DNA of 64,000 bases. It comes from Phycisphaerales bacterium (GTDB lineage Bacteria > Planctomycetota > Phycisphaerae > Phycisphaerales > UBA1924). The first letter of the stretch is position 1, and each line of letters opens with the position of its first letter. Below, piece after piece: positions 1 to 64,000 of the stretch. Under the pieces are notes generated by a model that worked only from the letters and a program-made list of their open reading frames with translations, was not told the origin of the DNA and did no database searches. The stretch covers positions 1 to 64,000 of the forward strand of contig CAJPFG010000018.1 of assembly GCA_905339235.1 (NCBI GenBank), in the 5' to 3' direction. Both the position numbers and the translations under genes were made by a program.

Positions 1-65
1 ATCTCACGCAGCTTGGCGATGATCTGCTCGGGGCTGTGCCGCTTCCGCCTTCCTGGACCGCTCAT
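1..65 (-). CDS. IS3-family transposase OrfA, N-terminal 21 residues (partial)
   Basis: The minus strand encodes a protein starting MSGPGRRKRHSPEQIIAKLR at 65 and running off the window. KRHSPEQII..LRE is the start of the helix-turn-helix of IS3-family OrfA proteins, which bind the element ends and supply the N-terminal half of the OrfAB transposase made by programmed frameshifting. An AAGGAG ribosome site sits 7 nt before the ATG. Being only 65 nt, it is easy to miss. The family call is firm for such a short piece because the motif, the ribosome site and the terminal repeat agree; the subgroup cannot be assigned. Confidence 0.75.
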   Translation of the reverse strand, partial: MSGPGRRKRHSPEQIIAKLRE

Positions 66-139
66 CGAGAGACTCCTTCTGGGCCTTCCGGCCCGGTAGT
101 CTCTCATAACGGCTGGACCGATTCACGGGGAGCAGGTCA
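1..139 (-). mobile_element. Terminal part of an IS3-family insertion sequence, cut by the window edge
   Basis: Read on the minus strand, the segment starts at 139 with TGACCTGCTCCCCGTGAATC, which has the 5'-TG start and the TGACCTG-C-rich end common in IS3-family elements, and an OrfA-like reading frame begins 74 nt further in. The rest of the element lies left of the window, so the second inverted repeat and the target duplication cannot be seen. It abuts the surviving part of an FRG-domain gene at 140, so it appears to have inserted into that gene. Confidence 0.75.
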
Positions 140-782
140 CAGCCAGCAGGAACTGAGGCTCATCAACGGAGGACGCTCCGAGGCAGACTTTGTCCCCGCG
201 CTGACCGTAATGCAGCATTACGGTGCACCGACGCGGCTTCTAGACTGGACCAATCGATTGGAAATCGCAGTGTGGTTCGCGTGCATCGATGAGCGGCGCG
301 CGCCGGGGGCGGTGTGGTGGTACTCGGCATGCGCGTTGCACGAGGCAGCCGGACGCCAATGGTCCACGAACGGAACTCCAAATCCGGAGGACCCACGCTT
401 CGACCACAAGCAGCACCTCTTCTCTGCCACAAGCGAGCCGACATTCATCCCAGTCCATCTTCAAATTGCGTTTCCCCGTGCCATCGCCCAAGGCGGGCTG
501 TTCAGTATGGCAGGGCGAATCGGGACGTATCACGATGATCTCCTTCTGCGCCTGCTAGGCCCAACGCACTTCGGGAAGATCGAGATCCCAGGTCGAGTTA
601 AGCCCAGTATTCTCAACGTGCTTCGAGATCGCGGTTTCACCGCTGAAACACTTCAGTACACCGGGGCCGACTTTCTCGGCTTCCGGCTCGCCGCACAATG
701 GAGGCGTGCGAGAACGGCGATGCCACTCACGCACCGGAACGAAAGCCGGCGCGAGCCTACGCCCCCCACGCCCTCGCCCTGA
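140..782 (+). pseudogene. FRG-domain protein, 5' end removed by an IS3 insertion
   Basis: The reading frame contains MQHYGAPTRLLDWT followed by a hydrophobic AVWFAC segment, the signature core of the FRG domain, a domain of unknown biochemistry often found in phage-defence and mobile regions. The upstream half, including the F-R-G tripeptide, is missing: the frame is open to position 36, but everything before 140 is insertion-sequence DNA read in the wrong strand. The gene therefore appears split by the IS, with its 5' part outside the window. Its last residues (TPPTPSP) are encoded by the first copy of a 58-bp repeat shared with the downstream genes, so the native C-terminus may also have been replaced. 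It could be expressed only from a start created by the IS. Confidence 0.7.
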
Positions 783-814
783 CCGCCTCGACCACCGCCG
801 TCGGCGCGATGTGG
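757..814 (+). repeat. 58-bp cassette repeat, copy R1
   Basis: It begins ctacgccccccacgccctcg and ends gcgcgatgtgg. By hand alignment it matches copy R3 (1753-1810) at 54 of 58 positions. It encodes the last residues of the FRG frame, crosses that stop codon, and runs up to the promoter-like TATGCT of the next gene. R3 is the 3' end of the tyrosine recombinase gene read backwards, so R1 may be a recombination site. Confidence 0.75.
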
Positions 815-816
815 AG

Positions 817-822
817 TATGCT
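817..822 (+). promoter_or_regulatory. Leaderless -10 element TATGCT for the zinc-ribbon gene at 829
   Basis: TATGCT ends 6 nt before the GTG at 829, so transcription is expected to start at or next to the start codon. No purine-rich ribosome site precedes the GTG. No good -35 hexamer is visible. The same hexamer and spacing precede the paralogue at 1326. Confidence 0.55.
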
Positions 823-828
823 GCTCGC

Positions 829-1290
829 GTGAAGCGCCTCGGAGCCATCCTGCGGTGGACGCTGACAGCGGGCGTCGCACTGTCCCTTCTCGCGTTTGCC
901 GCGTCCGCGCGGTGGGTCGCGGCCGCGGGCTGGGACACGATCGGCGAGACATCCGGGCGCATTGCTTGGCTCCTGCCGGGGCGTATTCGGCTGCGCTGGG
1001 AGTCCAATCCCGCCCGCGCGCCGCTCTTCTTCGGAGCATACTCGTGGGACCGGGGCGATGAGCAGTTCCTCTGGTGGGGGTCTTACCAGATGGGGGATGG
1101 CGACTTTGAACTCGAACTACCGCTCTGGATGCCCGCGGTCGCGTGCGCGCTGCCCGCCACCGTGCTGTGGGTCCGCCGAGTGAGGTCGAGGCGCGCCGGC
1201 CACTGCACCGGCTGCGGTTACTCGCTCGACGGGCTCAGGTCGGGCGCGGCGTGCCCCGAATGCGGCGCTACGCCCACTCCCTCGCCCTAA
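829..1290 (+). CDS. Small membrane protein with C-terminal zinc ribbon (cassette gene A)
   Basis: This 153-residue protein has a hydrophobic N-terminal segment (about residues 7-33), a Trp-rich extracytoplasmic-looking middle, a second hydrophobic segment near residues 100-115, then a zinc ribbon CTGCGYSLDGL...CPECG. Proteins ending in CxxCGY..L...CPECG are very common in planctomycetes; their function is unknown and none is claimed here. The GTG start at 829 was chosen because VKRLxAxLRW aligns with the paralogue's VKRLRATLRW and because of the TATGCT element 6 nt upstream; the frame is open further 5'. It is a diverged paralogue of the next gene, and its final ATPTPSP is encoded by repeat copy R2. 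Confidence 0.75.
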   Translation: MKRLGAILRWTLTAGVALSLLAFAASARWVAAAGWDTIGETSGRIAWLLPGRIRLRWESNPARAPLFFGAYSWDRGDEQFLWWGSYQMGDGDFELELPLWMPAVACALPATVLWVRRVRSRRAGHCTGCGYSLDGLRSGAACPECGATPTPSP

Positions 1291-1305
1291 CCGCCTCGAC
1301 GACCC
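1268..1305 (+). repeat. Cassette repeat, shortened copy R2
   Basis: It starts ctacgcccactccctcgccc and continues with aaccgcctcgacgacc. It matches the first part of R1 and R3 with a 2-nt gap, then diverges. It encodes the C-terminus and stop of gene A and leads into the TATGCT element of gene B, so it occupies the same place between genes as R1. Confidence 0.65.
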
Positions 1306-1313
1306 GTGCGCTG

Positions 1314-1319
1314 TATGCT
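1314..1319 (+). promoter_or_regulatory. Leaderless -10 element TATGCT for the zinc-ribbon gene at 1326
   Basis: TATGCT ends 6 nt upstream of the GTG at 1326, exactly as for the gene at 829. There is no Shine-Dalgarno sequence and no convincing -35 hexamer. Confidence 0.55.
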
Positions 1320-1325
1320 GACGGC

Positions 1326-1778
1326 GTGAAGCGGCTCCGGGCAACCCTGCGGTGGGCGTTCACGGCGGCCGCTGTCCTCATTATCCCCTGCTGGTTGCTG
1401 TCGTTGTTCTGGACCGCCGCGTTCGGCTTTCCGCCCATCGGGCTCGTCGGCCTGTATCGCGGCACCCTCGCGGTGGAGATCCCGCCGACTTGGGCCTGGC
1501 CCGGTGTGCCCGTTGTGTGGCAGCGGGAAAGCGACGAAGCGATCTGGTGGTTCTTGTGGGAAGTGGATTCGAGCGGCTTCCGCGATTTCGGAGTTCCGTT
1601 CTGGATGTTCGAGGTGACGCTGCTCGCCGTTGCTGTCCCGCTGTGGCGAGCGCACATCCGCTCGCGCAGGAACGCGAACCCCAACATCTGCAGGAAGTGC
1701 GGCTACTCACGCGCCGGCCTACCTCCGGGCACATCCTGCCCCGAATGCGGCGCTACGCCCTCCACTCCCTCGCCCTGA
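1326..1778 (+). CDS. Small membrane protein with C-terminal zinc ribbon (cassette gene B)
   Basis: This 150-residue paralogue of the preceding gene has the same plan: hydrophobic N-terminus (VLIIPCWLLSLFWTAAF), Trp-rich middle, second hydrophobic segment (VTLLAVAVPLW), then the ribbon CRKCGYSRAGL...CPECG. The GTG at 1326 aligns with the start of the paralogue and sits 6 nt after TATGCT. The C-terminal ATPSTPSP is encoded by repeat copy R3, which on the other strand is the end of the recombinase gene, so this gene and the recombinase overlap tail to tail by 26 bp. Function unknown; the two ribbons suggest metal-dependent folding rather than a recognised enzyme. Confidence 0.75.
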   Translation: MKRLRATLRWAFTAAAVLIIPCWLLSLFWTAAFGFPPIGLVGLYRGTLAVEIPPTWAWPGVPVVWQRESDEAIWWFLWEVDSSGFRDFGVPFWMFEVTLLAVAVPLWRAHIRSRRNANPNICRKCGYSRAGLPPGTSCPECGATPSTPSP

Positions 1779-1810
1779 CCGCCTCGACCACGGCCGTCGG
1801 CGCGACGTGG
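1753..1810 (-). repeat. 58-bp cassette repeat, copy R3, forming the recombinase 3' end
   Basis: This copy encodes the last 18 codons and stop of the tyrosine recombinase on the minus strand (HVAPTAVVEAVRAREWRA) and the C-terminus of zinc-ribbon gene B on the plus strand. It matches R1 at 54 of 58 positions. An attachment site placed at the 3' end of its own integrase gene would explain why the sequence is copied beside other genes. Confidence 0.75.
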
Positions 1811-2373
1811 TCCAGATAGAGAATCGTCGTGAGCAGGCTCTTGTGCCCCAGTTGCTTGCTGATAATTCCGACATCGACACCCTCGGCCCGCAGCTGCGCC
1901 GCGTGCGTGTGCCGGAACCCGTGCGCGTGGACGCGCTTCTGGACCCCCGCCCGCCGCGCGAGGTCGGGCAGCAGCCGCCGCACGTAGGCCGAGGTGACCG
2001 CCCGCCCCGAGCGCGAGCAGAAGAGCGGGGCGTCGAACGCCACGCCCAGCCCGGCCCGCTCCGCGGCCCACGCCGCCAGGAACGCCAGCGCCCCGGCGTC
2101 CACGCCCACGGTGCGGGAGCGCCCGCCCTTGCCGAAGAGCACCCGGATCGCGCCCCCGCCCGCGTCCACGTCCTTGGGGCGCAGGCACAGGGCCTCGTTC
2201 AGCCGCAGCCCGGCCCGGTACAGCACCGCCAGCAGGGCCCGGTTCCGGGCCTTGCTGAACGGCGGCCCCGGCACGGCGTCGATCAGGGCGCGGGCCTCGG
2301 CGTCCGTGAGAACCTCCGGGTGGAACCGGCGGCGGGGGCGGGGTCTGCGGGCGGCCTTCCTTCTCTTCGTCAT
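1753..2373 (-). CDS. Tyrosine recombinase/integrase
   Basis: This 206-residue protein carries the full catalytic set of the phage-integrase family: Arg in GLRLNEAL, Lys in GKGGRSRTV, HGFRH, GH in QLGHKS and the nucleophile Tyr in TILYLDHV. It is short because it lacks the usual N-terminal SAM-like DNA-binding domain; a basic segment (KRRKAARRPRPRRRF) takes its place. An AAAGGAG ribosome site precedes the ATG by 4 nt. It probably recombines the repeat that forms its own 3' end, copies of which flank the zinc-ribbon genes. It could equally be a XerC/D-like enzyme of an old genomic island; the target is inferred, the family is not in doubt. Confidence 0.9.
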   Translation of the reverse strand: MTKRRKAARRPRPRRRFHPEVLTDAEARALIDAVPGPPFSKARNRALLAVLYRAGLRLNEALCLRPKDVDAGGGAIRVLFGKGGRSRTVGVDAGALAFLAAWAAERAGLGVAFDAPLFCSRSGRAVTSAYVRRLLPDLARRAGVQKRVHAHGFRHTHAAQLRAEGVDVGIISKQLGHKSLLTTILYLDHVAPTAVVEAVRAREWRA

Positions 2374-2471
2374 GGCACTCCTTTCAGCGCGCTACGAGTT
2401 GGTTCGGCGAACGAAGCCAGAGGAGTACCTCGGAACGGGAAAGGTGGCAAGGCGAGCGGACGGCGTGGTGG

Positions 2472-3488
2472 TCACGCCGCGGCCGCGTGTTGCTCCTGGA
2501 ACTTGTCCCGCACGGCAAGGAATCTCGCTTCGTTGTGCACGAACGCCTGCACGATGTCAGGGTCGAAGTGCGTCCCCGACTCCGCGACGATCATCGATTT
2601 GGCGATGTCGTGCCCGAACGCCGCCTTGTAGACGCGCTTGGAGGTCAGTGCGTCGTACACGTCGGCGAGCGCCACGATCCGGCCGCAGAGGGGGATCGCC
2701 TCGGCGACCAGTCGGTCGGGATAGCCGCTCCCGTCGAACCGCTCGTGGTGGCTCGCGGCGATGTCACGGGCCATCTCCAGGAATCGAACGCCGGGGAACA
2801 TCCGCTGGGCCGCGGCCAGCGTCTGCGCGCCCAAGGCCGCGTGGGTCTTCATGATTTCGAACTCGCGGTCGCTCAGTCGGCCGGGCTTGAGCAGCACGTT
2901 GTCGGGGATGCCGACCTTGCCGATGTCGTGCAGAGGGCTGGTGAGGTAGATCAGCCGGATGTACTCACCGTCCACCTCCCCGCGGAACTTCTCCATGCCC
3001 GCCAGGTGCTGGGCGAGGATGCGGGAATAGCTTCGAACGCGCTCGAGGTGGGCGCCGGTCTCGGGGTCGCGCGACTCCGCGAGCTTGGCCATCGCGAAGA
3101 TCGCCACGTCGCGGGTCTCCAGGGACAACACTCGCTCGCCGGACCGCACCCGGGCGAGCAGTTCGGCCGGGTCGTAGGGCTTGGCGATGAAGTCGTCGGC
3201 CCCGGCGGAGAGCCCCTCCACTCGCTCGTGCGGGGCGTTGTGCCCGGTGAGCAGGATGATGTAGATGTACCCGGGAAGGTCTTCCGAGCGAACGGCGCGG
3301 CACAAGTCCGTGCCGCTGAGCCGCGGCATCTCCCAGTCCGAGATGACCAGGCGCACCCCGCCCTCGCGGATGCGGTCGATCGCTTCCTGCCCGTCGCGGG
3401 CCGTTTCCACCTTGTAGTCGGCCTGCCGGAGCAGCCCCGCGAGGGCCGTCAGGTTCACATCGTTGTCGTCCGCGATCAGGATGCGCAT
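2472..3488 (-). CDS. Response regulator with HD-GYP domain (predicted cyclic-di-GMP phosphodiesterase)
   Basis: The 338-residue protein has an N-terminal receiver domain (acidic pair near residue 7, phospho-acceptor Asp51 in VISDWEMP, conserved Lys in FIAKPYDP) and a C-terminal HD-GYP domain with HDIGKVGIPD and HHERFDGSGYP. HD-GYP proteins hydrolyse cyclic di-GMP; all signature residues are present, so it should be active when phosphorylated. Its start lies inside the 3' end of the upstream hybrid histidine kinase (13-bp overlap), so the two are translationally coupled and the kinase's phosphotransfer domain is the obvious phosphate donor. The output is probably a lifestyle switch through cyclic di-GMP. 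Confidence 0.93.
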   Translation of the reverse strand: MRILIADDNDVNLTALAGLLRQADYKVETARDGQEAIDRIREGGVRLVISDWEMPRLSGTDLCRAVRSEDLPGYIYIILLTGHNAPHERVEGLSAGADDFIAKPYDPAELLARVRSGERVLSLETRDVAIFAMAKLAESRDPETGAHLERVRSYSRILAQHLAGMEKFRGEVDGEYIRLIYLTSPLHDIGKVGIPDNVLLKPGRLSDREFEIMKTHAALGAQTLAAAQRMFPGVRFLEMARDIAASHHERFDGSGYPDRLVAEAIPLCGRIVALADVYDALTSKRVYKAAFGHDIAKSMIVAESGTHFDPDIVQAFVHNEARFLAVRDKFQEQHAAAA

Positions 3489-6400
3489 GGCGGGTCTCCG
3501 TTTTGCCTATGAGCGGCCGAGAGGGCCCGGCGGGCCTCGGGGATGAAGGACAGGCACCGATCGATCTCGCGTCGGAGCGCGTCCAGCCGCTCCCTGGCGA
3601 CGTCGAACTCTCCCGCCCGGCCGAGCTCTTCCACGATCGCGGCCAGTCCCGAGAGGTCCCGCGCCTGGGCCACCCCAGCCGCACCCTTGAGCGCGTGGGC
3701 GATCTGCGCCATCCGGGCTGCGTCTCGCTCCCGCAGGACCTGGGCCATCCCCAGCGCGTCGTCCTCGAGCTGCTTCTGGAACTTCTCCAGCAGCAGCAAC
3801 GCGACACTCGGATTGCCCACACTCCACTGCGCGATCGCCGCGGGGTCGAACGGCGCGCGAACGGCCGGAGCCGTGCGGGACTCCTTGGGGGCCGGGGCGG
3901 TTTCGGGTGTGGATTCGACGGCGAGGTCTTTGGTGCGTTGCAACGCCTCTCGGATGGCCTCCAGCAAGCGCTCCGGGCTGATCGGCTTGCTGACATACCC
4001 GTCCATCCCGGCTTCGAGGCAGCGCTCCCGGTCCCCCTTCATGGCGTTGGCCGTCAGGGCGATGATGGGAATGTGCCTGGCGGCCGGAGCGCTGCGGGCC
4101 TCGTCCGCACGAATGAGCCGCGCCGCCTCGAACCCGTCCATCACCGGCATCTGACAGTCCATGAGGACCAGGTCGTACGGACCGGCCTCGAGCGCGTCGA
4201 TCGCTTCCCGGCCGTTGGGGACGATGTCGCAGCGGTAGCCCGACTTGGTGAGGATCTCGCGGGCGACGATCTGGTTGATCTCGTTGTCCTCGGCCACGAG
4301 CACACGAGCGGACGCCGCGTGCCCGGATGGCTCAGGTGCGGGGTGTGGTGACGGACCCGAGTCCGGCATCACCGGCGAGGGGTCCTGCCTGGCCACGGCG
4401 ATCGCGTTCATGATCGCGTCGAACAGCTGCGACTGGCGGACCGGCTTGGTCATGTGGCCGGCGAAGCCCATGGCTCGCAGCCGCTCCGGCTCGATGTGTT
4501 CCTCCACGGAGAGAAGGATCATGAGGACGGTGCCGCTGATCTCGGCGCGCGACTTCACGGCCTCGGCCAGCTCGAACCCGTCCATCACCGGCATGTCGCT
4601 GTCCACGATCGCGACCCGGAACGGGTCGTCCTTCCGGGCGGCCGTGGCGAGCAGCTCAAGGGCGCGTTCCCCGTCCGGCGCGGTCGCCGCGTCCAACCCC
4701 CAGCTGGCGATCTGCTCCCGGAGGATCTCCCGCTGGATGTCGTTGTCGTCCACCGCCAGGACGCGGAGTGTCCGCGGGTCAAGGCGCGGGCGGGGAGAGG
4801 CACGGGGCGGCCGCCTCTCGGCTTCAAAGGCGACCGTAAACCAAAAGGTCGAGCCGCGATCGGGTTCGCTCTCCACGCCGATCGTCCCTCCCATCAACTC
4901 CGCGAGCTTCTTGGAAATCGCCAGCCCAAGGCCGGTCCCGCCGTAGACACGGGTCGTTGACGCATCCGCCTGCGAGAACGCCCTGAAGAGACGGTCGATA
5001 CGGTCCCGCGAAATGCCAATGCCGGTATCGGTGACCGTAAACCGGACCATGACACGGCCGTTCGCCCGGGACTCGGGCAGGAGCCGCAGCACGACCGCGC
5101 CCTGATTGGTGAACTTGATGGCGTTGTTGACCAGGTTGATGAGAATCTGCCGCAGGCGGTCGCAGTCCCCGCGCACGTGGGCCGGCACGTCCGGGTGAAC
5201 GTGGCACGCCACCTCGAGCCCCTTCTTCGCCGCGGTCTGAGCCAGCACCTGCATCACATCCTCGACCGTGTGACGCAGATCGAAGTCGATGGGGACCAAC
5301 TCCATCTTGCCCGCCTCGATCTTGGAGAAGTCGAGGATGTCGTTGATCACCGTCGTGAGGGTCTCGGCGGACGTACGGGCGAGCTGGGCGTAGCGGCGCT
5401 GCTGCGGCGTGAGGTCGGTGCCCAGCAGGAGGTCCGCCATGCCGATCACACCATTCAGGGGCGTGCGGATCTCGTGGCTCATGTGCGCGAGGAACTCGCT
5501 CTTGGCCCGGTTGGCGGCATCGGCGGACGCGCGCTCGTGTTCCAGACTTGCGCGGCGGAGAAGTTCGGCCTCCTTGTGATCCGTGATGTCGAGCACCACG
5601 CCTTGCATGAAGTCCGGCTGGCCCGACTCGTCGTCGTGCACCCGCCCCCGCGCCGCCACCCACCGGACCGTGCCGTCGGGCTGCACGCAGCGGTACTCGA
5701 CGTCATACTCACCTCGGGTCGTAATGGCCTTTTCCACCGCGGCCATCACGGCATCGCGATCCTCGGGATGCAGCGCCTTTCGGTACGCCTCTGCGGCCGT
5801 CGTGTGATCGGGGGTTGCTCCCAGGAGTTTCCACGCCCGATCCGACATCTCGACGGTGTCGCTCCGGAGGCTCCATCGCCAGGTGCCGATGTCGCCCGCG
5901 GCGATCGCCATGCGGAGTGTGCGCTCGTTCGCCCCCAGCTCTTCGTTGACGGCGCGCAGCTTTGTGTTGGCCTCCTGCAACTCCTGGGCCCGGTGGAAGA
6001 TCTCCGCCTCCATCTGCTCGGCGCGAGACCTGAGTTCTTCGTTCATCCGGGTCTGGTCGGCCCCGGCCTCCTTCAGCCGGATGAACTCGGTCACGTCCTC
6101 GACGCGATGGACGATGTACCGCAGTTCGCCCGCAGGGCCGAGCACCGGAGAGTTGACCGGGCTCCAGTGCCGTACCTCAAAGCCGCCCCCTTCCGACGCA
6201 GGGCGGCGGATGTCGTACTTCTGGACCGCCATCGCGTCGGGAGCCCCCGACTGCTTCACCCGTTGCAGCGACGCCCGCAGGTTGCGGGTTCCGGTGGCGG
6301 CCGGATCATCCGGGTTGTCCGGGAAGACGTCGAACAGGCCGCGACCCAGGATCTGGTCCCGCGTGGTCATCGTGGCCCGCAGGTACGCATCGCTGACCGC

Positions 6401-6529
6401 GGCGATTTCGAGCGAGGGCGTCAGGATCAGGTACAGATCGGGCGCCGACTCGAAGAGGACTTTGAAGTCCGGTGCGTCGCTCCCCCGCGACGCCGTCTCA
6501 TCTTCGCTGCGATCCCGGTCCGGCGTCAT
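3476..6529 (-). CDS. Hybrid sensor histidine kinase (PAS-PAS-HisKA-HATPase-REC-REC-HPt)
   Basis: About 1,017 residues in order: two PAS domains (roughly 20-150 and 205-320, the second with a PAC segment) separated by a coiled-coil linker, a HisKA dimerisation domain with phospho-acceptor His352 in FLAHMSHEIRTPLNG, an ATPase domain (N box NLVNNAIKF, G boxes DTGIGI and GGTGLGLAI), two receivers (VDSDMPVMDG and MDCQMPVMDG) and a C-terminal HPt domain (AHALKGAAG). No transmembrane segment is visible, so it should be a cytoplasmic sensor. The ATG at 6529 was preferred over the longer frame because GAGGGAG lies 5 nt upstream. It can run a complete phosphorelay within one chain and hand the phosphate to the HD-GYP regulator encoded in the overlapping downstream gene. 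Confidence 0.93.
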   Translation of the reverse strand: MTPDRDRSEDETASRGSDAPDFKVLFESAPDLYLILTPSLEIAAVSDAYLRATMTTRDQILGRGLFDVFPDNPDDPAATGTRNLRASLQRVKQSGAPDAMAVQKYDIRRPASEGGGFEVRHWSPVNSPVLGPAGELRYIVHRVEDVTEFIRLKEAGADQTRMNEELRSRAEQMEAEIFHRAQELQEANTKLRAVNEELGANERTLRMAIAAGDIGTWRWSLRSDTVEMSDRAWKLLGATPDHTTAAEAYRKALHPEDRDAVMAAVEKAITTRGEYDVEYRCVQPDGTVRWVAARGRVHDDESGQPDFMQGVVLDITDHKEAELLRRASLEHERASADAANRAKSEFLAHMSHEIRTPLNGVIGMADLLLGTDLTPQQRRYAQLARTSAETLTTVINDILDFSKIEAGKMELVPIDFDLRHTVEDVMQVLAQTAAKKGLEVACHVHPDVPAHVRGDCDRLRQILINLVNNAIKFTNQGAVVLRLLPESRANGRVMVRFTVTDTGIGISRDRIDRLFRAFSQADASTTRVYGGTGLGLAISKKLAELMGGTIGVESEPDRGSTFWFTVAFEAERRPPRASPRPRLDPRTLRVLAVDDNDIQREILREQIASWGLDAATAPDGERALELLATAARKDDPFRVAIVDSDMPVMDGFELAEAVKSRAEISGTVLMILLSVEEHIEPERLRAMGFAGHMTKPVRQSQLFDAIMNAIAVARQDPSPVMPDSGPSPHPAPEPSGHAASARVLVAEDNEINQIVAREILTKSGYRCDIVPNGREAIDALEAGPYDLVLMDCQMPVMDGFEAARLIRADEARSAPAARHIPIIALTANAMKGDRERCLEAGMDGYVSKPISPERLLEAIREALQRTKDLAVESTPETAPAPKESRTAPAVRAPFDPAAIAQWSVGNPSVALLLLEKFQKQLEDDALGMAQVLRERDAARMAQIAHALKGAAGVAQARDLSGLAAIVEELGRAGEFDVARERLDALRREIDRCLSFIPEARRALSAAHRQNGDPPCAS

Positions 6530-6822
6530 GGAGTACTCCCTCGGGTTTCCCTTGCGTGCGGCCCAAAGCACGCACAGAACCGTGGCTCAGGTTCATCGAC
6601 GCGACGGGGCCGGTAATCGAGTGGATGCCGCGAGCATGCGCCTCTCGCTTGGGGTCCGAGAACGATCGCCAGACGACCTTGGTATCCGGAGCACCGGGGT
6701 CTCGAGCTGAGTCTCCGGTATGGACCCGCGCGGAGGACGGGCCGATGAAACACCCGGTCTCCCGTGGTGCAACGCCTGTCGGCCGTGCACGCCCGGGCGC
6801 CACACGGGCTTGTTGAACCGCC
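6530..6822. other. Intergenic region between divergent signalling genes
   Basis: These 293 bp separate the histidine kinase (minus) from the REC-HDOD gene (plus) and must hold both promoters. An inverted repeat GTGCGTGC...GCACGC lies close to the kinase start. I looked for a cyclic-di-GMP riboswitch on both strands because of the HD-GYP gene and saw no match to its conserved core. No convincing ORF. Confidence 0.4.
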
Positions 6823-8631
6823 ATGAAGACGATCCTCATCGTGGATGACAAAGCCATTATCCGGGAACTCGTGGAGACGGCCCTCCGCGGTGAGGGCTAC
6901 CGCACCGTCAGCGCGTGCGGCGGCGCGGACGCGATCACGATGCTCGCATCCGAGGTTCCGGAGTTGGTGCTGCTGGACCTGTGCATGCCGTCGGTGGACG
7001 GGCTGGGAGTGCTCACGCGGATGCGCTCCACGCCATCCCTGGGAAAGGTGCCGGTCATCGTCCTTACGAGCGCGGGCGACCGCGCGACCGTGACTCAGGT
7101 CGCACGGCTGGGCGTGAGCGGGTTCATTCTGAAGGACAGTTTCTCGCTCCCCGGGCTGCTCAAGAAGGTCGCGGAAGTGCTCGCACCGGGTACCCCGGCC
7201 GTGGGCCCTGCATCCCAAGTAGCGGCCCGTTCCCTTGCCCCAACCCCCCCGCGCAGGGCAGTCACCAGCTCCCCGACCATCCGCCCTCCTTCCGCGGCGG
7301 GCGGTGCGTTCACCAGCGACGGCCGCTCGGCCACAGAAGCCCTCAAGTCCCTCCCGTCCATCATGTCACGCCCGCAACTGCTCGCCCGGATCGACAAGTG
7401 TGGCGAGCTTCAGGGGCTCTCGCCGGCGGTGGCGCAGGTGATGAAGCTCACCGCCAACAGCCACACGTCCTGCGAGGCCCTCGCCAAGGCGATCGGCCAG
7501 GACCAGGCCATCGCGGTGAAGATCCTGAAACTCGCCAACTCTTCGGTCTACACGCGCGGCAAGCCGGTCGATTCGGTGCAGACGGCGGTGGTTCGCATCG
7601 GGCTGGAGCGCATCCGCCAGGCCGTCATCAACCTCAGCGTCGTGGACCGCTTTAGCGCCGTCGCGTTCGACAGGCACCTGGAGACACGCCAGTTCTGGGA
7701 GCACGCCATCGCGTGCGGCATCATCGCCGCCGAGATCGCGCACGCGACCGACGCCAAGCACGCCGACGGGGCCTTCACCGCCGGGCTTATGCACGACGTG
7801 GGTCGGGTGGTGCTCGCCGAGCAGTTGGGCGCGGCGTACGTGGAAGTGATCAGCATGGCGCAGGCCCTGCAACTCCCGCTGGAAACGGTCGAGACCCGCA
7901 TGCTGGGCGCGACGCACGCGGAGATCATGGAGCGGGTGCTGCTCAGGTGGGGCTTCCCCAAGGGACTGGTGAAACCGATCGTGCTGCACCACTCCTCGGC
8001 GGGGGTCATCCGAACCACCGCCCCTGAGCAGGTCGTCGAGGCCGCGAGGTTGGCCCTGGCCAACCGGCTTGCTCACGCGCTGCTGCTGGGCACCAGCGGC
8101 AACGAGACGATCTATCCGACCGAGGAACTGTGTCAGGCTGTGGGCTTGAGCCCGGCCACCTTCCAGCACCTGATCGGTTTGGCGCAGCAGCAGACGGACG
8201 ACATGAAGTTCGCGATGCTGTCGAACAGTTCGGGAAGCGCCTGGCCGCGCCGGGTCGAGCAGGTCCGCGCGGGCCTGAGGGCACCGTTCCGGCCGCTCTT
8301 CGTGAGCGCGTCGCCCGATACGGACGCCTTCCGGGTGTTCATACAACAAATGGCGGAAGCCGACACCGGCGAACCGCCCAACGTCGCCGTCGTACACCTT
8401 GCCCGGGACGAGGACAAGCTGGGCCTTCTGGAGCAACTCCGTGCCGCACAAGCCGCCCGCGGCCTGTCCAACGCGCCGTGCGTGGTGCTCACCCCGCCCG
8501 GACGATCGGCGCCCTTGCCGAGTGCGACCGGACGATTCTGGCGGCACCTTACCACGCCCGTGACCGTTTCTGCGTTTGTTGACGCCGTCAACGCCGCGAT
8601 CGCACCGGCCGCCGGGCGAAACGCTGCGTGA
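6823..8631 (+). CDS. Response regulator with HDOD domain
   Basis: The 602-residue protein starts with a receiver domain (acidic DD at residues 8-9, phospho-acceptor Asp52 in LLDLCMP, Thr82, Lys104). A Pro/Ala/Ser-rich linker leads to an HDOD domain (about 187-400: LQGLSPAVAQVMKL, KILKLANSSVY, LMHDVGRVVLAEQ). The last about 110 residues (VAVVHLARDED...) resemble a receiver fold without the acidic pocket. HDOD proteins are non-enzymatic relatives of HD hydrolases that act in signalling hubs. It is divergent from the kinase/HD-GYP pair, so it may be a second output of the same relay. The ATG precedes MKTILIVDD directly, the canonical receiver start; there is no strong ribosome site. Confidence 0.88.
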   Translation: MKTILIVDDKAIIRELVETALRGEGYRTVSACGGADAITMLASEVPELVLLDLCMPSVDGLGVLTRMRSTPSLGKVPVIVLTSAGDRATVTQVARLGVSGFILKDSFSLPGLLKKVAEVLAPGTPAVGPASQVAARSLAPTPPRRAVTSSPTIRPPSAAGGAFTSDGRSATEALKSLPSIMSRPQLLARIDKCGELQGLSPAVAQVMKLTANSHTSCEALAKAIGQDQAIAVKILKLANSSVYTRGKPVDSVQTAVVRIGLERIRQAVINLSVVDRFSAVAFDRHLETRQFWEHAIACGIIAAEIAHATDAKHADGAFTAGLMHDVGRVVLAEQLGAAYVEVISMAQALQLPLETVETRMLGATHAEIMERVLLRWGFPKGLVKPIVLHHSSAGVIRTTAPEQVVEAARLALANRLAHALLLGTSGNETIYPTEELCQAVGLSPATFQHLIGLAQQQTDDMKFAMLSNSSGSAWPRRVEQVRAGLRAPFRPLFVSASPDTDAFRVFIQQMAEADTGEPPNVAVVHLARDEDKLGLLEQLRAAQAARGLSNAPCVVLTPPGRSAPLPSATGRFWRHLTTPVTVSAFVDAVNAAIAPAAGRNAA

Positions 8632-8730
8632 CCGCCGTGCCGCGTCCGCTGGCAGCGCACCGGCTGACATTGTGAGCGCAGATCCGCGACGAGCCGCTAC
8701 GCCTTCAAGGACGGTCCGAATCCATCGCCG

Positions 8731-8736
8731 TATCCT
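8731..8736 (+). promoter_or_regulatory. Leaderless -10 element TATCCT for the small gene at 8742
   Basis: TATCCT ends 5 nt before the ATG at 8742 and no ribosome site is present, fitting a leaderless transcript. The -35 region is weak. Confidence 0.5.
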
Positions 8737-8741
8737 CACTC

Positions 8742-8954
8742 ATGAACCTCAACCGCCGCACGGAGCGCTTGGAAAAGCAGCAACGGGCAGCGCACGAACC
8801 CGCGTGCCCGGCCTGCGGCGTGCCGAGGTCGTTCGTGCCCCGCGAGTGTCGCGTCCGGGACGGCGAAGGCGCGAACGAGCCCGAGCCCGGCGACTGGTGC
8901 TCCGAGTGCGGCCGCCAGCTCGTGATCCGAATCCAGTTCGACAAGGCCGGGTAG
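8742..8954 (+). CDS. Small double-CxxC protein
   Basis: This 70-residue soluble protein has two Cys pairs, CPACG (near residue 22) and CSECG (near residue 53), which would form one zinc ribbon, after a charged helical start (NLNRRTERLEKQQ). I do not recognise a named family; similar small proteins with an N-terminal RxERLE helix and a zinc ribbon are frequent in planctomycete accessory regions. It is convergent with the next gene and 3 bp from its end. The start is supported by the TATCCT element 5 nt upstream. Confidence 0.6.
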   Translation: MNLNRRTERLEKQQRAAHEPACPACGVPRSFVPRECRVRDGEGANEPEPGDWCSECGRQLVIRIQFDKAG

Positions 8955-8956
8955 CC

Positions 8957-9355
8957 CTACCTCGCCGTGTACACGCCGCGCGCAACGCGCTTGAACAGGT
9001 CCGTGTGCCGCGACACCGCGTTGCGGATCATCTTCATGTACGACCGGCCCCCGCCGCGGTAGCCCGCCCTGCGAGCCGCGTCCGCCGCCTCGCTCGGGGT
9101 CATCCGCTTCCCCCGCATGGCCGTCGCCAGCACCGTGGGAAGCCCGATCGGGTTGTGCCCCGGTCGAACCGGGAGCCCGAGGATGCCGTCGAGGGCGTTC
9201 CCGCCCATCGCCCGGATCTTCGCGTCCACCACGGCCAGGCGGCTGATCGCTTCCGCGCGCTCGCGTCGAAGTTGCGCGGCCCGGCCCCGGCGGCGTTCCA
9301 ACTCTCTGATGAGTTCGGCGGCGGGGATGGCGGCGAGGCTCGAACGTCTACCCAT
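8957..9355 (-). CDS. Coiled-coil protein with a HARE-HTH-like winged-helix tail
   Basis: The 132-residue protein has an N-terminal Arg/Glu-rich helix (about 12-47) and a C-terminal domain running from LATAMRGKRMTPSEAADAAR to FKRVARGVYTAR. The pattern 'conserved Met-Thr, helix, aGY, basic helix, fkRVaRGvYt' resembles HARE-HTH-type winged helices that link chromatin or restriction enzymes to DNA; this is by eye, not by profile. The ATG at 9355 is chosen over a much longer open frame because upstream codons lose protein-like composition and a TACACT promoter plus a GGGG-type site lie just upstream. Probably a DNA-binding accessory protein of unknown role. Confidence 0.6.
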   Translation of the reverse strand: MGRRSSLAAIPAAELIRELERRRGRAAQLRRERAEAISRLAVVDAKIRAMGGNALDGILGLPVRPGHNPIGLPTVLATAMRGKRMTPSEAADAARRAGYRGGGRSYMKMIRNAVSRHTDLFKRVARGVYTAR

Positions 9356-9658
9356 GGCGGAGGCACCCCTTTCGGTGGCCGAAAGTGTACCGGAGCCGCG
9401 GCCTGAAACAACGAACCGCGCCCGTCTGAGCGCGGCCCGCCATGATCGGGGCGTGAAGCGGGCGGCAAGCACGGAAACCGCCCGGTTCATCAGTCCGCAA
9501 CCACTACGGCCTTGGGATCGGCTGCCCGGATGGGGTGACGGTGGTTTGACGGGGCTGCCCGGAGGGGGTTGGGGGATTCGATTCAGGCCGGGCCCGCGCA
9601 GGCGGCGCAGGCGGACCGGAACAGGTGAGGGAGCCGGCGCGATTCGGTACACTTCGGC
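9356..9658. other. Intergenic region with divergent promoters
   Basis: These 303 bp hold a TACACT -10 for the minus-strand gene (9384-9389) overlapped by the hairpin-forming TTTCGGTGGCCGAAA (9370-9384), which may be an operator, and at the far end the leaderless TACACT of the plus-strand gene at 9659. The middle, about 9,400-9,640, is G-rich and I see nothing recognisable in it. Confidence 0.4.
9648..9653 (+). promoter_or_regulatory. Leaderless -10 element TACACT for the gene at 9659
   Basis: TACACT is followed by 5 nt (tcggc) and the ATG at 9659; no ribosome site lies between, so the transcript is expected to be leaderless. Confidence 0.55.
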
Positions 9659-9886
9659 ATGTCCGGCGGACGGAGCAAACTCGGGGACACGGTGCTGGAC
9701 ACGCTGAGGCAGCACATGAAGCTGGCGATCAAGGTCGATAGTTCGAGCCCGCTGGGCGGCCCCACCCTGTGGCGCCTGCATGCCCAATCGGTAGGCGGGC
9801 AGGTCTGGGTCGCCGAGCACGAGGACTACTACAAGGCCGCGTGCATCCTGGCGGAGATGGTGGGGTTTGAGTTGGAGGATGGGTGA
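9659..9886 (+). CDS. Small hypothetical protein, first gene of a two-gene operon
   Basis: The 75-residue protein (MSGGRSKLGDTVLDTLRQHM...) is soluble, mixed alpha/beta in appearance, with a Trp-rich centre (GGPTLWRLHAQSVGGQVWVA) and a C-terminal helix. I do not recognise it. Its stop codon overlaps the start of the next gene (GTGATG), so the two are translationally coupled and probably act together. Start supported by the TACACT element 5 nt upstream. Confidence 0.6.
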   Translation: MSGGRSKLGDTVLDTLRQHMKLAIKVDSSSPLGGPTLWRLHAQSVGGQVWVAEHEDYYKAACILAEMVGFELEDG

Positions 9887-10623
9887 TGCTGAAGAAGTAC
9901 AGCCAGTCCATCCTCGCCCTTCCGTCAGACATTCACGATGTTGACGACGTGCTGGTCCCAGGGCTCCAGATTGAACAGAACGACCGCCTGGGGACGTGGT
10001 ATGCGCCGTTCGAGTACGTAAATGCGAAGGCACGCCTGATCCTGCTGGGTGTGACACCGGGGCCGACGCAGATGACGAATGCGCTGCGGTTTGCACGCGA
10101 GGCGCTAGGTCAGAACCTGTCGGAAGATGCTCTGAAGCGAGATGTGAAGCGACGGGCCTCGTTCTCCGGGCCGATGCGAAAGAACCTCGTACGGATGCTT
10201 GATGGCGTCGGACTGCACACGGCGCTGCGCATTTCCACTACTGAAGCCATCTTCGTTCACGATCCGGATCTCCTTCACTCGACGAGTTGCATCCGATACC
10301 CCACGTTCTACCGTCGCGGTCCGGGCGCCCCGTGGCGTCCGTACAACGCGACGCCCGCAATCGACCGAGATGCCTACCTCGTCCACTACCTAGACACCGA
10401 ACTCGCACCGGAGCTGGCGTCCATCCCCGACGCGCTCATCATTCCTCTGGGAGCCTCTGCGCAGAGGGCGGTTGAGTACCTCGCCCGTCAGGACGATCTG
10501 GCACTCACGCGCTGCATCCTGGGGATGCCCCATCCTTCCGGAGCCAACAACGGCAGAATAGTGAATGAGTTCCCGCGTGTGCGCGCGGAAATCGCAGACA
10601 AGGTCAAAGCGTGGTTTGCGTAG
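9883..10623 (+). CDS. Uracil-DNA-glycosylase-superfamily-like protein
   Basis: The 246-residue protein has features of the UDG fold in the right order: LILLGVTPGPTQM near residue 52 (motif 1, G-x-x-P-G), an internal strand ALIIPLGASAQRAVEYL, and MPHPSGANNGR near residue 215 (motif 2, H-P-S). Known members remove uracil or other damaged bases; some relatives are phage-defence or uncharacterised proteins. The lengths of the inserts differ from the standard family, so substrate is unknown. Translation probably starts at the GTG at 9883 or the ATG at 9886, overlapping the upstream stop. The partner small protein may regulate or scaffold it. Confidence 0.55.
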   Translation: MMLKKYSQSILALPSDIHDVDDVLVPGLQIEQNDRLGTWYAPFEYVNAKARLILLGVTPGPTQMTNALRFAREALGQNLSEDALKRDVKRRASFSGPMRKNLVRMLDGVGLHTALRISTTEAIFVHDPDLLHSTSCIRYPTFYRRGPGAPWRPYNATPAIDRDAYLVHYLDTELAPELASIPDALIIPLGASAQRAVEYLARQDDLALTRCILGMPHPSGANNGRIVNEFPRVRAEIADKVKAWFA

Positions 10624-10734
10624 GGATGCCGTGCGCGGCGTTGCGCCTTTGAGGAGGGGGAGTAGCCAGCGGTGGCACCCGACAGTATTACCTGCTTGCT
10701 CCGTGGCGGGCCGAGATGAGTATTCTGAATGCCG

Positions 10735-12342
10735 CTACGGCAGCGGCGGCAGCCCAAGTTCCTTCAGGAACGTGTTGTGCTTGGCTGTGGCCGCACGGAT
10801 ATCGCCATCGATCTCGACCAACTTCCGATGCGTCTCCGCGAGGTCGACCTCCGGCTCGTCCTGAGCGGTGCTGACGTAGCGCGAGATGTTCAGGTTGAAG
10901 TCGTTGGCCTCGAGCTCCTTCATCTCGACCCGGCGGGAGTATCGATCCTCCTCCTTACGGTGCTGGTACGTCTCGACGATCTTGGCGATGTGCGCCGGCG
11001 TGAGCTGATTCTGGCGCTTGCCTCTATCGAAGTGCCCGCTTGCGTTGATGATGAGCACGTCGTCCGGCTTTTTGCACTTCTTTAACACGAGGATGCACAC
11101 GGGGATACCCGTGGAGTAAAACAGGTTGGCGGGTAGGCCGATGATCGTGTCGATGTGCCCGTCCTTGAGCAGTTTCGTGCGGATCTTCTCCTCCGCCCCA
11201 CCGCGGAACAGCACGCCGTGCGGCAGGATGATCGCCATCACCCCCTCATCCTTGAGGTAGTGGAACCCGTGCAGCAGGAACGCGAAGTCCGCGGCTGACT
11301 TGGGCGCGAGGCCGTAGTTCGTGAACCGCACGTCCTCGCCCATCGCCTCGCCTGGCTCCCAGCGGTAGCTGAAGGGCGGGTTGGCCACCACGGCATCGAA
11401 GGCGGGCTTCTTGCGCGGGTTGGTCTCACGCAGGAAGTCCCAATCGTTCTTCAGCGTGTCGCCGTGGTAGATCTCGAACTCCGAGTCCTTCACCCCGTGC
11501 AGCAGCATGTTCATCCGCGCCAGGTTGTACGTGGTGATGTTGCTCTCTTGCCCGAAAATCTTGCCGATGCCGTGCGGCCCCATCCGCTTGCGGACATTCA
11601 GCAGCAGGGAGCCGGACCCGCACGCGAAGTCCAGCACGCTCTCTAACCGCTTCTTCGTGCCGGTCGCGGGCTCCTGGCTGTCGAGCGTGACAATCGCGGA
11701 GAGGATGCTCGATATCTGCTGCGGCGTGTAGAACTCGCCCGCCTTCTTTCCTGAGCCCGCGGCAAACTGCCCGATCAGATACTCATAGGCGTTGCCCAGC
11801 GTGTCGGTGTCGGTCGAGAACTCGGCCAGGCCCTCGGCGATGCGTGTGAGGACAGCGCAGAGGCGGGTGTTGCGGTCGGCGTAGGTCTTGCCCAGCTTGT
11901 CGGACGCGAGGTTGATCTCCGAGAACAGGCCCTGGAACGTGCTCTCGAAGGACTCGGTCTCGATGTACTTGAACCCCGCTTGCAGGGTCTTGAGCAGTTC
12001 GCCGCTCTGCGTTCGGGCCATGTTGGCGATGCTGGCCCACAGGTGCTCGGGCTTGATGACATAGTGCACCTTGCGGCGCATCTGCTTCTCGAACGCGGCC
12101 ACGTCGTCAGGGTTGTTCGCGTACCAGATCGCAAGCGGCACCCGACGACCGTCGCCGTTGAGTTTGGGGTAGTCTCGCCCAAGCTCCTTTTGCGCCGCGT
12201 TCTCGTAGTTGTCCGAGAGGTAGCGAAGGAACAGGAACGCGAGCATGTAGTCGCGGAAATCGTCAGCGTTCATCGCGCCGCGGAGGTCATCGGCGATGTT
12301 CCACAGAACCTTGCCGAGCTGCTTTTGGTCTTGGTCGGTCAT
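10735..12342 (-). CDS. hsdM: Type I restriction-modification system, methyltransferase subunit HsdM
   Basis: The 535-residue protein has an HsdM N-terminal helical domain (DDFRDYMLAFLFLRYLSD), the N6-adenine methyltransferase motif I DFACGSGSLL and the catalytic NPPF motif (VVANPPFSYRW). It methylates adenine in the recognition site chosen by HsdS and is needed for both modification and cleavage. It is the last gene of the minus-strand operon; its ATG overlaps the stop of the anticodon-nuclease gene by 4 bp (ATGA type). HsdM is usually first or second in such operons, so its position at the end is unusual. All catalytic residues are intact. Confidence 0.96.
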   Translation of the reverse strand: MTDQDQKQLGKVLWNIADDLRGAMNADDFRDYMLAFLFLRYLSDNYENAAQKELGRDYPKLNGDGRRVPLAIWYANNPDDVAAFEKQMRRKVHYVIKPEHLWASIANMARTQSGELLKTLQAGFKYIETESFESTFQGLFSEINLASDKLGKTYADRNTRLCAVLTRIAEGLAEFSTDTDTLGNAYEYLIGQFAAGSGKKAGEFYTPQQISSILSAIVTLDSQEPATGTKKRLESVLDFACGSGSLLLNVRKRMGPHGIGKIFGQESNITTYNLARMNMLLHGVKDSEFEIYHGDTLKNDWDFLRETNPRKKPAFDAVVANPPFSYRWEPGEAMGEDVRFTNYGLAPKSAADFAFLLHGFHYLKDEGVMAIILPHGVLFRGGAEEKIRTKLLKDGHIDTIIGLPANLFYSTGIPVCILVLKKCKKPDDVLIINASGHFDRGKRQNQLTPAHIAKIVETYQHRKEEDRYSRRVEMKELEANDFNLNISRYVSTAQDEPEVDLAETHRKLVEIDGDIRAATAKHNTFLKELGLPPLP

Positions 12343-13547
12343 GGTGTGGTCCGCGGGCTTTCGATGGCAGAAGGTGCGGGGAGTGGCGACGCTTGGACGG
12401 CGGCAGGGGTTGCCGTCGGCAGGACTGGTGCGGCGGGCGCGGCTTCAGCAGGAAATAGCGTCGGGCTGAACGGGTGTGTGGCAAGGAACTGGCGCAGGGC
12501 CCGGGCGAAGTAGTCCTTGTTCTCCTGGAGCATCTCACGCGGCTCGTACAGCGAGTAGTCCCCGTGACTCATCAGGTCGATGACACGCTTGTAGCCGGTC
12601 GCGTTGGGGTCGCCGTCTTCCGGCTTGATGCACTGGTCCCACGTCTCGTAGCCGAGGAAGCATGCCGTTTGCTCCATGACTCGGCGGAGCATGTTGAAGT
12701 GGTGCGTGTAGAGTTCGCCGGTTCGCGCCGCTTCGTGCATCTGCACGAGGCACGACAGGTGGTACAGGAAGGGCGTGCTGTCCGTTTCTCGCACAACGAA
12801 CCCGCCTGCGGGATCTCGCGTGAGGAAGTACTTTCGGGGCTTCTTCATCTCGTTGCACAGCACATTGAAGAAGAGAACGTGGTGCGTCGAGACCATCAGA
12901 CGAAGCGGCTCGCGTGCGCCCTTGAGCATCTGCGCGAGATGGTGCGCCACCATCACCGCGTTGTTCTCGTCCAAGGACGACACGGGGTCGTCGATGTAGA
13001 TGAACTTCACCCACTTGTACGCCTCCGCCCCGTCGAGCACGAGTTGGACGACGGCGAGGAAAAAGCACCAGATGAAGATGTTCTCTTCGCCGCGGGAGAC
13101 CTTGATGTCCTCGACGGTGGTCGCCGCGCCGCCCGCCGCGCCCGGGAGCTCGCGAGAAAAGCTGACCTCCCACTCGGTGGTGTCGATACGGAAGTCAAAG
13201 TCGGCGTAGCGGCTCAGCTGGGCCCGGATTCGTGTGTCCATCTCCAGTTCGCCCAGCCCGGCGAAGAAGCTGGAGTCCTTGTTGATCCTGAGCACCCGCT
13301 CCCGGTCGTTCTTCAGGTCATTGTCCCAGGAGAACAGGTCCTCGGTGAACGCGTTGAAGTACAGCGTGTCCTGCGCCGTGGTGTTGCCGTCGGCGTCACG
13401 TTGCTTGCCGAGATCCTTGAAGGCGGTGCAGAGCCGCGTCTTACCCGTGCCGTTGTATGCATAAAGCAGCACCGACTTCTTTGCCTGCAACTCTTGGCGC
13501 AGGTGCGCGGCGAGCGCGGGCAAGTCCGGGAGGGTTGCGTCGGGCAT
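12339..13547 (-). CDS. PrrC/RloC-like anticodon nuclease (tRNA-cleaving toxin) embedded in the type I operon
   Basis: The 402-residue protein joins an ABC-type NTPase to a C-terminal nuclease-like domain. Visible NTPase motifs: Walker A YNGTGKT (31-37), signature-like SRGEENIF (151-158), Walker B FIYIDDPVSSLD (182-193) and a His switch STHH (220-223). In the C-terminal part, Arg288, Glu292 and His328 have nearly the spacing of the Arg-Glu-His triad of E. coli PrrC (320, 324, 356), which cuts tRNA-Lys when the linked type I enzyme is disabled by phage. Length is close to PrrC (396). It sits 3 bp after hsdS and overlaps hsdM, as expected of a nuclease masked by an Hsd complex. The last about 35 residues are Pro/Ala-rich and probably disordered. 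Alternative: another AAA_13-type ATPase without nuclease activity. Confidence 0.72.
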   Translation of the reverse strand: MPDATLPDLPALAAHLRQELQAKKSVLLYAYNGTGKTRLCTAFKDLGKQRDADGNTTAQDTLYFNAFTEDLFSWDNDLKNDRERVLRINKDSSFFAGLGELEMDTRIRAQLSRYADFDFRIDTTEWEVSFSRELPGAAGGAATTVEDIKVSRGEENIFIWCFFLAVVQLVLDGAEAYKWVKFIYIDDPVSSLDENNAVMVAHHLAQMLKGAREPLRLMVSTHHVLFFNVLCNEMKKPRKYFLTRDPAGGFVVRETDSTPFLYHLSCLVQMHEAARTGELYTHHFNMLRRVMEQTACFLGYETWDQCIKPEDGDPNATGYKRVIDLMSHGDYSLYEPREMLQENKDYFARALRQFLATHPFSPTLFPAEAAPAAPVLPTATPAAVQASPLPAPSAIESPRTTP

Positions 13548-13550
13548 GGG

Positions 13551-14852
13551 TCAGGCCCCCTCCGGTGACGGGAACAGCCCCTGCATCAGGCCGCTCTTGT
13601 GGACCTTGAGGGCGGCGAGGGCGGCGACCTCGGCGGCGATCGCCGCGTCGAGCGAGCCGAGGCAGTCGGCTATTCGCTGCTGCTCGGCTCTCTCCTTTGG
13701 GTAGTAGAATGGAAGGGCTCGAATGAGCCCTTGGCTCAGATTCTCTTGCCCACCGCTGTTGCTTAGGCTGCGCACTTCGTCGTAACGGGCGCACAGACTC
13801 AGGAACGTGAACGACGGTTCGACGTCCGGGTGCGGCAGGATTGCCGCGCATGCCTGGTTCGTCGTCGCCTCGATCCCAAGCATTGCCACCTTGCCGCGCG
13901 TCTTGCCCTGCCCGTACAACGCCACCAGCACGGTGTTCTTGGGGAATCGCTTCGCGGAGGAATGCTCGACGCCCGCTTCCGTGATGAACTCTTCGGCGCT
14001 GTCGATAACGTTGAAATCGACGAGCGAAGTCGTGATCCACGGTACGGAGCCGCCCCAGTATTCGGACACTGCCCGATCCGGCGTACCGCCTGTCATCGTC
14101 TCGAAGAGATCGCCGAGCGGGATCTGCTCCCACTCCGGCCTGTTGCGGAACTGAGGGAATCGGAGGCGGGGGAGGCGTTGGCCTTCCTGGGGGAAGAGGT
14201 GCCGCATCAGCCCTCTCCGGTGAGCCCGGAGCGTGTCCACTTTCCGACTCTGAGCAGCGATTAGCTCGTTCAAGGAGTTCCGGCATTCAGCGATCCGTTC
14301 TTGCTCAGCAAGCCGCGGAGGGAGTGGGAACTCGACACTGAAGAACTCCTCTGGCTTGATGTTCAACAAGCCGTCGCTTCTGGCACCACTCGTGAGGAAG
14401 CGGATGAGTTGCCAGCCGTGTTCATTCCGCTCAAATAGTCCCTCGAAGAAGCCTGGGGCGAGTCCGCTCCAAAGTCGAAAGCAGATGAACGCATTCGACG
14501 CAGCAGCTTCGCCGAACTCCTTCAGGCGGTACACGCACCCTTGGGGGTAAAGATTCGAGTTTCCCTTGTTGTACGCGAAGTCGCCGTTTCGAATGTGAAT
14601 GTAGTTCTTGTACTGTTCTCCCGAGATGTCGCGTCCAAACTTCTCCGCCTGCGCGACGAATCCGCGACCGGCCGTGATGCTGACTGGAGTTAGTCGCAGA
14701 TCTCCGACCTTGTCGATGATGCGTTCACAAAGTGTGGCGAGCGCTGAGCGTCTCCAGGGTCCGTGTGCGCGAAAGGCCGGAAAACGCAACTTGGGCACGA
14801 GCCTGCTCTCGCCGTCCGCCTTCACCGAGTTGGGCTTAGGCTTACTGCTCAT
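13551..14852 (-). CDS. hsdS: Type I restriction-modification system, specificity subunit HsdS
   Basis: The 433-residue protein has two target-recognition domains, each followed by a conserved helical spacer (PLPPRLAEQERIAECRNSLN near residue 185 and YYPKERAEQQRIADCLGSLD near 390), the standard HsdS layout for a bipartite DNA site. Each half ends with the matching HRRGLMRHLFPQ / HKSGLMQGLFP repeat. The two recognition domains differ, so the target is probably asymmetric. It overlaps the 3' end of hsdR by 11 bp and is followed by the anticodon-nuclease gene after 3 bp. No truncation is apparent. Confidence 0.95.
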   Translation of the reverse strand: MSSKPKPNSVKADGESRLVPKLRFPAFRAHGPWRRSALATLCERIIDKVGDLRLTPVSITAGRGFVAQAEKFGRDISGEQYKNYIHIRNGDFAYNKGNSNLYPQGCVYRLKEFGEAAASNAFICFRLWSGLAPGFFEGLFERNEHGWQLIRFLTSGARSDGLLNIKPEEFFSVEFPLPPRLAEQERIAECRNSLNELIAAQSRKVDTLRAHRRGLMRHLFPQEGQRLPRLRFPQFRNRPEWEQIPLGDLFETMTGGTPDRAVSEYWGGSVPWITTSLVDFNVIDSAEEFITEAGVEHSSAKRFPKNTVLVALYGQGKTRGKVAMLGIEATTNQACAAILPHPDVEPSFTFLSLCARYDEVRSLSNSGGQENLSQGLIRALPFYYPKERAEQQRIADCLGSLDAAIAAEVAALAALKVHKSGLMQGLFPSPEGA

Positions 14853-17811
14853 ACGCGCTCAGCCCCGAGATGTCGCGCCCGCCGGCCCGCTTCTTGAGCA
14901 GCGGCACCAGGCCCTCCATCAACGCCAGTTCCTTCTCCGTGCGGGCCTTCCAGCCCAGATTGAGCGGGGCGAGCAAGTCGACGAGGTGCTCGCCGTCGAA
15001 GATCATGCGGGCGATGATCCCGTCGACGAACGCCTCCAGGGAGGCGGCCGGGAGTCCGTGCTTGTCGGCGACGGCGGCGAGTTCGCGGGCGTTCCTCTCG
15101 GCTTTGAAACGCTGGAAACCTGCGCGGACAGCCTTCTCGTCCAGCGCCTTGCCCGCCTCGAGCGAGCGGACGTACTCGGTGATGGTCTCTCGCTCGTCCA
15201 TGAACTTCGCATCGGACTGGATCAGCCCGATGAGCTGATCGCGGCTCATTTTTTGCCGCTTGGGGTCCTGGCCCGTGAAGCGGGCGATCAGGTTCATGAT
15301 GTAGTCGTAGTCGATGACGGCGGAGGCGAAGAGAACGAACTCGAAGTCGAGCTGGTCGACCGCCGGGTTTGCATCCTCTCCGGCCTTGGCCTGCTGCGCC
15401 TTCAGGCGCTGGGCGGTCTCCAGATATGCGCCGCGGAAGGCCTTCAACTGCTCGCCGGGGAGGATCTGCTCGATGGCCTGCTTGTAGTCGGGGGTCAGGT
15501 CGGTGTACTGATCGAGCTGCGTCTGGAGGCGTTGAACCTCCTTGAACCGGTTGATGAACTGAGCGCGGGCGTCGTCGCCTTTGAGGTTGGACACATCCTC
15601 GGGCTTGCAGGCCAGGCCCTGGGACTGCATGAACGCGCCGAGATCGCCGACGGCGGCGCGAAGCTTCTCGATGACGGTCGGGGCCTTGTCCACCAACCAG
15701 ATCTCGCGGGCGCGATCGGCCTTGGCGCCGGAGAACAGAGCGATGGCGGCGTCGACGGCCTCCTGCTGATTGCGGAAGTCGAGGATGTTGCCGTAGGGCT
15801 TAGTGGCGTTCAGGACGCGGTTGGTGCGGCTGAAGGCCTGGATCAGGCCGTGGTGCTTGAGGTTTTTGTCGACGTACAGGGTGTTCAGATACTTGGAGTC
15901 GAAGCCTGTGAGGAGCATGTCGACGACGATGATGACGTCGATCTTCTGGGCGTGCGGCAGGTCCGAGTTCGGGAACTGCTGGTCCTTGATGCGCTTCTGG
16001 ACGTCCTGGTAGTAGAGGTCGAACTCCTCGACGCGGTGGTTCGTGCCATAGAGCGCGCTGTAGTCGTCGATGATGGCCTTGAGGGCCTTCTTCTTGCCTT
16101 CGGGGTCGTGCTGATTGTCGGCCCGTTCCTGGGGCAGATCCTCCTGGATCTGTTTGACATCCGGATCGCCGTCAGCGGGCGGCGAGAACACGCACGCGAT
16201 GTTGAGCGGCACGTACTCGGGATCGGCGGCGGCCCGCTCGCGCTGGGCGTCCTTGAACACTTTCACGTACTCGATGGCGTCATTGATGGAGGCGGTGGCG
16301 AGGATGGCGTTGAACCGTCGGCCGCCGGTGGCGGCGTCGTGCTTGGTGATGATGGCGTCGGCGACGGCGCGCTTGGCCAGGGTCTCGCCGGGCTTGATCG
16401 TGCGGCCCTCGGGCTTGTAGTAATCGACGTGGAAGCGCAGAACGTTCTGGTCTTCGATGGCGTGCGTGATGGTGTACGCGTGCAATTCGCGCTGGAACAG
16501 ATCCTGCGTGGTCCGCAGCGACGCCTGCTCGCCCTCGATCTTCCTGTAGTTGGCGTTCTCCTCGAAGATCGGCGTGCCGGTGAACCCGAAGAGCTGCGCG
16601 TTCGGGAAGAACTCCTTGATGGCCTTATGGTTGTCGCCGAACTGAGAGCGGTGGCACTCATCGAAGATGAAGGCGATCCGCTTGGAACGGAGTGGCTTCA
16701 GGCGGTCGGCAAAGTTCCGCCGATTGCCGGGATCGAGCGCGAGCCCGAGCTTCTGGATGGTGGTGACGATGACCTTGTCGGCATAGTCATCGGAAAGGAG
16801 ACGACGAACGAGAGTCTCCGTGTTGGTGTTCTCCTCGACGCACCCCTCCTGAAACCGGTTGAACTCCTCGCGCGTCTGGCGATCGAGATCCTTGCGGTCG
16901 ACGACGAACAGACACTTCTCGATGTCGGCGTTGTCCTTCAGCAGCGTGGACGCCTTGAAGGACGTGAGCGTTTTGCCGCTGCCTGTGGTGTGCCAGATGT
17001 AGCCGTTGCCGCAGTTCTGATGGATGCAGTCCACGATCGCCTTCACGGCGTAGATCTGGTAGGGACGCATCATCAGCAGTTTCTGCTCGCTTGCGACCAG
17101 CACCATGTAGCGGCTGATCATCTGGCCGAGCGTGCACTTGGCCAGGAACTTTTCGGCGAAGCTGTCCAGGTGGGTGATCTTCGCGTTGTCCTCGGCGGCG
17201 AACTGGTACACGGGGAGAAAACGCTCGTCGGCGTTGAAGCTGAAGTGCCGGTTGTTGTTGTTGGCGAAGTACCAGGTGTCGGTCCGATTGCTGACCACGA
17301 ACAACTGGATGAAGCACAGGAGCGTGCGGGCGTATCCGTTGCCGGGGTCGTTCTTGTACTCGACGATCTGCTCGATGGCACGGCGCGGGCTGATGCCGAG
17401 CGTCTTCAACTCGATCTGTACGGCGGGCACGCCGTTGATGAGCAGCAGCACGTCGTAGCGGTGGTGGCTGTTGTCGGTGTTGATCCGGAGCTGGTTCACC
17501 ACCTCGAAGGTGTTCTTGCACCAGTCCTTGATGTTCACGAGTGCGTAGTTCAGTGGCGTCCCGTCATCGCGCGTGAACGTGTTCGTGTCCCTGAGCATGC
17601 GGGAGGCGGTGAACACGTCCGGGGTGACGATCTCGTCGAGCAGGCGCTGGAACTCGCCTTCGGTGAGCGTGACGTGGTTCAGTGCCTCGAACTTCTCCCG
17701 GAAGTTCCGCTCCAGCGCAGCCCTGTCCCGGATGTCCGAGCGGTGTGCGAACTTCAGTTCCTGAAGCTTCGCAATCAGTTGATCCTCGAGTTCGCGTTCG
17801 GTGGACGTCAT
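14842..17811 (-). CDS. hsdR: Type I restriction-modification system, restriction/translocase subunit HsdR
   Basis: The 989-residue protein has the N-terminal nuclease domain (catalytic QIELKT within AVQIELKTLG), SF2 translocase motifs (TGSGKTLTSF, FIFDECHRSQFG, GFTGTPIF, GFDSKYLNTLYVDK) and the C-terminal helical domain. It pumps DNA using ATP and cleaves unmethylated DNA at a distance. The ATG at 17811 starts MTSTERELEDQLIAKLQE, a typical HsdR start; the longer frame runs into an unrelated upstream fragment. It is the first gene of the operon hsdR-hsdS-acn-hsdM. Expressing HsdR first and HsdM last is unexpected for host safety and hints at control at the level of assembly or translation. Confidence 0.96.
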   Translation of the reverse strand: MTSTERELEDQLIAKLQELKFAHRSDIRDRAALERNFREKFEALNHVTLTEGEFQRLLDEIVTPDVFTASRMLRDTNTFTRDDGTPLNYALVNIKDWCKNTFEVVNQLRINTDNSHHRYDVLLLINGVPAVQIELKTLGISPRRAIEQIVEYKNDPGNGYARTLLCFIQLFVVSNRTDTWYFANNNNRHFSFNADERFLPVYQFAAEDNAKITHLDSFAEKFLAKCTLGQMISRYMVLVASEQKLLMMRPYQIYAVKAIVDCIHQNCGNGYIWHTTGSGKTLTSFKASTLLKDNADIEKCLFVVDRKDLDRQTREEFNRFQEGCVEENTNTETLVRRLLSDDYADKVIVTTIQKLGLALDPGNRRNFADRLKPLRSKRIAFIFDECHRSQFGDNHKAIKEFFPNAQLFGFTGTPIFEENANYRKIEGEQASLRTTQDLFQRELHAYTITHAIEDQNVLRFHVDYYKPEGRTIKPGETLAKRAVADAIITKHDAATGGRRFNAILATASINDAIEYVKVFKDAQRERAAADPEYVPLNIACVFSPPADGDPDVKQIQEDLPQERADNQHDPEGKKKALKAIIDDYSALYGTNHRVEEFDLYYQDVQKRIKDQQFPNSDLPHAQKIDVIIVVDMLLTGFDSKYLNTLYVDKNLKHHGLIQAFSRTNRVLNATKPYGNILDFRNQQEAVDAAIALFSGAKADRAREIWLVDKAPTVIEKLRAAVGDLGAFMQSQGLACKPEDVSNLKGDDARAQFINRFKEVQRLQTQLDQYTDLTPDYKQAIEQILPGEQLKAFRGAYLETAQRLKAQQAKAGEDANPAVDQLDFEFVLFASAVIDYDYIMNLIARFTGQDPKRQKMSRDQLIGLIQSDAKFMDERETITEYVRSLEAGKALDEKAVRAGFQRFKAERNARELAAVADKHGLPAASLEAFVDGIIARMIFDGEHLVDLLAPLNLGWKARTEKELALMEGLVPLLKKRAGGRDISGLSAYEQ

Positions 17812-17818
17812 CGTTGGT

Positions 17819-17938
17819 TCACTTCTTCGAGGGCCTTGCTGCCTTTGTGGGGCACTCCTGCAGCCACCGGTTGATCGACACTCTGTGTAATTGCCAGTGC
17901 CGACCGACCTTTTGATCCGGAACCCACCGGTGCCGCCC
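17819..17938 (-). pseudogene. Fragment of an excisionase/MerR-type helix-turn-helix protein upstream of hsdR
   Basis: The minus-strand frame encodes RWVPDQKVGRHWQLHRVSI then NRWLQE, which matches the second half of small HTH_17 DNA-binding proteins (typically pxxkVGrrWrf...l..WL). The first half, with the tyr/arg-rich recognition helix, is not recognisable: upstream codons in this frame give unrelated sequence. Its stop is 7 nt before the hsdR start, so it may once have been the first gene of the operon, perhaps a controller. It could still be expressed as a 67-residue frame (17819-18022), but I see no start with support. Confidence 0.45.
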
Positions 17939-18082
17939 AGTTCCACGAACAAGCAGGGCGCAGCATATCACGACGCGCAGGGGGTTTGAAGGGCGTGCGC
18001 CCAGGACCGGCAAAGGCGCCACGCCACGGAATCGAGCGGCGCGCTACCCCTTTAGGGGGCGAACGACTCCATCCCGCGCCGG

Positions 18083-18088
18083 TACGCT
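18083..18088 (+). promoter_or_regulatory. Leaderless -10 element TACGCT for the small ORF at 18095
   Basis: TACGCT, 6 nt (gttcgc), then ATG at 18095. It matches the spacing of the other leaderless starts in the window. Confidence 0.4.
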
Positions 18089-18094
18089 GTTCGC

Positions 18095-18220
18095 ATGGCC
18101 AGACGCCCGCGAAAGTCACCCCTGCCGATGCCGGAACTTCACCCCAAGTACGACTTTCGGCAGCCCCTCCTTCGCGAACTGGTGACGTACTCGGCGCTAA
18201 CGGACGGGGCTACCCGGTAG
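18095..18220 (+). CDS. Possible 41-residue small protein
   Basis: The frame encodes MARRPRKSPLPMPELHPKYD followed by 21 more residues ending DGATR. It is basic at the start and has no recognised domain. Its only support is the TACGCT-6nt-ATG arrangement shared with better-supported genes here. It could be the 5' remnant of a longer gene, since the region around it carries several gene fragments. Confidence 0.3.
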   Translation: MARRPRKSPLPMPELHPKYDFRQPLLRELVTYSALTDGATR

Positions 18221-18268
18221 TGTAAAAACGCCCAAAACTGGCTGAAACACACACACGCGAGCGTCGAA

Positions 18269-18274
18269 TATACT
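18269..18274 (+). promoter_or_regulatory. Leaderless -10 element TATACT for the gene at 18280
   Basis: TATACT is the best -10 match in the series; it is followed by 5 nt (tggtc) and the ATG at 18280. No ribosome site. Confidence 0.6.
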
Positions 18275-18279
18275 TGGTC

Positions 18280-18855
18280 ATGGCGATTGTGCCCCTCCAG
18301 AGACCACCGACATGGAATGACGCCAAGCGTCTTTTGCTGGCGATACTTCAAGAGGCTGGAGGGGCTTTCCGAAGCAAGACACGGCTGTGGAAGAGTTTTT
18401 ATCGGGCACACCAGGAGCACTGGCTACACCAAAATGGGCTGCTGTCAAAGCACCCGATAGTGGCCATGCCGTTCGGCCCAGGCATTGATGATGGCGACAG
18501 TTTGATCGAGGAGTTGGAGGGTGATGGGCTGATTCGGGTGAAGCGCCCGGCCTTCAAGAAGGACAGTTGGTTATTCGAGTTGCTAAACCCCGAAGTCGTT
18601 AAGGCGACCCCAGAAGAACGAGATTCGATCCGACGGGCATTGGCGTGGTTGGCGGGTCGGGGAGCCGTGGAGATCAGCAATCACACGCATAGAGAATCCC
18701 GCTCGTGGAAGCGGGCGCACGCGAAGGGCGAAAAAGGCAAGGAACTCGACATCTACTTGGATCTCGTGCCGGACGAGAAATACACGTGCATGGGCGAGCA
18801 GATCCAAAGGCAGGACGCCATCTTGAGTAAAGTCTTTGGCCAACACCAACGCTGA
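18280..18855 (+). CDS. Hypothetical protein, possibly Panacea/SocA-like (antitoxin-type)
   Basis: The 191-residue soluble protein begins WNDAKRLLLAILQEAGG, then a basic helix KTRLWKSFYRAH and FGPGIDDGDSLIEELEGDGL. The order 'helix, KxxLxKxxYxAh, GP...i..L...glI' recalls the Panacea/SocA domain found in antitoxins, but the match is weak and made by eye. It overlaps the next ORF by 20 bp, giving a two-gene unit next to a restriction system, which fits a toxin-antitoxin or defence accessory pair. Start supported by TATACT 5 nt upstream. Function remains open. Confidence 0.5.
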   Translation: MAIVPLQRPPTWNDAKRLLLAILQEAGGAFRSKTRLWKSFYRAHQEHWLHQNGLLSKHPIVAMPFGPGIDDGDSLIEELEGDGLIRVKRPAFKKDSWLFELLNPEVVKATPEERDSIRRALAWLAGRGAVEISNHTHRESRSWKRAHAKGEKGKELDIYLDLVPDEKYTCMGEQIQRQDAILSKVFGQHQR

Positions 18856-19195
18856 TGCGCTCGCCAAGGAGTTGTTGTCCTACGTGTCCCGTGCCGTGGA
18901 GGATAGTGCCGATGCGTCGGCATTCTTGTCGCGCAAAAAAGACTTCCTTGCGGACCGCGCCCCCGCTGCTGACGCTGCCAACATCGCTGGCGATTTCTTT
19001 GTCTACGCGGCAGTCCACGACGGCGCTCTGGCGGGCGAGTGGTTGAGCATTCTAAAGGGTACGTTGGCGTTTCTTTCGTCCTGCAATAGGCGCAATGCGA
19101 CAGAGGAAGATTTGCGTTCTCTTCGCGATCTGCTCCAAACCGTTCCTCTTTCGGAGGATCGGGTACGTCGGTGGTTTGTGCAGACGTTTCCCTGA
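18836..19195 (+). CDS. Hypothetical 119-residue protein, partner of the preceding gene
   Basis: A mostly alpha-helical small protein (ALAKELLSYVSRAVEDSADA..., RDLLQTVPLSEDRVRRWF) with no family I recognise. It starts at a TTG inside the end of the preceding gene, and that tight overlap implies co-translation. There is no signal peptide and no clear catalytic motif. If the upstream gene is an antitoxin-type protein this could be its partner, but nothing in the sequence proves toxicity. Confidence 0.5.
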   Translation: MANTNADALAKELLSYVSRAVEDSADASAFLSRKKDFLADRAPAADAANIAGDFFVYAAVHDGALAGEWLSILKGTLAFLSSCNRRNATEEDLRSLRDLLQTVPLSEDRVRRWFVQTFP

Positions 19196-19211
19196 TGCAC
19201 GAAAGGGCTAA

Positions 19212-19334
19212 TCACCCCTTTTCCGTATCCGGGGCGTCGATGATCCGGTAGGGCTCACGCTTAAAATCGAGCGACTCAGCTTCGCGCCGCGACAGCAGAT
19301 CTAGGAACTCAGCCTCCGTTATGGGCACGAGCAT
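19212..19334 (-). pseudogene. Truncated AlbA_2/Schlafen-type protein, N-terminal fragment
   Basis: The minus strand encodes 40 residues starting MLVPITEAEFLDLLSRREAE and continuing SLDFKREPYR before a stop. 'E(x)n-ES-x-x-x-(D/E)FK' is the opening of the AlbA_2 (Schlafen-like) domain found in ATP-binding transcriptional regulators and defence proteins; the family is hundreds of residues longer. It is antisense to, and separate from, the neighbouring genes, and is most simply a decayed gene end. Confidence 0.45.
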
Positions 19335-19593
19335 ACCCAACTGAAGGCGTGCGAGAATGGTGTGGTCGGGCGGGGCCAGATGGGGCACTTGTCAGGGTTG
19401 ATTTCCCGTCGTCCGCATGCCCGATTCCGCGTTTTTCTAACCGTCAGCGGAACGCCTTTCGGCCTCACGAACCCCGCAGCGACCACGAGCCATTCTATCC
19501 GGCGGGCAAGCAGAATTAACGCGATCTGCTGTTTGAGCGGCGCGTCCTGCCACCTGTCGCCGCCGCCCCGCGGTCGGCCACTATCCTGCCGCC
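19335..19593. other. Intergenic region without recognisable content
   Basis: About 260 bp of lower coding quality between the AlbA_2 fragment and the gene at 19594. Apart from the -10 element at the right end I see no repeat, RNA gene or ORF with support. It could hold the boundary between the restriction block and the integrative-element module. Confidence 0.4.
19582..19587 (+). promoter_or_regulatory. Leaderless -10 element TATCCT for the gene at 19594
   Basis: TATCCT, 6 nt (gccgcc), then GTG at 19594, with no ribosome site. It would drive the first gene of the integrative-element module. Confidence 0.5.
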
Positions 19594-20739
19594 GTGGACA
19601 TCGCGGCTCTCGCCAAGGCGTTTGATCGATTCTTCACGACGCTTGATGCGGCCACCGTGCCGGCCCCTGAGGGCGGCCGGAGGGTGGATGGCATCGCTCA
19701 GGCGATAGCGTTGTCGGAAGCCACGGATGCTCTATACATCGCAATCGGGCAGGCCATCGGCTCCCTGTTCCACGACCATGGCCGCACCGTCACGGGCCTT
19801 CCGCCTGGATATCAACTTCTCGAATCCGACACGCCCGACGGACCCGGCACGCCGATTCCTCTAGAGCACATCAAGATCGAAACGGCGCGGGTCGGGGGAC
19901 CGGGGATGGACGCCACGCTGGTCGCGGCGCTCGACGCGGCGTCCAGGGTGGCGGCCTTTCCCCAAGCGAAATGGAACGCGATGCAGGCGGCCCGGCCCGG
20001 CGCAAGCCACCAAAGATGGCATGCGGGCGACATCGTCACGGTCGAGGACCTGAATGTCCTCGGTTCGGCTGCACGGCTGCTTCGCCTCGTTGAGTCCAAC
20101 GCTCAGCCCATGAACGATCTCGTCCAGCGCCTCTTGCTTTCGTCCGACCTTCCCCAACTCTCGGATGAGGAGGTGGCCCGGCTGCGGGCCTTTGTGATCG
20201 CCCTGCAAGCCGCTCAGCCCGGCGCGGCGCCCGCCATCAGCCTGAGCGGGGGCAACGCGAGTTCAGGCGGGCGCGGCGGAGACCTTACCCTCACCGGTCC
20301 CTTCACAATCAGCGGGATCAACGCGGCCGACCTGCCTGAAACCCGGCGGCTGGTGCGACTGCTCGAGGTGCTCGCGTACAACGAGGCGAAGCGACAACAG
20401 AAACCCACGGACGCAGCGGACCGAGTTCAGACGCCACCCTCGCCGCCCGTTATCGAGCCTTCTGACGCCGCTCAGTACACCGCCGTCGATCTCGCAAGCG
20501 AGTTCGGTCTTCCATACGGCAAGCTACGAAAACGGCTGGAGCGATGGCGGGCAACGCATGCCCTGGGCACCGATTGGATCGAAAACACGGAGGCCGGGGC
20601 TGGGGACGCGAAGTACGCCTATCGCTTCGGAGCGGTGAAGGGCGTTATCAAGGAACTTCGCGCGTCCATCGCAGCGTCCACGAAACGTCCACCGAAGCCA
20701 CGGAAAGAGCCGAAACCACCGCGAAATACGGCAGACTAG
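19594..20739 (+). CDS. Hypothetical protein of the integrative-element module
   Basis: The 381-residue soluble protein has a helical N-terminus, a middle with a Gly/Ser-rich loop (SLSGGNASSGGRGGDLTLTG) and a C-terminal segment that looks like a winged helix (AAQYTAVDLASEFGLPYGKL...AYRFGAVKGVIKEL), followed by a Lys/Pro-rich tail (KRPPKPRKEPKPPR). The C-terminal part suggests DNA binding. No named family is recognised. It opens the module that continues with a small protein, an HTH protein, a prim-pol and a serine recombinase, all in the same direction. GTG start supported by the TATCCT element. Confidence 0.6.
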   Translation: MDIAALAKAFDRFFTTLDAATVPAPEGGRRVDGIAQAIALSEATDALYIAIGQAIGSLFHDHGRTVTGLPPGYQLLESDTPDGPGTPIPLEHIKIETARVGGPGMDATLVAALDAASRVAAFPQAKWNAMQAARPGASHQRWHAGDIVTVEDLNVLGSAARLLRLVESNAQPMNDLVQRLLLSSDLPQLSDEEVARLRAFVIALQAAQPGAAPAISLSGGNASSGGRGGDLTLTGPFTISGINAADLPETRRLVRLLEVLAYNEAKRQQKPTDAADRVQTPPSPPVIEPSDAAQYTAVDLASEFGLPYGKLRKRLERWRATHALGTDWIENTEAGAGDAKYAYRFGAVKGVIKELRASIAASTKRPPKPRKEPKPPRNTAD

Positions 20740-20789
20740 GCGTCCACGTTCCGTCCACCGGCAACACGAACCGGCCCGCGCTTGCCAGC

Positions 20790-20954
20790 ATGGGCCGCAT
20801 GAACATACGAGACGTTTCGACCCACCGGCTGAGGGAAATGCTGGCTGCCACGCGGCAGGTAGCCCCGCAATCGCAGGCGGCCGCGATTCTGCAGGCGGAA
20901 ATCGACCGCCGGAATCAGCTCGCCAAGCGGCGGAGGAGGGTCAAGCATGTCTGA
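20790..20954 (+). CDS. Small basic protein upstream of the excisionase-type gene
   Basis: A 54-residue helical protein (MGRMNIRDVSTHRLREMLAA...), ending in the basic tail KRRRRVKHV. A second in-frame ATG at 20799 is an equally good start. Its last codons overlap the start of the HTH gene at 20947 by 8 bp, implying coupling. No domain recognised; the basic tail would allow nucleic-acid binding. Confidence 0.5.
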   Translation: MGRMNIRDVSTHRLREMLAATRQVAPQSQAAAILQAEIDRRNQLAKRRRRVKHV

Positions 20955-21150
20955 CCTCCCCCTCGACCCCCAGGCCCGTTACCTCCCCCTCCCAGTCGTG
21001 CAGCGGTGGTTGTCGGTGTGCAGGCGCACCTTGTACCGCATGCTCAAGCGCGGCGAGATCACCGGCATCTACGTCGGCCGGGCGCGGCGGATAGACCGCG
21101 CGTCGCTCGAGGCGTTCATCGCCCGCGGCGGAAGCCGGAGGGCGTCATGA
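20947..21150 (+). CDS. Excisionase-type helix-turn-helix DNA-binding protein
   Basis: The 67-residue protein matches the HTH_17/MerR-like excisionase domain over its whole length: LPLPVVQRWLSVCRRTLYRM is the recognition helix region, and GEITGIYVGRARRIDRASLE the wing and closing helix. Such proteins act as recombination directionality factors or small repressors of mobile elements. It overlaps the prim-pol gene (ATGA) and lies in the same operon as the serine recombinase, so a role as directionality factor or as regulator of the module is likely. Confidence 0.8.
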   Translation: MSDLPLDPQARYLPLPVVQRWLSVCRRTLYRMLKRGEITGIYVGRARRIDRASLEAFIARGGSRRAS

Positions 21151-23492
21151 GCACCGTCAACCGCCTCCTCGAAGCAGCACTCTGGTATGCCTCGCTGGGC
21201 TTGCCCGTGTTCCCGAACCACTCCCCGGTCCTCGTTGATGGTCAGCCGGTGCGATGCTCGTGCGGCAACGCCGAGTGCGAGCACATCGCTAAGCACCCAC
21301 GCACCGCGCACGGATTCAAGGACGCGACCACCGACCCCGAGCAGATCCGGGCGTGGTGGGCGGAGTGCCCGACCGCGAACATCGGCCTTGCCACGGGCAG
21401 TGCGTCGGGGTGTTTCGTACTCGACGTTGACACGCGCACGGGTGGCGACGTGACGCTTCTCGAACTCGAGGAGCGCCACGGTCGGCTGCCGCACACCATC
21501 GAGGCCCTCACGGGCGGGGGCGGTCGGCACCTGCTCTTCAAGCATCCTGGCTCTCACGTCAAGAGCCGAAGCGGGGTGCTCCCCGGCCTCGACATCAAGG
21601 GCGACGGCGGGTACATCATCGTGGAGCCCAGCCGCCACGAGAGCGGCAAGGAGTACGCATGGGAACTCTCCTCGCGCCCCGGCGAGGTCACGCTGGCCGA
21701 CGCCCCCGAGTGGCTGTTGGCGCTGGTGCGCGAACCGGCGCCCACCGAGCGCCCGACCACCGTGCCCGCGAACGGCGGCGTCATTCCCGAGGGCCAGCGC
21801 AACTCCACGCTCGCATCGCTAGCAGGAACGATGCGCAAGCGTGGGATGAGCGTGGAGGCGATCAACGCCGCGCTCATGGCGGAGAACGTCGCCAAGTGCC
21901 GGCCGATGCTGTCCGAAGGTGAGGTGGAGCGCATCGTTCAGAGCATCTCTCGGTACGAGCCGGGAGGGTCGTCCCCGCCTCAGGCGGAGGGCATCGAAGC
22001 CGGTGGGCTCACGCTCAGGGTGCTCCGGATCGCCGATCGAAACCGCGTTGTGGTGTCCGCACAGGATGCGAGCGGGAGCGAGGTTCACCGCGACAACGTG
22101 AACCCGGACTCCTCGGTATCCAGATCCAGGTTCGCAAGCGAAGCAGCGACGAAGGCGAATCTGGACGCAGAGGCTGCCGCCCTTATGGAAGCGGCGCTCA
22201 TGAAGTGCGAGCGCCCCCCGGAGCGCCCGACGGCTACGGCCAAGCAATCTCCGCGGGCTGCACTTGAGGAGCGAGACGAGCGGTCCGAGGCTGCGCTGGC
22301 CGAAGTGCCAAAGGACATCCGCGACGAGGCCGAGGACCTGCTCGCCGATCCCGGCCTCATCGCGCGCATCCAGGGTCATATCGAACTCGCGGGAGTGGTG
22401 GGGGAGCGTGATCTGGCGCTGACGCTGTACCTCTTGGGCACCAGCAGGCTGCTGGCCAAGCCTGTGTCCGCGCAGGTGCAGGGTACTACCTCCAGCGGAA
22501 AGAGCATGATCCTCGACGTCGTGGCGGGGCTCATGCCGGGGGAGGGCGTGTTCAAGGCGACGCACCTGACCGCCAACGCCCTGTACTACACCCCGTACGG
22601 CGCGCTCATGCACACATGGGTGGCCGCGGGCGAGCGATCCCGGCGGGAGGATGACGACCAGGCCGACGCCACGCGCGCCCTTCGAGAGATGATCTCGGCG
22701 GGCGAACTGACGAAGGCCCTCCCGATCAAGATGCCCGATGGAACGTTCTCGACGCTGCTGATCCACCAGCCCGGCCCCATCGGCTACGTGGAGTCCACCA
22801 CGAACACCAACGTCTTCGATGAAGACGCGAATCGGATGATGCCGCTCTCCACGGATGAGTCGCCGGAGCAAACGGCGCGCGTCGTCCACGCCATCGCCGC
22901 CGCCGCGCAGCGGGAGTCCGGCGACTCGGCGCGGGTGGTGATGTTGCACCAGACAGTGCAGCGGTTGCTCCGGCGCGTCCGAGTTCGCGTGCCGTTCGCC
23001 ATGGCGATTGCGGCCGCGATCCCGACATCGCGCCCGGAAGCGCGGCGCAGCGTCGGGTTTATCTTGGGGATGGTCCGAGCGGTCGCCCTGCTGCACCAGC
23101 GGCAGCGCCGAGAAGGGCCGATTATCCACGGCGACTGCATCAACGCCGCGTTGGAGGACTATTCGGTCGCGCGGGAACTTCTTGTGAGCCCGCTGGGTCG
23201 TTCGCTAGGGGGTTCGCTGTCGGAAGCCGTCGTCCGGTTTGGGAAGCGCATGCAAGTGCGGTTTGGAGGTGAGCAGTTCACGAGCACGCAAGCGCTCGAG
23301 GCTGACCCGGTCATTAAGCACAAGGGCAAGATCAATCAGTACCTCGGCAGCCTTGCGGACGCGGGAGTTTCGGAGTGTGTTTCCGAGTCGAAAGGAAGGC
23401 AGCCCGCCACGTGGAAGTTGGTCAAAGACCTTCCGGCGGCGGGCGCTACCTGGCTTCCCTCGGCGGAGCAGATCGCGGGAGGGCAGTCATGA
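21147..23492 (+). CDS. Bifunctional DNA primase/polymerase fused to a DUF3987-like ATPase
   Basis: The 781-residue protein starts with a prim-pol domain (about 1-200: ALWYASLGLPVFP, IGLATGSASGCFVLDVD, GGGGRHLLFKHP), followed by a primase C-terminal helical segment (about 210-270, NSTLASLAGTMRKRGMSVEA) and an ATPase-like C-terminal half with Walker A GTTSSGKSMIL and a sensor-like region SADESPEQ-type (STDESPEQTARVV). A CSCGNAECEH motif near residue 38 could bind zinc. This combination is the replication protein of many plasmids, satellites and integrative elements. The start at 21147 overlaps the HTH stop. It implies the element can replicate after excision. Confidence 0.85.
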   Translation: MSTVNRLLEAALWYASLGLPVFPNHSPVLVDGQPVRCSCGNAECEHIAKHPRTAHGFKDATTDPEQIRAWWAECPTANIGLATGSASGCFVLDVDTRTGGDVTLLELEERHGRLPHTIEALTGGGGRHLLFKHPGSHVKSRSGVLPGLDIKGDGGYIIVEPSRHESGKEYAWELSSRPGEVTLADAPEWLLALVREPAPTERPTTVPANGGVIPEGQRNSTLASLAGTMRKRGMSVEAINAALMAENVAKCRPMLSEGEVERIVQSISRYEPGGSSPPQAEGIEAGGLTLRVLRIADRNRVVVSAQDASGSEVHRDNVNPDSSVSRSRFASEAATKANLDAEAAALMEAALMKCERPPERPTATAKQSPRAALEERDERSEAALAEVPKDIRDEAEDLLADPGLIARIQGHIELAGVVGERDLALTLYLLGTSRLLAKPVSAQVQGTTSSGKSMILDVVAGLMPGEGVFKATHLTANALYYTPYGALMHTWVAAGERSRREDDDQADATRALREMISAGELTKALPIKMPDGTFSTLLIHQPGPIGYVESTTNTNVFDEDANRMMPLSTDESPEQTARVVHAIAAAAQRESGDSARVVMLHQTVQRLLRRVRVRVPFAMAIAAAIPTSRPEARRSVGFILGMVRAVALLHQRQRREGPIIHGDCINAALEDYSVARELLVSPLGRSLGGSLSEAVVRFGKRMQVRFGGEQFTSTQALEADPVIKHKGKINQYLGSLADAGVSECVSESKGRQPATWKLVKDLPAAGATWLPSAEQIAGGQS

Positions 23493-23644
23493 CTTCTCTC
23501 CTTGGGTCTGGTTCACCGGGGCAACGAGCGATATGTCCCGAGAATCACAGCACGGATGCTGCCCCGGAGGGTGAGGGGCAACATCCACGCTGCAAATCAA
23601 GGGGAAATCGGGTTGTTGCCCCGCTGGCCCGAGGGAGGTGCCCC

Positions 23645-23929
23645 ATGACGACCTCCGCAGTCAGCGCCCGCGCACTGCTCAGCCTCGCCGCCGAGGTCGA
23701 GGCCGCCGAGGCCGCCATCAAGCAGGCCGTTCTCGACGCCGCCGAGGTGGGCGACCTGGCGGCCGTCCGGGACATCGTCCGGCGCTGGCAGACCCGCCCG
23801 GCCTCGGAAGTCCTCAGCATGCGGAAAGACCGCCCGAATCCACCTAAGGGCCTTGAGCCATGCGGCAAGCCGGAGGTAGGAGTCTCAGGTGACCCCGAAC
23901 GCCCCCACGGGCCGGGGCGGAGGCCGTAA
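23645..23929 (+). CDS. Small helical protein next to the serine recombinase
   Basis: The 94-residue protein has an Ala/Glu-rich helical first half (SARALLSLAAEVEAAEAAIK...) and a Pro/Gly-rich second half. A strong GGGAGG site 6 nt before the ATG at 23645 decides the start, although the frame is open further upstream. It ends 3 bp before the recombinase gene. No family recognised; the placement suggests an accessory factor for recombination, which is inference only. Confidence 0.55.
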   Translation: MTTSAVSARALLSLAAEVEAAEAAIKQAVLDAAEVGDLAAVRDIVRRWQTRPASEVLSMRKDRPNPPKGLEPCGKPEVGVSGDPERPHGPGRRP

Positions 23930-23932
23930 CCC

Positions 23933-25510
23933 ATGCGCGTTGTCGCCATGTTCCGCGTCAGCACCGAGAAGCAGGCCAACGAGGGCGCGTCCCTCGACGC
24001 CCAGGAGCGGACCTACCGGGAACTGGCCGCCAAGTCCGGCTGGGAAACCGTCGCCGAGTTCCGTGGGTGCGAGAGCGCCACGCAGGCGTCCAGCGACCGG
24101 CGGGTGCTCCAGCAGGTGCTAGTCTGCATCCGGGAGACGGAGCCCGACGCCATCTACGTGCACGAGCAGTCCCGATTGACTCGCGGGGACGAACTCGAGG
24201 TCCTCTTGCTCATGCGCGAACTCCGCGAGCGTCGAACCAAGGTCATCATCGGCGGGGTGGTGCGGGACCTCGCGTCCATCGACGAGCGGTTCATGGTCGG
24301 CATCCAGGGGGTCGTGGACCGGGCCGAGTCGGAGCGGATCAAGGAACGCCTCATGCGGGGCAAGCGCGAGCGCGCCCGGCAGGGGAAGAAGACCGGCGGC
24401 CCCGCCCCCTTCGGCTACCGCAACCCTCGCGCGGGCGAGCCGGGGCGGGGGACGCTGGTGATCGTGCCCGAGGAGGCGGCGACCGTCCGCCGGGTGTTCG
24501 AGATGGCCGCCACCGGCACCAGCACCCGCAAGGTCGCCGACGCGCTCAACGCGCTGGGCCTGCCCGCCCCGCGCGGGGGGCAGTGGGGGAAGACCAGCGT
24601 GCGGCGGGTGCTGGAGTGCCCGGCCTACGTCGGCACGGCCGCCTCGGGCGTCTGGGTGGCGCAGAAGGGCACCCGCAACTTCCGGCTGGACATGGCCAAC
24701 CCCAAGGCCAGCGTCGTTGAGAACGCCCATCCGCCAGTCATCGACCGGGAGACGTGGGACGCGGTCCGGAAGCGCCCTCGGATACCGCGCTCGAAGGCCC
24801 CGCGGCTGCTGACCGGGCTGCTGCACGTCAACGGCCTGCGGGCCGAGGGCAACGGCAACAAGGGGCGGCTGTACTACTCCGGCCCGCGGGGAGCGGTGGG
24901 GGCCCCGTGGCTGGACATGGACACCGCCGACGGGTTCGTCTGGGACGCCTTCGCCACGTTGGCCACCGGCGAGGAGTTCGTCGAACGGCTCATGCGCGAG
25001 GCCGACAACCCGACCGAGCGCGAGAAGGCGGCGCAGGAGATCGAGTACCTCGACGGCCAGATCGAACGCCAGCGGCGGCGGCTGGACAACTTGCTGACCA
25101 TGCGCGCCGACGGGGAGATCACCAAGGAGGTCTACCTCGCCAAGTCCGCCGAGGCCGGGGCCGCCCTCGGGAACCTTGAGGCCGAGCGCCGCGCCCTCCA
25201 AGCCAAGGCGACGGTCTGCGACGGCAACGCCGCCCGCCGCGTCGTGGGGGCGATACGGGCGCTCCTGGCGGGCCGGACCCGCCTTGACCCCGCCCAGCGC
25301 CGCCGTGTCCTACGGGCCATCGTGCGGCGTATCGACGCCGAGGCGGAGCGGTCGAGCGCCTCCTTGGAACGCGACGAGCGGGGGCGGGTGGTCCGTAGTA
25401 AACTGCCCCGGTGGACCATCCAGCGCGTCACGTTCCGGTTGGCGCTCCCCGCCGAAAGCGGGGCGGTCGCGGCCGACGACCGAGCCGGACAGTTGGCCAC
25501 AACGTCTTAA
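23933..25510 (+). CDS. Large serine recombinase (site-specific integrase)
   Basis: The 525-residue protein has the resolvase catalytic domain (nucleophile Ser10 in FRVSTEKQ, active-site Arg in QSRLTRGDELE, helix E ERIKERLMRGKRERARQGK), then the recombinase domain (GPAPFGYRNPRAGEP, GTSTRKVADALNALG) and a coiled-coil (EYLDGQIERQRRRLDNLL). The zinc ribbon expected between them is present in position (LLHVNGLRAEGNGNKGRLYY) but has no cysteines, so it cannot bind zinc in the usual way. Its 3' end lies at the junction with a broken comM gene, the pattern expected when the enzyme integrated its own element there. Confidence 0.93.
   Translation: MRVVAMFRVSTEKQANEGASLDAQERTYRELAAKSGWETVAEFRGCESATQASSDRRVLQQVLVCIRETEPDAIYVHEQSRLTRGDELEVLLLMRELRERRTKVIIGGVVRDLASIDERFMVGIQGVVDRAESERIKERLMRGKRERARQGKKTGGPAPFGYRNPRAGEPGRGTLVIVPEEAATVRRVFEMAATGTSTRKVADALNALGLPAPRGGQWGKTSVRRVLECPAYVGTAASGVWVAQKGTRNFRLDMANPKASVVENAHPPVIDRETWDAVRKRPRIPRSKAPRLLTGLLHVNGLRAEGNGNKGRLYYSGPRGAVGAPWLDMDTADGFVWDAFATLATGEEFVERLMREADNPTEREKAAQEIEYLDGQIERQRRRLDNLLTMRADGEITKEVYLAKSAEAGAALGNLEAERRALQAKATVCDGNAARRVVGAIRALLAGRTRLDPAQRRRVLRAIVRRIDAEAERSSASLERDERGRVVRSKLPRWTIQRVTFRLALPAESGAVAADDRAGQLATTS
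25488..25506. other. Right attachment junction of the serine-recombinase element (inferred)
   Basis: Similarity to ComM starts at GGCCACAACGTC (25495-25506), immediately inside the last codons of the recombinase gene. Everything left of this point belongs to the element and everything right to comM. The exact crossover dinucleotide cannot be read without the left junction, which is not in the window. Confidence 0.6.
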
Positions 25511-26367
25511 TGCTCGGCCCGCCCGGCTCCGGCAAGACCATGATGGCCAAGGCCCTGCCCGGGGTGCTGCCGCCATTGACGCCCGAGGAGGCGGTGGAGA
25601 TCACACGGATTTACTCGGCCGCGGGCCAGTTGTCGCCGGGAGTGGGGCTGATCACCAGCCGTCCGGTGCGGAGTCCGCACCACACGGCGAGCGCACCGAG
25701 CGTGGTGGGCGGGGGCATGGTGCCGCGGCCGGGGGAGATCTCGCTGGCGCATCGGGGCGTTCTGTTCCTCGACGAGTTGCCGGAGTTTCCGCGCGACGTG
25801 CTCGAGGCGCTGCGCCAGCCGCTGGAAGATCACGTGGTGACGATCGCGCGCTCGCACAGCGCCGTGCGGTTCCCGGCGAGTTTCATGCTCATCGCGGCGA
25901 TGAACCCCACGCCCAAGGGCGACATTCCCACCAACGAGGTTGGTCGTATCGCGATGGAACGGTACCTCGAACGGCTGAGCGGCCCGCTGCTCGACCGCAT
26001 CGACATTCACGTCGAAGCGCCGGCCGTGCCTTGGAAGGAACTCTCGCGCCCCGACCGGCGCGGCACCAGCACCGCCGAGATGCGCGAGCGAGTGGACCGG
26101 GCGCGGGCCCGGCAAGCCGCCCGTCAGGGCGCGGCCACGCCCAACGCGCGCCTGAGCGGCAAGCAACTCGACGTGATGGCGGCGATGGACGAGAGCGCGA
26201 TGGCGATGCTCGGCCAGGCCATGACCGGCCTGGGCCTGTCGGCCCGCGCGTACGACAAGATCCGGCGCGTTTCGCGGACCATCGCGGACATGGACGACTG
26301 CGAACACATCCGCAACGAGCACGTAAGCGAGGCGGTTCAATACAGGCTGCTCGATCGGAAGGTGTGA
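25495..26367 (+). pseudogene. comM: comM/yifB Mg-chelatase-like ATPase, 5' part separated by the integrative element
   Basis: From GHNVLMLGPPGSGKTMMAKA the frame matches ComM/YifB: Walker A GPPGSGKT, Walker B FLDELPEF, the arginine-finger region and the C-terminal helical domain (SGKQLDVMAAMDESA...SARAYDKIRRVSRTIADM). ComM is a hexameric helicase acting in branch migration during natural transformation. The family normally has about 200 more residues (the LON-like N-terminal domain) before the Walker A; here that part is replaced by the recombinase gene, so no functional ComM can be made from this locus unless the element excises. An in-frame GTG at 25411 exists but lies in recombinase sequence. 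Confidence 0.85.
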
Positions 26368-26405
26368 ACTGAGTGAGGGGTGAATGTTGGGCGGAGGCAT
26401 TGGCG

Positions 26406-27119
26406 ATGCGTGGCGTGCGAGTCGGGGTGGTGATGATGGTTGCGGCTTTGGTGGTCGCGTGCGATCAGCAGTCCGGCTCGGGTTCCAACGCCGCGCCGCC
26501 GGGGGGGAATCAATCGCCGTTCGCCAGCGATCGCCAGGTGGTGGGCACGGGCGGACGGTCCACGCTGGCCGCGCCGGACGGAGTTGAGATCGTCAACCGC
26601 CTTCCGATCTGCCTGATCCGCGGCGAGACGGGCGATCTCGAAGTGGCGAGCGAGGGCCCGCGGAACCGGATCGTGCGGGGCCAGGTGCGGCTGCCGGTGG
26701 CGAAACTGGCGGACCGCGGCATCGACCGCGTCCGCCGTGTTGAAGACATCCAGGTTTCGCCCGATGTCGTCATCGTGTTCGTGGATGTGTCGCGCAAGCC
26801 CGGGCTCAAGACGTGCAGCGCGGCGATTGACGGACCGTTCACCGAGGCCCCGTCGCTGGTGGACACTCAGAACGAGCGGTACCTGCCCGTGGGTTACGCG
26901 TATCTCGACGCGAGTTGGGCGGAGGTCCGGTACGAGCCGGGCGATGTCGTGACGAAAATCTCGCAACTCCCCTCGACCACGCGCAGCCGCACGGATCAGC
27001 GGCTGTGGCTCATCTACCGGGTGTCGTTCGGGAGATCGGTGAGGTATCTCGCCAGCGGGAACAAGGCGGTGTATGAGTTCAATCCGCCGTTCGCGCTTCA
27101 TGTGGCGCAAGGCCCGTGA
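26406..27119 (+). CDS. Hypothetical lipoprotein
   Basis: The 237-residue protein starts MRGVRVGVVMMVAALVVACD, a signal peptide with a lipobox ending in Cys, followed by a Gly/Ser/Asn-rich linker. The mature part is a mixed alpha/beta domain of unknown family. The ATG at 26406 is preferred to the longer frame because it gives a compact signal peptide and GGAGG lies 8-9 nt upstream. It follows comM by 38 bp, suggesting that it was co-transcribed with the intact gene. Confidence 0.65.
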   Translation: MRGVRVGVVMMVAALVVACDQQSGSGSNAAPPGGNQSPFASDRQVVGTGGRSTLAAPDGVEIVNRLPICLIRGETGDLEVASEGPRNRIVRGQVRLPVAKLADRGIDRVRRVEDIQVSPDVVIVFVDVSRKPGLKTCSAAIDGPFTEAPSLVDTQNERYLPVGYAYLDASWAEVRYEPGDVVTKISQLPSTTRSRTDQRLWLIYRVSFGRSVRYLASGNKAVYEFNPPFALHVAQGP

Positions 27120-27125
27120 TGGGGA

Positions 27126-27419
27126 TCATGCCGGGCGAGTTTTCAGGCGCTTGCGCCGGGCCCGTTCGCCGCTGCCGTTGGAACCAAGGTCCAGCAGCAC
27201 CGCAACCACGACCAGGGCGAGGTATCCGCCGCTGACCTTGCCGCCGTTCTCGTGCATCGCGAACGCGTACGCGAGTGTGGTGTACGGGAAGAAAAAGAAG
27301 CCCAGCAGCGGCCAGATCGCCGTCTGGTACGCCTTCGCGAGGTAATCGCTCGTCAGGAAGATAAGCGCCAGCACCACGCGGGGCAGGAAGAACGCCAGGA
27401 TGGCGATAAGGCAAGGCAC
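27126..27419 (-). CDS. Small integral membrane protein
   Basis: The 97-residue protein has three hydrophobic segments (LIAILAFFLPRVVLALIFL, IWPLLGFFFFPYTTLAYAF and YLALVVVAVLLDL) and a basic C-terminal tail (RARRKRLKTR). It looks like a complete small membrane protein of the kind found in many planctomycetes, function unknown. It starts at a GTG, 42 bp after pgpA in the same direction, so it may belong to the phospholipid operon. Confidence 0.65.
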   Translation of the reverse strand: MPCLIAILAFFLPRVVLALIFLTSDYLAKAYQTAIWPLLGFFFFPYTTLAYAFAMHENGGKVSGGYLALVVVAVLLDLGSNGSGERARRKRLKTRPA

Positions 27420-27461
27420 CGGAGGATTGTTCGCAAGTTGCGGCGTCGGGTTTCGCGATCT

Positions 27462-27968
27462 TCAGCCCAGAGCCCCTCGTGAACAAACCTGCACGATCAC
27501 CATCGCGTACACGCCCGCGACTAGGTCGTCGAGAAGGATGCCCCAGCCGCCCGGAATGTCCTGAAGCCGATTCGCCGGCCAGGGCTTCAGGATGTCCAGC
27601 ACGCGGAACGCGATAAACGCCAGGGCCAGTGTGAAGAGCGAGAGTTCCAGCGATACCACCGCCCCAGCCGGGAGGAACATCAGCGGGATGCACTGCCCCG
27701 CGGTCTCGTCGGCGACGACATTCGACGGGTCTTTCCCCCAGCGTGCCTCGGCGGCATCACCCTGCACCACGCACGCGGCCGAGAAGATCACCAGCACCGC
27801 CGCCAGCACCGCGTTGAAGACTACGGGGTGCGTGCCTGGCCCCAGGCCCGCGGCCTCCATCGCCAGCGCGAGCACCACCGGCGGCAGCGAACCCCACGTG
27901 CCGGAGGCGGGGCGCAGGTACCCAAGGCCGAATGTGGAGATGAGCAGGAGGGTGGGGCGTCGTTCCAT
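27462..27968 (-). CDS. pgpA: Phosphatidylglycerophosphatase A
   Basis: The 168-residue protein has the PgpA signature TFGLGYLRPASGTWGSL at the start, the metal-binding D-E pair in VVADETAGQ and membrane segments at about 28-45, 50-70, 102-122 and 148-162. PgpA removes the phosphate from phosphatidylglycerophosphate to give phosphatidylglycerol in the cytoplasmic membrane. It lies 17 bp after pgsA, whose product makes its substrate, so the two consecutive steps are encoded together. Start at the ATG giving MERRPTLLLIST; the longer frame overlaps pgsA and is not credible. Confidence 0.93.
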   Translation of the reverse strand: MERRPTLLLISTFGLGYLRPASGTWGSLPPVVLALAMEAAGLGPGTHPVVFNAVLAAVLVIFSAACVVQGDAAEARWGKDPSNVVADETAGQCIPLMFLPAGAVVSLELSLFTLALAFIAFRVLDILKPWPANRLQDIPGGWGILLDDLVAGVYAMVIVQVCSRGALG

Positions 27969-27985
27969 GGTTGAGAGGTTGATAC

Positions 27986-28708
27986 TCACTTCAGCACCCG
28001 GAAACCCTTCGTCAGGTATGGAATGCCGCTGATCACCGTGACGACCAGGGTCATCCACATGGCCGCGTCGATGAGGATGCGGCCAACCGTCCCGTGCTTG
28101 ACCTCCGTGATGCCGAGCATGACGAGGATGAAGGGGATGACGCAGGCCTGGAGGATCATCTTGGCCTTGCCGAACCAGTTGGCTGAGAAGTCGATGCCGT
28201 CGTGCTCGGCGAGGGCGCGGATGGAAGTGACGAGGAGTTCTCGCCCGAGGATGACGACGACCATCCACGGGTGAACGCCGCTGACCTGGAAGAACGGCTT
28301 GTCGGGCGCCCAGATGTTCTCGATCGCGAAGCGCGGGCCGGCGAGCATGATGAAGGCGCCGATGACGAGCACCTTGTCGGCGAAGGGGTCCATGACGCGG
28401 CCGAACTTGGAGACGACCTTCCAGCGGCGGGCGAGGGGGCCGTCGATCGCGTCGGTGAGCGCGGCGAGGCCGAAGAGGGCCGCGGCGATGAGGTAGGGCC
28501 AGACCGGGTGGAGCGGGGTGATGGCGTTGCGGGGAGGATCGAGCAGATCGCGGATGGGGTAGGTCCAGACCGCGAGCAGGGTGAAGAACGCGGCCGCGAT
28601 GCCCAGCCGCGCCGCCGTCAACAGGTTGGGCAGCGATCGCTGGAACGGCGTAAGTCCGTCTGCCGCCGGGGCGGAGGGGGCGCTGGCGGTTGGGGTGGCC
28701 GAGGACAC
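27986..28708 (-). CDS. pgsA: CDP-diacylglycerol-glycerol-3-phosphate 3-phosphatidyltransferase
   Basis: The 240-residue membrane protein carries the CDP-alcohol phosphatidyltransferase motif D-x2-D-G-x2-A-R-x8-G-x3-D-x3-D: DAIDGPLARRW followed by GRVMDPFADK. NLLTAARLG near the start is typical of PgsA. It makes phosphatidylglycerophosphate, the substrate of the downstream pgpA. The GTG at 28708 is chosen because a TACCAT element lies exactly 6 nt upstream and because residues upstream in the longer frame are not conserved-looking. An about 20-residue Ala/Pro/Ser-rich leader precedes the conserved domain. Confidence 0.92.
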   Translation of the reverse strand: MSSATPTASAPSAPAADGLTPFQRSLPNLLTAARLGIAAAFFTLLAVWTYPIRDLLDPPRNAITPLHPVWPYLIAAALFGLAALTDAIDGPLARRWKVVSKFGRVMDPFADKVLVIGAFIMLAGPRFAIENIWAPDKPFFQVSGVHPWMVVVILGRELLVTSIRALAEHDGIDFSANWFGKAKMILQACVIPFILVMLGITEVKHGTVGRILIDAAMWMTLVVTVISGIPYLTKGFRVLK

Positions 28709-28714
28709 AGATCG

Positions 28715-28720
28715 ATGGTA
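28715..28720 (-). promoter_or_regulatory. Leaderless -10 element TACCAT for pgsA
   Basis: On the minus strand TACCAT is followed by 6 nt (cgatct) and the pgsA GTG; no ribosome site is possible. This is a housekeeping gene, so the leaderless pattern is not limited to mobile DNA. Confidence 0.5.
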
Positions 28721-28804
28721 CGCGCGCGGCCTCTGAGCCCCCCGGGAGGGCCCTTGTGCGCCTGGCGGAAGAGTCATGTCGGTTGAAGACCCGCCCGCCA
28801 TGCT

Positions 28805-28810
28805 CTATCC
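28805..28810 (+). promoter_or_regulatory. Candidate -10 element TATCCT for the nuoJ operon
   Basis: TATCCT lies 24 nt before the TTG used as the nuoJ start, so the transcript would have an about 18-nt leader. It is 85 bp from the divergent pgsA element. Confidence 0.4.
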
Positions 28811-28834
28811 TCTCGGTTCCCCGGCCTTCGGGGC

Positions 28835-29788
28835 TTGGCAGGCTCTCGCTTGGGCGCGATCATCAATCCCTTCATCCTCTATGGACTGTGCGTCTTGGGC
28901 GGCGCGGGCGTTTGCCTTGCGCTGCCGCGCGGGGGACGAACCCCGCAGGTGATCGGGGCGTTGCTCGCGGCTCTGATCGGCGGGGCGGCGCTGCTGTTTC
29001 TGGGTGTGAAGGCGGGTCACGACCACCCCAACTACTACTTCTATGTCTTTTCCCTGATAGGACTTGGGGCAGGGCTGCGGGTGATCACCCATCCGCGTCC
29101 CGTGTACGCCGCGCTGTACTTCATCCTGACGGTGATCGCCTCGGCCGGGCTGTTTCTCATCCTGTCCGCCGAGTTCATGGCCTTTGCCCTGATCATTGTC
29201 TACGCCGGGGCCATTCTCATCACCTATCTGTTCGTGATCATGCTCGCGACTCAGGCGCCCGAGGAGGGCGAGATCGAGGTGCTTGCGGATTACGACGTGA
29301 ATGCCCGCGAGCCGCTGGCCGCGACGGTTGTCGGTTTTCTTCTGCTGGCGCTGCTGACATCGATGATCTTCAAGGGCATCGGGAATCTTCCCGGCCCGGG
29401 AAATGCCCTTGGGAAGGACGTAGCGGCGAACATGCCCCTGAAAGCGGAGCGCGCCTTGCGGAGCGCCGGATTGATCAAGGCGGGCGAGACGGTGAGCATG
29501 ATCAACCTGGAGGAGGGGTTCATCCAGATCCAGGATCTCGACGGGCAGTTTCAGAAAATCGAGCGCCGGGACTGGCCCAAGTCGCTCGAGTCCACCAACA
29601 TCGAGCACGTCGGGTTCAATCTGCTCCGCGACCATCCGGGGACGATCGAGATCGCGGGCGTGATCCTGCTCATGGCGATGCTGGGCGCGGTGGTGTTGAG
29701 CCGCAAGCAGGTCCAACTTGATGAAGAAGCGAAAAGAGCCCAGGCGCACCGGCTCGGCCTGATCGAGCGGGAAGGAGGCTCCGCGTGA
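28835..29788 (+). CDS. nuoJ: NADH-quinone oxidoreductase subunit J
   Basis: The 317-residue membrane protein has the NuoJ helices (VYAALYFILTVIASAGLFLI, LIIVYAGAILITYLFVIML) with the pi-bulge region Y-A-G-A. It is longer than usual (about 170-200) because of a soluble insertion of about 90 residues (NLPGPGNALGKD...HVGFNLLRDHPG) between the last two helices. It is part of the proton-pumping arm of complex I. The start is uncertain: TTG codons at 28835 and 28850 are both possible. The next gene overlaps by 4 bp. Confidence 0.9.
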   Translation: MAGSRLGAIINPFILYGLCVLGGAGVCLALPRGGRTPQVIGALLAALIGGAALLFLGVKAGHDHPNYYFYVFSLIGLGAGLRVITHPRPVYAALYFILTVIASAGLFLILSAEFMAFALIIVYAGAILITYLFVIMLATQAPEEGEIEVLADYDVNAREPLAATVVGFLLLALLTSMIFKGIGNLPGPGNALGKDVAANMPLKAERALRSAGLIKAGETVSMINLEEGFIQIQDLDGQFQKIERRDWPKSLESTNIEHVGFNLLRDHPGTIEIAGVILLMAMLGAVVLSRKQVQLDEEAKRAQAHRLGLIEREGGSA

Positions 29789-30138
29789 GCGATCTCCTGA
29801 CTCTGGCTCAGTCGGGCTATCCGGCGCCCATCGCGGGCGTCACGCTGGCGCACTACCTGTTCGTGTCCGCGGCGATGTTCGTGCTGGGGCTGATCGGGTT
29901 CCTGACGCGGCGGAACCTGATCATCATGTTCCTGTGCACGGAGTTGATGTTCCAGGCGGCGGGGATCGCGCTCGTCGCGTTCGGACGCTACCACCTGAAC
30001 TTCCACGGGCAGACGTTTGTGATCTTTATTCTCACGGTGGCCGCGGCCGAGGCCGCCATGGCCCTCGCGCTCGTCGTGCTTCTGTTCCGCCGGAAGGAAA
30101 GCCTGAATGCCGAGGCGTGGCAGGACTTGAAGGGGTAA
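29785..30138 (+). CDS. nuoK: NADH-quinone oxidoreductase subunit K
   Basis: The 117-residue protein shows the three NuoK helices, with the conserved Glu residues in MFLCTELMFQ and TVAAAEAAMALAL that take part in proton translocation. GTG start at 29785 overlaps the nuoJ stop. Its size is slightly larger than the usual 100 residues because of an N-terminal extension. Confidence 0.95.
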   Translation: MSDLLTLAQSGYPAPIAGVTLAHYLFVSAAMFVLGLIGFLTRRNLIIMFLCTELMFQAAGIALVAFGRYHLNFHGQTFVIFILTVAAAEAAMALALVVLLFRRKESLNAEAWQDLKG

Positions 30139-30145
30139 TCGCAGC

Positions 30146-32284
30146 GTGCTGAGTCAGGAACACATCACGGGGCACGCGGCCACGGCCATCGACGAGGGCG
30201 GGATGCTCACGATGCTCGTGCCGGCGCTGACCATCCTGGCGGTGGTGCTTTGCGGGCTGTTCGCGGCGATGCGGGTCAAGAATAAGGCCCCGGCGTTTGT
30301 TACGGTCGCGCTGCTCGCGGCCTCGTTCGTGGCCGTGCTGATGACCTACCTGAACCTGGGCGTGGAGAAGACCTGGATCGCGCACGGGTTTGACTGGATC
30401 AACTTCTCCTGGAGCGGTTCGGAAAACCGGAAGCTGACCACGCACGCGCTGATCGCGAACTTCTCGTTCTACCTCGACGGGCTGACGATCCTGTGGATGC
30501 TCTTTGTGACGGGGCTGGGGACGCTGATTGCGCTGTACGCCAGCGAGTACATGAGCCACGACGTGGGGGCGGGGTACTGCCGGTTCTTCGCGGCGTTCAG
30601 CCTGTTCGTGTTCTCGATGGCGTGCCTGGTCATGGCGGACAACTTCCTGCTCCTCTACCTGGGGTGGGAGGGTGTGGGGCTGTGTTCGTACCTGCTGATC
30701 GGGTACTTCTACAAGAAGCCCAGCGCGGTGGCCGCGGCCAAGAAGGCGTTCATCGTCAACCGCATCGGCGACCTGTTCCTGGCGCTGGGGATCATGCTGA
30801 TCTACACGCACTTCGGGAGCCTGGAGTACACGACGGTTTTCGCGCAGACGGAGACGTACATCGAGGCCCTGAAGGAGGGCAACCTTGAGGTGATTCCCGC
30901 GACGGTGCAGTTGATTCCGCTGCTGCTGATGGGCGGGGCGTTCGGCAAGTCGGCGCAGTTGCCGCTGTACGTGTGGCTGCCCGACGCGATGGAAGGCCCC
31001 ACTCCGGTGTCGGCGCTGATCCACGCGGCGACGATGGTGACGGCGGGCGTGTTTCTGGTGGCACGGACCTACCCGCTCTTTCTGCTCAGCGAGCACGCGT
31101 TGCCCGCGGTCGCGTGGATTGGTGCGCTCACGGCGTTCTTCTCCGCGACCATCGGCATGGCGCAGTTCGACATCAAGCGGATCATGGCGTATTCGACGGT
31201 GTCGCAGTTGGGCTACATGTTCTGCGGGCTGGGCGTGCTGACGAGCGTCGGCGGGGCGTTCCATGTCTTCACGCACGCGTTCTTCAAGGCGATGCTGTTC
31301 CTGGCGTGCGGAGCGGTGATGCACGGCTTCGCGGGTCAACTTGACCTGCGGAAACTCTCGGGCGTGGGGTTCATGCGGGGGTGGAAGGTCACCACGGTGG
31401 CGATGCTCGTGGGCTGCCTCAATCTCGCGGGCTTCCCGATCATCACGTCGGGATACTGGTCCAAGGACATGATCCTGGGAGAGGCGTTTGCGAACCCGCA
31501 CACGCAGGCGATCGGGTGGATCCTGCTGCTGACGGCGGGGCTCACGGCCTACTACACGTTCCGCGTCTTTTTCCGCGTGTTCGTGGGGCCGGTTCAGTAT
31601 GAAATGGGCGACGAGCATCACGGGGCCCATGAAGACGCGCACGGGCACGGCGAAGCAACGCACGCTCCGGCGCATGCCACGCATGCCACGCCTCACGCGC
31701 CGGGCTGGGCGATCAACACGGTGCTGGCGGTGCTGGCGATCAGCGCGTTCGCCATCATCCCCTTCACGTACAGCCACGGCGGCTGGGTGCACACGATGAT
31801 CGAAGGCTCGACGGCGCGGTACGAGGGCGCCGCGGCGTACCTCGGGCACGGCGAGCACGCGCACGGGACGTTCCTGGGTTTCGAAGCACACGGCGCGTTG
31901 ATGGTGGTGTCGGGCATCGTCGGCGCGATCGGCATCGTGATCGCCTGGTGGCTGCATTATGCCGGGCGGACCACGGCCGCGACCAGCCGCGCTGACGCGC
32001 TGCTGCCGAAACTCGGGCCGATCCCCCGGTGGGCGCAGCACAAGTGGTACGTGGACGAGTTCTACGACTTCCTGATCGTGAGGCCCCTGTGGGTGCTGTC
32101 GAACATCTTCCACTTCATCGATCAGTACATCGTGGACGGGATCGTTGACCTGTTCGGGGCGGCGCCGAGCCTGACGGGCAAGGCGGTGCGGCCCTCCCAG
32201 AGCGGCGAACTTCATTCCTACGCGGCGTGGATGGCCGGCGGCATGGCCGTGCTCATCCTGATCGTGATCCTGGTGGCGACGTGA
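30146..32284 (+). CDS. nuoL: NADH-quinone oxidoreductase subunit L
   Basis: The 712-residue antiporter-like subunit has the conserved core (ASEYMSHDVGAGYCRFFAAF, GWEGVGLCSYLLIG, PLYVWLPDAMEGPTPVSALI, HAATMVTAGVFL, AYSTVSQLGYMF) and the C-terminal transverse helix. A His-rich loop (HHGAHEDAHGHGEATHAPAH) lies near residue 490, between antiporter helices. This loop could bind metal or simply be a low-complexity insertion. GTG start 7 bp after nuoK; an internal ATG (MLTMLVPALTI) is an alternative start. Confidence 0.95.
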   Translation: MLSQEHITGHAATAIDEGGMLTMLVPALTILAVVLCGLFAAMRVKNKAPAFVTVALLAASFVAVLMTYLNLGVEKTWIAHGFDWINFSWSGSENRKLTTHALIANFSFYLDGLTILWMLFVTGLGTLIALYASEYMSHDVGAGYCRFFAAFSLFVFSMACLVMADNFLLLYLGWEGVGLCSYLLIGYFYKKPSAVAAAKKAFIVNRIGDLFLALGIMLIYTHFGSLEYTTVFAQTETYIEALKEGNLEVIPATVQLIPLLLMGGAFGKSAQLPLYVWLPDAMEGPTPVSALIHAATMVTAGVFLVARTYPLFLLSEHALPAVAWIGALTAFFSATIGMAQFDIKRIMAYSTVSQLGYMFCGLGVLTSVGGAFHVFTHAFFKAMLFLACGAVMHGFAGQLDLRKLSGVGFMRGWKVTTVAMLVGCLNLAGFPIITSGYWSKDMILGEAFANPHTQAIGWILLLTAGLTAYYTFRVFFRVFVGPVQYEMGDEHHGAHEDAHGHGEATHAPAHATHATPHAPGWAINTVLAVLAISAFAIIPFTYSHGGWVHTMIEGSTARYEGAAAYLGHGEHAHGTFLGFEAHGALMVVSGIVGAIGIVIAWWLHYAGRTTAATSRADALLPKLGPIPRWAQHKWYVDEFYDFLIVRPLWVLSNIFHFIDQYIVDGIVDLFGAAPSLTGKAVRPSQSGELHSYAAWMAGGMAVLILIVILVAT

Positions 32285-32324
32285 TGATGACCGCATCGAC
32301 AACCCCGGCGAGAGAGGAGCGGCG

Positions 32325-33995
32325 ATGCTCCTGACCGCGCTGATTCTGATGCCGCTGCTGTTCGCGGGGATCGTGGCGTTCGCACCCGCGAGGAACGCCC
32401 GCGGGATGGCGCTGCTGGGAACGACCCTCGCGCTGGCGCTGGGCGCGTTCGTGTGCTCTCAGTTTGACTGGGGGTATGCCGACAAGCATCAGTTTGGCGC
32501 CGCGGAGCCTTTTGTATGGTTCCCCGCCCTGGGCCTGAATCTCTCCCTGGGCGTGGATTCGGTCGCGCTGATGCTGGTGCTGTTGACCGTGCTGCTGGGG
32601 CCGATCTGCGTGCTCTGCTCGTGGACGGCGATCACCCAGCGCGTGCGGACGTACTACTCGTGGCTGCTGGTGCTGCAGGCAGCGATGACCGGCGTGTTCT
32701 GCGCCCGCGACGTGATCTTCTTCTACATCTGCTTCGAGTTCACGCTGATCCCTATGTTCATCCTGATCAGTCTGTACGGCTCGACCAACCGCCGCAAGGC
32801 CGCGATCAAGTTCTTCCTGTTCACCTTCACCGGCTCGGTGATCGCGCTCGCCGGTCTGATCTACGTGGCGTGGTACGCGACGACCACCAGCGGCGGAAGG
32901 TTCCAGGGCTGGACGTTCGACATCGGCGCGCTCGAGTCGGCGGCCCGGACCATGTCGCTGCGTCAGCAGTCGATCGTACTGCTGGCGCTCATGGCCGGCT
33001 TCGCGGTCAAGGTCCCGCTCTTCCCGGTGCATACCTGGCTGCCCCTGGCGCACACGGAAGCCCCGACCGCGGGCAGCGTGATCCTGGCAGGTGTCCTGCT
33101 CAAACTCGGCACGTACGCCCTCTACCGGTTCGTGCTGCCTTTCGTGCCGGAGGCGGTGGTGGAGTACGCGCCGTTCATCGGGGTGTTGTGCATCATCGGG
33201 ATCCTCTACGGCGGGCTGATCTGCTGGGTGCAGACCGACGTGAAGAAACTCGTGGCGTACTCGTCGGTGGCGCACCTGGGCTTCTGCGTGCTCGGGCTGT
33301 TCGCGCTGAACAACACGGGCATAACCGGCTCGATCCTGTACATGATCAACCACGGCCTTTCGACGGGGGCCCTCTTCCTGCTGATCGGCATGGTGTACGA
33401 GCGGTACCACACCCGCTCGATGAAGGAACTGGGCGGCCTGGCTTCGAAGATGCCGGTGTGGGCGACCTTTATGGTCTTCTTCACCATGGCGAGCGTGGGC
33501 CTGCCGGGCCTCAACGGCTTCGTCAGTGAGTTTTTGTGCCTGCTGGGCGCGTTCCAGGCGAGCAGCGCCTGGGGCTCGGGGCTCTGGGGTTCGCTGGGCC
33601 TTCAGCCGGGCGCGACGCCCGGGGACTACGGCCCGTGGTTCGCGGCCGTTGCCGGCGTGGGCATGATCGTGGCCGCGATGTACCTCCTGTACATGGTCGG
33701 GCGCATGGTCTGGGGGCCGCTGGTAGAGCCCCGGAGTCACGCCCATCACGCGCACGGCGCCGAAGATCCCAATGCGCTCCCGCGAGACCTTACCCCGCGT
33801 GAGATCGGGCTCCTGATTCCCATCGCGGCGCTGTGCATCGGGCTGGGCATCTATCCCAAGCCGGTGCTCGACGCCCTGCAGCCCCCGGTCAGCCGCACGA
33901 TCGCGCACTACGAACAACTCCGCAACTCGCCGCGGCTGACTCCGACGGCCCCCGCCGAGCATGCCTCGGCGCAGGACGGGGAGGGCGCACCATGA
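32325..33995 (+). CDS. nuoM: NADH-quinone oxidoreductase subunit M
   Basis: The 556-residue antiporter-like subunit has the NuoM core (FFYICFEFTLIPMFILI, KVPLFPVHTWLPLAHTEAPT, VAYSSVAHLGFCVLGLF). It is one of the three proton channels of complex I. The ATG follows a GAGAGGAG site by 5 nt. A His-rich loop (SHAHHAHGAED) sits near the C-terminus, echoing the His-rich loop of NuoL. The stop overlaps the nuoN start (ATGA). Confidence 0.95.
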   Translation: MLLTALILMPLLFAGIVAFAPARNARGMALLGTTLALALGAFVCSQFDWGYADKHQFGAAEPFVWFPALGLNLSLGVDSVALMLVLLTVLLGPICVLCSWTAITQRVRTYYSWLLVLQAAMTGVFCARDVIFFYICFEFTLIPMFILISLYGSTNRRKAAIKFFLFTFTGSVIALAGLIYVAWYATTTSGGRFQGWTFDIGALESAARTMSLRQQSIVLLALMAGFAVKVPLFPVHTWLPLAHTEAPTAGSVILAGVLLKLGTYALYRFVLPFVPEAVVEYAPFIGVLCIIGILYGGLICWVQTDVKKLVAYSSVAHLGFCVLGLFALNNTGITGSILYMINHGLSTGALFLLIGMVYERYHTRSMKELGGLASKMPVWATFMVFFTMASVGLPGLNGFVSEFLCLLGAFQASSAWGSGLWGSLGLQPGATPGDYGPWFAAVAGVGMIVAAMYLLYMVGRMVWGPLVEPRSHAHHAHGAEDPNALPRDLTPREIGLLIPIAALCIGLGIYPKPVLDALQPPVSRTIAHYEQLRNSPRLTPTAPAEHASAQDGEGAP

Positions 33996-35737
33996 GCGGC
34001 CGCCTCGCGTTCGTCAATCCGGAGATCGCGCTCTTCGCCGGCACGTGCGTGGTGATGGTGCTCGGGTTGTCTCGCACGTTCCGCACGCGCAAGGCCTCGG
34101 CCTGGGTCGCGGGCGCCGCGATCGTCGTCGCGGGGTTCCTCGCCTGGTTCAGCACGCCCAGTCTTTCCGAGGCCGTCTGCCCGATCACCGGTCACCTCTT
34201 CAGCGAACCGGTGACCGCTTCGCAGGGCCAGATGCTCCTGCCCGAGATGGTGCCTTTCGCGAAGACCATGATCGCGGCGGTGGGGCTGATGCTCCTGCTC
34301 GCTATGGCGGGCACGGTGGACCGGGCCGACGAAGAACGAATCGCGGCCGGACGGGCCACGTTCGATCCACTCCGCAGCAACCGCGCCGAGTTTTACGCGT
34401 TCTTCCTGTTCTCGCTGACCGGGCTCATGCTCACGGCCAGCGCCGACGACCTGATCTGGCTCTTCCTGGCGCTCGAACTCACCAGCCTGCCCACGTACAT
34501 CATGGTCGCGATCTCCACCTCGCGCAACCGCTCGCGAGAGGCCGCGGTCAAGTACTTTTTCCTGGGCGCCCTGGGCGCCGCGGTGTTCCTGTACGGGTTC
34601 ACGCTGATCTACGGCGGCACCGGCAGCACGAATCTGAACGAGATCGCCTCGTCGTTCCGCGAGCACGGCATCAGCACGCTGGCGATGGCGGGGGTGCTGA
34701 TGTCGCTGCTGGGCCTGGCGTTCAAGATCGCGGCGGTCCCGATGCACTACTACACGCCGGACGTGTACGAAGGGGCCGCGCCGCAGGTTTCGGGGTTCCT
34801 GGCGTTCGTGCCCAAGGCGGCGGGTTTCATCGCGATCCTGCTCCTCACCGCTGCGGTGGGGTGGGAGTACGCCGGCGGGGCGGTGGGCGTCAACTCGCTG
34901 ATGGCGTCGGACGCACCCGAGGCCCTGCGGCAGGTCGCCGGCGGGAAGCAACTGCCGGAAGTTCTTCGGCTGACGCTGTGGGTTATGGCGGCGCTCACGA
35001 TGACGGTGGGCAACGTGCTCGCGGTGCTGCAGACCAGCGTGAAGCGGATTCTCGCCTATTCCTCGATCGCGCACTCGGGGTACATGCTCGTGGGCGTCAT
35101 CGCCGGGCCCGTGGGCGACACGTTCACGCGCAACGGCGTCGCGGCCGTGCTCTTCTATCTGCTCGCCTACGGCGTTACGAGCGCCGGCACCTTCGCGGTG
35201 CTCGCGGCCCTGGAGCGCTCGCGGGATCGTTCCGGCGAACCCGGCGAGGTCGAGCACCTCCACGACATCCGGGGCCTGTGCGCCTCGCACCCGGCATTGG
35301 GCTGGGCGTTTGTGATCTGCAATCTGAGCCTGCTGGGCCTGCCGCCGCTGCTGGGTTTCTTCGGGAAACTGCCGCTCTTCACCGCCGGTATCGCCGCGGG
35401 AGAGATTCCGCTGGTTGTCATCCTCGGCGTGAACTCGGCCATAGGAGCGTACTACTACCTGCGGCTGGCGTTCACGCCGTTCCTTGAGAAGCCTGAGGAT
35501 GACGCCGAGCCCGTGGCCGCGGCCCCGTTCCGCTCCCGAGCGGTCGCGGCGGTCGCGTCCGCGGCGGTCGTGCTCGCACTTTCGGCGTTCGGTGGGCGGG
35601 CGATGGTGATGTCGCTGAATGCGGCCAAGTACCGCCCATCCCCGCTTCCCCTCGAGGTGAAGCATGACGTGAACGGTGAACCGGCGGCGCACGACGTCGC
35701 CGGCGTCGAGCGCGCCCCGGACGACTTCCACGAGTAA
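33992..35737 (+). CDS. nuoN: NADH-quinone oxidoreductase subunit N
   Basis: The 581-residue antiporter-like subunit has the NuoN core (LFLALELTSLPTYIMVAIS, AAVKYFFLGALGAAVFLYG, YTPDVYEGAAPQVSGFLAF, ILAYSSIAHSGYMLVG). The ATG at 33992 overlaps the nuoM stop, which decides the start over a longer frame. This completes a nuoJKLMN run. The peripheral-arm genes and nuoA/H/I are not adjacent here; nuoB lies about 15 kb away. Confidence 0.95.
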   Translation: MSGRLAFVNPEIALFAGTCVVMVLGLSRTFRTRKASAWVAGAAIVVAGFLAWFSTPSLSEAVCPITGHLFSEPVTASQGQMLLPEMVPFAKTMIAAVGLMLLLAMAGTVDRADEERIAAGRATFDPLRSNRAEFYAFFLFSLTGLMLTASADDLIWLFLALELTSLPTYIMVAISTSRNRSREAAVKYFFLGALGAAVFLYGFTLIYGGTGSTNLNEIASSFREHGISTLAMAGVLMSLLGLAFKIAAVPMHYYTPDVYEGAAPQVSGFLAFVPKAAGFIAILLLTAAVGWEYAGGAVGVNSLMASDAPEALRQVAGGKQLPEVLRLTLWVMAALTMTVGNVLAVLQTSVKRILAYSSIAHSGYMLVGVIAGPVGDTFTRNGVAAVLFYLLAYGVTSAGTFAVLAALERSRDRSGEPGEVEHLHDIRGLCASHPALGWAFVICNLSLLGLPPLLGFFGKLPLFTAGIAAGEIPLVVILGVNSAIGAYYYLRLAFTPFLEKPEDDAEPVAAAPFRSRAVAAVASAAVVLALSAFGGRAMVMSLNAAKYRPSPLPLEVKHDVNGEPAAHDVAGVERAPDDFHE

Positions 35738-35743
35738 GGACGA

Positions 35744-36568
35744 TCACGCGGGAGAGGGCTCGGCCGCGGGCGCTCGCGCGCTCTTGCGCGGCGCGATCTG
35801 AATCCCCGCTCCGAACAATCCCAGCGCCGCCCACGCACCAAGCCAGGCGATGGGCCCTGCGTGCGGCGCGTATTCCGGCGCGTACATCGACGCGAGTTTC
35901 CATCCGCAGGCCAGCAGCGCCGCCGAACCGACCAGGGCGGTGACGCCAGCGCCGAACGTGCGGGGCGCGGCCGCGCCACCCACGAGCCCCACGAGCGCGC
36001 CCACGAGTACGCCCAGCATCAGCGCTCGCTTCGAATCGGGTGAGACTGATTCCCAGTATGACACCGCCTGATCCTGCGTCGCCGACACCAGCATGCCGGA
36101 CTCGCCGCCGCGTTGAACCAACGCCCGCGCCGCCGACACGGCGCTGGACGCGTTGTCGATTCCGATTGGCGGCTGAGGCACCGGAGGAACCGCTCCGCCC
36201 GCGACCGCCAGGTAGAGCACCCCCGCCAACCCGCCCACGCCTCCGAAAGTCAGGGCGGCGCCCACGGCCATCGCGACACGGAAAAGCGCCAAGGCCGCGG
36301 CCCCGCCGACGATCGCACCGACGGAAGGGATCAGCCACTCCGCGGGAAGTTGAAAAAACGAGAATCCCTGCCATTGGGGAACGATGGTGAGGCCCCCGCC
36401 GACGCCGGCGAGCACACCCGCCAGCACCAGGCCCGGCCGGAGGAGGCGACCGCCCGAGACGAGCAGGACGGCCCCCGCGACGAGCCCTCCGAGGAGCAGG
36501 ATTGGCGCAAGCCATTCCGGCAACGCACTTTGCGCCGACTCCGCCAGCATTGCTGAGGCCACACCCAT
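35744..36568 (-). CDS. Multi-pass membrane protein, unknown function
   Basis: The 274-residue protein has at least seven hydrophobic segments rich in Gly/Ala (for example APILLLGGLVAGAVLLVSGG and MLGVLVGALVGLVGGAAAPR) separated by short loops, and a soluble loop near the middle (GIDNASSAVSAARALVQRGG). It resembles planctomycete membrane proteins of unknown role; no transporter signature is visible. The ATG at 36568 has a GGGAG site 10 nt upstream and is preferred to a frame twice as long. It is convergent with nuoN, 6 bp apart. Confidence 0.6.
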   Translation of the reverse strand: MGVASAMLAESAQSALPEWLAPILLLGGLVAGAVLLVSGGRLLRPGLVLAGVLAGVGGGLTIVPQWQGFSFFQLPAEWLIPSVGAIVGGAAALALFRVAMAVGAALTFGGVGGLAGVLYLAVAGGAVPPVPQPPIGIDNASSAVSAARALVQRGGESGMLVSATQDQAVSYWESVSPDSKRALMLGVLVGALVGLVGGAAAPRTFGAGVTALVGSAALLACGWKLASMYAPEYAPHAGPIAWLGAWAALGLFGAGIQIAPRKSARAPAAEPSPA

Positions 36569-36597
36569 CAGTTTCTCTCCCGCGGTTGGTGGTGACT

Positions 36598-36837
36598 CTA
36601 GTGAGTTCGGATGTTTGGTGCTTGGCTTTCGCGAGTATGCCGATCTTCCCAATCGCGACGGTCCGATTGTGCCGGATGGGTGGGCGTGACGATGAAACCA
36701 GTGACGGAATGGTGCGTACCGCCAAGGACCGCCGCGGCGAGCCGGGGCCGAGCGCCCCAGTTGACCGAACACAATCCGATCAAAAAGCCGATCGGGAATA
36801 GCGTCACGATGAGGATCAGGGACCCGGGAAAAGGCAT
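36598..36837 (-). CDS. Possible small single-pass membrane protein
   Basis: The 79-residue frame starts MPFPGSLILIVTLFPIGFLI, a clear hydrophobic segment, and ends in a polar, Arg/His-rich tail. It lies 29 bp upstream of, and in the same direction as, the multi-pass membrane protein. No family and no good ribosome site, so support is limited to the transmembrane segment and position. Confidence 0.4.
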   Translation of the reverse strand: MPFPGSLILIVTLFPIGFLIGLCSVNWGARPRLAAAVLGGTHHSVTGFIVTPTHPAQSDRRDWEDRHTRESQAPNIRTH

Positions 36838-36885
36838 TGGGATGGCCCGGGTTGTAAGTCGGACGCGGGCGCGGTAGGCTGTAGC

Positions 36886-36933
36886 ATGAGAAGGTCCGCG
36901 GGGTCGGCGAGGTTGACCCCGGGCTCGCTCTGA
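36886..36933 (+). CDS. Leaderless 15-residue mini-ORF (possible leader peptide)
   Basis: MRRSAGSARLTPGSL, starting 5 nt after TAGGCT and ending 12 nt before the 18-bp palindrome. Coding is unproven; its position between a good promoter and a palindrome, upstream of a 9.6-kb gene, is what one expects of a leader peptide. It might also mark only where the transcript starts. Confidence 0.25.
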   Translation: MRRSAGSARLTPGSL

Positions 36934-36945
36934 CGAGGCTCGAGA

Positions 36946-36963
36946 AACCGTCGCGCGACGGTT
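36946..36963. repeat. 18-bp perfect palindrome in the leader
   Basis: AACCGTCGCGCGACGGTT is its own reverse complement. It can be a dimeric repressor site or a hairpin in the RNA (with a minimal loop). Confidence 0.6.
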
Positions 36964-37151
36964 CGCGAAGCCGCCCGGTTCGCACGCCGCAGCGCGGAGC
37001 GACAAGCGGGAGGTCGGAGCACGATTGGACGCACAGTCGCCGGTGGCGGTGAGAGGCCGCGGCCAGCCCGCGTGGTGCGTGCAATCGGGACCGGAGCCAA
37101 GTACCAAAGCGGCGCTCGCGTAGCGGGCGCGCCAGCAAGCAGGAGTTTGAC

Positions 37152-40100
37152 ATGGGTCGCAGCAACAGCCGCGTCGGGACCGGAACCGTTCGTTCGCGTG
37201 ATCGGAAGGCGTCGCTGGCGTCGCGCCTGGCGGCGTGGGCGGGCCTGACGGAACAGGTGAATGCCGAGCCCCTGGAGGCGAGGCAGTTGCTGTTCACGCT
37301 GTCGGTGACGGCGGACGTGGTCGATCCGAACACGGGCATCGGGCAGGTTTCGGCGTGGTGGCAATACTCGATTCCGTACCTGATCACGGACGCCGAGGCG
37401 CAGACTCAAGAGGACACGGTAAGGACGGAGCCGTTCGACGATGAACCGCCGGGCGCGGTGGGAAGCGGCGCATTCTTCGACGCCTCCGCGATCCGGACGT
37501 TGCACGGGATTGCGCCCGCCGGAGACTACTCCATTCAGCCGGGCGGCACGGATGTGAACAATCGGTGGTTGCGCGCGGCCCCAAACTCGTTGGCCGAGTT
37601 TTTCGGCTTCGAGTTCTGGAACGACCCGGACAACCCCGCGTTCAAGATTCAGGCGACGAACTTCTCATTCACGGTATCGCCCGACGTGCAGCCGGGGGAC
37701 ATCACGGGACTGCTCCCGTCGAATATCCGGGCGACGCTCTTCCAGGACAATATCGCGGTCGCATCGTTTACGGGCGCGGCGCTCCAGGCATTGATTACGG
37801 ACCCGGATATTGCGGTCCCGGGCGACTTCAATCCGGCGTTGGGCGTCGGTGTCTTCACATTCACGGCTCCGGCGAATGTCGGGGCCTTCGACACGATCCG
37901 CTTCGAGGTGATCTCGCCGATCGGTGGGATACCGGCGTTCCGGATCGATGACATGGCGTACACGGTTCCCGCGCGGAACAACGCCGCGCTCATCGACTCG
38001 ATCTCGGACTATGGCGCGCGCATCACGCTTACCGGCCCGGTCGGCGCCGCCGTGGTGGTGGCGGACCTCAACGGCGGGGACATGCTCGAGAGGGGTGCGA
38101 CCGGGCTCATCACGGACCTGAATGACGACGGAATTCCGGACCACAACGTCGGCATCGGGAGCATTCGAGTCCTGAACAGCGACTCCCGTACGAGCATCTC
38201 GGTCTGGGGCGGAAAGTGGACGCAAACGACAACGCGGCCCAATGACGCGGATTTCTTCGACGGCGCGAACGCCTTCGTCCTCGCCGATTTCAAGGGCCTG
38301 TACGATGATATGGAGGACGACGGCTTCGGCTTTGTCCTGCGCGACGAGGCCGACCAGATCATCGTTTCAGGTTTGCCCGATGGTCCGGGATCGGTCGTCA
38401 TCGGCTCGCCTTTCCTTCGCGCGCCAAACTCCAATCCGTATGCTCCGGCTGTTCCTGCGGGATTGGTCACGACCGGCTTCACGCGAGCGGATCAGGGTAT
38501 CTTCGTTGATAGCGGCTCCATCGGGAGCGTCGCGATTCACGGCATGGTGTTCGGCTCTTCGCGGTTCGCGGGTTCGGTCGGCCGGCTGAACATCGGACTG
38601 CTCCTCGGGTCAGTTTCCGTCGAGGGCGATCTCGGCTCGCTCATGGTCGGTTCCGACATGGGGCAATGGTCGCCGGACGCCGATTTCGACCCGGATCCCG
38701 ACATTCGCGTGGACCCGAACAACAAGACGGGAACGCAGATCGTCGTCGGCCGGTCGGCCGGGGAAATCGCCGCCGCGGGCCGCGGCTTGGCCGACATCAC
38801 CGTGATCGGCGACCTCAACTCGCCGATCACCCGTCCGGCGCGCGACGTGTACAACTACTCCGAGAAGGAGTATGTCTTCGGCGTGCCGATCGACACCGCA
38901 GAAGTTACGATCATTCGCCAGTTCATGACGAACGGGCTGTGGGTTGAGCGCTCCAACCAGAGCCTCTTCCGTGGGTTTGATCAGGCCGTGATCTTCGGCA
39001 GCACGTGGCTGCGCAACGACACCATCATGGGCGCGGAGTGGATCGGCTCGGTCACTTCGGGAGTTCGGATTCAGGGAGAGTTGTCCGGACGCGACCCGTT
39101 CAATGGCGAGGACACCGACGATGTATTCGCGTTCGCCGTCGATGGCACGCAGGAGATTGTGATCGAGGGCGTGAACGACCTCACGGTCCTTCCGCCGTAC
39201 TACCGGATCGTCGATCAGGACGGGCGGACCTTGGCCGCGCCGGAACTTCCGCCGACGTCGGGACGGTTCGCGGTTTCGCAACTCCGGTGGCAGCCCACCG
39301 GGCCGGGCGTGTACTACCTGGTGGTCACCGATCCCAACAGCAACGACACGGGCGTGGGGCTCACGTCGTACACCTTGAACGTCACCGGCATGGCGTCCAC
39401 GACGCTCGGTGCGTACCGCACCGCGGGAGGATCCGGATTCACCGATTTTGTGAGCGGCGAGGGCAACTCCGTCACCATCCTGTCGGGCAACATCGGTTCG
39501 GTGAGGGTGGGCACCGGGTATGTCGGTGGCGATGGCCAGGAACAGGCCCCCACCGACACGTACAACACCGTGCAGAGCGACGACGACTCGATGTCCTTCC
39601 AGGGCGGCACGTTCACCACTCCCGGAACACTCTTCAACATCACCACCGGCTCGGACATCGGCTTCGGTGTTTCTCCGGGAAGCGTTGTATTCCGTATCGG
39701 CGGCAACCTGGGCACACTCGTCACCGGCCTGTCCCAGGTCGTCGGCGGGGGCCCCGGCGAAGGCGACGTCAGTTTCCTGGACATTTCCGTCGGCGGGCGG
39801 ATCGGCACCGTGGACATCCGCGGCGGAATCGGAATGGATCAGGACGAGACCGGCGATCCCAGGGCCCGGACCGGCATCAACAGCGTGTTCGTCACCACGG
39901 GGACCGCGGGCGGGCCGGGCGACATCGGCATGTTCCGCACGGGGTTCCATGTCGGCGGAGACTGCCTCGACATCCGGACGTCCCCCGGCTCGGTGATCGG
40001 CGCGTTCCTCACAAGCCAGGACGTGTACGACATCTCCGCCGAAACCGACCCCCGGTTCGGCATTTACAACGGTCTCCGAGGCGTGCCCATCCGCACCGGC

Positions 40101-43100
40101 GCCGGCTCCGACGTTCGGTTCGTTGACATGGTCCGAATCGACCTTCAGAACAGCGTGGATGTGCTCCTGCCAATCCTCGGCGATCAGCCGGTGGTCATCA
40201 CCGATGACGGCGGAGCGCAGGTGAGCATCTCGATCGAGGGCGCGGCCCCGGGCGTGCAAGTCGGCACGGTGCGCGTGTTGCCGATCGACGGTTCGCAGGG
40301 CGTTGCGATCGGGCAGATCGAGGCGGACCTGACCGGCGCCCGGATCCTCCGAATCAACTCCATCGCGGCTCCTGGCGGCGGGGGAGGCGGCGGCGGCGGT
40401 GGTCCGCCGCCCACGGGTCCCACGGGCATCGTCGGCATCGGCCGCATCATGATCACCGGCAACGTGGCAGGCGCCGCGGTCGAGATCACCGGATCGGTCG
40501 AAGTCGATATCTATCGGCTCGAGCAGGGCTTCGATACTGGCGGCGGCGGCGGTCCTCCGACGCCCGGCCTTGTCGCGTTCGATCACGTGACCAATCGCAC
40601 CCCGGGCGGCGACATCGTCGCCATGGACGTCGCGTCGCTCGACCGACTCGATGTGGCCGGAAACATCGGATCCACGCAGTGGCCCACGTGGGGGCCGCTC
40701 ATGTATTCGCCGTTCCTGGGCCTGCAGGCCGACCTTTCGGAAGCGGTCCGATCCGCCATCGGCGTCGGGGCAGCCAACGGCGTTGCGTACGACGGAGACT
40801 GGAACGGCAATATCTTCCGGCCGGTAAACGACGACAGCATCGCCGGCGGTAACGCGTATCTCGACGACATCGGCGGCCCGATGGACGGCTGGCTCAACGG
40901 CGTAGTCGTGCGCACCGGAAACGTCTCCGAAGTCCGGGCGGACGGCTCCATCGGCGACGTCATTCTTCAGGGCGGCGGCGCGATCCTCAACCTGGTCAAC
41001 ACCAACGCCGATCGGATCACTCCCATCGGTCAGTTCCACGGCATCGTGGGCACCGTCTTCGCCAGCGATCTGGGCCGCATCGAGATCGGGGACGGTCTGG
41101 CTCACCCCACCGGGCCACTTTCCTCCACGGGCATTATCGCGCTGGACGACATCCAGGAAGTCGTGTCGCAGCAGGCCAGCGGCGTGTCGATCCGCGGCCC
41201 GATCATGGCCAACAACAACATTCCCGTGGACTTGCCCGGGATCAACGCCGACGGGATTCTGTCCGTCGTGCTCAACAACGGCGTGGTGCAGGATGCCTTC
41301 ATCGGCGCCCAGAACATCGACGGATTCTGGACCTCGTTCAACTACGGCGAGGAGAATATTACCACGGGTGATGTCCGCAACGTCCAGTTGACCGGCACCA
41401 ACATGTTCCGCTCAACCGTCCGGGGCGGAAACCTCGGCGATTTCGTGATCACCAACGGGTTCTTCGACGGCTCGGAGATCCTGTTCACGCTCGACGCCGG
41501 GACGATCTCCGCGACGGGCTTCCGAAACTCGACGCTCACCGGCGAGCAGAACGAGGTCCGCCGCAACATCATACTCATCGGCCGGAATCTCCAATCGCTT
41601 ACCGCGGTGAACGACATGACCGACCTGGTCGTGGACGTCGTCGGTTCGGTGCGGGGCTCCATCTCGGCCGTCAACGCCGTGCGGTCATCCTTTGACGTGG
41701 ACAACGAACTGCTGTCGCTCGTTCTGACCAACGACCTGCGGGGGTCGGATATCAACGTCGGTGCGCTGCCTTCCATCGCTGTCACCGGCAACGTGCAGTC
41801 GAGCGCCATCAGCGTGTCGGGTCACCTCGACACGATGACCGTCGGAGGCGGCATCCGAAGCTCGATTATCGAGATCACCGGCGCCGACGGCGCGCTGGGA
41901 GTCATCACCGCCCTCACGGGGATCAGCGGCTCGATCTCGGCCGCGGGGCCGATCGGCACCATCGCGGTCACCGCGGGCGATCTCACCGCGAACATCATCA
42001 CCACCACCTCGCGGGGCAACGTTACCAGCCTTTCCGCCTCGCGCGATGTCGCCATCCAGGCGGACATCTCCGGCTCGCTGGGAACCATCACCGCGGGCCG
42101 GAACATCGGGCGTCAGGCGGATCGCGGCGTTGTGCTCGTACGCGGTGATCTTCAGACCGCGTCGGCTCCCTCCGGCCAGTTGTACGCCGATATCAGGGTC
42201 GGCGGCGCGATCCTCGGCACCGTGACGGTCGGCGGAGCCTCCAACAAGCCGGATGTCAATCTCGTCGGCGGCGGGTCGATCATCGCATTCAAGTCGATCG
42301 GCGGCGTCGTCATCAACGGCGACTTCGACGGCGACATCCTCTCCTACACCGGCGGCATCGCGTCCGTCGCCATCAACAACGGTTCGCTGCTCCCCGGAAA
42401 CACCATCGCCGCCTACGACGGCAACCTCACCAGCGTGGTCATCACCAACGGAAACCTCTACGGGAACATCCACGCCGACTACAACCTCACGCTCCTGCGG
42501 GTCGTCGCCGGCTCCGACGGGGTCTTCGGCGACATCGGCGTCAACCCCGCGTTCTCGTCACTGGTCAGTTACGACGCGAGGCGGAACCAGTTGCCCGTGG
42601 GCGTCGGTCCCAACACCGGCTACCAGGGCGCCCGGGTCAGCGCCGGTTTCAACATCGTCTCCGTCGATGTTTCCAACGGCTCGGTTTTCGAGAGCGCGTT
42701 CGTGGCCGGGCGCGTGATCAACGGGATCACCATCAACGGCTCGGTCGCCAACGATAGTTTCTCGACCGGCACGGGCACGTTCTTTGCCGCGTCCGACACC
42801 ATCGACAACATCGCGATCACCGGGTCCGTCGCGAATGCGGCGTTCCTGGCCGGCACAGTGCAACTCGGGTCCGACGGCCGGCCCGGCGGGGCCGGCATTA
42901 AGGCCGACACCGTCAAGAGCGGCACGATCACCCGCGTGGCGGTCAACGGCAATGTTCGCAACAGCGTCTTCTCCGCGGGAATGGCCGCCGGAGCGGACGG
43001 CCTCTACAACACCGGGGACGACGTCCCCGCCATCGGCCTTTCACGCATCGAGACGCTCCAGATCGGTTCCGTGGGCGTGTCGGTTTCGGCCTACGCCGAC

Positions 43101-46100
43101 GCCTTCTCCTCCTCGGTCAGCGGCGACAACCGCTACTTCAAGGCCGGTCCCACGTTCACCAACCCGCTGCTCGATAACGGCCAGGGAACGCCCGGCACGC
43201 AGTTCACCGGCTCCGGCACCTTCGCCTACTCGGGCGCCAACGTCACGATCAACCTCTCCGGGCCCGGCCAGGCGTTCTTCGACGCCGGCACCGGCCGACT
43301 GACCCTCCGCGGCACGACTTCCGCATCCAACCTGACGGTTTCGTCCAGCACGGGCACGATCGCCAACTTTGACATCGTCACCAACGACGACTCGTCGCTG
43401 GGCACCGTGAACGTCTCCGCGGCGCTCACCGGCAACTCTGACTTCATCGTGGACGGGACCGTCACCACCGCGACGTTTGCGGCCGTGAACAGCACCGGCC
43501 AGTTCATCATCGGCGGCGACGTGGGCTCCTGGACGTTTGCCTCCCTGACCGGCGGGCATGTCTCCGGACGCGTCGTGCAGTCGTTCCGTGTTGACGGGGC
43601 GTTCGGCGCGGCCAACGCACTCACCGCCGGCGAGGCCGACGTCAAGTTCCTCTCCGCCGGAACCATCGTGATCACCGGCGCCGCCAAGGCGCCCCTCAGC
43701 GTCGATCGCGATGCCTCCAGCATCGCGGTTTCCGGCGCCGTCGAGCGCGGCGCGTTCCGCGTCGGCGGCAACCTCGGGACCTTCTCGGCCGCGTCCCTCA
43801 GCCGCTCCTACGTCAACGCCGGCAACAACCTCACCACGGCGACGGTCACGGGCGATGCCTTCGGCACCTCGTTCATGGTCGGGCTGGACCTGGGCCAGGA
43901 CGCCGCGTTCGGCGGCTCGGTACTCAACGCCGACGTGCTCTCCACCGGGTTCATCGGCACGATCACAATCGGCGGCAACTTCCGCGAGTCCAGCATTGCC
44001 GCCGGCTACAACCGCGGCGGGGACGGCTTCTTCGGCACCACCGACGACACGGTCGCGCCGGGGCGTTCCACGATCACCAGCGTCGTCATCGTCGGCTCGC
44101 AGACGGGCTCGACTCGCTCCAGCGAATCCTACCGAATCGCGTCGAGCGGCACGATCGGCGCCGTGACGCTCGGCGGAGTGTTCTTCAACGGAACGACCGG
44201 AAACTTCGCCGTCCAGGCGGTGCCGCTGGCGCCTGCTCCGGTCCAGGTCACAGAGATCCGTCCCGTCGTGGACGCGGGCGTCTGGTCCGCCAACCTGTTC
44301 TTCAATCAGCCCATCGACGCCTCCTCGGTGAGCGCGGCGCTCTTCGTGTACGAGGTTCGGGGAGACGGCGAGGTCCTGCAGCGGCTCGCCCCCGGACTGG
44401 ACTACTCCGTTTCCTACAACGCGTCCGCCAACGCCTCTGTCGTCACGTTCGCACGCAGCGTCACCGAACGCAACCTGCCCATGGTCGGCGGGCTGCCAGG
44501 GCCGGGCACGTACCGCTTCGTTTTCGATCAGTCCAAGTTCCGCGCCAAGTTGGCCAACCAGCCCATCGACGGCAACGGTGACGGCTTCGCGGAGGCCGGC
44601 GAGAACTTCAGCGGCGAAGCCATCGTCGGAGATCCCGGCGACAAGGTGACCGCCGGCACAGCGTTCAACAACGGCAACGCGGCCCAGCGTGTGGACTTCT
44701 ACGGGCCCGCCGCGCTCGACCTGGTCATGGACAGCGACTTTGAGTCCGACGGCCTGCCCGACGTGAACAAGACCTTTACCGTCCGCGGCTCGATCGGCGA
44801 TCACCCCGACGTCAGCAACAACTACTTCTCGTTCGCGAGCGATGTCGATCTGTATGCCATCACACTCCAGGCCGGGCAGATCATCCGGCTTAGCGGCCTC
44901 TCCGGTCCCGCCGAACTCGCCGGTCTCTCGCTGCTCACGGAGACCGGAACACCTCTGGCCTTCCTGGCCGACACCAGCATCGTCACGTCCCTGCCGGTGC
45001 CCGCGGGCACGACCCGGGACCTCACGTTCCCCGTGGCGTACCTCATCGGCCAGACCGGAACCTACCTGATCGCGGTGGGCAACGACGCGACGGTCGGCTC
45101 GACCGCGACCATTCCCAACCTCACCATCCCGCCCAGCGGCGTGGGCGACTACTCGTTCACAGTCCAGGTCTTTGACGACGGCGACTCCGGCTTTACCTCG
45201 ACGACCGACTCCGGCGACGGCGCGCCGGTTGTGTCGGCCCCCGCCCCCATTTCCTTCGCGGGCGCCGACGCCATCTTCGGCAACGCCGACGATCGGTCGG
45301 AGATTGTGATCGGCTCGTTCGTGTTCACGCTCAACACCGGCGCCGACAACACGCCCAACACGCTCGACGACATCGTCAGCGGCACGGACGGCAACGGCAT
45401 CGTCTCCACCCGCGACGGCGCGGGTGGCCTGGTCTACACCATCGACAGTTCCATCGGCCTCCCCGGGGCCGCCGGCGTGCCGAGCGAGGTCCAGTCCGAC
45501 GTGGACATCTACCACCTCAACAACCGGCAGCCCATCGCGCCCGGCACCAAGATGAAGGTGACGATCAAGACCAACGAACTCGGCGGCGACCTCGGCACCG
45601 CGCAGCCTCCCAGCGGGGATCGCGCCTCGCAGCGCCTCTTCGTGGACAACCGCGGCGCCGTGCAGTTTGGCCTCTTTGATACCTCCAGTTCTACCCAACT
45701 CGACGACGGCACCATGGTGTTCAGCCCGTCGGACTTCGGGCCCACCGGCGGAACGCCCAACCGCGTCGTCGCGGACAATGGCGAAACCAAGTACGGCTTC
45801 GACGCCAACGGTGATTTCTACATCGAGTTCGTCGCCCCTGATCGGGCGGACATCCCGGGCGCGTCCGCGTCGTTCGCGATCTACCTCCAGGGCGTTTACA
45901 ACACCGACTACCGCATCGAGGCCGTGATCGGCGGCGTCGGGCAGACCACGCCCACCCGCCAGAATGTCTTCATCGAATCCGAGGGCGGGAGCGTCAACTG
46001 GCTCGAGGTGGGCGGCCTTACCACCACCATTAGCCGGTTCCTTCCCGCCACGCTCGCCTTCGCCGGGTCCGCGAACAACGGTCAGCCCGTGCGGGAGTAC

Positions 46101-46709
46101 ATCCTCACGCAGTTGACCGCCTCGCTCAACTCGCTCTTCCAGGGCGCGACCTCGGGCTCGGGGCTGGATGTCCGCTTCTCCACCAATCCCTCCGACTTCG
46201 AGGGCGAGCAGTTCTCCACCGTGTACCTTTCGTCGAAGGTGGACCCGATCGCGCCGCTCTTCGACCCCTTCAACGCCTTCAACTTCAGTTTCTTGAGCAA
46301 CGCCCTGGTCACCACCCAGCCGTTCGGATTCAGCCAGCACTCCGACCCGATGAACGCCAACGTCGAGGACGAGGCGGTGGTCTTCGCGCCCGCCTTCGCG
46401 CTGCTCGGTCTGACGCCCAGCCAGGTTGACCTGGACGCCTTCATCCAGTCGCTGACGGGCGCCGTTTCCCGGCGCGTCGGCGAACTCGTCGGCCTGCGAA
46501 TCAGCGACGAGAACGGTCAGGGAGCCGCGTTCTTCGATCCCATGGCTTCCGACTCGGTCCAGACCAGCCCGGGCGCCGGACGCTCCTACAGCCTTCCCAA
46601 CTTCGACCGGGCCCTCTCCGGCAGCCTCGATTCGGTCACCCGTACCGACTTCTTCCTCGGTCGGCAGAACGTCCGCTCACTGCTCGACAACGTGATCAAC
46701 CCATTCTGA
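37152..46709 (+). CDS. Giant secreted repeat protein with LEPR-XLL-type export motif
   Basis: 3,185 residues. The N-terminus has a basic segment and then NAEPLEARQLLFTLS (38-52), the planctomycete LEPR-XLL export motif. Most of the chain is built of short, irregular Gly/Ser/Thr/Val-rich units (for example NGSVANDSFSTG, ITGSVANAAFLAG) expected to form right-handed beta-helices. Two pre-peptidase C-like domains are visible, near 640-745 (DTDDVFAFAVDG...YYLVVTDP) and near 2,560-2,670 (DVDLYAITLQAGQ...YLIAVGND). The last about 250 residues resemble a metzincin-type segment: GFSQHSDPMNANVEDEAVVF is followed by SRRVGELVGLRI (3106-3117), aligning with HExGHxxGxxH but with every zinc ligand replaced. 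Likely a surface or adhesion protein. Strong terminator downstream. Confidence 0.85.
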   Translation: MGRSNSRVGTGTVRSRDRKASLASRLAAWAGLTEQVNAEPLEARQLLFTLSVTADVVDPNTGIGQVSAWWQYSIPYLITDAEAQTQEDTVRTEPFDDEPPGAVGSGAFFDASAIRTLHGIAPAGDYSIQPGGTDVNNRWLRAAPNSLAEFFGFEFWNDPDNPAFKIQATNFSFTVSPDVQPGDITGLLPSNIRATLFQDNIAVASFTGAALQALITDPDIAVPGDFNPALGVGVFTFTAPANVGAFDTIRFEVISPIGGIPAFRIDDMAYTVPARNNAALIDSISDYGARITLTGPVGAAVVVADLNGGDMLERGATGLITDLNDDGIPDHNVGIGSIRVLNSDSRTSISVWGGKWTQTTTRPNDADFFDGANAFVLADFKGLYDDMEDDGFGFVLRDEADQIIVSGLPDGPGSVVIGSPFLRAPNSNPYAPAVPAGLVTTGFTRADQGIFVDSGSIGSVAIHGMVFGSSRFAGSVGRLNIGLLLGSVSVEGDLGSLMVGSDMGQWSPDADFDPDPDIRVDPNNKTGTQIVVGRSAGEIAAAGRGLADITVIGDLNSPITRPARDVYNYSEKEYVFGVPIDTAEVTIIRQFMTNGLWVERSNQSLFRGFDQAVIFGSTWLRNDTIMGAEWIGSVTSGVRIQGELSGRDPFNGEDTDDVFAFAVDGTQEIVIEGVNDLTVLPPYYRIVDQDGRTLAAPELPPTSGRFAVSQLRWQPTGPGVYYLVVTDPNSNDTGVGLTSYTLNVTGMASTTLGAYRTAGGSGFTDFVSGEGNSVTILSGNIGSVRVGTGYVGGDGQEQAPTDTYNTVQSDDDSMSFQGGTFTTPGTLFNITTGSDIGFGVSPGSVVFRIGGNLGTLVTGLSQVVGGGPGEGDVSFLDISVGGRIGTVDIRGGIGMDQDETGDPRARTGINSVFVTTGTAGGPGDIGMFRTGFHVGGDCLDIRTSPGSVIGAFLTSQDVYDISAETDPRFGIYNGLRGVPIRTGAGSDVRFVDMVRIDLQNSVDVLLPILGDQPVVITDDGGAQVSISIEGAAPGVQVGTVRVLPIDGSQGVAIGQIEADLTGARILRINSIAAPGGGGGGGGGGPPPTGPTGIVGIGRIMITGNVAGAAVEITGSVEVDIYRLEQGFDTGGGGGPPTPGLVAFDHVTNRTPGGDIVAMDVASLDRLDVAGNIGSTQWPTWGPLMYSPFLGLQADLSEAVRSAIGVGAANGVAYDGDWNGNIFRPVNDDSIAGGNAYLDDIGGPMDGWLNGVVVRTGNVSEVRADGSIGDVILQGGGAILNLVNTNADRITPIGQFHGIVGTVFASDLGRIEIGDGLAHPTGPLSSTGIIALDDIQEVVSQQASGVSIRGPIMANNNIPVDLPGINADGILSVVLNNGVVQDAFIGAQNIDGFWTSFNYGEENITTGDVRNVQLTGTNMFRSTVRGGNLGDFVITNGFFDGSEILFTLDAGTISATGFRNSTLTGEQNEVRRNIILIGRNLQSLTAVNDMTDLVVDVVGSVRGSISAVNAVRSSFDVDNELLSLVLTNDLRGSDINVGALPSIAVTGNVQSSAISVSGHLDTMTVGGGIRSSIIEITGADGALGVITALTGISGSISAAGPIGTIAVTAGDLTANIITTTSRGNVTSLSASRDVAIQADISGSLGTITAGRNIGRQADRGVVLVRGDLQTASAPSGQLYADIRVGGAILGTVTVGGASNKPDVNLVGGGSIIAFKSIGGVVINGDFDGDILSYTGGIASVAINNGSLLPGNTIAAYDGNLTSVVITNGNLYGNIHADYNLTLLRVVAGSDGVFGDIGVNPAFSSLVSYDARRNQLPVGVGPNTGYQGARVSAGFNIVSVDVSNGSVFESAFVAGRVINGITINGSVANDSFSTGTGTFFAASDTIDNIAITGSVANAAFLAGTVQLGSDGRPGGAGIKADTVKSGTITRVAVNGNVRNSVFSAGMAAGADGLYNTGDDVPAIGLSRIETLQIGSVGVSVSAYADAFSSSVSGDNRYFKAGPTFTNPLLDNGQGTPGTQFTGSGTFAYSGANVTINLSGPGQAFFDAGTGRLTLRGTTSASNLTVSSSTGTIANFDIVTNDDSSLGTVNVSAALTGNSDFIVDGTVTTATFAAVNSTGQFIIGGDVGSWTFASLTGGHVSGRVVQSFRVDGAFGAANALTAGEADVKFLSAGTIVITGAAKAPLSVDRDASSIAVSGAVERGAFRVGGNLGTFSAASLSRSYVNAGNNLTTATVTGDAFGTSFMVGLDLGQDAAFGGSVLNADVLSTGFIGTITIGGNFRESSIAAGYNRGGDGFFGTTDDTVAPGRSTITSVVIVGSQTGSTRSSESYRIASSGTIGAVTLGGVFFNGTTGNFAVQAVPLAPAPVQVTEIRPVVDAGVWSANLFFNQPIDASSVSAALFVYEVRGDGEVLQRLAPGLDYSVSYNASANASVVTFARSVTERNLPMVGGLPGPGTYRFVFDQSKFRAKLANQPIDGNGDGFAEAGENFSGEAIVGDPGDKVTAGTAFNNGNAAQRVDFYGPAALDLVMDSDFESDGLPDVNKTFTVRGSIGDHPDVSNNYFSFASDVDLYAITLQAGQIIRLSGLSGPAELAGLSLLTETGTPLAFLADTSIVTSLPVPAGTTRDLTFPVAYLIGQTGTYLIAVGNDATVGSTATIPNLTIPPSGVGDYSFTVQVFDDGDSGFTSTTDSGDGAPVVSAPAPISFAGADAIFGNADDRSEIVIGSFVFTLNTGADNTPNTLDDIVSGTDGNGIVSTRDGAGGLVYTIDSSIGLPGAAGVPSEVQSDVDIYHLNNRQPIAPGTKMKVTIKTNELGGDLGTAQPPSGDRASQRLFVDNRGAVQFGLFDTSSSTQLDDGTMVFSPSDFGPTGGTPNRVVADNGETKYGFDANGDFYIEFVAPDRADIPGASASFAIYLQGVYNTDYRIEAVIGGVGQTTPTRQNVFIESEGGSVNWLEVGGLTTTISRFLPATLAFAGSANNGQPVREYILTQLTASLNSLFQGATSGSGLDVRFSTNPSDFEGEQFSTVYLSSKVDPIAPLFDPFNAFNFSFLSNALVTTQPFGFSQHSDPMNANVEDEAVVFAPAFALLGLTPSQVDLDAFIQSLTGAVSRRVGELVGLRISDENGQGAAFFDPMASDSVQTSPGAGRSYSLPNFDRALSGSLDSVTRTDFFLGRQNVRSLLDNVINPF

Positions 46710-46731
46710 TCAGCCGCGGCCTGTTCGAATC

Positions 46732-46767
46732 AACGCCCCAGAGGCTTTCCTCCGGGGCGTTTTCTCT
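46732..46767. terminator. Rho-independent terminator after the giant gene
   Basis: AACGCCCC...GGGGCGTT stem extended by GAGG/CCTC, followed by TTTCTCTT. It lies 23 bp after the stop and before the convergent coiled-coil gene, so it may serve both directions. Confidence 0.85.
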
Positions 46768-46799
46768 TGGCGTTCGAGTATTGTCCCGGGTGGCGACGA

Positions 46800-47753
46800 C
46801 TACATCACCGCGTCGCGGGGTGTGGCCGCGTGGGCGTTCTGCAGCAATCGGTCCAGCCCTTGCCCCACGGCGTCGGCCCGTGACAAAAGCCGCGACAGTG
46901 CTTCACCGACCCGGTGTGCCTCCGCCAGCAACGCCCGCAGTTGCGAATGATCGGGTGGTGCCTCGCCCGCTTCCGACTGCAATCGATCCTGCGCCAGCCG
47001 CGCCCGGCGTTCAAAGTCCACCAGCGCGGCCTCCAGGCCGGTCGTGACCGTTAGCGCCCGGCGTTCGGCTTCGCCGAGGGCCGCGCCCAGCCGCGCCCCC
47101 GCTTCACCCACCTGCGAATCCGTGTCCTCGCGCGCGCCGCGAGCGGATTGCGCGGCCTGCGACAGGCGCTCGTCAATGTCCTTCACAAGCCCCGCGGCCC
47201 GATCGCAGGCGCTCGTCACGCTCGCAATGCTCGTCTCCACAAGGTTCCCCGCCGCCTCCACCTGGCGCACGAGCGCCGCGACCCTGACCACCGCCTCATC
47301 CGCCGCGGCTTCGATGGCCCCGCGCGCCGCGCTCGCGCGATCGAGCGACTCCTCTGATCCGGTTGTCCCTTTGATCGCCGCATCCGCCGCCGGCGCCTGC
47401 GCGCGAATCCCGGCGAGGACCTTCTCCACGCTCGCCCGCACGACCTGTTCGATCTTCGCGTTCTCGACGGTCGTTCCGCGCGCTTCCAGGTGCGCCCGTA
47501 GCGCCCGGGTGCTCTCCCGCAGTTGCTCATCGACAACCTTGATCTCCGCGCTCGCTGCCCGCAGTGACCGCTCCTGCGTCGCCGCGTCTTTCACGAGCCC
47601 CTTTAACAGGGCGGCGAACTCCTCCAACGCACGCTGATCGACCACGCGCGGCGAAAGAAAGACCCGCCCGAGCGTTTCCTCAACGCTCTCCAGCGTCGGC
47701 ACGTTGCTCGTGGCCTGCGTGTTCGGACGAGTTGACTCGGGCTGGCGCGTCAT
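46800..47753 (-). CDS. Long coiled-coil cytoplasmic protein
   Basis: The 317-residue protein is almost entirely alpha-helical with heptad-like Ala/Leu/Val spacing and frequent Arg/Glu/Asp (ATQERSLRAASAEIKVVDEQ, RASVEKVLAGIRAQA, QVGEAGARLGAALGEAERRA), and has no signal peptide or membrane segment. It resembles cytoplasmic chemoreceptor-like or RmuC-like coiled coils in general form but has no signature of either. A GGGAGG site precedes the start, and TATGCT at 47793-47798 (minus strand) gives a 39-nt leader, so initiation here is ribosome-site dependent, unlike the divergent neighbour. Confidence 0.65.
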   Translation of the reverse strand: MTRQPESTRPNTQATSNVPTLESVEETLGRVFLSPRVVDQRALEEFAALLKGLVKDAATQERSLRAASAEIKVVDEQLRESTRALRAHLEARGTTVENAKIEQVVRASVEKVLAGIRAQAPAADAAIKGTTGSEESLDRASAARGAIEAAADEAVVRVAALVRQVEAAGNLVETSIASVTSACDRAAGLVKDIDERLSQAAQSARGAREDTDSQVGEAGARLGAALGEAERRALTVTTGLEAALVDFERRARLAQDRLQSEAGEAPPDHSQLRALLAEAHRVGEALSRLLSRADAVGQGLDRLLQNAHAATPRDAVM

Positions 47754-47792
47754 GCATGCCTCCCCGCGGGACTCCGCCCCGCCGGCCCGATC

Positions 47793-47798
47793 AGCATA
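47793..47798 (-). promoter_or_regulatory. -10 element TATGCT for the coiled-coil gene
   Basis: Read on the minus strand; the transcript would have an about 33-nt leader containing GGGAGG. It lies 25 bp from the divergent leaderless element at 47824. Confidence 0.45.
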
Positions 47799-47823
47799 CA
47801 CCGAACCCGCCGATCCCGCCGCA

Positions 47824-47829
47824 TACCCT
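47824..47829 (+). promoter_or_regulatory. Leaderless -10 element TACCCT for the pseudouridine synthase gene
   Basis: TACCCT, 6 nt (tgtcga), then ATG at 47836. No ribosome site. Confidence 0.5.
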
Positions 47830-47835
47830 TGTCGA

Positions 47836-48816
47836 ATGGCCGGCAACGGAACTGCTCATTCTTCAGCCTCCAAGGGTATTCGCCTCCAGAGGGTCTTGGC
47901 CGATGCCGGCGTCGCCGCCCGGCGCGTGTGTGAGACCCTGATCGAGCAAGGCCACGTCCGGGTCAACGGCCAGACCGTCCGTCGTCTGCCCGTCTTCGTC
48001 GATCCCGCCGCCGACCGCATCGAAGTGGACGGCCGCCCCGTCAAGCCGGCCTCCCGCCACCTCTACGTGATGCTCCACAAGCCGGAACGAACCCTGGTGA
48101 CCGCCGCCGACGAGCCGGGCATGGGCAGGTCCACCATCATGCACCTGGTGGACCACCCCGGCGCCGGCCGCCTCTTCCCCATCGGACGGCTGGATTTCGA
48201 CACCACCGGGCTGGTGCTGCTCACTAATGACGGCGACCTCGCCAACCGCCTGACCCACCCGCGGTACGGGGTCACCAAGACCTATCACGTGACGGTGAAG
48301 GGCAACGTGGACCCCCAGGCCGCGGAGGCGATCCAGGCCAAGTCCAAACTCGCCTCCGAGCGCGACGATCAGGAGCGGGGCCGCCTGACGGCCAAGACCG
48401 ACCTGTCCCCCGGCGTACGAATCCTTGGCCGCGAGCCGGGTAAGACAATCCTTGAAGTCACTCTCCGGGAAGCCCGCAACCGCCAACTCCGGGACGTCCT
48501 GAAGCACCTGGGAATGCCCGTGAAGAAACTGACCCGGGTGGGTGTGGGCCCCCTGGCGCTCAAGGGACTGGCCGTGGGCCGCTGGCGGGAACTGACCCGG
48601 GACGAACTACATGCGCTCCGCGGCGCGGCTTTCCCGGCAAGAGGCGGAGGGCGTTCGCCGAAGAACGAGAGCAAGGGAATTGGGGGAGGTCGAAATCGGG
48701 CCCGAAGCGGGGGTCGGGGTGGGAGTCGCGGTGGGGGTGGGAGTGGGGGTGGGGGTGGGAGTGGGGGCGTGGGCAGGGGAAAGCCCACTCGCCGGCCGCG
48801 TCGTGAGACATCATGA
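47836..48816 (+). CDS. Pseudouridine synthase of the RsuA/RluB/RluE/RluF family
   Basis: The 326-residue protein has an N-terminal S4 RNA-binding domain (GIRLQRVLADAGVAARRVCE...VRVNGQTV) and the catalytic motif GRLDFDTTGLVLLTNDGDL, where the Asp in GRLDFDT is the nucleophile. It isomerises uridine in rRNA; RluB-type activity on 23S rRNA is the likeliest, but RsuA cannot be excluded. The last about 60 residues are a disordered Gly/Arg/Ser tail (GGRNRARSGGRGGSRGGGGS) encoded by G-rich repeats, which may add RNA affinity. Start at 47836 from the leaderless element and S4 spacing; the longer frame adds nothing conserved. It overlaps the next gene by 4 bp. Confidence 0.9.
   Translation: MAGNGTAHSSASKGIRLQRVLADAGVAARRVCETLIEQGHVRVNGQTVRRLPVFVDPAADRIEVDGRPVKPASRHLYVMLHKPERTLVTAADEPGMGRSTIMHLVDHPGAGRLFPIGRLDFDTTGLVLLTNDGDLANRLTHPRYGVTKTYHVTVKGNVDPQAAEAIQAKSKLASERDDQERGRLTAKTDLSPGVRILGREPGKTILEVTLREARNRQLRDVLKHLGMPVKKLTRVGVGPLALKGLAVGRWRELTRDELHALRGAAFPARGGGRSPKNESKGIGGGRNRARSGGRGGSRGGGGSGGGGGSGGVGRGKPTRRPRRETS
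48711..48780 (+). repeat. Imperfect GGGNGT tandem repeat encoding a Gly/Ser/Arg tail
   Basis: Runs of gtgggagt / gtgggggt units encode the Gly-rich end of the pseudouridine synthase. The G-runs could form a G-quadruplex on the plus strand and are a likely site of length variation. Confidence 0.6.
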
Positions 48817-50390
48817 ACAAGCCCACCAAACCTCGTCGCTCGATCCCGGTCCGCACGATCCAAGCGGTGCTGGGCGGTCGGCCGATCCGGCTCGACGGCT
48901 CGCACGAAGAATCCGTGACGCCGGGCCTGCTGCGGACCGCGTTCCACATGGTCCACCTGCTGCTCGTGGGCATCCGGCGGAGCCACCTTACGCGCATGGC
49001 CGCGGCCTTGTCGTACCGCACGATGTTCGGGATCATCCCGGTGATCGTGGTAGTGGCGGTGGCGCTGGCGGCGTTCACGAGCCAGGACACGCAGCAGCGA
49101 AGCATCAAGCAACTGCTTACGTACGTCGGGCTGGACACCATCAAGGTTGAGACGCCTCCCAGCAACCCCGGTGTTCCTGATCTTGGCGTGCCGCCCACGG
49201 CAACCCCACCCGCGAAGCCGGATTCCTCCAGCCTCGATGCCTGGATCAACGAACGGGCGATGGATATCGCGGCGAAGATCAAGGGGATCAAACTGGGCAT
49301 GATCGGCTTCATCGCGATCCTGACCCTGATCTACGCCGCCGTGTCGATGCTCGTGGAGATCGAGCAGTCCTTCAACGACGTATACAACGCCCCCGAGGGC
49401 CGGAGTTGGGCTCGCCGCGTGGTTCAATACTGGACGCTCCTCACGCTGGGGCCCATCCTGCTCGTCGCGTCGTTCACGATCACGCATTCGCTCAACGACT
49501 CGGCGCAGAAGCAACTGGGTGGGGAGTCGTTTCTATTCGACGTGGTGCGTTTCCTGGGCGCGGCCGGAGTCAGCACGATCCTGCTGTTTGTCATTTACAG
49601 CATCGTGCCCAACACCCGCGTGCAGATCGCCCCCGCCTTCCTGGGCGCCACCGTCGCCGGGATTCTCTGGGAGTCGGGCAAACTCGGGTTCGGCCGGTAC
49701 GTGGGCTTTGCCACCAGCCCGGGCTCGACCACCAACTACGGCAGCCTGTACGGCGCCGTCGCGATCCTTCCGCTCTTTCTCATCTGGGTCTATCTGTCGT
49801 GGCTCATCGTGCTGTTCGGCCTGCAACTCGCCTACTCGATGCAGACCTACCGCCAGGCCACCGCACGCGGCCTTACCCGATCGGTCCTCGCGACCCTCGG
49901 GCTGATCGAGGAAATGCACCCCGCCGGCCGTCCGCGACTGATCGATCCTTCCGCCATGCTCTCCGTGCTCGCCTGCGTCGCCGGACGCTTCCGCGAGGGA
50001 AAGCCCAGCGACCACAACCAGGTCGCGGAGGCCACCGGGGTTGATGAGCAAGCGGTGGGGGAGATGCTCGAACGACTCACGGCCGGGGGAATCTTGCTCC
50101 GAGTTGTCGGCGGGCCCGAACGGCTCTCGACCTATGCGCTGGCGCGCCCGCCGGAGAAGATTTCCGCCTCCGACGCGCTCCGGCTGGGAGAGGAACTCGC
50201 CGGACCCAAGCCCGGAGTGAGCGTCCCCACGACCGTCACTCGCCTCATCGGGCACGCCCGGCACGAGGCCCTCTCGGGGAAAACCGTCGCCGATCTCCTC
50301 GAACTCCCTTCCACCCTCGAGCCGCCGGGAAATGGCCGGATTCCGCAGGTTCAGGGCGATCCGGCCCACCCCGCGCCCCGCCCCACCTAG
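48813..50390 (+). CDS. YihY/BrkB-family inner-membrane protein with C-terminal winged-helix-like region
   Basis: The 525-residue protein has the six hydrophobic segments of YihY/BrkB (AALSYRTMFGIIPVIVVVAV, IGFIAILTLIYAAVSMLVEI, PLFLIWVYLSWLIVLFG) with the conserved EQSFNDVYNAPEGRSW loop. A Pro/Thr-rich insertion lies between the first two (SNPGVPDLGVPPTATPPAK). After the membrane domain a cytoplasmic part of about 190 residues includes DHNQVAEATGVDEQAVGEML, which looks like a winged helix. The family is probably a transporter-like protein of unknown substrate. It overlaps the pseudouridine-synthase stop by 4 bp. Confidence 0.85.
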   Translation: MNKPTKPRRSIPVRTIQAVLGGRPIRLDGSHEESVTPGLLRTAFHMVHLLLVGIRRSHLTRMAAALSYRTMFGIIPVIVVVAVALAAFTSQDTQQRSIKQLLTYVGLDTIKVETPPSNPGVPDLGVPPTATPPAKPDSSSLDAWINERAMDIAAKIKGIKLGMIGFIAILTLIYAAVSMLVEIEQSFNDVYNAPEGRSWARRVVQYWTLLTLGPILLVASFTITHSLNDSAQKQLGGESFLFDVVRFLGAAGVSTILLFVIYSIVPNTRVQIAPAFLGATVAGILWESGKLGFGRYVGFATSPGSTTNYGSLYGAVAILPLFLIWVYLSWLIVLFGLQLAYSMQTYRQATARGLTRSVLATLGLIEEMHPAGRPRLIDPSAMLSVLACVAGRFREGKPSDHNQVAEATGVDEQAVGEMLERLTAGGILLRVVGGPERLSTYALARPPEKISASDALRLGEELAGPKPGVSVPTTVTRLIGHARHEALSGKTVADLLELPSTLEPPGNGRIPQVQGDPAHPAPRPT

Positions 50391-50407
50391 GCCCCCAACA
50401 ATCAGCC

Positions 50408-50623
50408 ATGAACCGGACCACCCTTGCCCTTTCCCTTGCCGCCTTGGGGCTCCTCATGATCGGGGGGTGCTACAAGCGAACGGTTTCCACTCGCGGCATC
50501 GGGTCGTACGGGAGCGGCACGCAAGAGTCGTACCGCTCGAACACGGCCGCGGACCGCTGGTACGACGAGGCGTTCACCAGCAAGAAGACCACCAGGACCA
50601 AGTGGGTGGAAACGAACAAGTAA
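50408..50623 (+). CDS. Small lipoprotein
   Basis: The 71-residue precursor has a lipoprotein signal (MNRTTLALSLAALGLLMIGG then Cys) and a mature part rich in Ser/Tyr/Thr/Lys (KRTVSTRGIGSYGSGTQESY), probably disordered. It lies 17 bp after the YihY gene and 45 bp before nuoB. Function unknown. Confidence 0.65.
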   Translation: MNRTTLALSLAALGLLMIGGCYKRTVSTRGIGSYGSGTQESYRSNTAADRWYDEAFTSKKTTRTKWVETNK

Positions 50624-50668
50624 CCGCGGCTGGCACTCCCTACCATCCCGGAACGATCCGGAGCCACC

Positions 50669-51232
50669 ATGGGCATCGAAGCGGCACTCCCTGTTGACGG
50701 ATTCCTCCCGACCCAGTTGCGCCATGTCATGAACTGGGCGCGCCGGAGCAGCCTCTGGCCGATGCCCTTCGCCACCGCCTGCTGCGGCATCGAACTGATG
50801 GCCACCGCCTGCTCTCGCTTCGACCTGGCCCGTTTCGGGGCCGAGGTCATGCGGTTCAGCCCCCGCCAGGCCGACCTGCTGATTGTCGCGGGCCGCATCG
50901 CCGTGAAGATGCTCCCGGTGCTCCAGCGGATCTACGAGCAGATGCCCGAGCCCAAGTGGGTGATCTCCATGGGCGCGTGCGCCAGCACAGGCGGGGTCTT
51001 CGACACCTACGCCGTCGTGCAGGGATGCGACCAATTCATCCCGGTGGATGTGTACGTGCCCGGTTGCCCGCCGCGGCCCGAGCAGTTGATCGAAGGGATC
51101 ATGGCGATCCAGCGCCACATCGATCAGGAAGGCCTCCCGCCGCCGGGCGGCAAGCGGGCCCCGCTGGGGCTCGTGATCCAGCCCACCCACGCGGTGCGCC
51201 CGCAGCCGGTGGGGCTGACGATGGGGTCGTGA
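50669..51232 (+). CDS. nuoB: NADH-quinone oxidoreductase subunit B
   Basis: The 187-residue protein has the ligands of the terminal 4Fe-4S cluster N2: the double Cys in [10 protein letters not shown], Cys in [10 protein letters not shown] and Cys in [11 protein letters not shown]. NuoB passes electrons to the quinone site. GGAG lies 6 nt before the ATG. It is not next to other nuo genes here: the nearest, nuoJKLMN, ends about 15 kb away, so complex I genes are scattered in this genome, unlike the single nuo operon of proteobacteria. Confidence 0.95.
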
Positions 51233-51237
51233 CCGGC

Positions 51238-51366
51238 TCAAGCCCCAGCGCGCGCCGAACCACGGCGATTCACGAGCGCTTCCAGCGCCGCCCGGTCCAA
51301 GTCCGCGCCGAACGCCTGCCGCAGCGTTTGCTCGGCCTCGATGGGAATGTTCAGGCTCAGGCCCAT
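51238..51366 (-). pseudogene. Short UPF0175/antitoxin-like frame, probably truncated
   Basis: The 42-residue minus-strand frame MGLSLNIPIEAEQTLRQAFG continues DLDRAALEALVNRR and stops. It resembles the first half of UPF0175-type small antitoxin-like proteins (strand, then a helix with dl.RaaLEaLa). The second half with its typical EGYRsGkLs segment is absent, so it is either a decayed copy or a micro-protein. TATGCG, a near-consensus element, lies 6 nt upstream of its ATG. Confidence 0.35.
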
Positions 51367-51400
51367 GCCAAACGCATAGGGCGCCGCCCCCGCTGCGCCG

Positions 51401-52282
51401 CTACCGATAGTCCCCGTCATCCCACGCAAAGGGATCCCGCACGCGCTCGGCGCTGACGAGCACCGCGTGGGCATCCATAAAGAGCACGTTCGCGCCGTGT
51501 GCGTGCCGGCCCAGGCCGGCGATCTGCCCGAGCGAGGGGGCGCGCTGTGAGTAGCCCTGCACATGCACCGGCACCCACACGTCGTACCGCGTGGAGAGTT
51601 CGAGATCGTCGGTCGAGCCGTCGGGTGTTGGGCAGGTCTCGCCGGGGAACGGCGCGTCCGACAGGCACGTCAGGTAGAACGTGCCCTCGGGCCGCGCCAC
51701 GCGATGGATCGGCGAGGGCGGCTTTCCGTCGTTGCCCACCGCGTCAGCGGAGCGAAACCGTAGGCCGTTGGCGACGTAGTTGACCCGGTGCTCGTCCCGC
51801 GGCCGCGCCGGGTCGCGGTAGACCGGGCAGCCCGCGAAGCCGTCGCCCACGCCGCCGCTCGCGCTCGTGGCCGAGGCCCGATCGTCGAGCATGGGCCGCA
51901 GGCTGAACGCCCAGGAGATGTTGACGGGGGCGCCGTCGTAGGCGGCGACCTGCGGGCCGCGGGGCCCCTCGCTCGCGCCGCTCTCGCGCGGGATGATGTC
52001 CTTGAAGGTCGTCGCGTAGGTGTTGAGCGCCACGCCGATCTGATGCTGATTGGAAAGGCACGCGGCCTGACGCGCACCGTCTCGCGTGCGGCCCAGGGCC
52101 GGCAGCAGCACGCCCATCAGCACCGCGATGATCGCGATCGCGACGAGCAACTCCACCAGCGTGTACGCCCGCGCGATTGGACCCGAAAGGCCGGTGGTCA
52201 CGGGCTTGCAGTGCGTGCCGGGCCGGACAAGTCGAGTTGGGATGTCTTCGCGGGTCATGCAGTGTGGATTCGTCGCGGCCAA
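51401..52282 (-). CDS. Prepilin-type N-terminal methylation-domain protein (paralogue 1)
   Basis: The 293-residue protein has a type IV pilin-like N-terminus (AYTLVELLVAIAIIAVLMG) after a basic leader, with Glu at position +5, then the planctomycete-type globular domain (AACLSNQHQIGVALNTYATT) and near the end RHAHGANVLFMDAHA, a variant of the H-X9-DG motif. Such proteins are exported by the type II/IV pilus machinery and cleaved by prepilin peptidase; their role is unknown. It is a close paralogue of the next gene (both end WDDGDYR). Start: TTG at 52282 with AAGGAAG upstream, or ATG at 52258. Confidence 0.85.
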   Translation of the reverse strand: MAATNPHCMTREDIPTRLVRPGTHCKPVTTGLSGPIARAYTLVELLVAIAIIAVLMGVLLPALGRTRDGARQAACLSNQHQIGVALNTYATTFKDIIPRESGASEGPRGPQVAAYDGAPVNISWAFSLRPMLDDRASATSASGGVGDGFAGCPVYRDPARPRDEHRVNYVANGLRFRSADAVGNDGKPPSPIHRVARPEGTFYLTCLSDAPFPGETCPTPDGSTDDLELSTRYDVWVPVHVQGYSQRAPSLGQIAGLGRHAHGANVLFMDAHAVLVSAERVRDPFAWDDGDYR

Positions 52283-52300
52283 GGGTCTTCCTTAAGACCC
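52283..52300 (-). promoter_or_regulatory. 7-bp stem-loop containing the ribosome site of paralogue 1
   Basis: GGGTCTT-AAGG-AAGACCC immediately precedes the TTG start on the minus strand and contains the AAGGAAG ribosome site, so folding would hide it. Confidence 0.4.
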
Positions 52301-52425
52301 TCCGAGATGTCCACACCAGTTAAAGCGAATTGTTCACCCATTCACTCACGCGCCTGCCCGGCACAGGGGGAGCGCGGCCGACCGCGCTGCGGCAATGAGC
52401 AACAGCCTTGGAGGTTTGGGCAGGT

Positions 52426-53268
52426 TTACCGGTAGTCGCCGTCGTCCCAGAGTCTGGGGACTACCACCTCATTCGCCGGCACAATCCGGGCGTGAGTGTC
52501 GAGGTACACGACGTTGGCGCCTGTCACGTGTCTTCTCGGCGCGATTCGCTGCGCCTCGGTCGGCGAGTTGGGCGGGCCTGAACCGTCCACGCTGGAGATT
52601 CGCCACATGTCGTAGAAAATGGAAATCCGAAGTTCGTCGTTGCCGGGGGAATAGTTGTTTCCCCAGCGGAAGCCGTTCGGATCGTCGGTGAAGCAGGTGA
52701 TGTAGGCGGTCTGCGATGGACGGATGTACCTGAACATGCGGGTTGGAGGCTTTGACTCGTTGGTCGCAACCGCCTGCCCGCCGATCCAACGGAATCGCAA
52801 ACCGTTGTTTACGTAGTGGATGTTGTGCGGGTCCTTCGGCCGCGCCGGATCCCGGAACGCGAAGCAATCGCGGAACTGATCGTCGAGTCCACAGTCGCCC
52901 TGACTGGAAACCGCGCGGCCATCGACAAAGGGCCGCAGGCTAAACGGCCAGGAAATATTGAACTGAGCGCGGTTGGTGTTCGAGATGAACCACGCCGGGA
53001 CTTGGGGCCTTCCACCGTTCAGCGTTTCGCTCACACCTGACTCGCGCGGTGTGAACTCCTTGTAAGACTCCGAGTACAGGCCGAGCGCCATGCCGATCTG
53101 GCTCTGATTCGACAAGCACACCGCCTGCCGTCCCGCGGCTCTGGCCTTTCCCAATGCCGGGAGCAGAATGCCGATCAGCAGCGCGATGATCGCGATCACG
53201 ATCAGCAGTTCGATCAGCGTAAAGCCGCGCGAACCGACAGCGTTCCGAGAGGTGCAGTCACGGAGCAT
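52426..53268 (-). CDS. Prepilin-type N-terminal methylation-domain protein (paralogue 2)
   Basis: The 280-residue protein has the classic [21 protein letters not shown]-terminus preceded by a short basic leader, and the conserved [20 protein letters not shown]. The globular domain aligns with paralogue 1 over its length ([10 protein letters not shown] / [21 protein letters not shown] / [21 protein letters not shown] / NYVANGLRFR). The H-X9-DG position reads [17 protein letters not shown]. It lies 143 bp upstream of paralogue 1 in the same direction, a tandem duplication. A sigma70-like promoter (TGGACA, 17 nt, TAGGTT) ends 6 nt before the ATG, so it appears leaderless. Confidence 0.88.
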
Positions 53269-53274
53269 GACAGT

Positions 53275-53303
53275 AACCTAACGCATTTCCGGTGTCTTGT
53301 CCA
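53275..53303 (-). promoter_or_regulatory. Leaderless promoter of prepilin paralogue 2 (TGGACA-17-TAGGTT)
   Basis: On the minus strand TGGACA, a 17-nt spacer and TAGGTT are followed by 6 nt (actgtc) and the ATG. It is the best complete -35/-10 pair among the leaderless starts in the window. Confidence 0.6.
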
Positions 53304-53514
53304 GAGAGTCGCAGGGAATCCACAAGCCCCGGTTCCTTGCAGAATTCTGCGAAATTTCGCCCGTGCTGCCCCTTTCCCCGGGGGGCGATAGTCGCGGCAG
53401 ATTCTCGAGAAGAATGGTTCGTGTGCGAGGTGGAAAGCAGCCCGAACCGCCGCCCCAATCACGGCGAGCGCCGCGGCGAATAGGGCTTCGCCATCACCAA
53501 GTGGATGTGGGATT

Positions 53515-53531
53515 GGCCGCGCAGCGCGGCC
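53515..53531. other. GC-rich hairpin after rpmH
   Basis: GGCCGCGCAGCGCGGCC is a 7-bp inverted repeat 7 bp beyond the rpmH stop. It lacks a T-run, so termination would be inefficient or Rho-assisted. The rest of 53,304-53,514 holds nothing I recognise; no rnpA follows rpmH. Confidence 0.4.
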
Positions 53532-53538
53532 GCGACGC

Positions 53539-53685
53539 CTACTTGTCCGCGGTGTTCAGCGACCGGCCGGCGCGACGCTTTCGGTTGATCATCTTGCGGC
53601 CGTTGGTCGTCTTCATGCGGGCGCGAAACCCGATCGAACGCTTGCGCTTGATGCGGCTGGTGCGCTTTGGATAATGCGTGGACAT
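53539..53685 (-). CDS. rpmH: 50S ribosomal protein L34
   Basis: The 48-residue protein MSTHYPKRTSRIKRKRSIGF continues RARMKTTNGRKMINRKRRAG, matching L34 throughout (normally 44-47 residues; the first residues are a planctomycete-like variant of MKRTyQPs). GGAG lies 8 nt before the ATG at 53685. In most bacteria rpmH is followed by rnpA (RNase P protein); here no rnpA frame follows, so the usual rpmH-rnpA pair is broken. Confidence 0.95.
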   Translation of the reverse strand: MSTHYPKRTSRIKRKRSIGFRARMKTTNGRKMINRKRRAGRSLNTADK

Positions 53686-53858
53686 GGGACTAATCTCCGT
53701 CTTCGCGATCGCACGCTCAACCGCTCCTCGGCCGGAAAAGACCCGGTCCGGGGTTTGCAAGACTCGTGGATCAGAGCCTCGATATTAGGCACGCGCCCGG
53801 CTGCCAGGTGCCAAATGGCGAACAAAACCCCGGCAAAGCGGCCGGGTGGGTCGGTCGG

Positions 53859-53864
53859 TAGACT
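53859..53864 (+). promoter_or_regulatory. Candidate -10 element TAGACT for rnc
   Basis: TAGACT lies 78 nt before the rnc start, giving a leader of about 70 nt. Confidence 0.3.
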
Positions 53865-53942
53865 AGGTGATCGCAATGTTGCGGGGTTCACGGGCCGCCG
53901 GCTTTCGGCAGATATGGGACACTGAATCGGGATTCGTCGCGC

Positions 53943-54671
53943 ATGGATTCGGACAGGCGCCACAACGCCGAGTTTGTTCTCGGATATCACTTCCGCGATC
54001 CCGCGCTCCTCGAGCGGGCGCTCACGCACACCTCCACGACCGACAACGGTCTGGCGAGCAACGAGCGCCTCGAGTTCCTGGGCGACGCCGTGCTGGGCAT
54101 GATCGTCTGCGAACTCATCTACACGCGCTTTCCCAGTCTTCGCGAAGGCGAGATGACCAAGATCAAGTCGGCCGTGGTCTCTCGTGACACCTGCGCCCAC
54201 ATCGCCCGCGACCTGGGGCTGGAGAACCTTCTCATGCTCGGCAAGGGCATGCAGACCAACGGCACGCTGCCCCCCTCGCTCTCCGCGTGCGCGCTCGAAT
54301 CGGTCATCGGCGCGATCTACCTCGACGCGGGGTGGGCCCGGGCCAGCGAGTTCGTCCGAACGCTCGTCGAGCCCATCATCGAGCGCTCCGCCCTCTCGGG
54401 GCACCAGGAAAACTTCAAGAGCGTGCTCCAGCAATACGCCCAGCAGCACTTCAACCGCACGCCCAACTACCGCGTGCTCGATGAGCAGGGCCCGGACCAC
54501 GCCAAGTGCTTCAAGGTGCGCGTCGAGATCGGCGGGCGGTGCTTCGAGCCGTGCTGGGGCCAGACCAAGAAGAAGGCCGAGCAGTTGTCCGCGCTCGCCA
54601 CCCTCCGCGATCTCGGGCTGGTTCGCGAGAAAGAGGGCGGGGAACTCGTCATCGAAATCCCCGCCGAGTGA
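53943..54671 (+). CDS. rnc: Ribonuclease III
   Basis: The 242-residue protein has the RNase III signature NERLEFLGDAVLGM (catalytic Glu/Asp), the second metal-binding cluster ESVIGAIYLDAGW and a C-terminal double-stranded RNA-binding domain (NFKSVLQQYAQQHF...KKKAEQLSALATLRDLG). It processes rRNA precursors and structured RNAs. Length and motifs are normal. Convergent with the endonuclease-like lipoprotein gene, 10 bp apart. Confidence 0.96.
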   Translation: MDSDRRHNAEFVLGYHFRDPALLERALTHTSTTDNGLASNERLEFLGDAVLGMIVCELIYTRFPSLREGEMTKIKSAVVSRDTCAHIARDLGLENLLMLGKGMQTNGTLPPSLSACALESVIGAIYLDAGWARASEFVRTLVEPIIERSALSGHQENFKSVLQQYAQQHFNRTPNYRVLDEQGPDHAKCFKVRVEIGGRCFEPCWGQTKKKAEQLSALATLRDLGLVREKEGGELVIEIPAE

Positions 54672-54681
54672 TACGACGCTT

Positions 54682-56157
54682 TCACCTCAGCGGCCGCAGG
54701 TCCACGACGACGGGCAGGTGGTCGCTCGCGGCGCTGTCCTCGGGCCGCAGGCCCAGCGTGGCCAGCGAACGGTCCGACAACCGCGCCGCGTCGAATACGA
54801 AGGCGCTGGAACCGTCGGCCGTGGAATCGCTGAACATCACGTAGTCCAGCCGTCCCGGCGGGAAGTCGGTCTTCGGGTCCCGCCAGGTGCTGTACGCCAG
54901 GTCGCCCAGCACGAGCGCATCCGCGATGTCCAAATCCGATCCGTCAACATCCAGGCCCGCGCGGAGAAGGTCCAGCGGCGGACGTGAGCCGACCAGGTTC
55001 AAATCGCCCGAGATAACCCGCAGCGACAGATCCCTGGCGCCCATCGAGGCCCGGAGCAGCGCGTTGATCGCCTTGGCTTCCGCCATCCGCTGACGATCCT
55101 CCGGGCTGTCCTTCGATCCACAGCATTTGAGGTGGGTCGAACCGGCGAGAATGTCACCCACCGGCGACCTCACCACGCCCGCGACGAAGCGCACCGGCTT
55201 CTGCCCACGCTCGCCTCCCGTCGAGAGCCCCGCGGCCCCGAATGGCTCGATCGGGAACCGGCTCGCCACCAGCACGCCGCCGCCGGTGGAAAGGTCGCCC
55301 TCGCTCTTGCGAACGCTCCACCCCGTCATCCCCGCCGCCTCAAACCACGCGATCACCGTGCTTTCGTCGCCTTCCTCCCACTCCTGCATCAGCACGATGT
55401 CGGGCTCCAGCGCCGCCAGGATTCGCCGGAACGGCTCGGGGTTCGACACCGGTGAACTCCGCTCGATGTTCCACGAAATCACCCGAACCCCGTCGCCAGG
55501 CTTCGCGGGCGGAAGCGTCGGGGCGCCCCCTTCGCCGGATATCTCCTGATCGAACACAACCCGGAACGGATCCGCCCACGCATCGACCTCGCCGTCGGCA
55601 CCGAGCACCGCCACGACTCCCGCGGCCGCGCCCGTTCCCCCCATCCCCTTGCTCGGCAAGGCGGCTCCCCGCGGTGATCGCGAAAGTCTCACCTCGTACC
55701 AACTCGAGGCATACGTCGGCGAAACGGCGAAGTCGAAATCCGCCGGCTTGTGCTGCGTGCGGACGCCGTCCTGATCGGTCGTTAAGATGGTCGCCCCGCG
55801 GCCCGGCCTGCCGTCGTCCCGGCGCGGCGATAACTGCACTTCCACGTCGATGCCCATCCCCGCGAGCGGGCCCTCGGGGCGGGATACTCCGGTCGTGGGA
55901 TCGGCGTCGGTGTCGAGAAAAACGGCGACCGGCCTGGGGCTGGATTGCAGCGAGTATTGCTCACCATCGACCGTGAATCGCAGGTACAGGAACCGCGAGT
56001 CGCACGTCGCGGCCGCGCCTTCGCGCCACTCCCCGATGTCCCCATCAAGCACGATGCCCCGGCCGCGCGGCTCTCCGCCCGCGACACAGCCGGCCAGCGT
56101 GGCCGCGAGAGTCAGCCCGGAAACCAGGAGCAAGCGAGAGGCATGGATGTTCGGCAT
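54682..56157 (-). CDS. Lipoprotein of the endonuclease/exonuclease/phosphatase superfamily
   Basis: The 491-residue precursor has a lipoprotein signal ending LAATLAGC, an N-terminal beta-rich domain of about 200 residues (LDGDIGEWREGAAATCDSRF... resembling a CBM9-type domain), and a C-terminal EEP domain with VISWNIERS, IVLMQEWEE, STHLKC, VISGDLNLV, GRLDYVMFS and SDHLPVVVD. The EEP fold cleaves phosphodiester or phosphomonoester bonds; all catalytic Asn/Asp/His/Glu are present. As a lipoprotein it would act at the cell surface or periplasm, perhaps on extracellular DNA or phospholipid headgroups. Confidence 0.88.
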   Translation of the reverse strand: MPNIHASRLLLVSGLTLAATLAGCVAGGEPRGRGIVLDGDIGEWREGAAATCDSRFLYLRFTVDGEQYSLQSSPRPVAVFLDTDADPTTGVSRPEGPLAGMGIDVEVQLSPRRDDGRPGRGATILTTDQDGVRTQHKPADFDFAVSPTYASSWYEVRLSRSPRGAALPSKGMGGTGAAAGVVAVLGADGEVDAWADPFRVVFDQEISGEGGAPTLPPAKPGDGVRVISWNIERSSPVSNPEPFRRILAALEPDIVLMQEWEEGDESTVIAWFEAAGMTGWSVRKSEGDLSTGGGVLVASRFPIEPFGAAGLSTGGERGQKPVRFVAGVVRSPVGDILAGSTHLKCCGSKDSPEDRQRMAEAKAINALLRASMGARDLSLRVISGDLNLVGSRPPLDLLRAGLDVDGSDLDIADALVLGDLAYSTWRDPKTDFPPGRLDYVMFSDSTADGSSAFVFDAARLSDRSLATLGLRPEDSAASDHLPVVVDLRPLR

Positions 56158-56199
56158 AGACCCGAACTATCGCCGATCCGGGGCCCGCGGGCAAGTCGA

Positions 56200-56898
56200 T
56201 CAGACCTGTGAACGGCGCCTTCTCGAGAGGAGCAGCGGCAGGCCGATTCCCATCAAGGCCGCGGCGCCGGGCGCAGGGACTGCCGAGAACATCAGGTCAT
56301 CCAGGATCGCCATCTGCTTGGTGACCTCAACCCGGGCGATGTCCACGTCCGCGGCGTAGCCCATGAATCCGTAGTCGGCGGTAGTATTGGGGATCTCGAT
56401 GGTGCCGTCCACGAAGACGCCGCCGAAGACCAGTTCGGCCACCAGGTTGTTACCCGCGTCGAAGGCCCGCATCGTCACCGGGCCCGCCGTGCGGTTGTTC
56501 GCGACGAACATGCCGAACGACTTCACGGGAACGTTGAACGTGAACGCGAAGGCGTTGATGAAACTGGAGGGGATCGCGTTGGCGGGCGAGCCGCCGATCA
56601 TCTGGGCGGCGTCGAACGCGGCGTTCCCGTCGTTGACCCAGCGCACCTGGGTGACAAAGTCAACGCCGAGGTTTGAATAGGCGTTCAGGGGCATGACTTG
56701 CGTCTGGCCCTGAATCAGGTTGATCGGAGAGCCCGCGCCATCGGACTCGAAGTTGATGCTGGTATGCGGAAGGCTCGTGAAGAACGCGGAATCCGTGATG
56801 ATTCCCGCCTGAGCAGTGCCGGCCATGGCGAGTGCGAGCGAAGCGATACCCAAGCGAAGGGCGCAAGCCCCTCGCCCACAAAGGGCGTGCCGATCCAT
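56200..56898 (-). CDS. PEP-CTERM-like exosortase substrate
   Basis: The 232-residue protein has a signal peptide (LRLGIASLALAMAGTAQA) and the C-terminal tripartite tail VPAPGAAALMGIGLPLLLSR followed by RRRSQV: a PEP-like VPAPG, a hydrophobic helix and an Arg cluster. Such tails are cut by exosortases before surface attachment. The body (FAFTFNVPVKSFGMFVANNR, VTMRAFDAGNNLV) is a lectin-like beta sandwich as in many PEP-CTERM proteins. GGGGAGG lies 3 nt before the ATG. No exosortase gene is in the window. Confidence 0.88.
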   Translation of the reverse strand: MDRHALCGRGACALRLGIASLALAMAGTAQAGIITDSAFFTSLPHTSINFESDGAGSPINLIQGQTQVMPLNAYSNLGVDFVTQVRWVNDGNAAFDAAQMIGGSPANAIPSSFINAFAFTFNVPVKSFGMFVANNRTAGPVTMRAFDAGNNLVAELVFGGVFVDGTIEIPNTTADYGFMGYAADVDIARVEVTKQMAILDDLMFSAVPAPGAAALMGIGLPLLLSRRRRSQV

Positions 56899-57092
56899 GA
56901 TCCTCCCCTTTCATCTCTTCACGATTGTCAGCAACACACCGGGAAGAGCCTCCGGCTGGCGCTACGACGCGCTCGGGCAGGCGGTTCCCCGTTGTGTTCC
57001 ACTGGAAAGATGCGCCACGCCCGGCAGAATGCAAGCCGCGGGGATCACTGACTTGGAGTGACGCGTCGGACGCGCGGGCTGTGGCGGTTTCG

Positions 57093-57110
57093 CGGCCCCC
57101 AGAGGGGCCG
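57093..57110. terminator. Hairpin beyond the small lipoprotein gene
   Basis: cggccccc-aga-ggggccg; on the minus strand it lies 66 nt after the stop of the gene at 57176 and is followed by an A/T-poor stretch, so termination is uncertain. Together with the upstream region of the PEP-CTERM-like gene this accounts for 56,899-57,175. Confidence 0.4.
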
Positions 57111-57175
57111 AAAACGTGAGCCGTCGGCGTTTTTCTCGCTTACTCGGAGTACACGGTCTCGAATGGGTCCGGCGG

Positions 57176-57427
57176 TTAGTCCCCGAGGTCGATCGGCATC
57201 GACTCGGGCACCGCCGTTACCGCCACTTCCGTGTTCGTGGCGCGGGCAGCAATGATGAGGTCGTTCAGATACACCCGCTGGCCCAGCGAGTCACCCGCGC
57301 CAAGGGAAAGTACAGGCGCGTCGGCCCGCAACAACCCGGGCGATGCCTGCGCTCGTTTTGCGCTCGCACAACCCGTAAGCATGCCAGCGGCCGCGACCAT
57401 GACGATGAGTGCCCTGCGATCAAACAT
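57176..57427 (-). CDS. Small lipoprotein
   Basis: The 83-residue precursor starts MFDRRALIVMVAAAGMLTGC, a lipoprotein signal. GGGAGG lies 5 nt before the ATG at 57427, which decides the start over a longer frame. The mature part includes LSLGAGDSLGQRVYLNDLII. Function unknown. It is divergent from tpsB. Confidence 0.7.
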   Translation of the reverse strand: MFDRRALIVMVAAAGMLTGCASAKRAQASPGLLRADAPVLSLGAGDSLGQRVYLNDLIIAARATNTEVAVTAVPESMPIDLGD

Positions 57428-57588
57428 CCAAACCTCCCGGACAGCACGAGGCCCGTAACAAGCATCGTCGAATTCCTGGCGCGACTGCACCAGTGTCACC
57501 CCCCGACGAGCCGATTCCGTTACAGCGTACTAGACCGCTATCGGACGCTGCAATCCCATTCAGAATCCGAACAGATTGGGGATCCTTC

Positions 57589-59517
57589 ATGTTGGCGACC
57601 ACACTCATGCGCCGTTGGACTGCGTCAACTGTCTCGCGCGCGCTCATGGCAGTCTGCGGGCTGCCCTTTGCCATGCCCGCGGCGATGGCGCAGGACGCCG
57701 CGCCCGGCTCCCAGCCCGTCACGGAGGCCGGAAGCCACCGGGTTTCGTCCGTCGTCGTGATGTTCGTACGAGAGAATCCGGGACACCCTCCTGCGGATTC
57801 GCTGCTCGACGCGGTAGTGCAGGTGACGCAAACCCCCGGCGGGTTTGCGCCGGCCGCGCCCGGCGAAGGCGGCGTCGCGCTCCGCCTGCGCGACATCGCC
57901 GTGACTCCCGAGGCCCGGTTTACCGACGCCGGACTCGCGGCGCTCTCCCCCGCGGTTGTGCAGCGCATGCGTGGACTGGGGTTCGTGGGCGTCTACGTCA
58001 TGCCGGATCCCGCGCAGTTCGGTGTTGTGGACGGCCGCGTGGTTGATACCCGCGCCGAGGGCGACACGTCACTGATCCTCCAGGTCACCACGGGCGTGGT
58101 CACCGAGGTCCGAACGATGGCGCTCGGCGAGCGCGTACCCGCGGACCAGACCCTCGACAATCCGCTTCACAAGCGGATCCGGGACAAGTCCCCCGTGCAG
58201 CCCTATGCCGCGGGCTCGGACCGGCGCGAGGACCTCCTGCGTCGCGACGAGATTGACAACTACGCCTTCCGCCTCAGCCGCTTTGACTGGCGGCGGGTGG
58301 ATGTGTCGGTGGCCGCGCCCGGCGATCAGCCGGGGGCCGTGACGCTGGACTACGTCGTGACGGAGAACCGCCCGTGGCTGCTCTTCGCCCAGTTCTCCAA
58401 CACCGGCTCGGCCAGCAGCGACTCGTGGCGCGAGCACTTCGGCTTCATTCATAACGACCTGACGAACCACGACGACGTCCTGACGCTGGACTACCAGACC
58501 GCCAACTTCAGGGACGTCCATGCCCTGTACGGAGCGTACGAGCGGCCGTTTTCCTTCAGCGACCGCCTGCGCTGGAAGGTCCACGGCTCGTGGTACAAGT
58601 ACATCGCCTCGGACCTGGGCTTTCCCGATGCCGACTTTCGCGGAGACGGCTGGTTCGCCGGCGGCGAACTCAAGTGGAACTTCTTCCAGCACCGTGATCT
58701 CTTCCTGGACCTGATCACCGGCATCCGCTTTGAGAACGTCCACGTGGAGAACGAACTCGCGGCGGTCGAAGGGGAGACGGATCTGCTTGTTCCCTCCGTC
58801 GCCCTGCGGCTCGAGCGGCACCGCGACGCGTCACGCCTGGATGCGCAGGTGGGGCTGGACTTCAACTGGGCCTCCGCCGCGGGCACCGACGAGGACCTCG
58901 ACGCCCTGGGGCGCGTGGACGCGGACGACAACTACGCGGTTTTCCGCGGCGAAGTGGTGCACTCGTTCTACCTGGACCCGATCTTCCGCAAAGATCCCGA
59001 GCACGCCAAGGGCCTGGCGCACGAGATCCTGTGGTCGGTGAAGGGCCAGCACGCGCTGGGAAACCGGCTGATCCCCAACGAGGAGCAGGTCGCCGGCGGC
59101 CTTTACACCGTCCGTGGCTATCCGCACGCGATTGTCGCGGGTGACAACGCGATACTGGGGTCTGTTGAATACCGCTTCCACCTGCCGCGAGCGCTCGAGC
59201 CGCGCGTCGATCCCGGTTCCTTCGCGGGCAAACCCTTCCGGTGGCGCCCGCAGTACGCGTACGGGCCGACCGACTGGGACTTGGTCCTGAAAGCGTTCGT
59301 AGACGCCGCAAGGGTGACGAACACCGACCGCCAGGCCTTCGAGGTGGACCACACCCTGCTTGGGGCGGGCGTGGGGGCGGAGTTTTCGCTTACCAGACGT
59401 TTCAGCGTGAGGACCGACCTTGGTTTCGCGTTAAAGGAACTGGAGGACGAAACTGGCGAAAGTATGGTTGATGCCGGACATGCCGAGTTGCACATCGTGA
59501 TCACGCTGGTCTATTGA
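57589..59517 (+). CDS. Two-partner secretion outer-membrane transporter TpsB (ShlB/FhaC family)
   Basis: The 642-residue precursor has a signal peptide ending AMPAAMAQDA, POTRA-like domains (for example DTSLILQVTTGVVTEVRTMA; DYVVTENRPWLLFAQFSNTG) and a C-terminal 16-strand barrel with the hallmark TVRGYPHAIVAGDNAILGS motif (VRGY on loop L6). It would export the protein encoded next to it across the outer membrane. The ATG at 57589 gives the signal peptide; GGGGA lies 6 nt upstream. tpsA starts 83 bp later in the same direction. Confidence 0.93.
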   Translation: MLATTLMRRWTASTVSRALMAVCGLPFAMPAAMAQDAAPGSQPVTEAGSHRVSSVVVMFVRENPGHPPADSLLDAVVQVTQTPGGFAPAAPGEGGVALRLRDIAVTPEARFTDAGLAALSPAVVQRMRGLGFVGVYVMPDPAQFGVVDGRVVDTRAEGDTSLILQVTTGVVTEVRTMALGERVPADQTLDNPLHKRIRDKSPVQPYAAGSDRREDLLRRDEIDNYAFRLSRFDWRRVDVSVAAPGDQPGAVTLDYVVTENRPWLLFAQFSNTGSASSDSWREHFGFIHNDLTNHDDVLTLDYQTANFRDVHALYGAYERPFSFSDRLRWKVHGSWYKYIASDLGFPDADFRGDGWFAGGELKWNFFQHRDLFLDLITGIRFENVHVENELAAVEGETDLLVPSVALRLERHRDASRLDAQVGLDFNWASAAGTDEDLDALGRVDADDNYAVFRGEVVHSFYLDPIFRKDPEHAKGLAHEILWSVKGQHALGNRLIPNEEQVAGGLYTVRGYPHAIVAGDNAILGSVEYRFHLPRALEPRVDPGSFAGKPFRWRPQYAYGPTDWDLVLKAFVDAARVTNTDRQAFEVDHTLLGAGVGAEFSLTRRFSVRTDLGFALKELEDETGESMVDAGHAELHIVITLVY

Positions 59518-59600
59518 CCGCTTTCCTGGTGTGGCGAGCGCCGTGGGGTACCTTGAGAGGTAGCCGCACCCCCAGGTGCGTCGTCACGGAGGAAGTAAAG

Positions 59601-62600
59601 ATGAGAGGCACGCGAGGTACGTCCATCGGCGGATCCCATGCTGGTTTGTTGGCGCTGGTCGCCGGTTCGGTATTCGGACTCGCCGTCTCCCCGGCCCTCG
59701 CGGGGCCGGAAGGCGCCCGGGTTGTCCGCGGCAACGTCACGATCCAGCGGCAGGGCACGGTCACGACCATCACCGCCGGCCGCAACGCCATCATCAACTA
59801 CAAATCCTTCAACATCCGCCCCAACGAGGCGGTGCGATTCATCCAGCCCGACGCCGCGGCCCGCGTCCTCAACCGCATCCAGTCCGCCTCGCCCACCCGC
59901 ATCGACGGCTCGCTGACCGCGAACGGCCGCGTGTACATCGTCAACCCCGCGGGCGTCATCTTCGGCGCCGGCAGCGTCGTGAACGCCGCGGGCATCTACG
60001 CCGCGGCGGGCGATATCTCGAACTCCGATTTCCTCCGCGGCATCGACCGCTTCACCAACGTCAAGGGGGCGATCACCACGCAGGGCCTGATGGAGGCCTC
60101 GTCGGTCACGCTCATCGGCTCGCGCATCCAGAACTCCGGCACCATCGTCGCCGACGGCGGCGTGGTGGCCATGATGATCGGCAACGACGTGATGGTCCGC
60201 GAGCAGGGCGGCACGATCATGGCGAAGATCGACGGCCGCAACGTCGATCCCACCAAGCCCGCAGCACCCACAAAGAAGGGTCTCACCAGCCTCGGCTCCG
60301 GAGACGCCGTCTCTCTCGCCTTCAAGAACACCGGCACGATCTCCGCCTCGGGCGGGTCGGTCGCCGTCGCGGCCCCCAAGGGCACCATCACCAACACCGG
60401 CACGATCGACGCGAGCGTTGACTCCGGCCAGGCCGGCAGCGTCACCGTCACCGCCCAGCGCGTGACCAACCGCGGCGAGATCCGCGCCGATGCCGACGCC
60501 GGGCACGCCGGCAGCGTCACGGTCACCTCCGCGGCCTCCACCACGCTCGCCGACGGCAGCGTCGTGTCGGCCGCGGGTGGCAGCGGCGTCGCCGACGGCG
60601 GCGAGATCCTCGTGCACTCCTACCACGGGGACACGATCCTCGCCAAGGGCGCGACGGTTGACCTCTCCGGCGGCGACCTCGGCGGCAACGGCGGCACGGG
60701 CGAAGTCTCGGCCCATGCCCGCCTCTCGCTCCAGGGCACGCTCGAAGGCGACGCGGTTTCCGGATACGAGACGGCGAGCGTCCTGCTCGACCCCCGCGAC
60801 ATTATCGTGCAGACCGTCGGCGCCAACGACGCCGAGGTCGCCGACGGCGTCATCAACGCCGGTGACGGCGGCATGGTCGATTGGTCCATCTCCCCAGCCT
60901 CCATCGAGACCTTTGCGGGCGATGTCCGCCTCGAAGCCTCGCGCGACATCAACATCCTCAACGGGATCAACAAGACCAACGGCGGGCTGACGATGATCGC
61001 CGGGCGCGACATCAACTTCGGCGCCCCCGCCACGATCACGTTCAACTCGCTGACGGTCTCTGCGAACAACCTGAACCTCGACGCCGTCAACAACATCAAC
61101 GACAACATGCTCTTCGGGACAACCCTCCGCGCGACGGTGGGGGATGTCATCACCCGGGCCGCGAGCGGCAATGTCGCCTTCGGCATGGCCAGCGTTCCCG
61201 CGGGTCGCACGGTGTCGATCACCCAGGCGCAGTCCAAGTTCATCGGCGCCGGCCCCTTCGGCATCATCCAGAACCCCGAACAGACCAACGTGGTGGTGAA
61301 CATCACCAACGGCTGGCTGGTGATCGGCGGGGACTTCGGCGGCTTCAGCGGCTACCAGAACATCGGCTCCATCGACGCCCAGGCCTCCCAGTACGTGCGG
61401 GTCGAGGACAACCTCGACATCGGCACCACCGCCAACATCCGCTCCGCGGGTGACGTGATTGTCGCGGGCTTCATCCACGCCGGTCAGTCCGTGGACCTCC
61501 ACTCCGGCCTCGACGGCACGGGCAACGTCTCCTTCGAAATCCACCTTGATCCGCCCACGGCCGGGCTGAGCGTGCCCGAGATCTGGGCCCCCAGCATCGC
61601 CCTCCGCGCCGGCAGCAACACCGGCCTCTCGACCGCCCGGGTCGATGCACTCACGACCAACCCGATGTTTCGAGGCGCCTCGGGCGGCGCGACCCGCCCG
61701 GACTCCTTCGCCTTCGAGCAGGACATCCCCGTCGTCGATGCCGACCGCCCCGCGCTCTCGCAGTTCGGCGCCTCCATCGACGGCATGATCTACCGCATCG
61801 AGTCCTACGACCGATTCATCGACCTCACCAATGCCAACAGTGTCGATGGCACCTACCTCACCCTCGCCAGCGAGCAGGGCTCCACGGTCTACAGCCAACT
61901 CGCCCTCCGCACGCTCGACGTCTACGGCTCGGCGCTCCTCAAAGCCGACATCACCAGCACCGGCTACCAGACCTACCACGGCATCACCACGATCGACGAT
62001 GATCGCGTGCTCACCGGCACGGTGATCACGACCGAGGGCACGCTCGACGCCGGCAACGATCCGGGCTTCATCTGTCCCAGCGAGTTCGGCATATCGGAAT
62101 GCCTCGAGCCCGGCGCGCTCGTCATCAACGGCCAGTTCATCGCCAACGGCCAGGTCGGCTCGATCCACCCGCTCGAGGCGCTCACCGTCAACGGCCCTTC
62201 CAACATCAACGGCGGTCTGGTGAAGACCGGCGGGGATCAGCGCTACAACGGCCCGGTCACCCTCGGCGCCAACACGCTGCTCGAGTCCTACTACGACCCC
62301 ACGCCCGGCACCATCCGCTTCGGCGACACGCTCGACGGCTCCTTTGACCTCGACGTGCTCACCACGCCCGGCGGCCTGATCGTCTTCAACGGCGATGTCG
62401 GCATGAGCGCCGTGCTCGACGATGTCGCGCTCTCCACCGGCAACGGCGTCGCCCAGCGCGATATCGCCAACATGGCGACCATCGTCGGCGAGCGCACCAT
62501 CGCCGTGCGGGCCAACAACTTCCGCATGGGCCAGCACGAGAAGTTCACCACGCTCGGCTCGCTCGATCTCCAGGCCACGGGGGTCGCAGAACTCGGCGAC

Positions 62601-63713
62601 CTCACCACCATGGGTGATATGAGCGTCACCGCCGGCACCATCATCCTCCGTCTCCGCGCCGCCGACGATCTTGCCGATTACAACGGCGGCCAGATCACCG
62701 ACCGCGGCCTCGATTACGTCGCCGGCGGCCAGATGGCCTTCAACGGCACCGTCCAGTTCGGCGGAATCGGCGACTCCCCTGCTCCGACCTTCTCCGATGT
62801 CGACGGCGTCGCCCCGGGGACGCTTAACTCCTACGAGTTCACCCAGACCCCGTCCGACGAGGTGACCCTCGCGGCGCTTACGTACAACGGCCGCGTCCTC
62901 GATCAGCGGACGCACATCCCGGCTCCTCCGCCGCCGCCCCCGCCTCCGCCGCCGCCGCCGCCCCCGCCTCCGCCCCCGCCCCCGCCGCCGCCCCCGCCTC
63001 CGCCCCCGCCTCCGCCCCCGCCCCCGCCGCCGCCCCCGCCGCCGCCCCCGCCCCCGCCGCCGCCCCCGCCTCCGCCCCCGCCGCCACCCCCGCCCCCGCC
63101 ACCCCCACCCCCGCCTCCGCCGAGCGATGACCTCGCGGCCGCGACGAACTTCCCGCCGCAGTTCCGGGACTACGTCCAGGTCGAGGTCTTCGATCTCCGG
63201 CTGCTCGCCCGCCTGTCGGTCCTCGGCCGTCCCACCAGCGGCGGCGAGAGCACCGCGGGTCTTACCGGTCCGCTGGTCTACAACGATCTTCCCCGCGGCG
63301 TGAACTCCTACGCCGACCAGCGCATCTACGCCGCGACGCGGTCCGACATCCAACTCGCCATCCGCCTCGTCGAGCAGTACAACGGCATCTTCGGCACGCC
63401 CGAGCAGGACCGCACGAGCGAGGTCGCCAAGGACATCGCCGGAGCGACGACCCGGTGGCAGTCCCTGAACCAGGCCGCGGCGTTCGATCCCGATGCCTTC
63501 CGCGCCTACGTCGAGTCCACGCCCGAGGAGAAGGCGGTGGCCACCCGCATCGCGCAGATCGAGTCGCTCCTCGCGGAGATGCGGAAACTGGGCCTCACCG
63601 AGCCCGAGTACCGCCAGGCCCGCGCCCGCTTGCTCAAGGTCATCGCTCCCGAGCAGGGCCCCACGGTCGAGCAACTCGCCGCGGCCATCCAGCCCAAGCG
63701 CGTCGGCTCGTAA
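59601..63713 (+). CDS. Two-partner secretion passenger TpsA (filamentous-haemagglutinin type) with polyproline linker
   Basis: The 1,370-residue precursor has a signal peptide (LLALVAGSVFGLAVSPALAG), the TPS secretion domain (about 35-260) with YKSFNIRPNEAVRF and the NPAGVIFG motif, a beta-helical body, then 66 consecutive prolines (about residues 1,109-1,174) and a C-terminal helical domain of about 200 residues (QFRDYVQVEVFDLRLLARLS...AQIESLLAEMRKLGLTEPEY). GGAGG lies 8 nt before the ATG. The pair is expected to make a surface or released adhesin. The C-terminal domain is not one I recognise from characterised TpsA proteins and may be the part displayed or retained. Confidence 0.93.
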   Translation: MRGTRGTSIGGSHAGLLALVAGSVFGLAVSPALAGPEGARVVRGNVTIQRQGTVTTITAGRNAIINYKSFNIRPNEAVRFIQPDAAARVLNRIQSASPTRIDGSLTANGRVYIVNPAGVIFGAGSVVNAAGIYAAAGDISNSDFLRGIDRFTNVKGAITTQGLMEASSVTLIGSRIQNSGTIVADGGVVAMMIGNDVMVREQGGTIMAKIDGRNVDPTKPAAPTKKGLTSLGSGDAVSLAFKNTGTISASGGSVAVAAPKGTITNTGTIDASVDSGQAGSVTVTAQRVTNRGEIRADADAGHAGSVTVTSAASTTLADGSVVSAAGGSGVADGGEILVHSYHGDTILAKGATVDLSGGDLGGNGGTGEVSAHARLSLQGTLEGDAVSGYETASVLLDPRDIIVQTVGANDAEVADGVINAGDGGMVDWSISPASIETFAGDVRLEASRDINILNGINKTNGGLTMIAGRDINFGAPATITFNSLTVSANNLNLDAVNNINDNMLFGTTLRATVGDVITRAASGNVAFGMASVPAGRTVSITQAQSKFIGAGPFGIIQNPEQTNVVVNITNGWLVIGGDFGGFSGYQNIGSIDAQASQYVRVEDNLDIGTTANIRSAGDVIVAGFIHAGQSVDLHSGLDGTGNVSFEIHLDPPTAGLSVPEIWAPSIALRAGSNTGLSTARVDALTTNPMFRGASGGATRPDSFAFEQDIPVVDADRPALSQFGASIDGMIYRIESYDRFIDLTNANSVDGTYLTLASEQGSTVYSQLALRTLDVYGSALLKADITSTGYQTYHGITTIDDDRVLTGTVITTEGTLDAGNDPGFICPSEFGISECLEPGALVINGQFIANGQVGSIHPLEALTVNGPSNINGGLVKTGGDQRYNGPVTLGANTLLESYYDPTPGTIRFGDTLDGSFDLDVLTTPGGLIVFNGDVGMSAVLDDVALSTGNGVAQRDIANMATIVGERTIAVRANNFRMGQHEKFTTLGSLDLQATGVAELGDLTTMGDMSVTAGTIILRLRAADDLADYNGGQITDRGLDYVAGGQMAFNGTVQFGGIGDSPAPTFSDVDGVAPGTLNSYEFTQTPSDEVTLAALTYNGRVLDQRTHIPAPPPPPPPPPPPPPPPPPPPPPPPPPPPPPPPPPPPPPPPPPPPPPPPPPPPPPPPPPPPPPPPPPPSDDLAAATNFPPQFRDYVQVEVFDLRLLARLSVLGRPTSGGESTAGLTGPLVYNDLPRGVNSYADQRIYAATRSDIQLAIRLVEQYNGIFGTPEQDRTSEVAKDIAGATTRWQSLNQAAAFDPDAFRAYVESTPEEKAVATRIAQIESLLAEMRKLGLTEPEYRQARARLLKVIAPEQGPTVEQLAAAIQPKRVGS
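62925..63122 (+). repeat. Proline-codon repeat (66 consecutive Pro)
   Basis: Mixed CCN codons (ccg, ccc, cct) in 198 bp encode an unbroken run of 66 prolines. The codon mixture makes the DNA less slippage-prone than a perfect repeat. The complementary strand is purine-rich (GGNGGN) and may form quadruplex or triplex structures. Confidence 0.9.
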
Positions 63714-63731
63714 CCCTCGCGCAGAATTCCC

Positions 63732-63763
63732 AAGGCCCCGGACCACGTTCCGGGGCCTTTTTC
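63732..63763 (+). terminator. Rho-independent terminator after tpsA
   Basis: AAGGCCCCGGA-ccacgt-TCCGGGGCCTT followed by TTTC, 18 nt after the tpsA stop; a near-perfect 11-bp stem. Confidence 0.93.
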
Positions 63764-63777
63764 ACGCGCTCGCGGGC

Positions 63778-63783
63778 TATCGT
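63778..63783 (+). promoter_or_regulatory. Leaderless -10 element TATCGT for the gene at 63789
   Basis: TATCGT, 5 nt (ccgcc), ATG at 63789. No ribosome site; only 15 nt separate it from the terminator above. Confidence 0.5.
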
Positions 63784-63788
63784 CCGCC

Positions 63789-64000
63789 ATGGCCAAGGGT
63801 CAGCACTACACGCCGTACCAGCAGAAGATCATCCGCCGCTTCTACGAGCACCGCGGCACGGTCCTCACGCAGCGCCTCGCCGAACTGGTCACCGAGATCT
63901 ATCTCGCCACCTCGGAAAAGGCCGCGGCCAAACTCTGGAAATCGGCCCACGACACGCTTCTGAAATCCGGCATCGACCCCGCCGACGCCGAGGACATCGT
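63789..64000 (+). CDS. Hypothetical protein, N-terminal 70 residues (partial)
   Basis: The frame starts MAKGQHYTPYQQKIIRRFYE and is open to the window end. It is helical and basic, with a YxPYQ...RFY...RG start. I do not recognise a characterised family. The leaderless element upstream and the preceding terminator mark it as a separate transcription unit. Confidence 0.65.
   Translation, partial: MAKGQHYTPYQQKIIRRFYEHRGTVLTQRLAELVTEIYLATSEKAAAKLWKSAHDTLLKSGIDPADAEDI

Follow-up and report, generated by a model that had tools for sequence, protein, structure and literature searches.

A catalytic-domain-only tyrosine recombinase in planctomycetes whose gene end recurs as a repeat beside variable DNA: a candidate gene-capture module

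Comparison of a small planctomycete tyrosine recombinase with its relatives suggests that it is, somewhat more probably than not, the enzyme of a compact gene-capture module, in which a recombinase made of a catalytic domain only would use a site within its own gene, at the 3' end. Repeats next to this gene, designated R1, R2 and R3, are real copies of that 3' end, and locus comparisons indicate that variable DNA begins there. A broader proposal is put forward more tentatively, as a possibility with a little less than an even chance of being right: that this is a bacterial gene-capture platform other than the integron, which would use the recombinase's own 3' end as docking site, give the enzyme a new C-terminus with each capture, and collect mainly phage-defence genes. 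Literature searches, of incomplete coverage, found no earlier description of such a system.

The recombinase and its repeats in the window

The window, meaning the whole stretch of DNA that was analysed, covers the initial 64 kb of contig C18 in a planctomycete genome of 4.55 Mb; its features are listed in Table 1. Its first bases, 1 to about 139, belong to an insertion sequence in which the contig ends, so that the FRG gene lacks its 5' part and one side of the array is missing. The first-pass annotation had missed this interruption of the FRG gene, as well as the frequency of defence cargo and the possibility of placing a crossover within the recombinase gene.

Table 1. Features at the left end of the window, with strand and supporting evidence.
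Feature	Positions	Strand	Evidence
Insertion sequence end; truncates the FRG gene and breaks the assembly	1-139	minus	99-100% identical at 7 genome places, mostly contig ends
FRG-domain gene, 5'-truncated; candidate phage-defence gene PDC-S15	140-782	plus	PF08867 E 2.7e-11; PADLOC PDC-S15 E 8.8e-19
R1, copy of recombinase 3' end; antisense encodes FRG tail and stop	757-814	minus	54/58 to R3, E 1e-18
GTATGCTG, putative promoter-like -10 motif before zinc-ribbon gene 1	816-823	plus	sequence, common to 1313-1320
Zinc-ribbon membrane protein gene 1, GTG start 829	829-1290	plus	CxxCGY..CPECG motif
R2, shortened copy of recombinase 3' end	1268-1305	minus	34/38 to R3, 3-nt deletion, E 1.6e-6
GTATGCTG, putative promoter-like motif before zinc-ribbon gene 2	1313-1320	plus	sequence
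Zinc-ribbon membrane protein gene 2, GTG start 1326, ends inside R3	1326-1778	plus	67% nucleotide identity to gene 1
R3, recombinase's last 18 codons and stop; proposed recombination site	1753-1810	minus	end of recombinase coding sequence
Inferred crossover zone, 12-16 nt before the conserved TGG codon	1776-1780	minus	identity drop at -24 to -10 in paralogue pairs
Tyrosine recombinase, catalytic domain only, 206 aa	1753-2373	minus	PF00589 E 4.3e-29, residues 21-189
Recombinase leader, conserved CTTGCC (-35-like) box; left limit of homology between copies	2374-2453	minus	homology with the C38 copy stops at -697

The 58-bp repeat that the annotation had described as R3, with a second copy in R1 and a shortened one in R2, was confirmed. 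A search of the whole genome with R3 returned, beyond R1 and R2, one further copy (G000:C38:6709) and no other match above chance; the further copy forms the 3' end of another recombinase gene, on contig C38, whose product is 97% identical in amino acids to that of the window. It had also been proposed that the repeat encodes the C-terminus and stop of the preceding protein, and this holds for the FRG gene (TGA 780-782), zinc-ribbon gene 1 (TAA 1288-1290) and zinc-ribbon gene 2 (TGA 1776-1778), all of which have a ...TPSP terminus encoded by the antisense of R. Among 17 other zinc-ribbon proteins whose tails were read in the genome, none has this ending, so the TPSP tail can be assigned to R. 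Zinc-ribbon membrane proteins of this CxxCGYDxxGL...CPECG type have 43 matches in the genome, several of them in tandem. A TATGCT promoter had been suggested after each repeat; the promoter-like motif is present after R1 and R2, whereas R3 runs into the recombinase instead.

The recombinase itself has the catalytic domain of the tyrosine recombinases with R, K, HxxR, H and Y in place: R57, K82, H151, R154, H177 and Y186 are invariant among 16 relatives, the annotation having judged all catalytic residues to be visible, and the match to PF00589 spans nearly the whole model. The core-binding (SAM-like) domain is absent, as the annotation had held, because the open frame allows 212 aa at most and Pfam gives PF00589 at residues 21-189 and nothing else. 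The protein does not reach the curated scores for XerC (121.9 bits vs 335) or XerD (111.7 vs 329.6).

Recombinase loci and their 3' borders in other genomes

At E <= 1e-30 the recombinase is present in 47 of 163 genomes of the same family, with up to 7 matches per genome, and at a strict threshold in 8 of the 392 genomes of a phylum sample; a scan of genome contigs for close relatives gave one only. About 60 loci were compared together with their flanks. Within one genome, the copies resemble one another between the CTTG (-35-like) box and the 3' end, and beyond these limits the resemblance is mostly lost; the box is the left limit of homology in the genera whose alignments were read. Most copies have an open frame that ends just past a TGG codon.

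Comparison of these loci indicates that the recombinase 3' end is where variable DNA starts. The C38 copy and one in a same-genus relative (G005) are orthologous and collinear from -6140 to -6, then unrelated, and collinearity resumes from about +1200/+1400; the part between holds a 386-aa gene in one genome and R with a 249-aa gene in the other, and neither far border of this locus carries an R. A small gene divergent from the recombinase (L009:7441-7863, and at the same position in G005) is conserved, and is RyR-domain-like by eye only. Genome G112 has two 93% identical copies of about 7 kb (L091 and L092), a duplication that spans the recombinase and a SRAP gene; the copies diverge at +1370, and one has R at +1379. 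This genome was tried as an empty-site reference for insertions in G111 and failed, whole flanks being absent. For the C18 copy the window's histidine kinase has no orthologue in the genus at the threshold used, and there is therefore no empty site. Inspection of the recombinase borders revealed no target-site duplications. A second R within 5 kb is absent from most loci (about 45 of 55), so many inserts are without the far border that would be expected. In genus g71 (L085-L098) the far side of the variable region is marked by a 32-nt motif close to CCGTTCCCGCCGTAGTCCCGATCCCCGGCGAT, of which nearly every recombinase has a single downstream copy, at +332 to +3579 relative to the recombinase end.

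Identity between related copies falls before the gene ends, which seems to point to a crossover inside the recombinase gene. Among 50 pairs of copies from the same genome or genus, generally about 90% identical apart from the last codons, mean identity in the 15-nt window from -24 to -10 was 0.60, compared with 0.83-0.95 in the 37 preceding windows. The loss is abrupt at -24 to -20, a pattern that would be compatible with an att site in integrase coding sequence. In 14 of the 50 pairs, which are not independent and do not amount to a formal test, the drop at -24 to -10 went below third-position identity (p < 0.01); the clearest pair, L157/L158, has third-position identity of 0.92 and 4/15 in the last codons (p 4e-10). 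The TGG (Trp) codon at -8 to -6 is retained in every pair that is more than 80% identical, and beyond it the match is no better than background; no common motif was found in the DNA to the right of the crossover. Since relaxed constraint on the C-terminus should not push identity below that of near-neutral sites, exchange is the better reading, and the comparisons indicate that the last few codons have been exchanged with variable DNA while the terminal Trp codon persists. The opposite pattern was seen in a distant genome (G205), where three copies whose third positions are 60-79% identical match almost perfectly over about 40 nt spanning the stop; this, too, gives the same 3' stretch a special status. 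G205 has six recombinase copies in all among many small genes (L186-L191), and a 135-aa gene that follows the recombinase on its downstream side in L188/L189 is upstream of it in L190, as though units swapped places.

Beyond the window, copies of the repeat accompany unrelated genes at 8-9 of about 55 loci, as the first-pass annotation had anticipated for a cassette system; the large uniform arrays of such a system did not materialise, the number of extra R copies being 0-2 per recombinase. A nucleotide HMM of the full-length recombinase (587 nt) found 9 extra fragments, representing 8 distinct loci or fewer as L087 and L092 are one locus, which start at 437-536 and end at 584-586; none came from the first 437 nt, save a single 416-468 fragment in a locus with a broken recombinase gene, the one exception to the 3'-terminal rule. 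Scoring with a weight matrix built from the last 46 nt returned 10 extra matches of at least 16 bits outside the recombinase genes, all downstream and on the same strand as the recombinase, and none at that score upstream or on the other strand. Model searches of 20 whole genomes found nearly no R distant from recombinases. The extra copies are partly decayed, with variable 5' ends, and several stand directly after the stops of unrelated genes: a 123-aa gene (stop 390, R 390), a SRAP gene (1368, 1379), a 151-aa gene (538, 542) and a 236-aa gene (859, 874). Restriction of the repeat to this locus or to zinc-ribbon paralogues, which the annotation had named as a contrary outcome, was not found; SRAP, small secreted, zinc-binding and membrane proteins are encoded before R, and DinB beyond one R. 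Genes point towards the recombinase in the window and at C38, and mostly the opposite way elsewhere. In some arrays, these comparisons indicate, extra R copies mark internal borders. A stretch of about 190 nt with about 80 copies in G111 and G112 (L084:6500-6700) was considered as a repeat of interest and rejected, as it encodes the dockerin-like C-terminus of secreted proteins.

Defence cargo, a possible mechanism and its rivals

Defence genes cluster at the recombinase loci, as in a defence island. In about 27 of 53 loci, the one ORF that is longest past the 3' end of the recombinase had a specific PADLOC defence match, a count read from tables from which ambiguous helicase and regulator matches were excluded. 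The families include type I, II and III restriction-modification, CRISPR I-E and I-G, BREX and Avs2, together with OLD, SspF, HerA and DISARM/Hma-like helicases. Counted by family and not by locus, 293 PADLOC families were matched for 51 downstream ORFs vs 78 for 51 upstream ORFs, the upstream matches being mostly generic kinases and a helicase. The defence link is shown for this bacterial family only, because in a wider search, where 9 of 10 loci were external or marginal to the main set, one protein in ten was defence-positive.

Site-specific insertion at R inside the recombinase gene would most simply account for the repeat together with the exchanged last codons and the variation in cargo. 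A circular unit, consisting of one or more genes and a copy of R, would recombine with the recombinase's own R at a point about 12-16 nt ahead of the TGG codon; a fresh 3' end would come with the incoming unit and keep the recombinase intact, and the displaced 3' end would shift to the far side of the insert and become R. In the window, two such insertions could have put the zinc-ribbon genes between the recombinase and the FRG defence-like gene, and all three genes would take their stop codon from the antisense of R. Spread of the recombinase gene itself to new places would need another step. No hairpin or clear inverted core was found in R. The annotation's cassette logic, with a site embedded in the integrase's own gene, thus survives as an interpretation that draws on the 3'-terminal repeat, the unrelated genes and the variable DNA from the 3' end; integron membership and large uniform arrays are not supported. 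If the mechanism is right, cassette capture arose more than once, here with a smaller enzyme and a site hidden in its own gene; it would explain how planctomycete defence islands acquire new systems, and the recombinase 3' end would be a short query for new defence genes, namely whatever adjoins beyond it.

Some R copies retain 100-150 nt of decayed recombinase coding sequence (L109, L114), and solo or broken recombinase pieces occur (L154, L155, L156), as would be expected if complete recombinase-bearing elements had been inserted serially at one place and later lost most of their genes, leaving R as the last remains of old recombinase genes and not as sites for one-gene cassettes. We regard such accretion as unlikely, although worth keeping in view: it should have left other parts of the gene as remnants, whereas almost only the 3' end is seen, intact to the last bases, and R often follows directly after the stop of a single gene. 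It seems improbable, too, that the recombinase is a passive edge marker of a defence island whose cargo is swapped by homologous or illegitimate recombination, with similarity stopping simply where the conserved gene stops. That would suit the commonness of defence cargo, the absence of R from the far end of most inserts and the different short motif on the far side in genus g71, but identity falls before the gene end, in 14 of 50 pairs to values significantly lower than at third positions, and the extra R copies are found downstream only and in one orientation.

Within the window, the two zinc-ribbon genes are paralogous and join R in the same way, and tandem zinc-ribbon genes exist elsewhere in the genome, so that one might imagine a simple tandem duplication in which a zinc-ribbon gene was copied along with part of the recombinase end. 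As a complete explanation it is refuted, and we consider it very improbable: R1 follows the unrelated FRG gene, R accompanies unrelated genes in other genomes, and the repeats are 90% (R2/R3) and 93% (R1/R3) identical vs 67% for the zinc-ribbon genes. Duplication could account for one of the two units, and site-specific insertion at R remains the reading we prefer.

Comparison with known systems

Integrons are the standard example of single-gene capture by a site-specific recombinase in bacteria, and anti-phage cargo has been reported for them too. They resemble the present loci in that a tyrosine recombinase appears to head short arrays of unrelated genes with a repeat after each gene. However, the recombinase here is not IntI (TIGR02249 76.9 bits vs a cut-off of 265) and has no core-binding domain; its repeat is the recombinase's own 3' end, with 0-2 extra repeats, and the cargo lies on the recombinase 3' side. 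Single-strand folding of R was no better than that of shuffled sequences (z -0.4 to 1.1), and so provided no foldable attC; these two results, from the IntI model and from folding, speak against integron membership.

In size and architecture the enzyme resembles the short tyrosine invertases of the FimB/FimE type, which likewise have about 200 aa and a catalytic domain without the core-binding domain, but it scores 57 and 50 bits with the NCBIfam invertase models against cut-offs of 222 and 221, and no inverted element was seen.

Sites within the integrase gene have precedents in two systems. The "suicidal" archaeal integrases of the SSV type are a precedent for integrase fragments left behind (PMC8371274), and would share with the present family a site within the gene and gene fragments that remain as fossils; there, integration splits and inactivates the gene and the families bear Phage_integr_3, whereas here the gene stays open in most copies and only PF00589 is found. 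In the integrase of Myxococcus phages Mx8/Mx9, attP lies inside the int gene and integration makes a new int 3' end (PMC6070905). The recombination site within the integrase gene, and the consequent replacement of the 3' end on integration, are as we propose here; the differences are that a phage genome and a host attB take part there, while stand-alone genes, arrayed repeats and a minimal enzyme characterise the planctomycete loci, at which only the last few codons would be exchanged.
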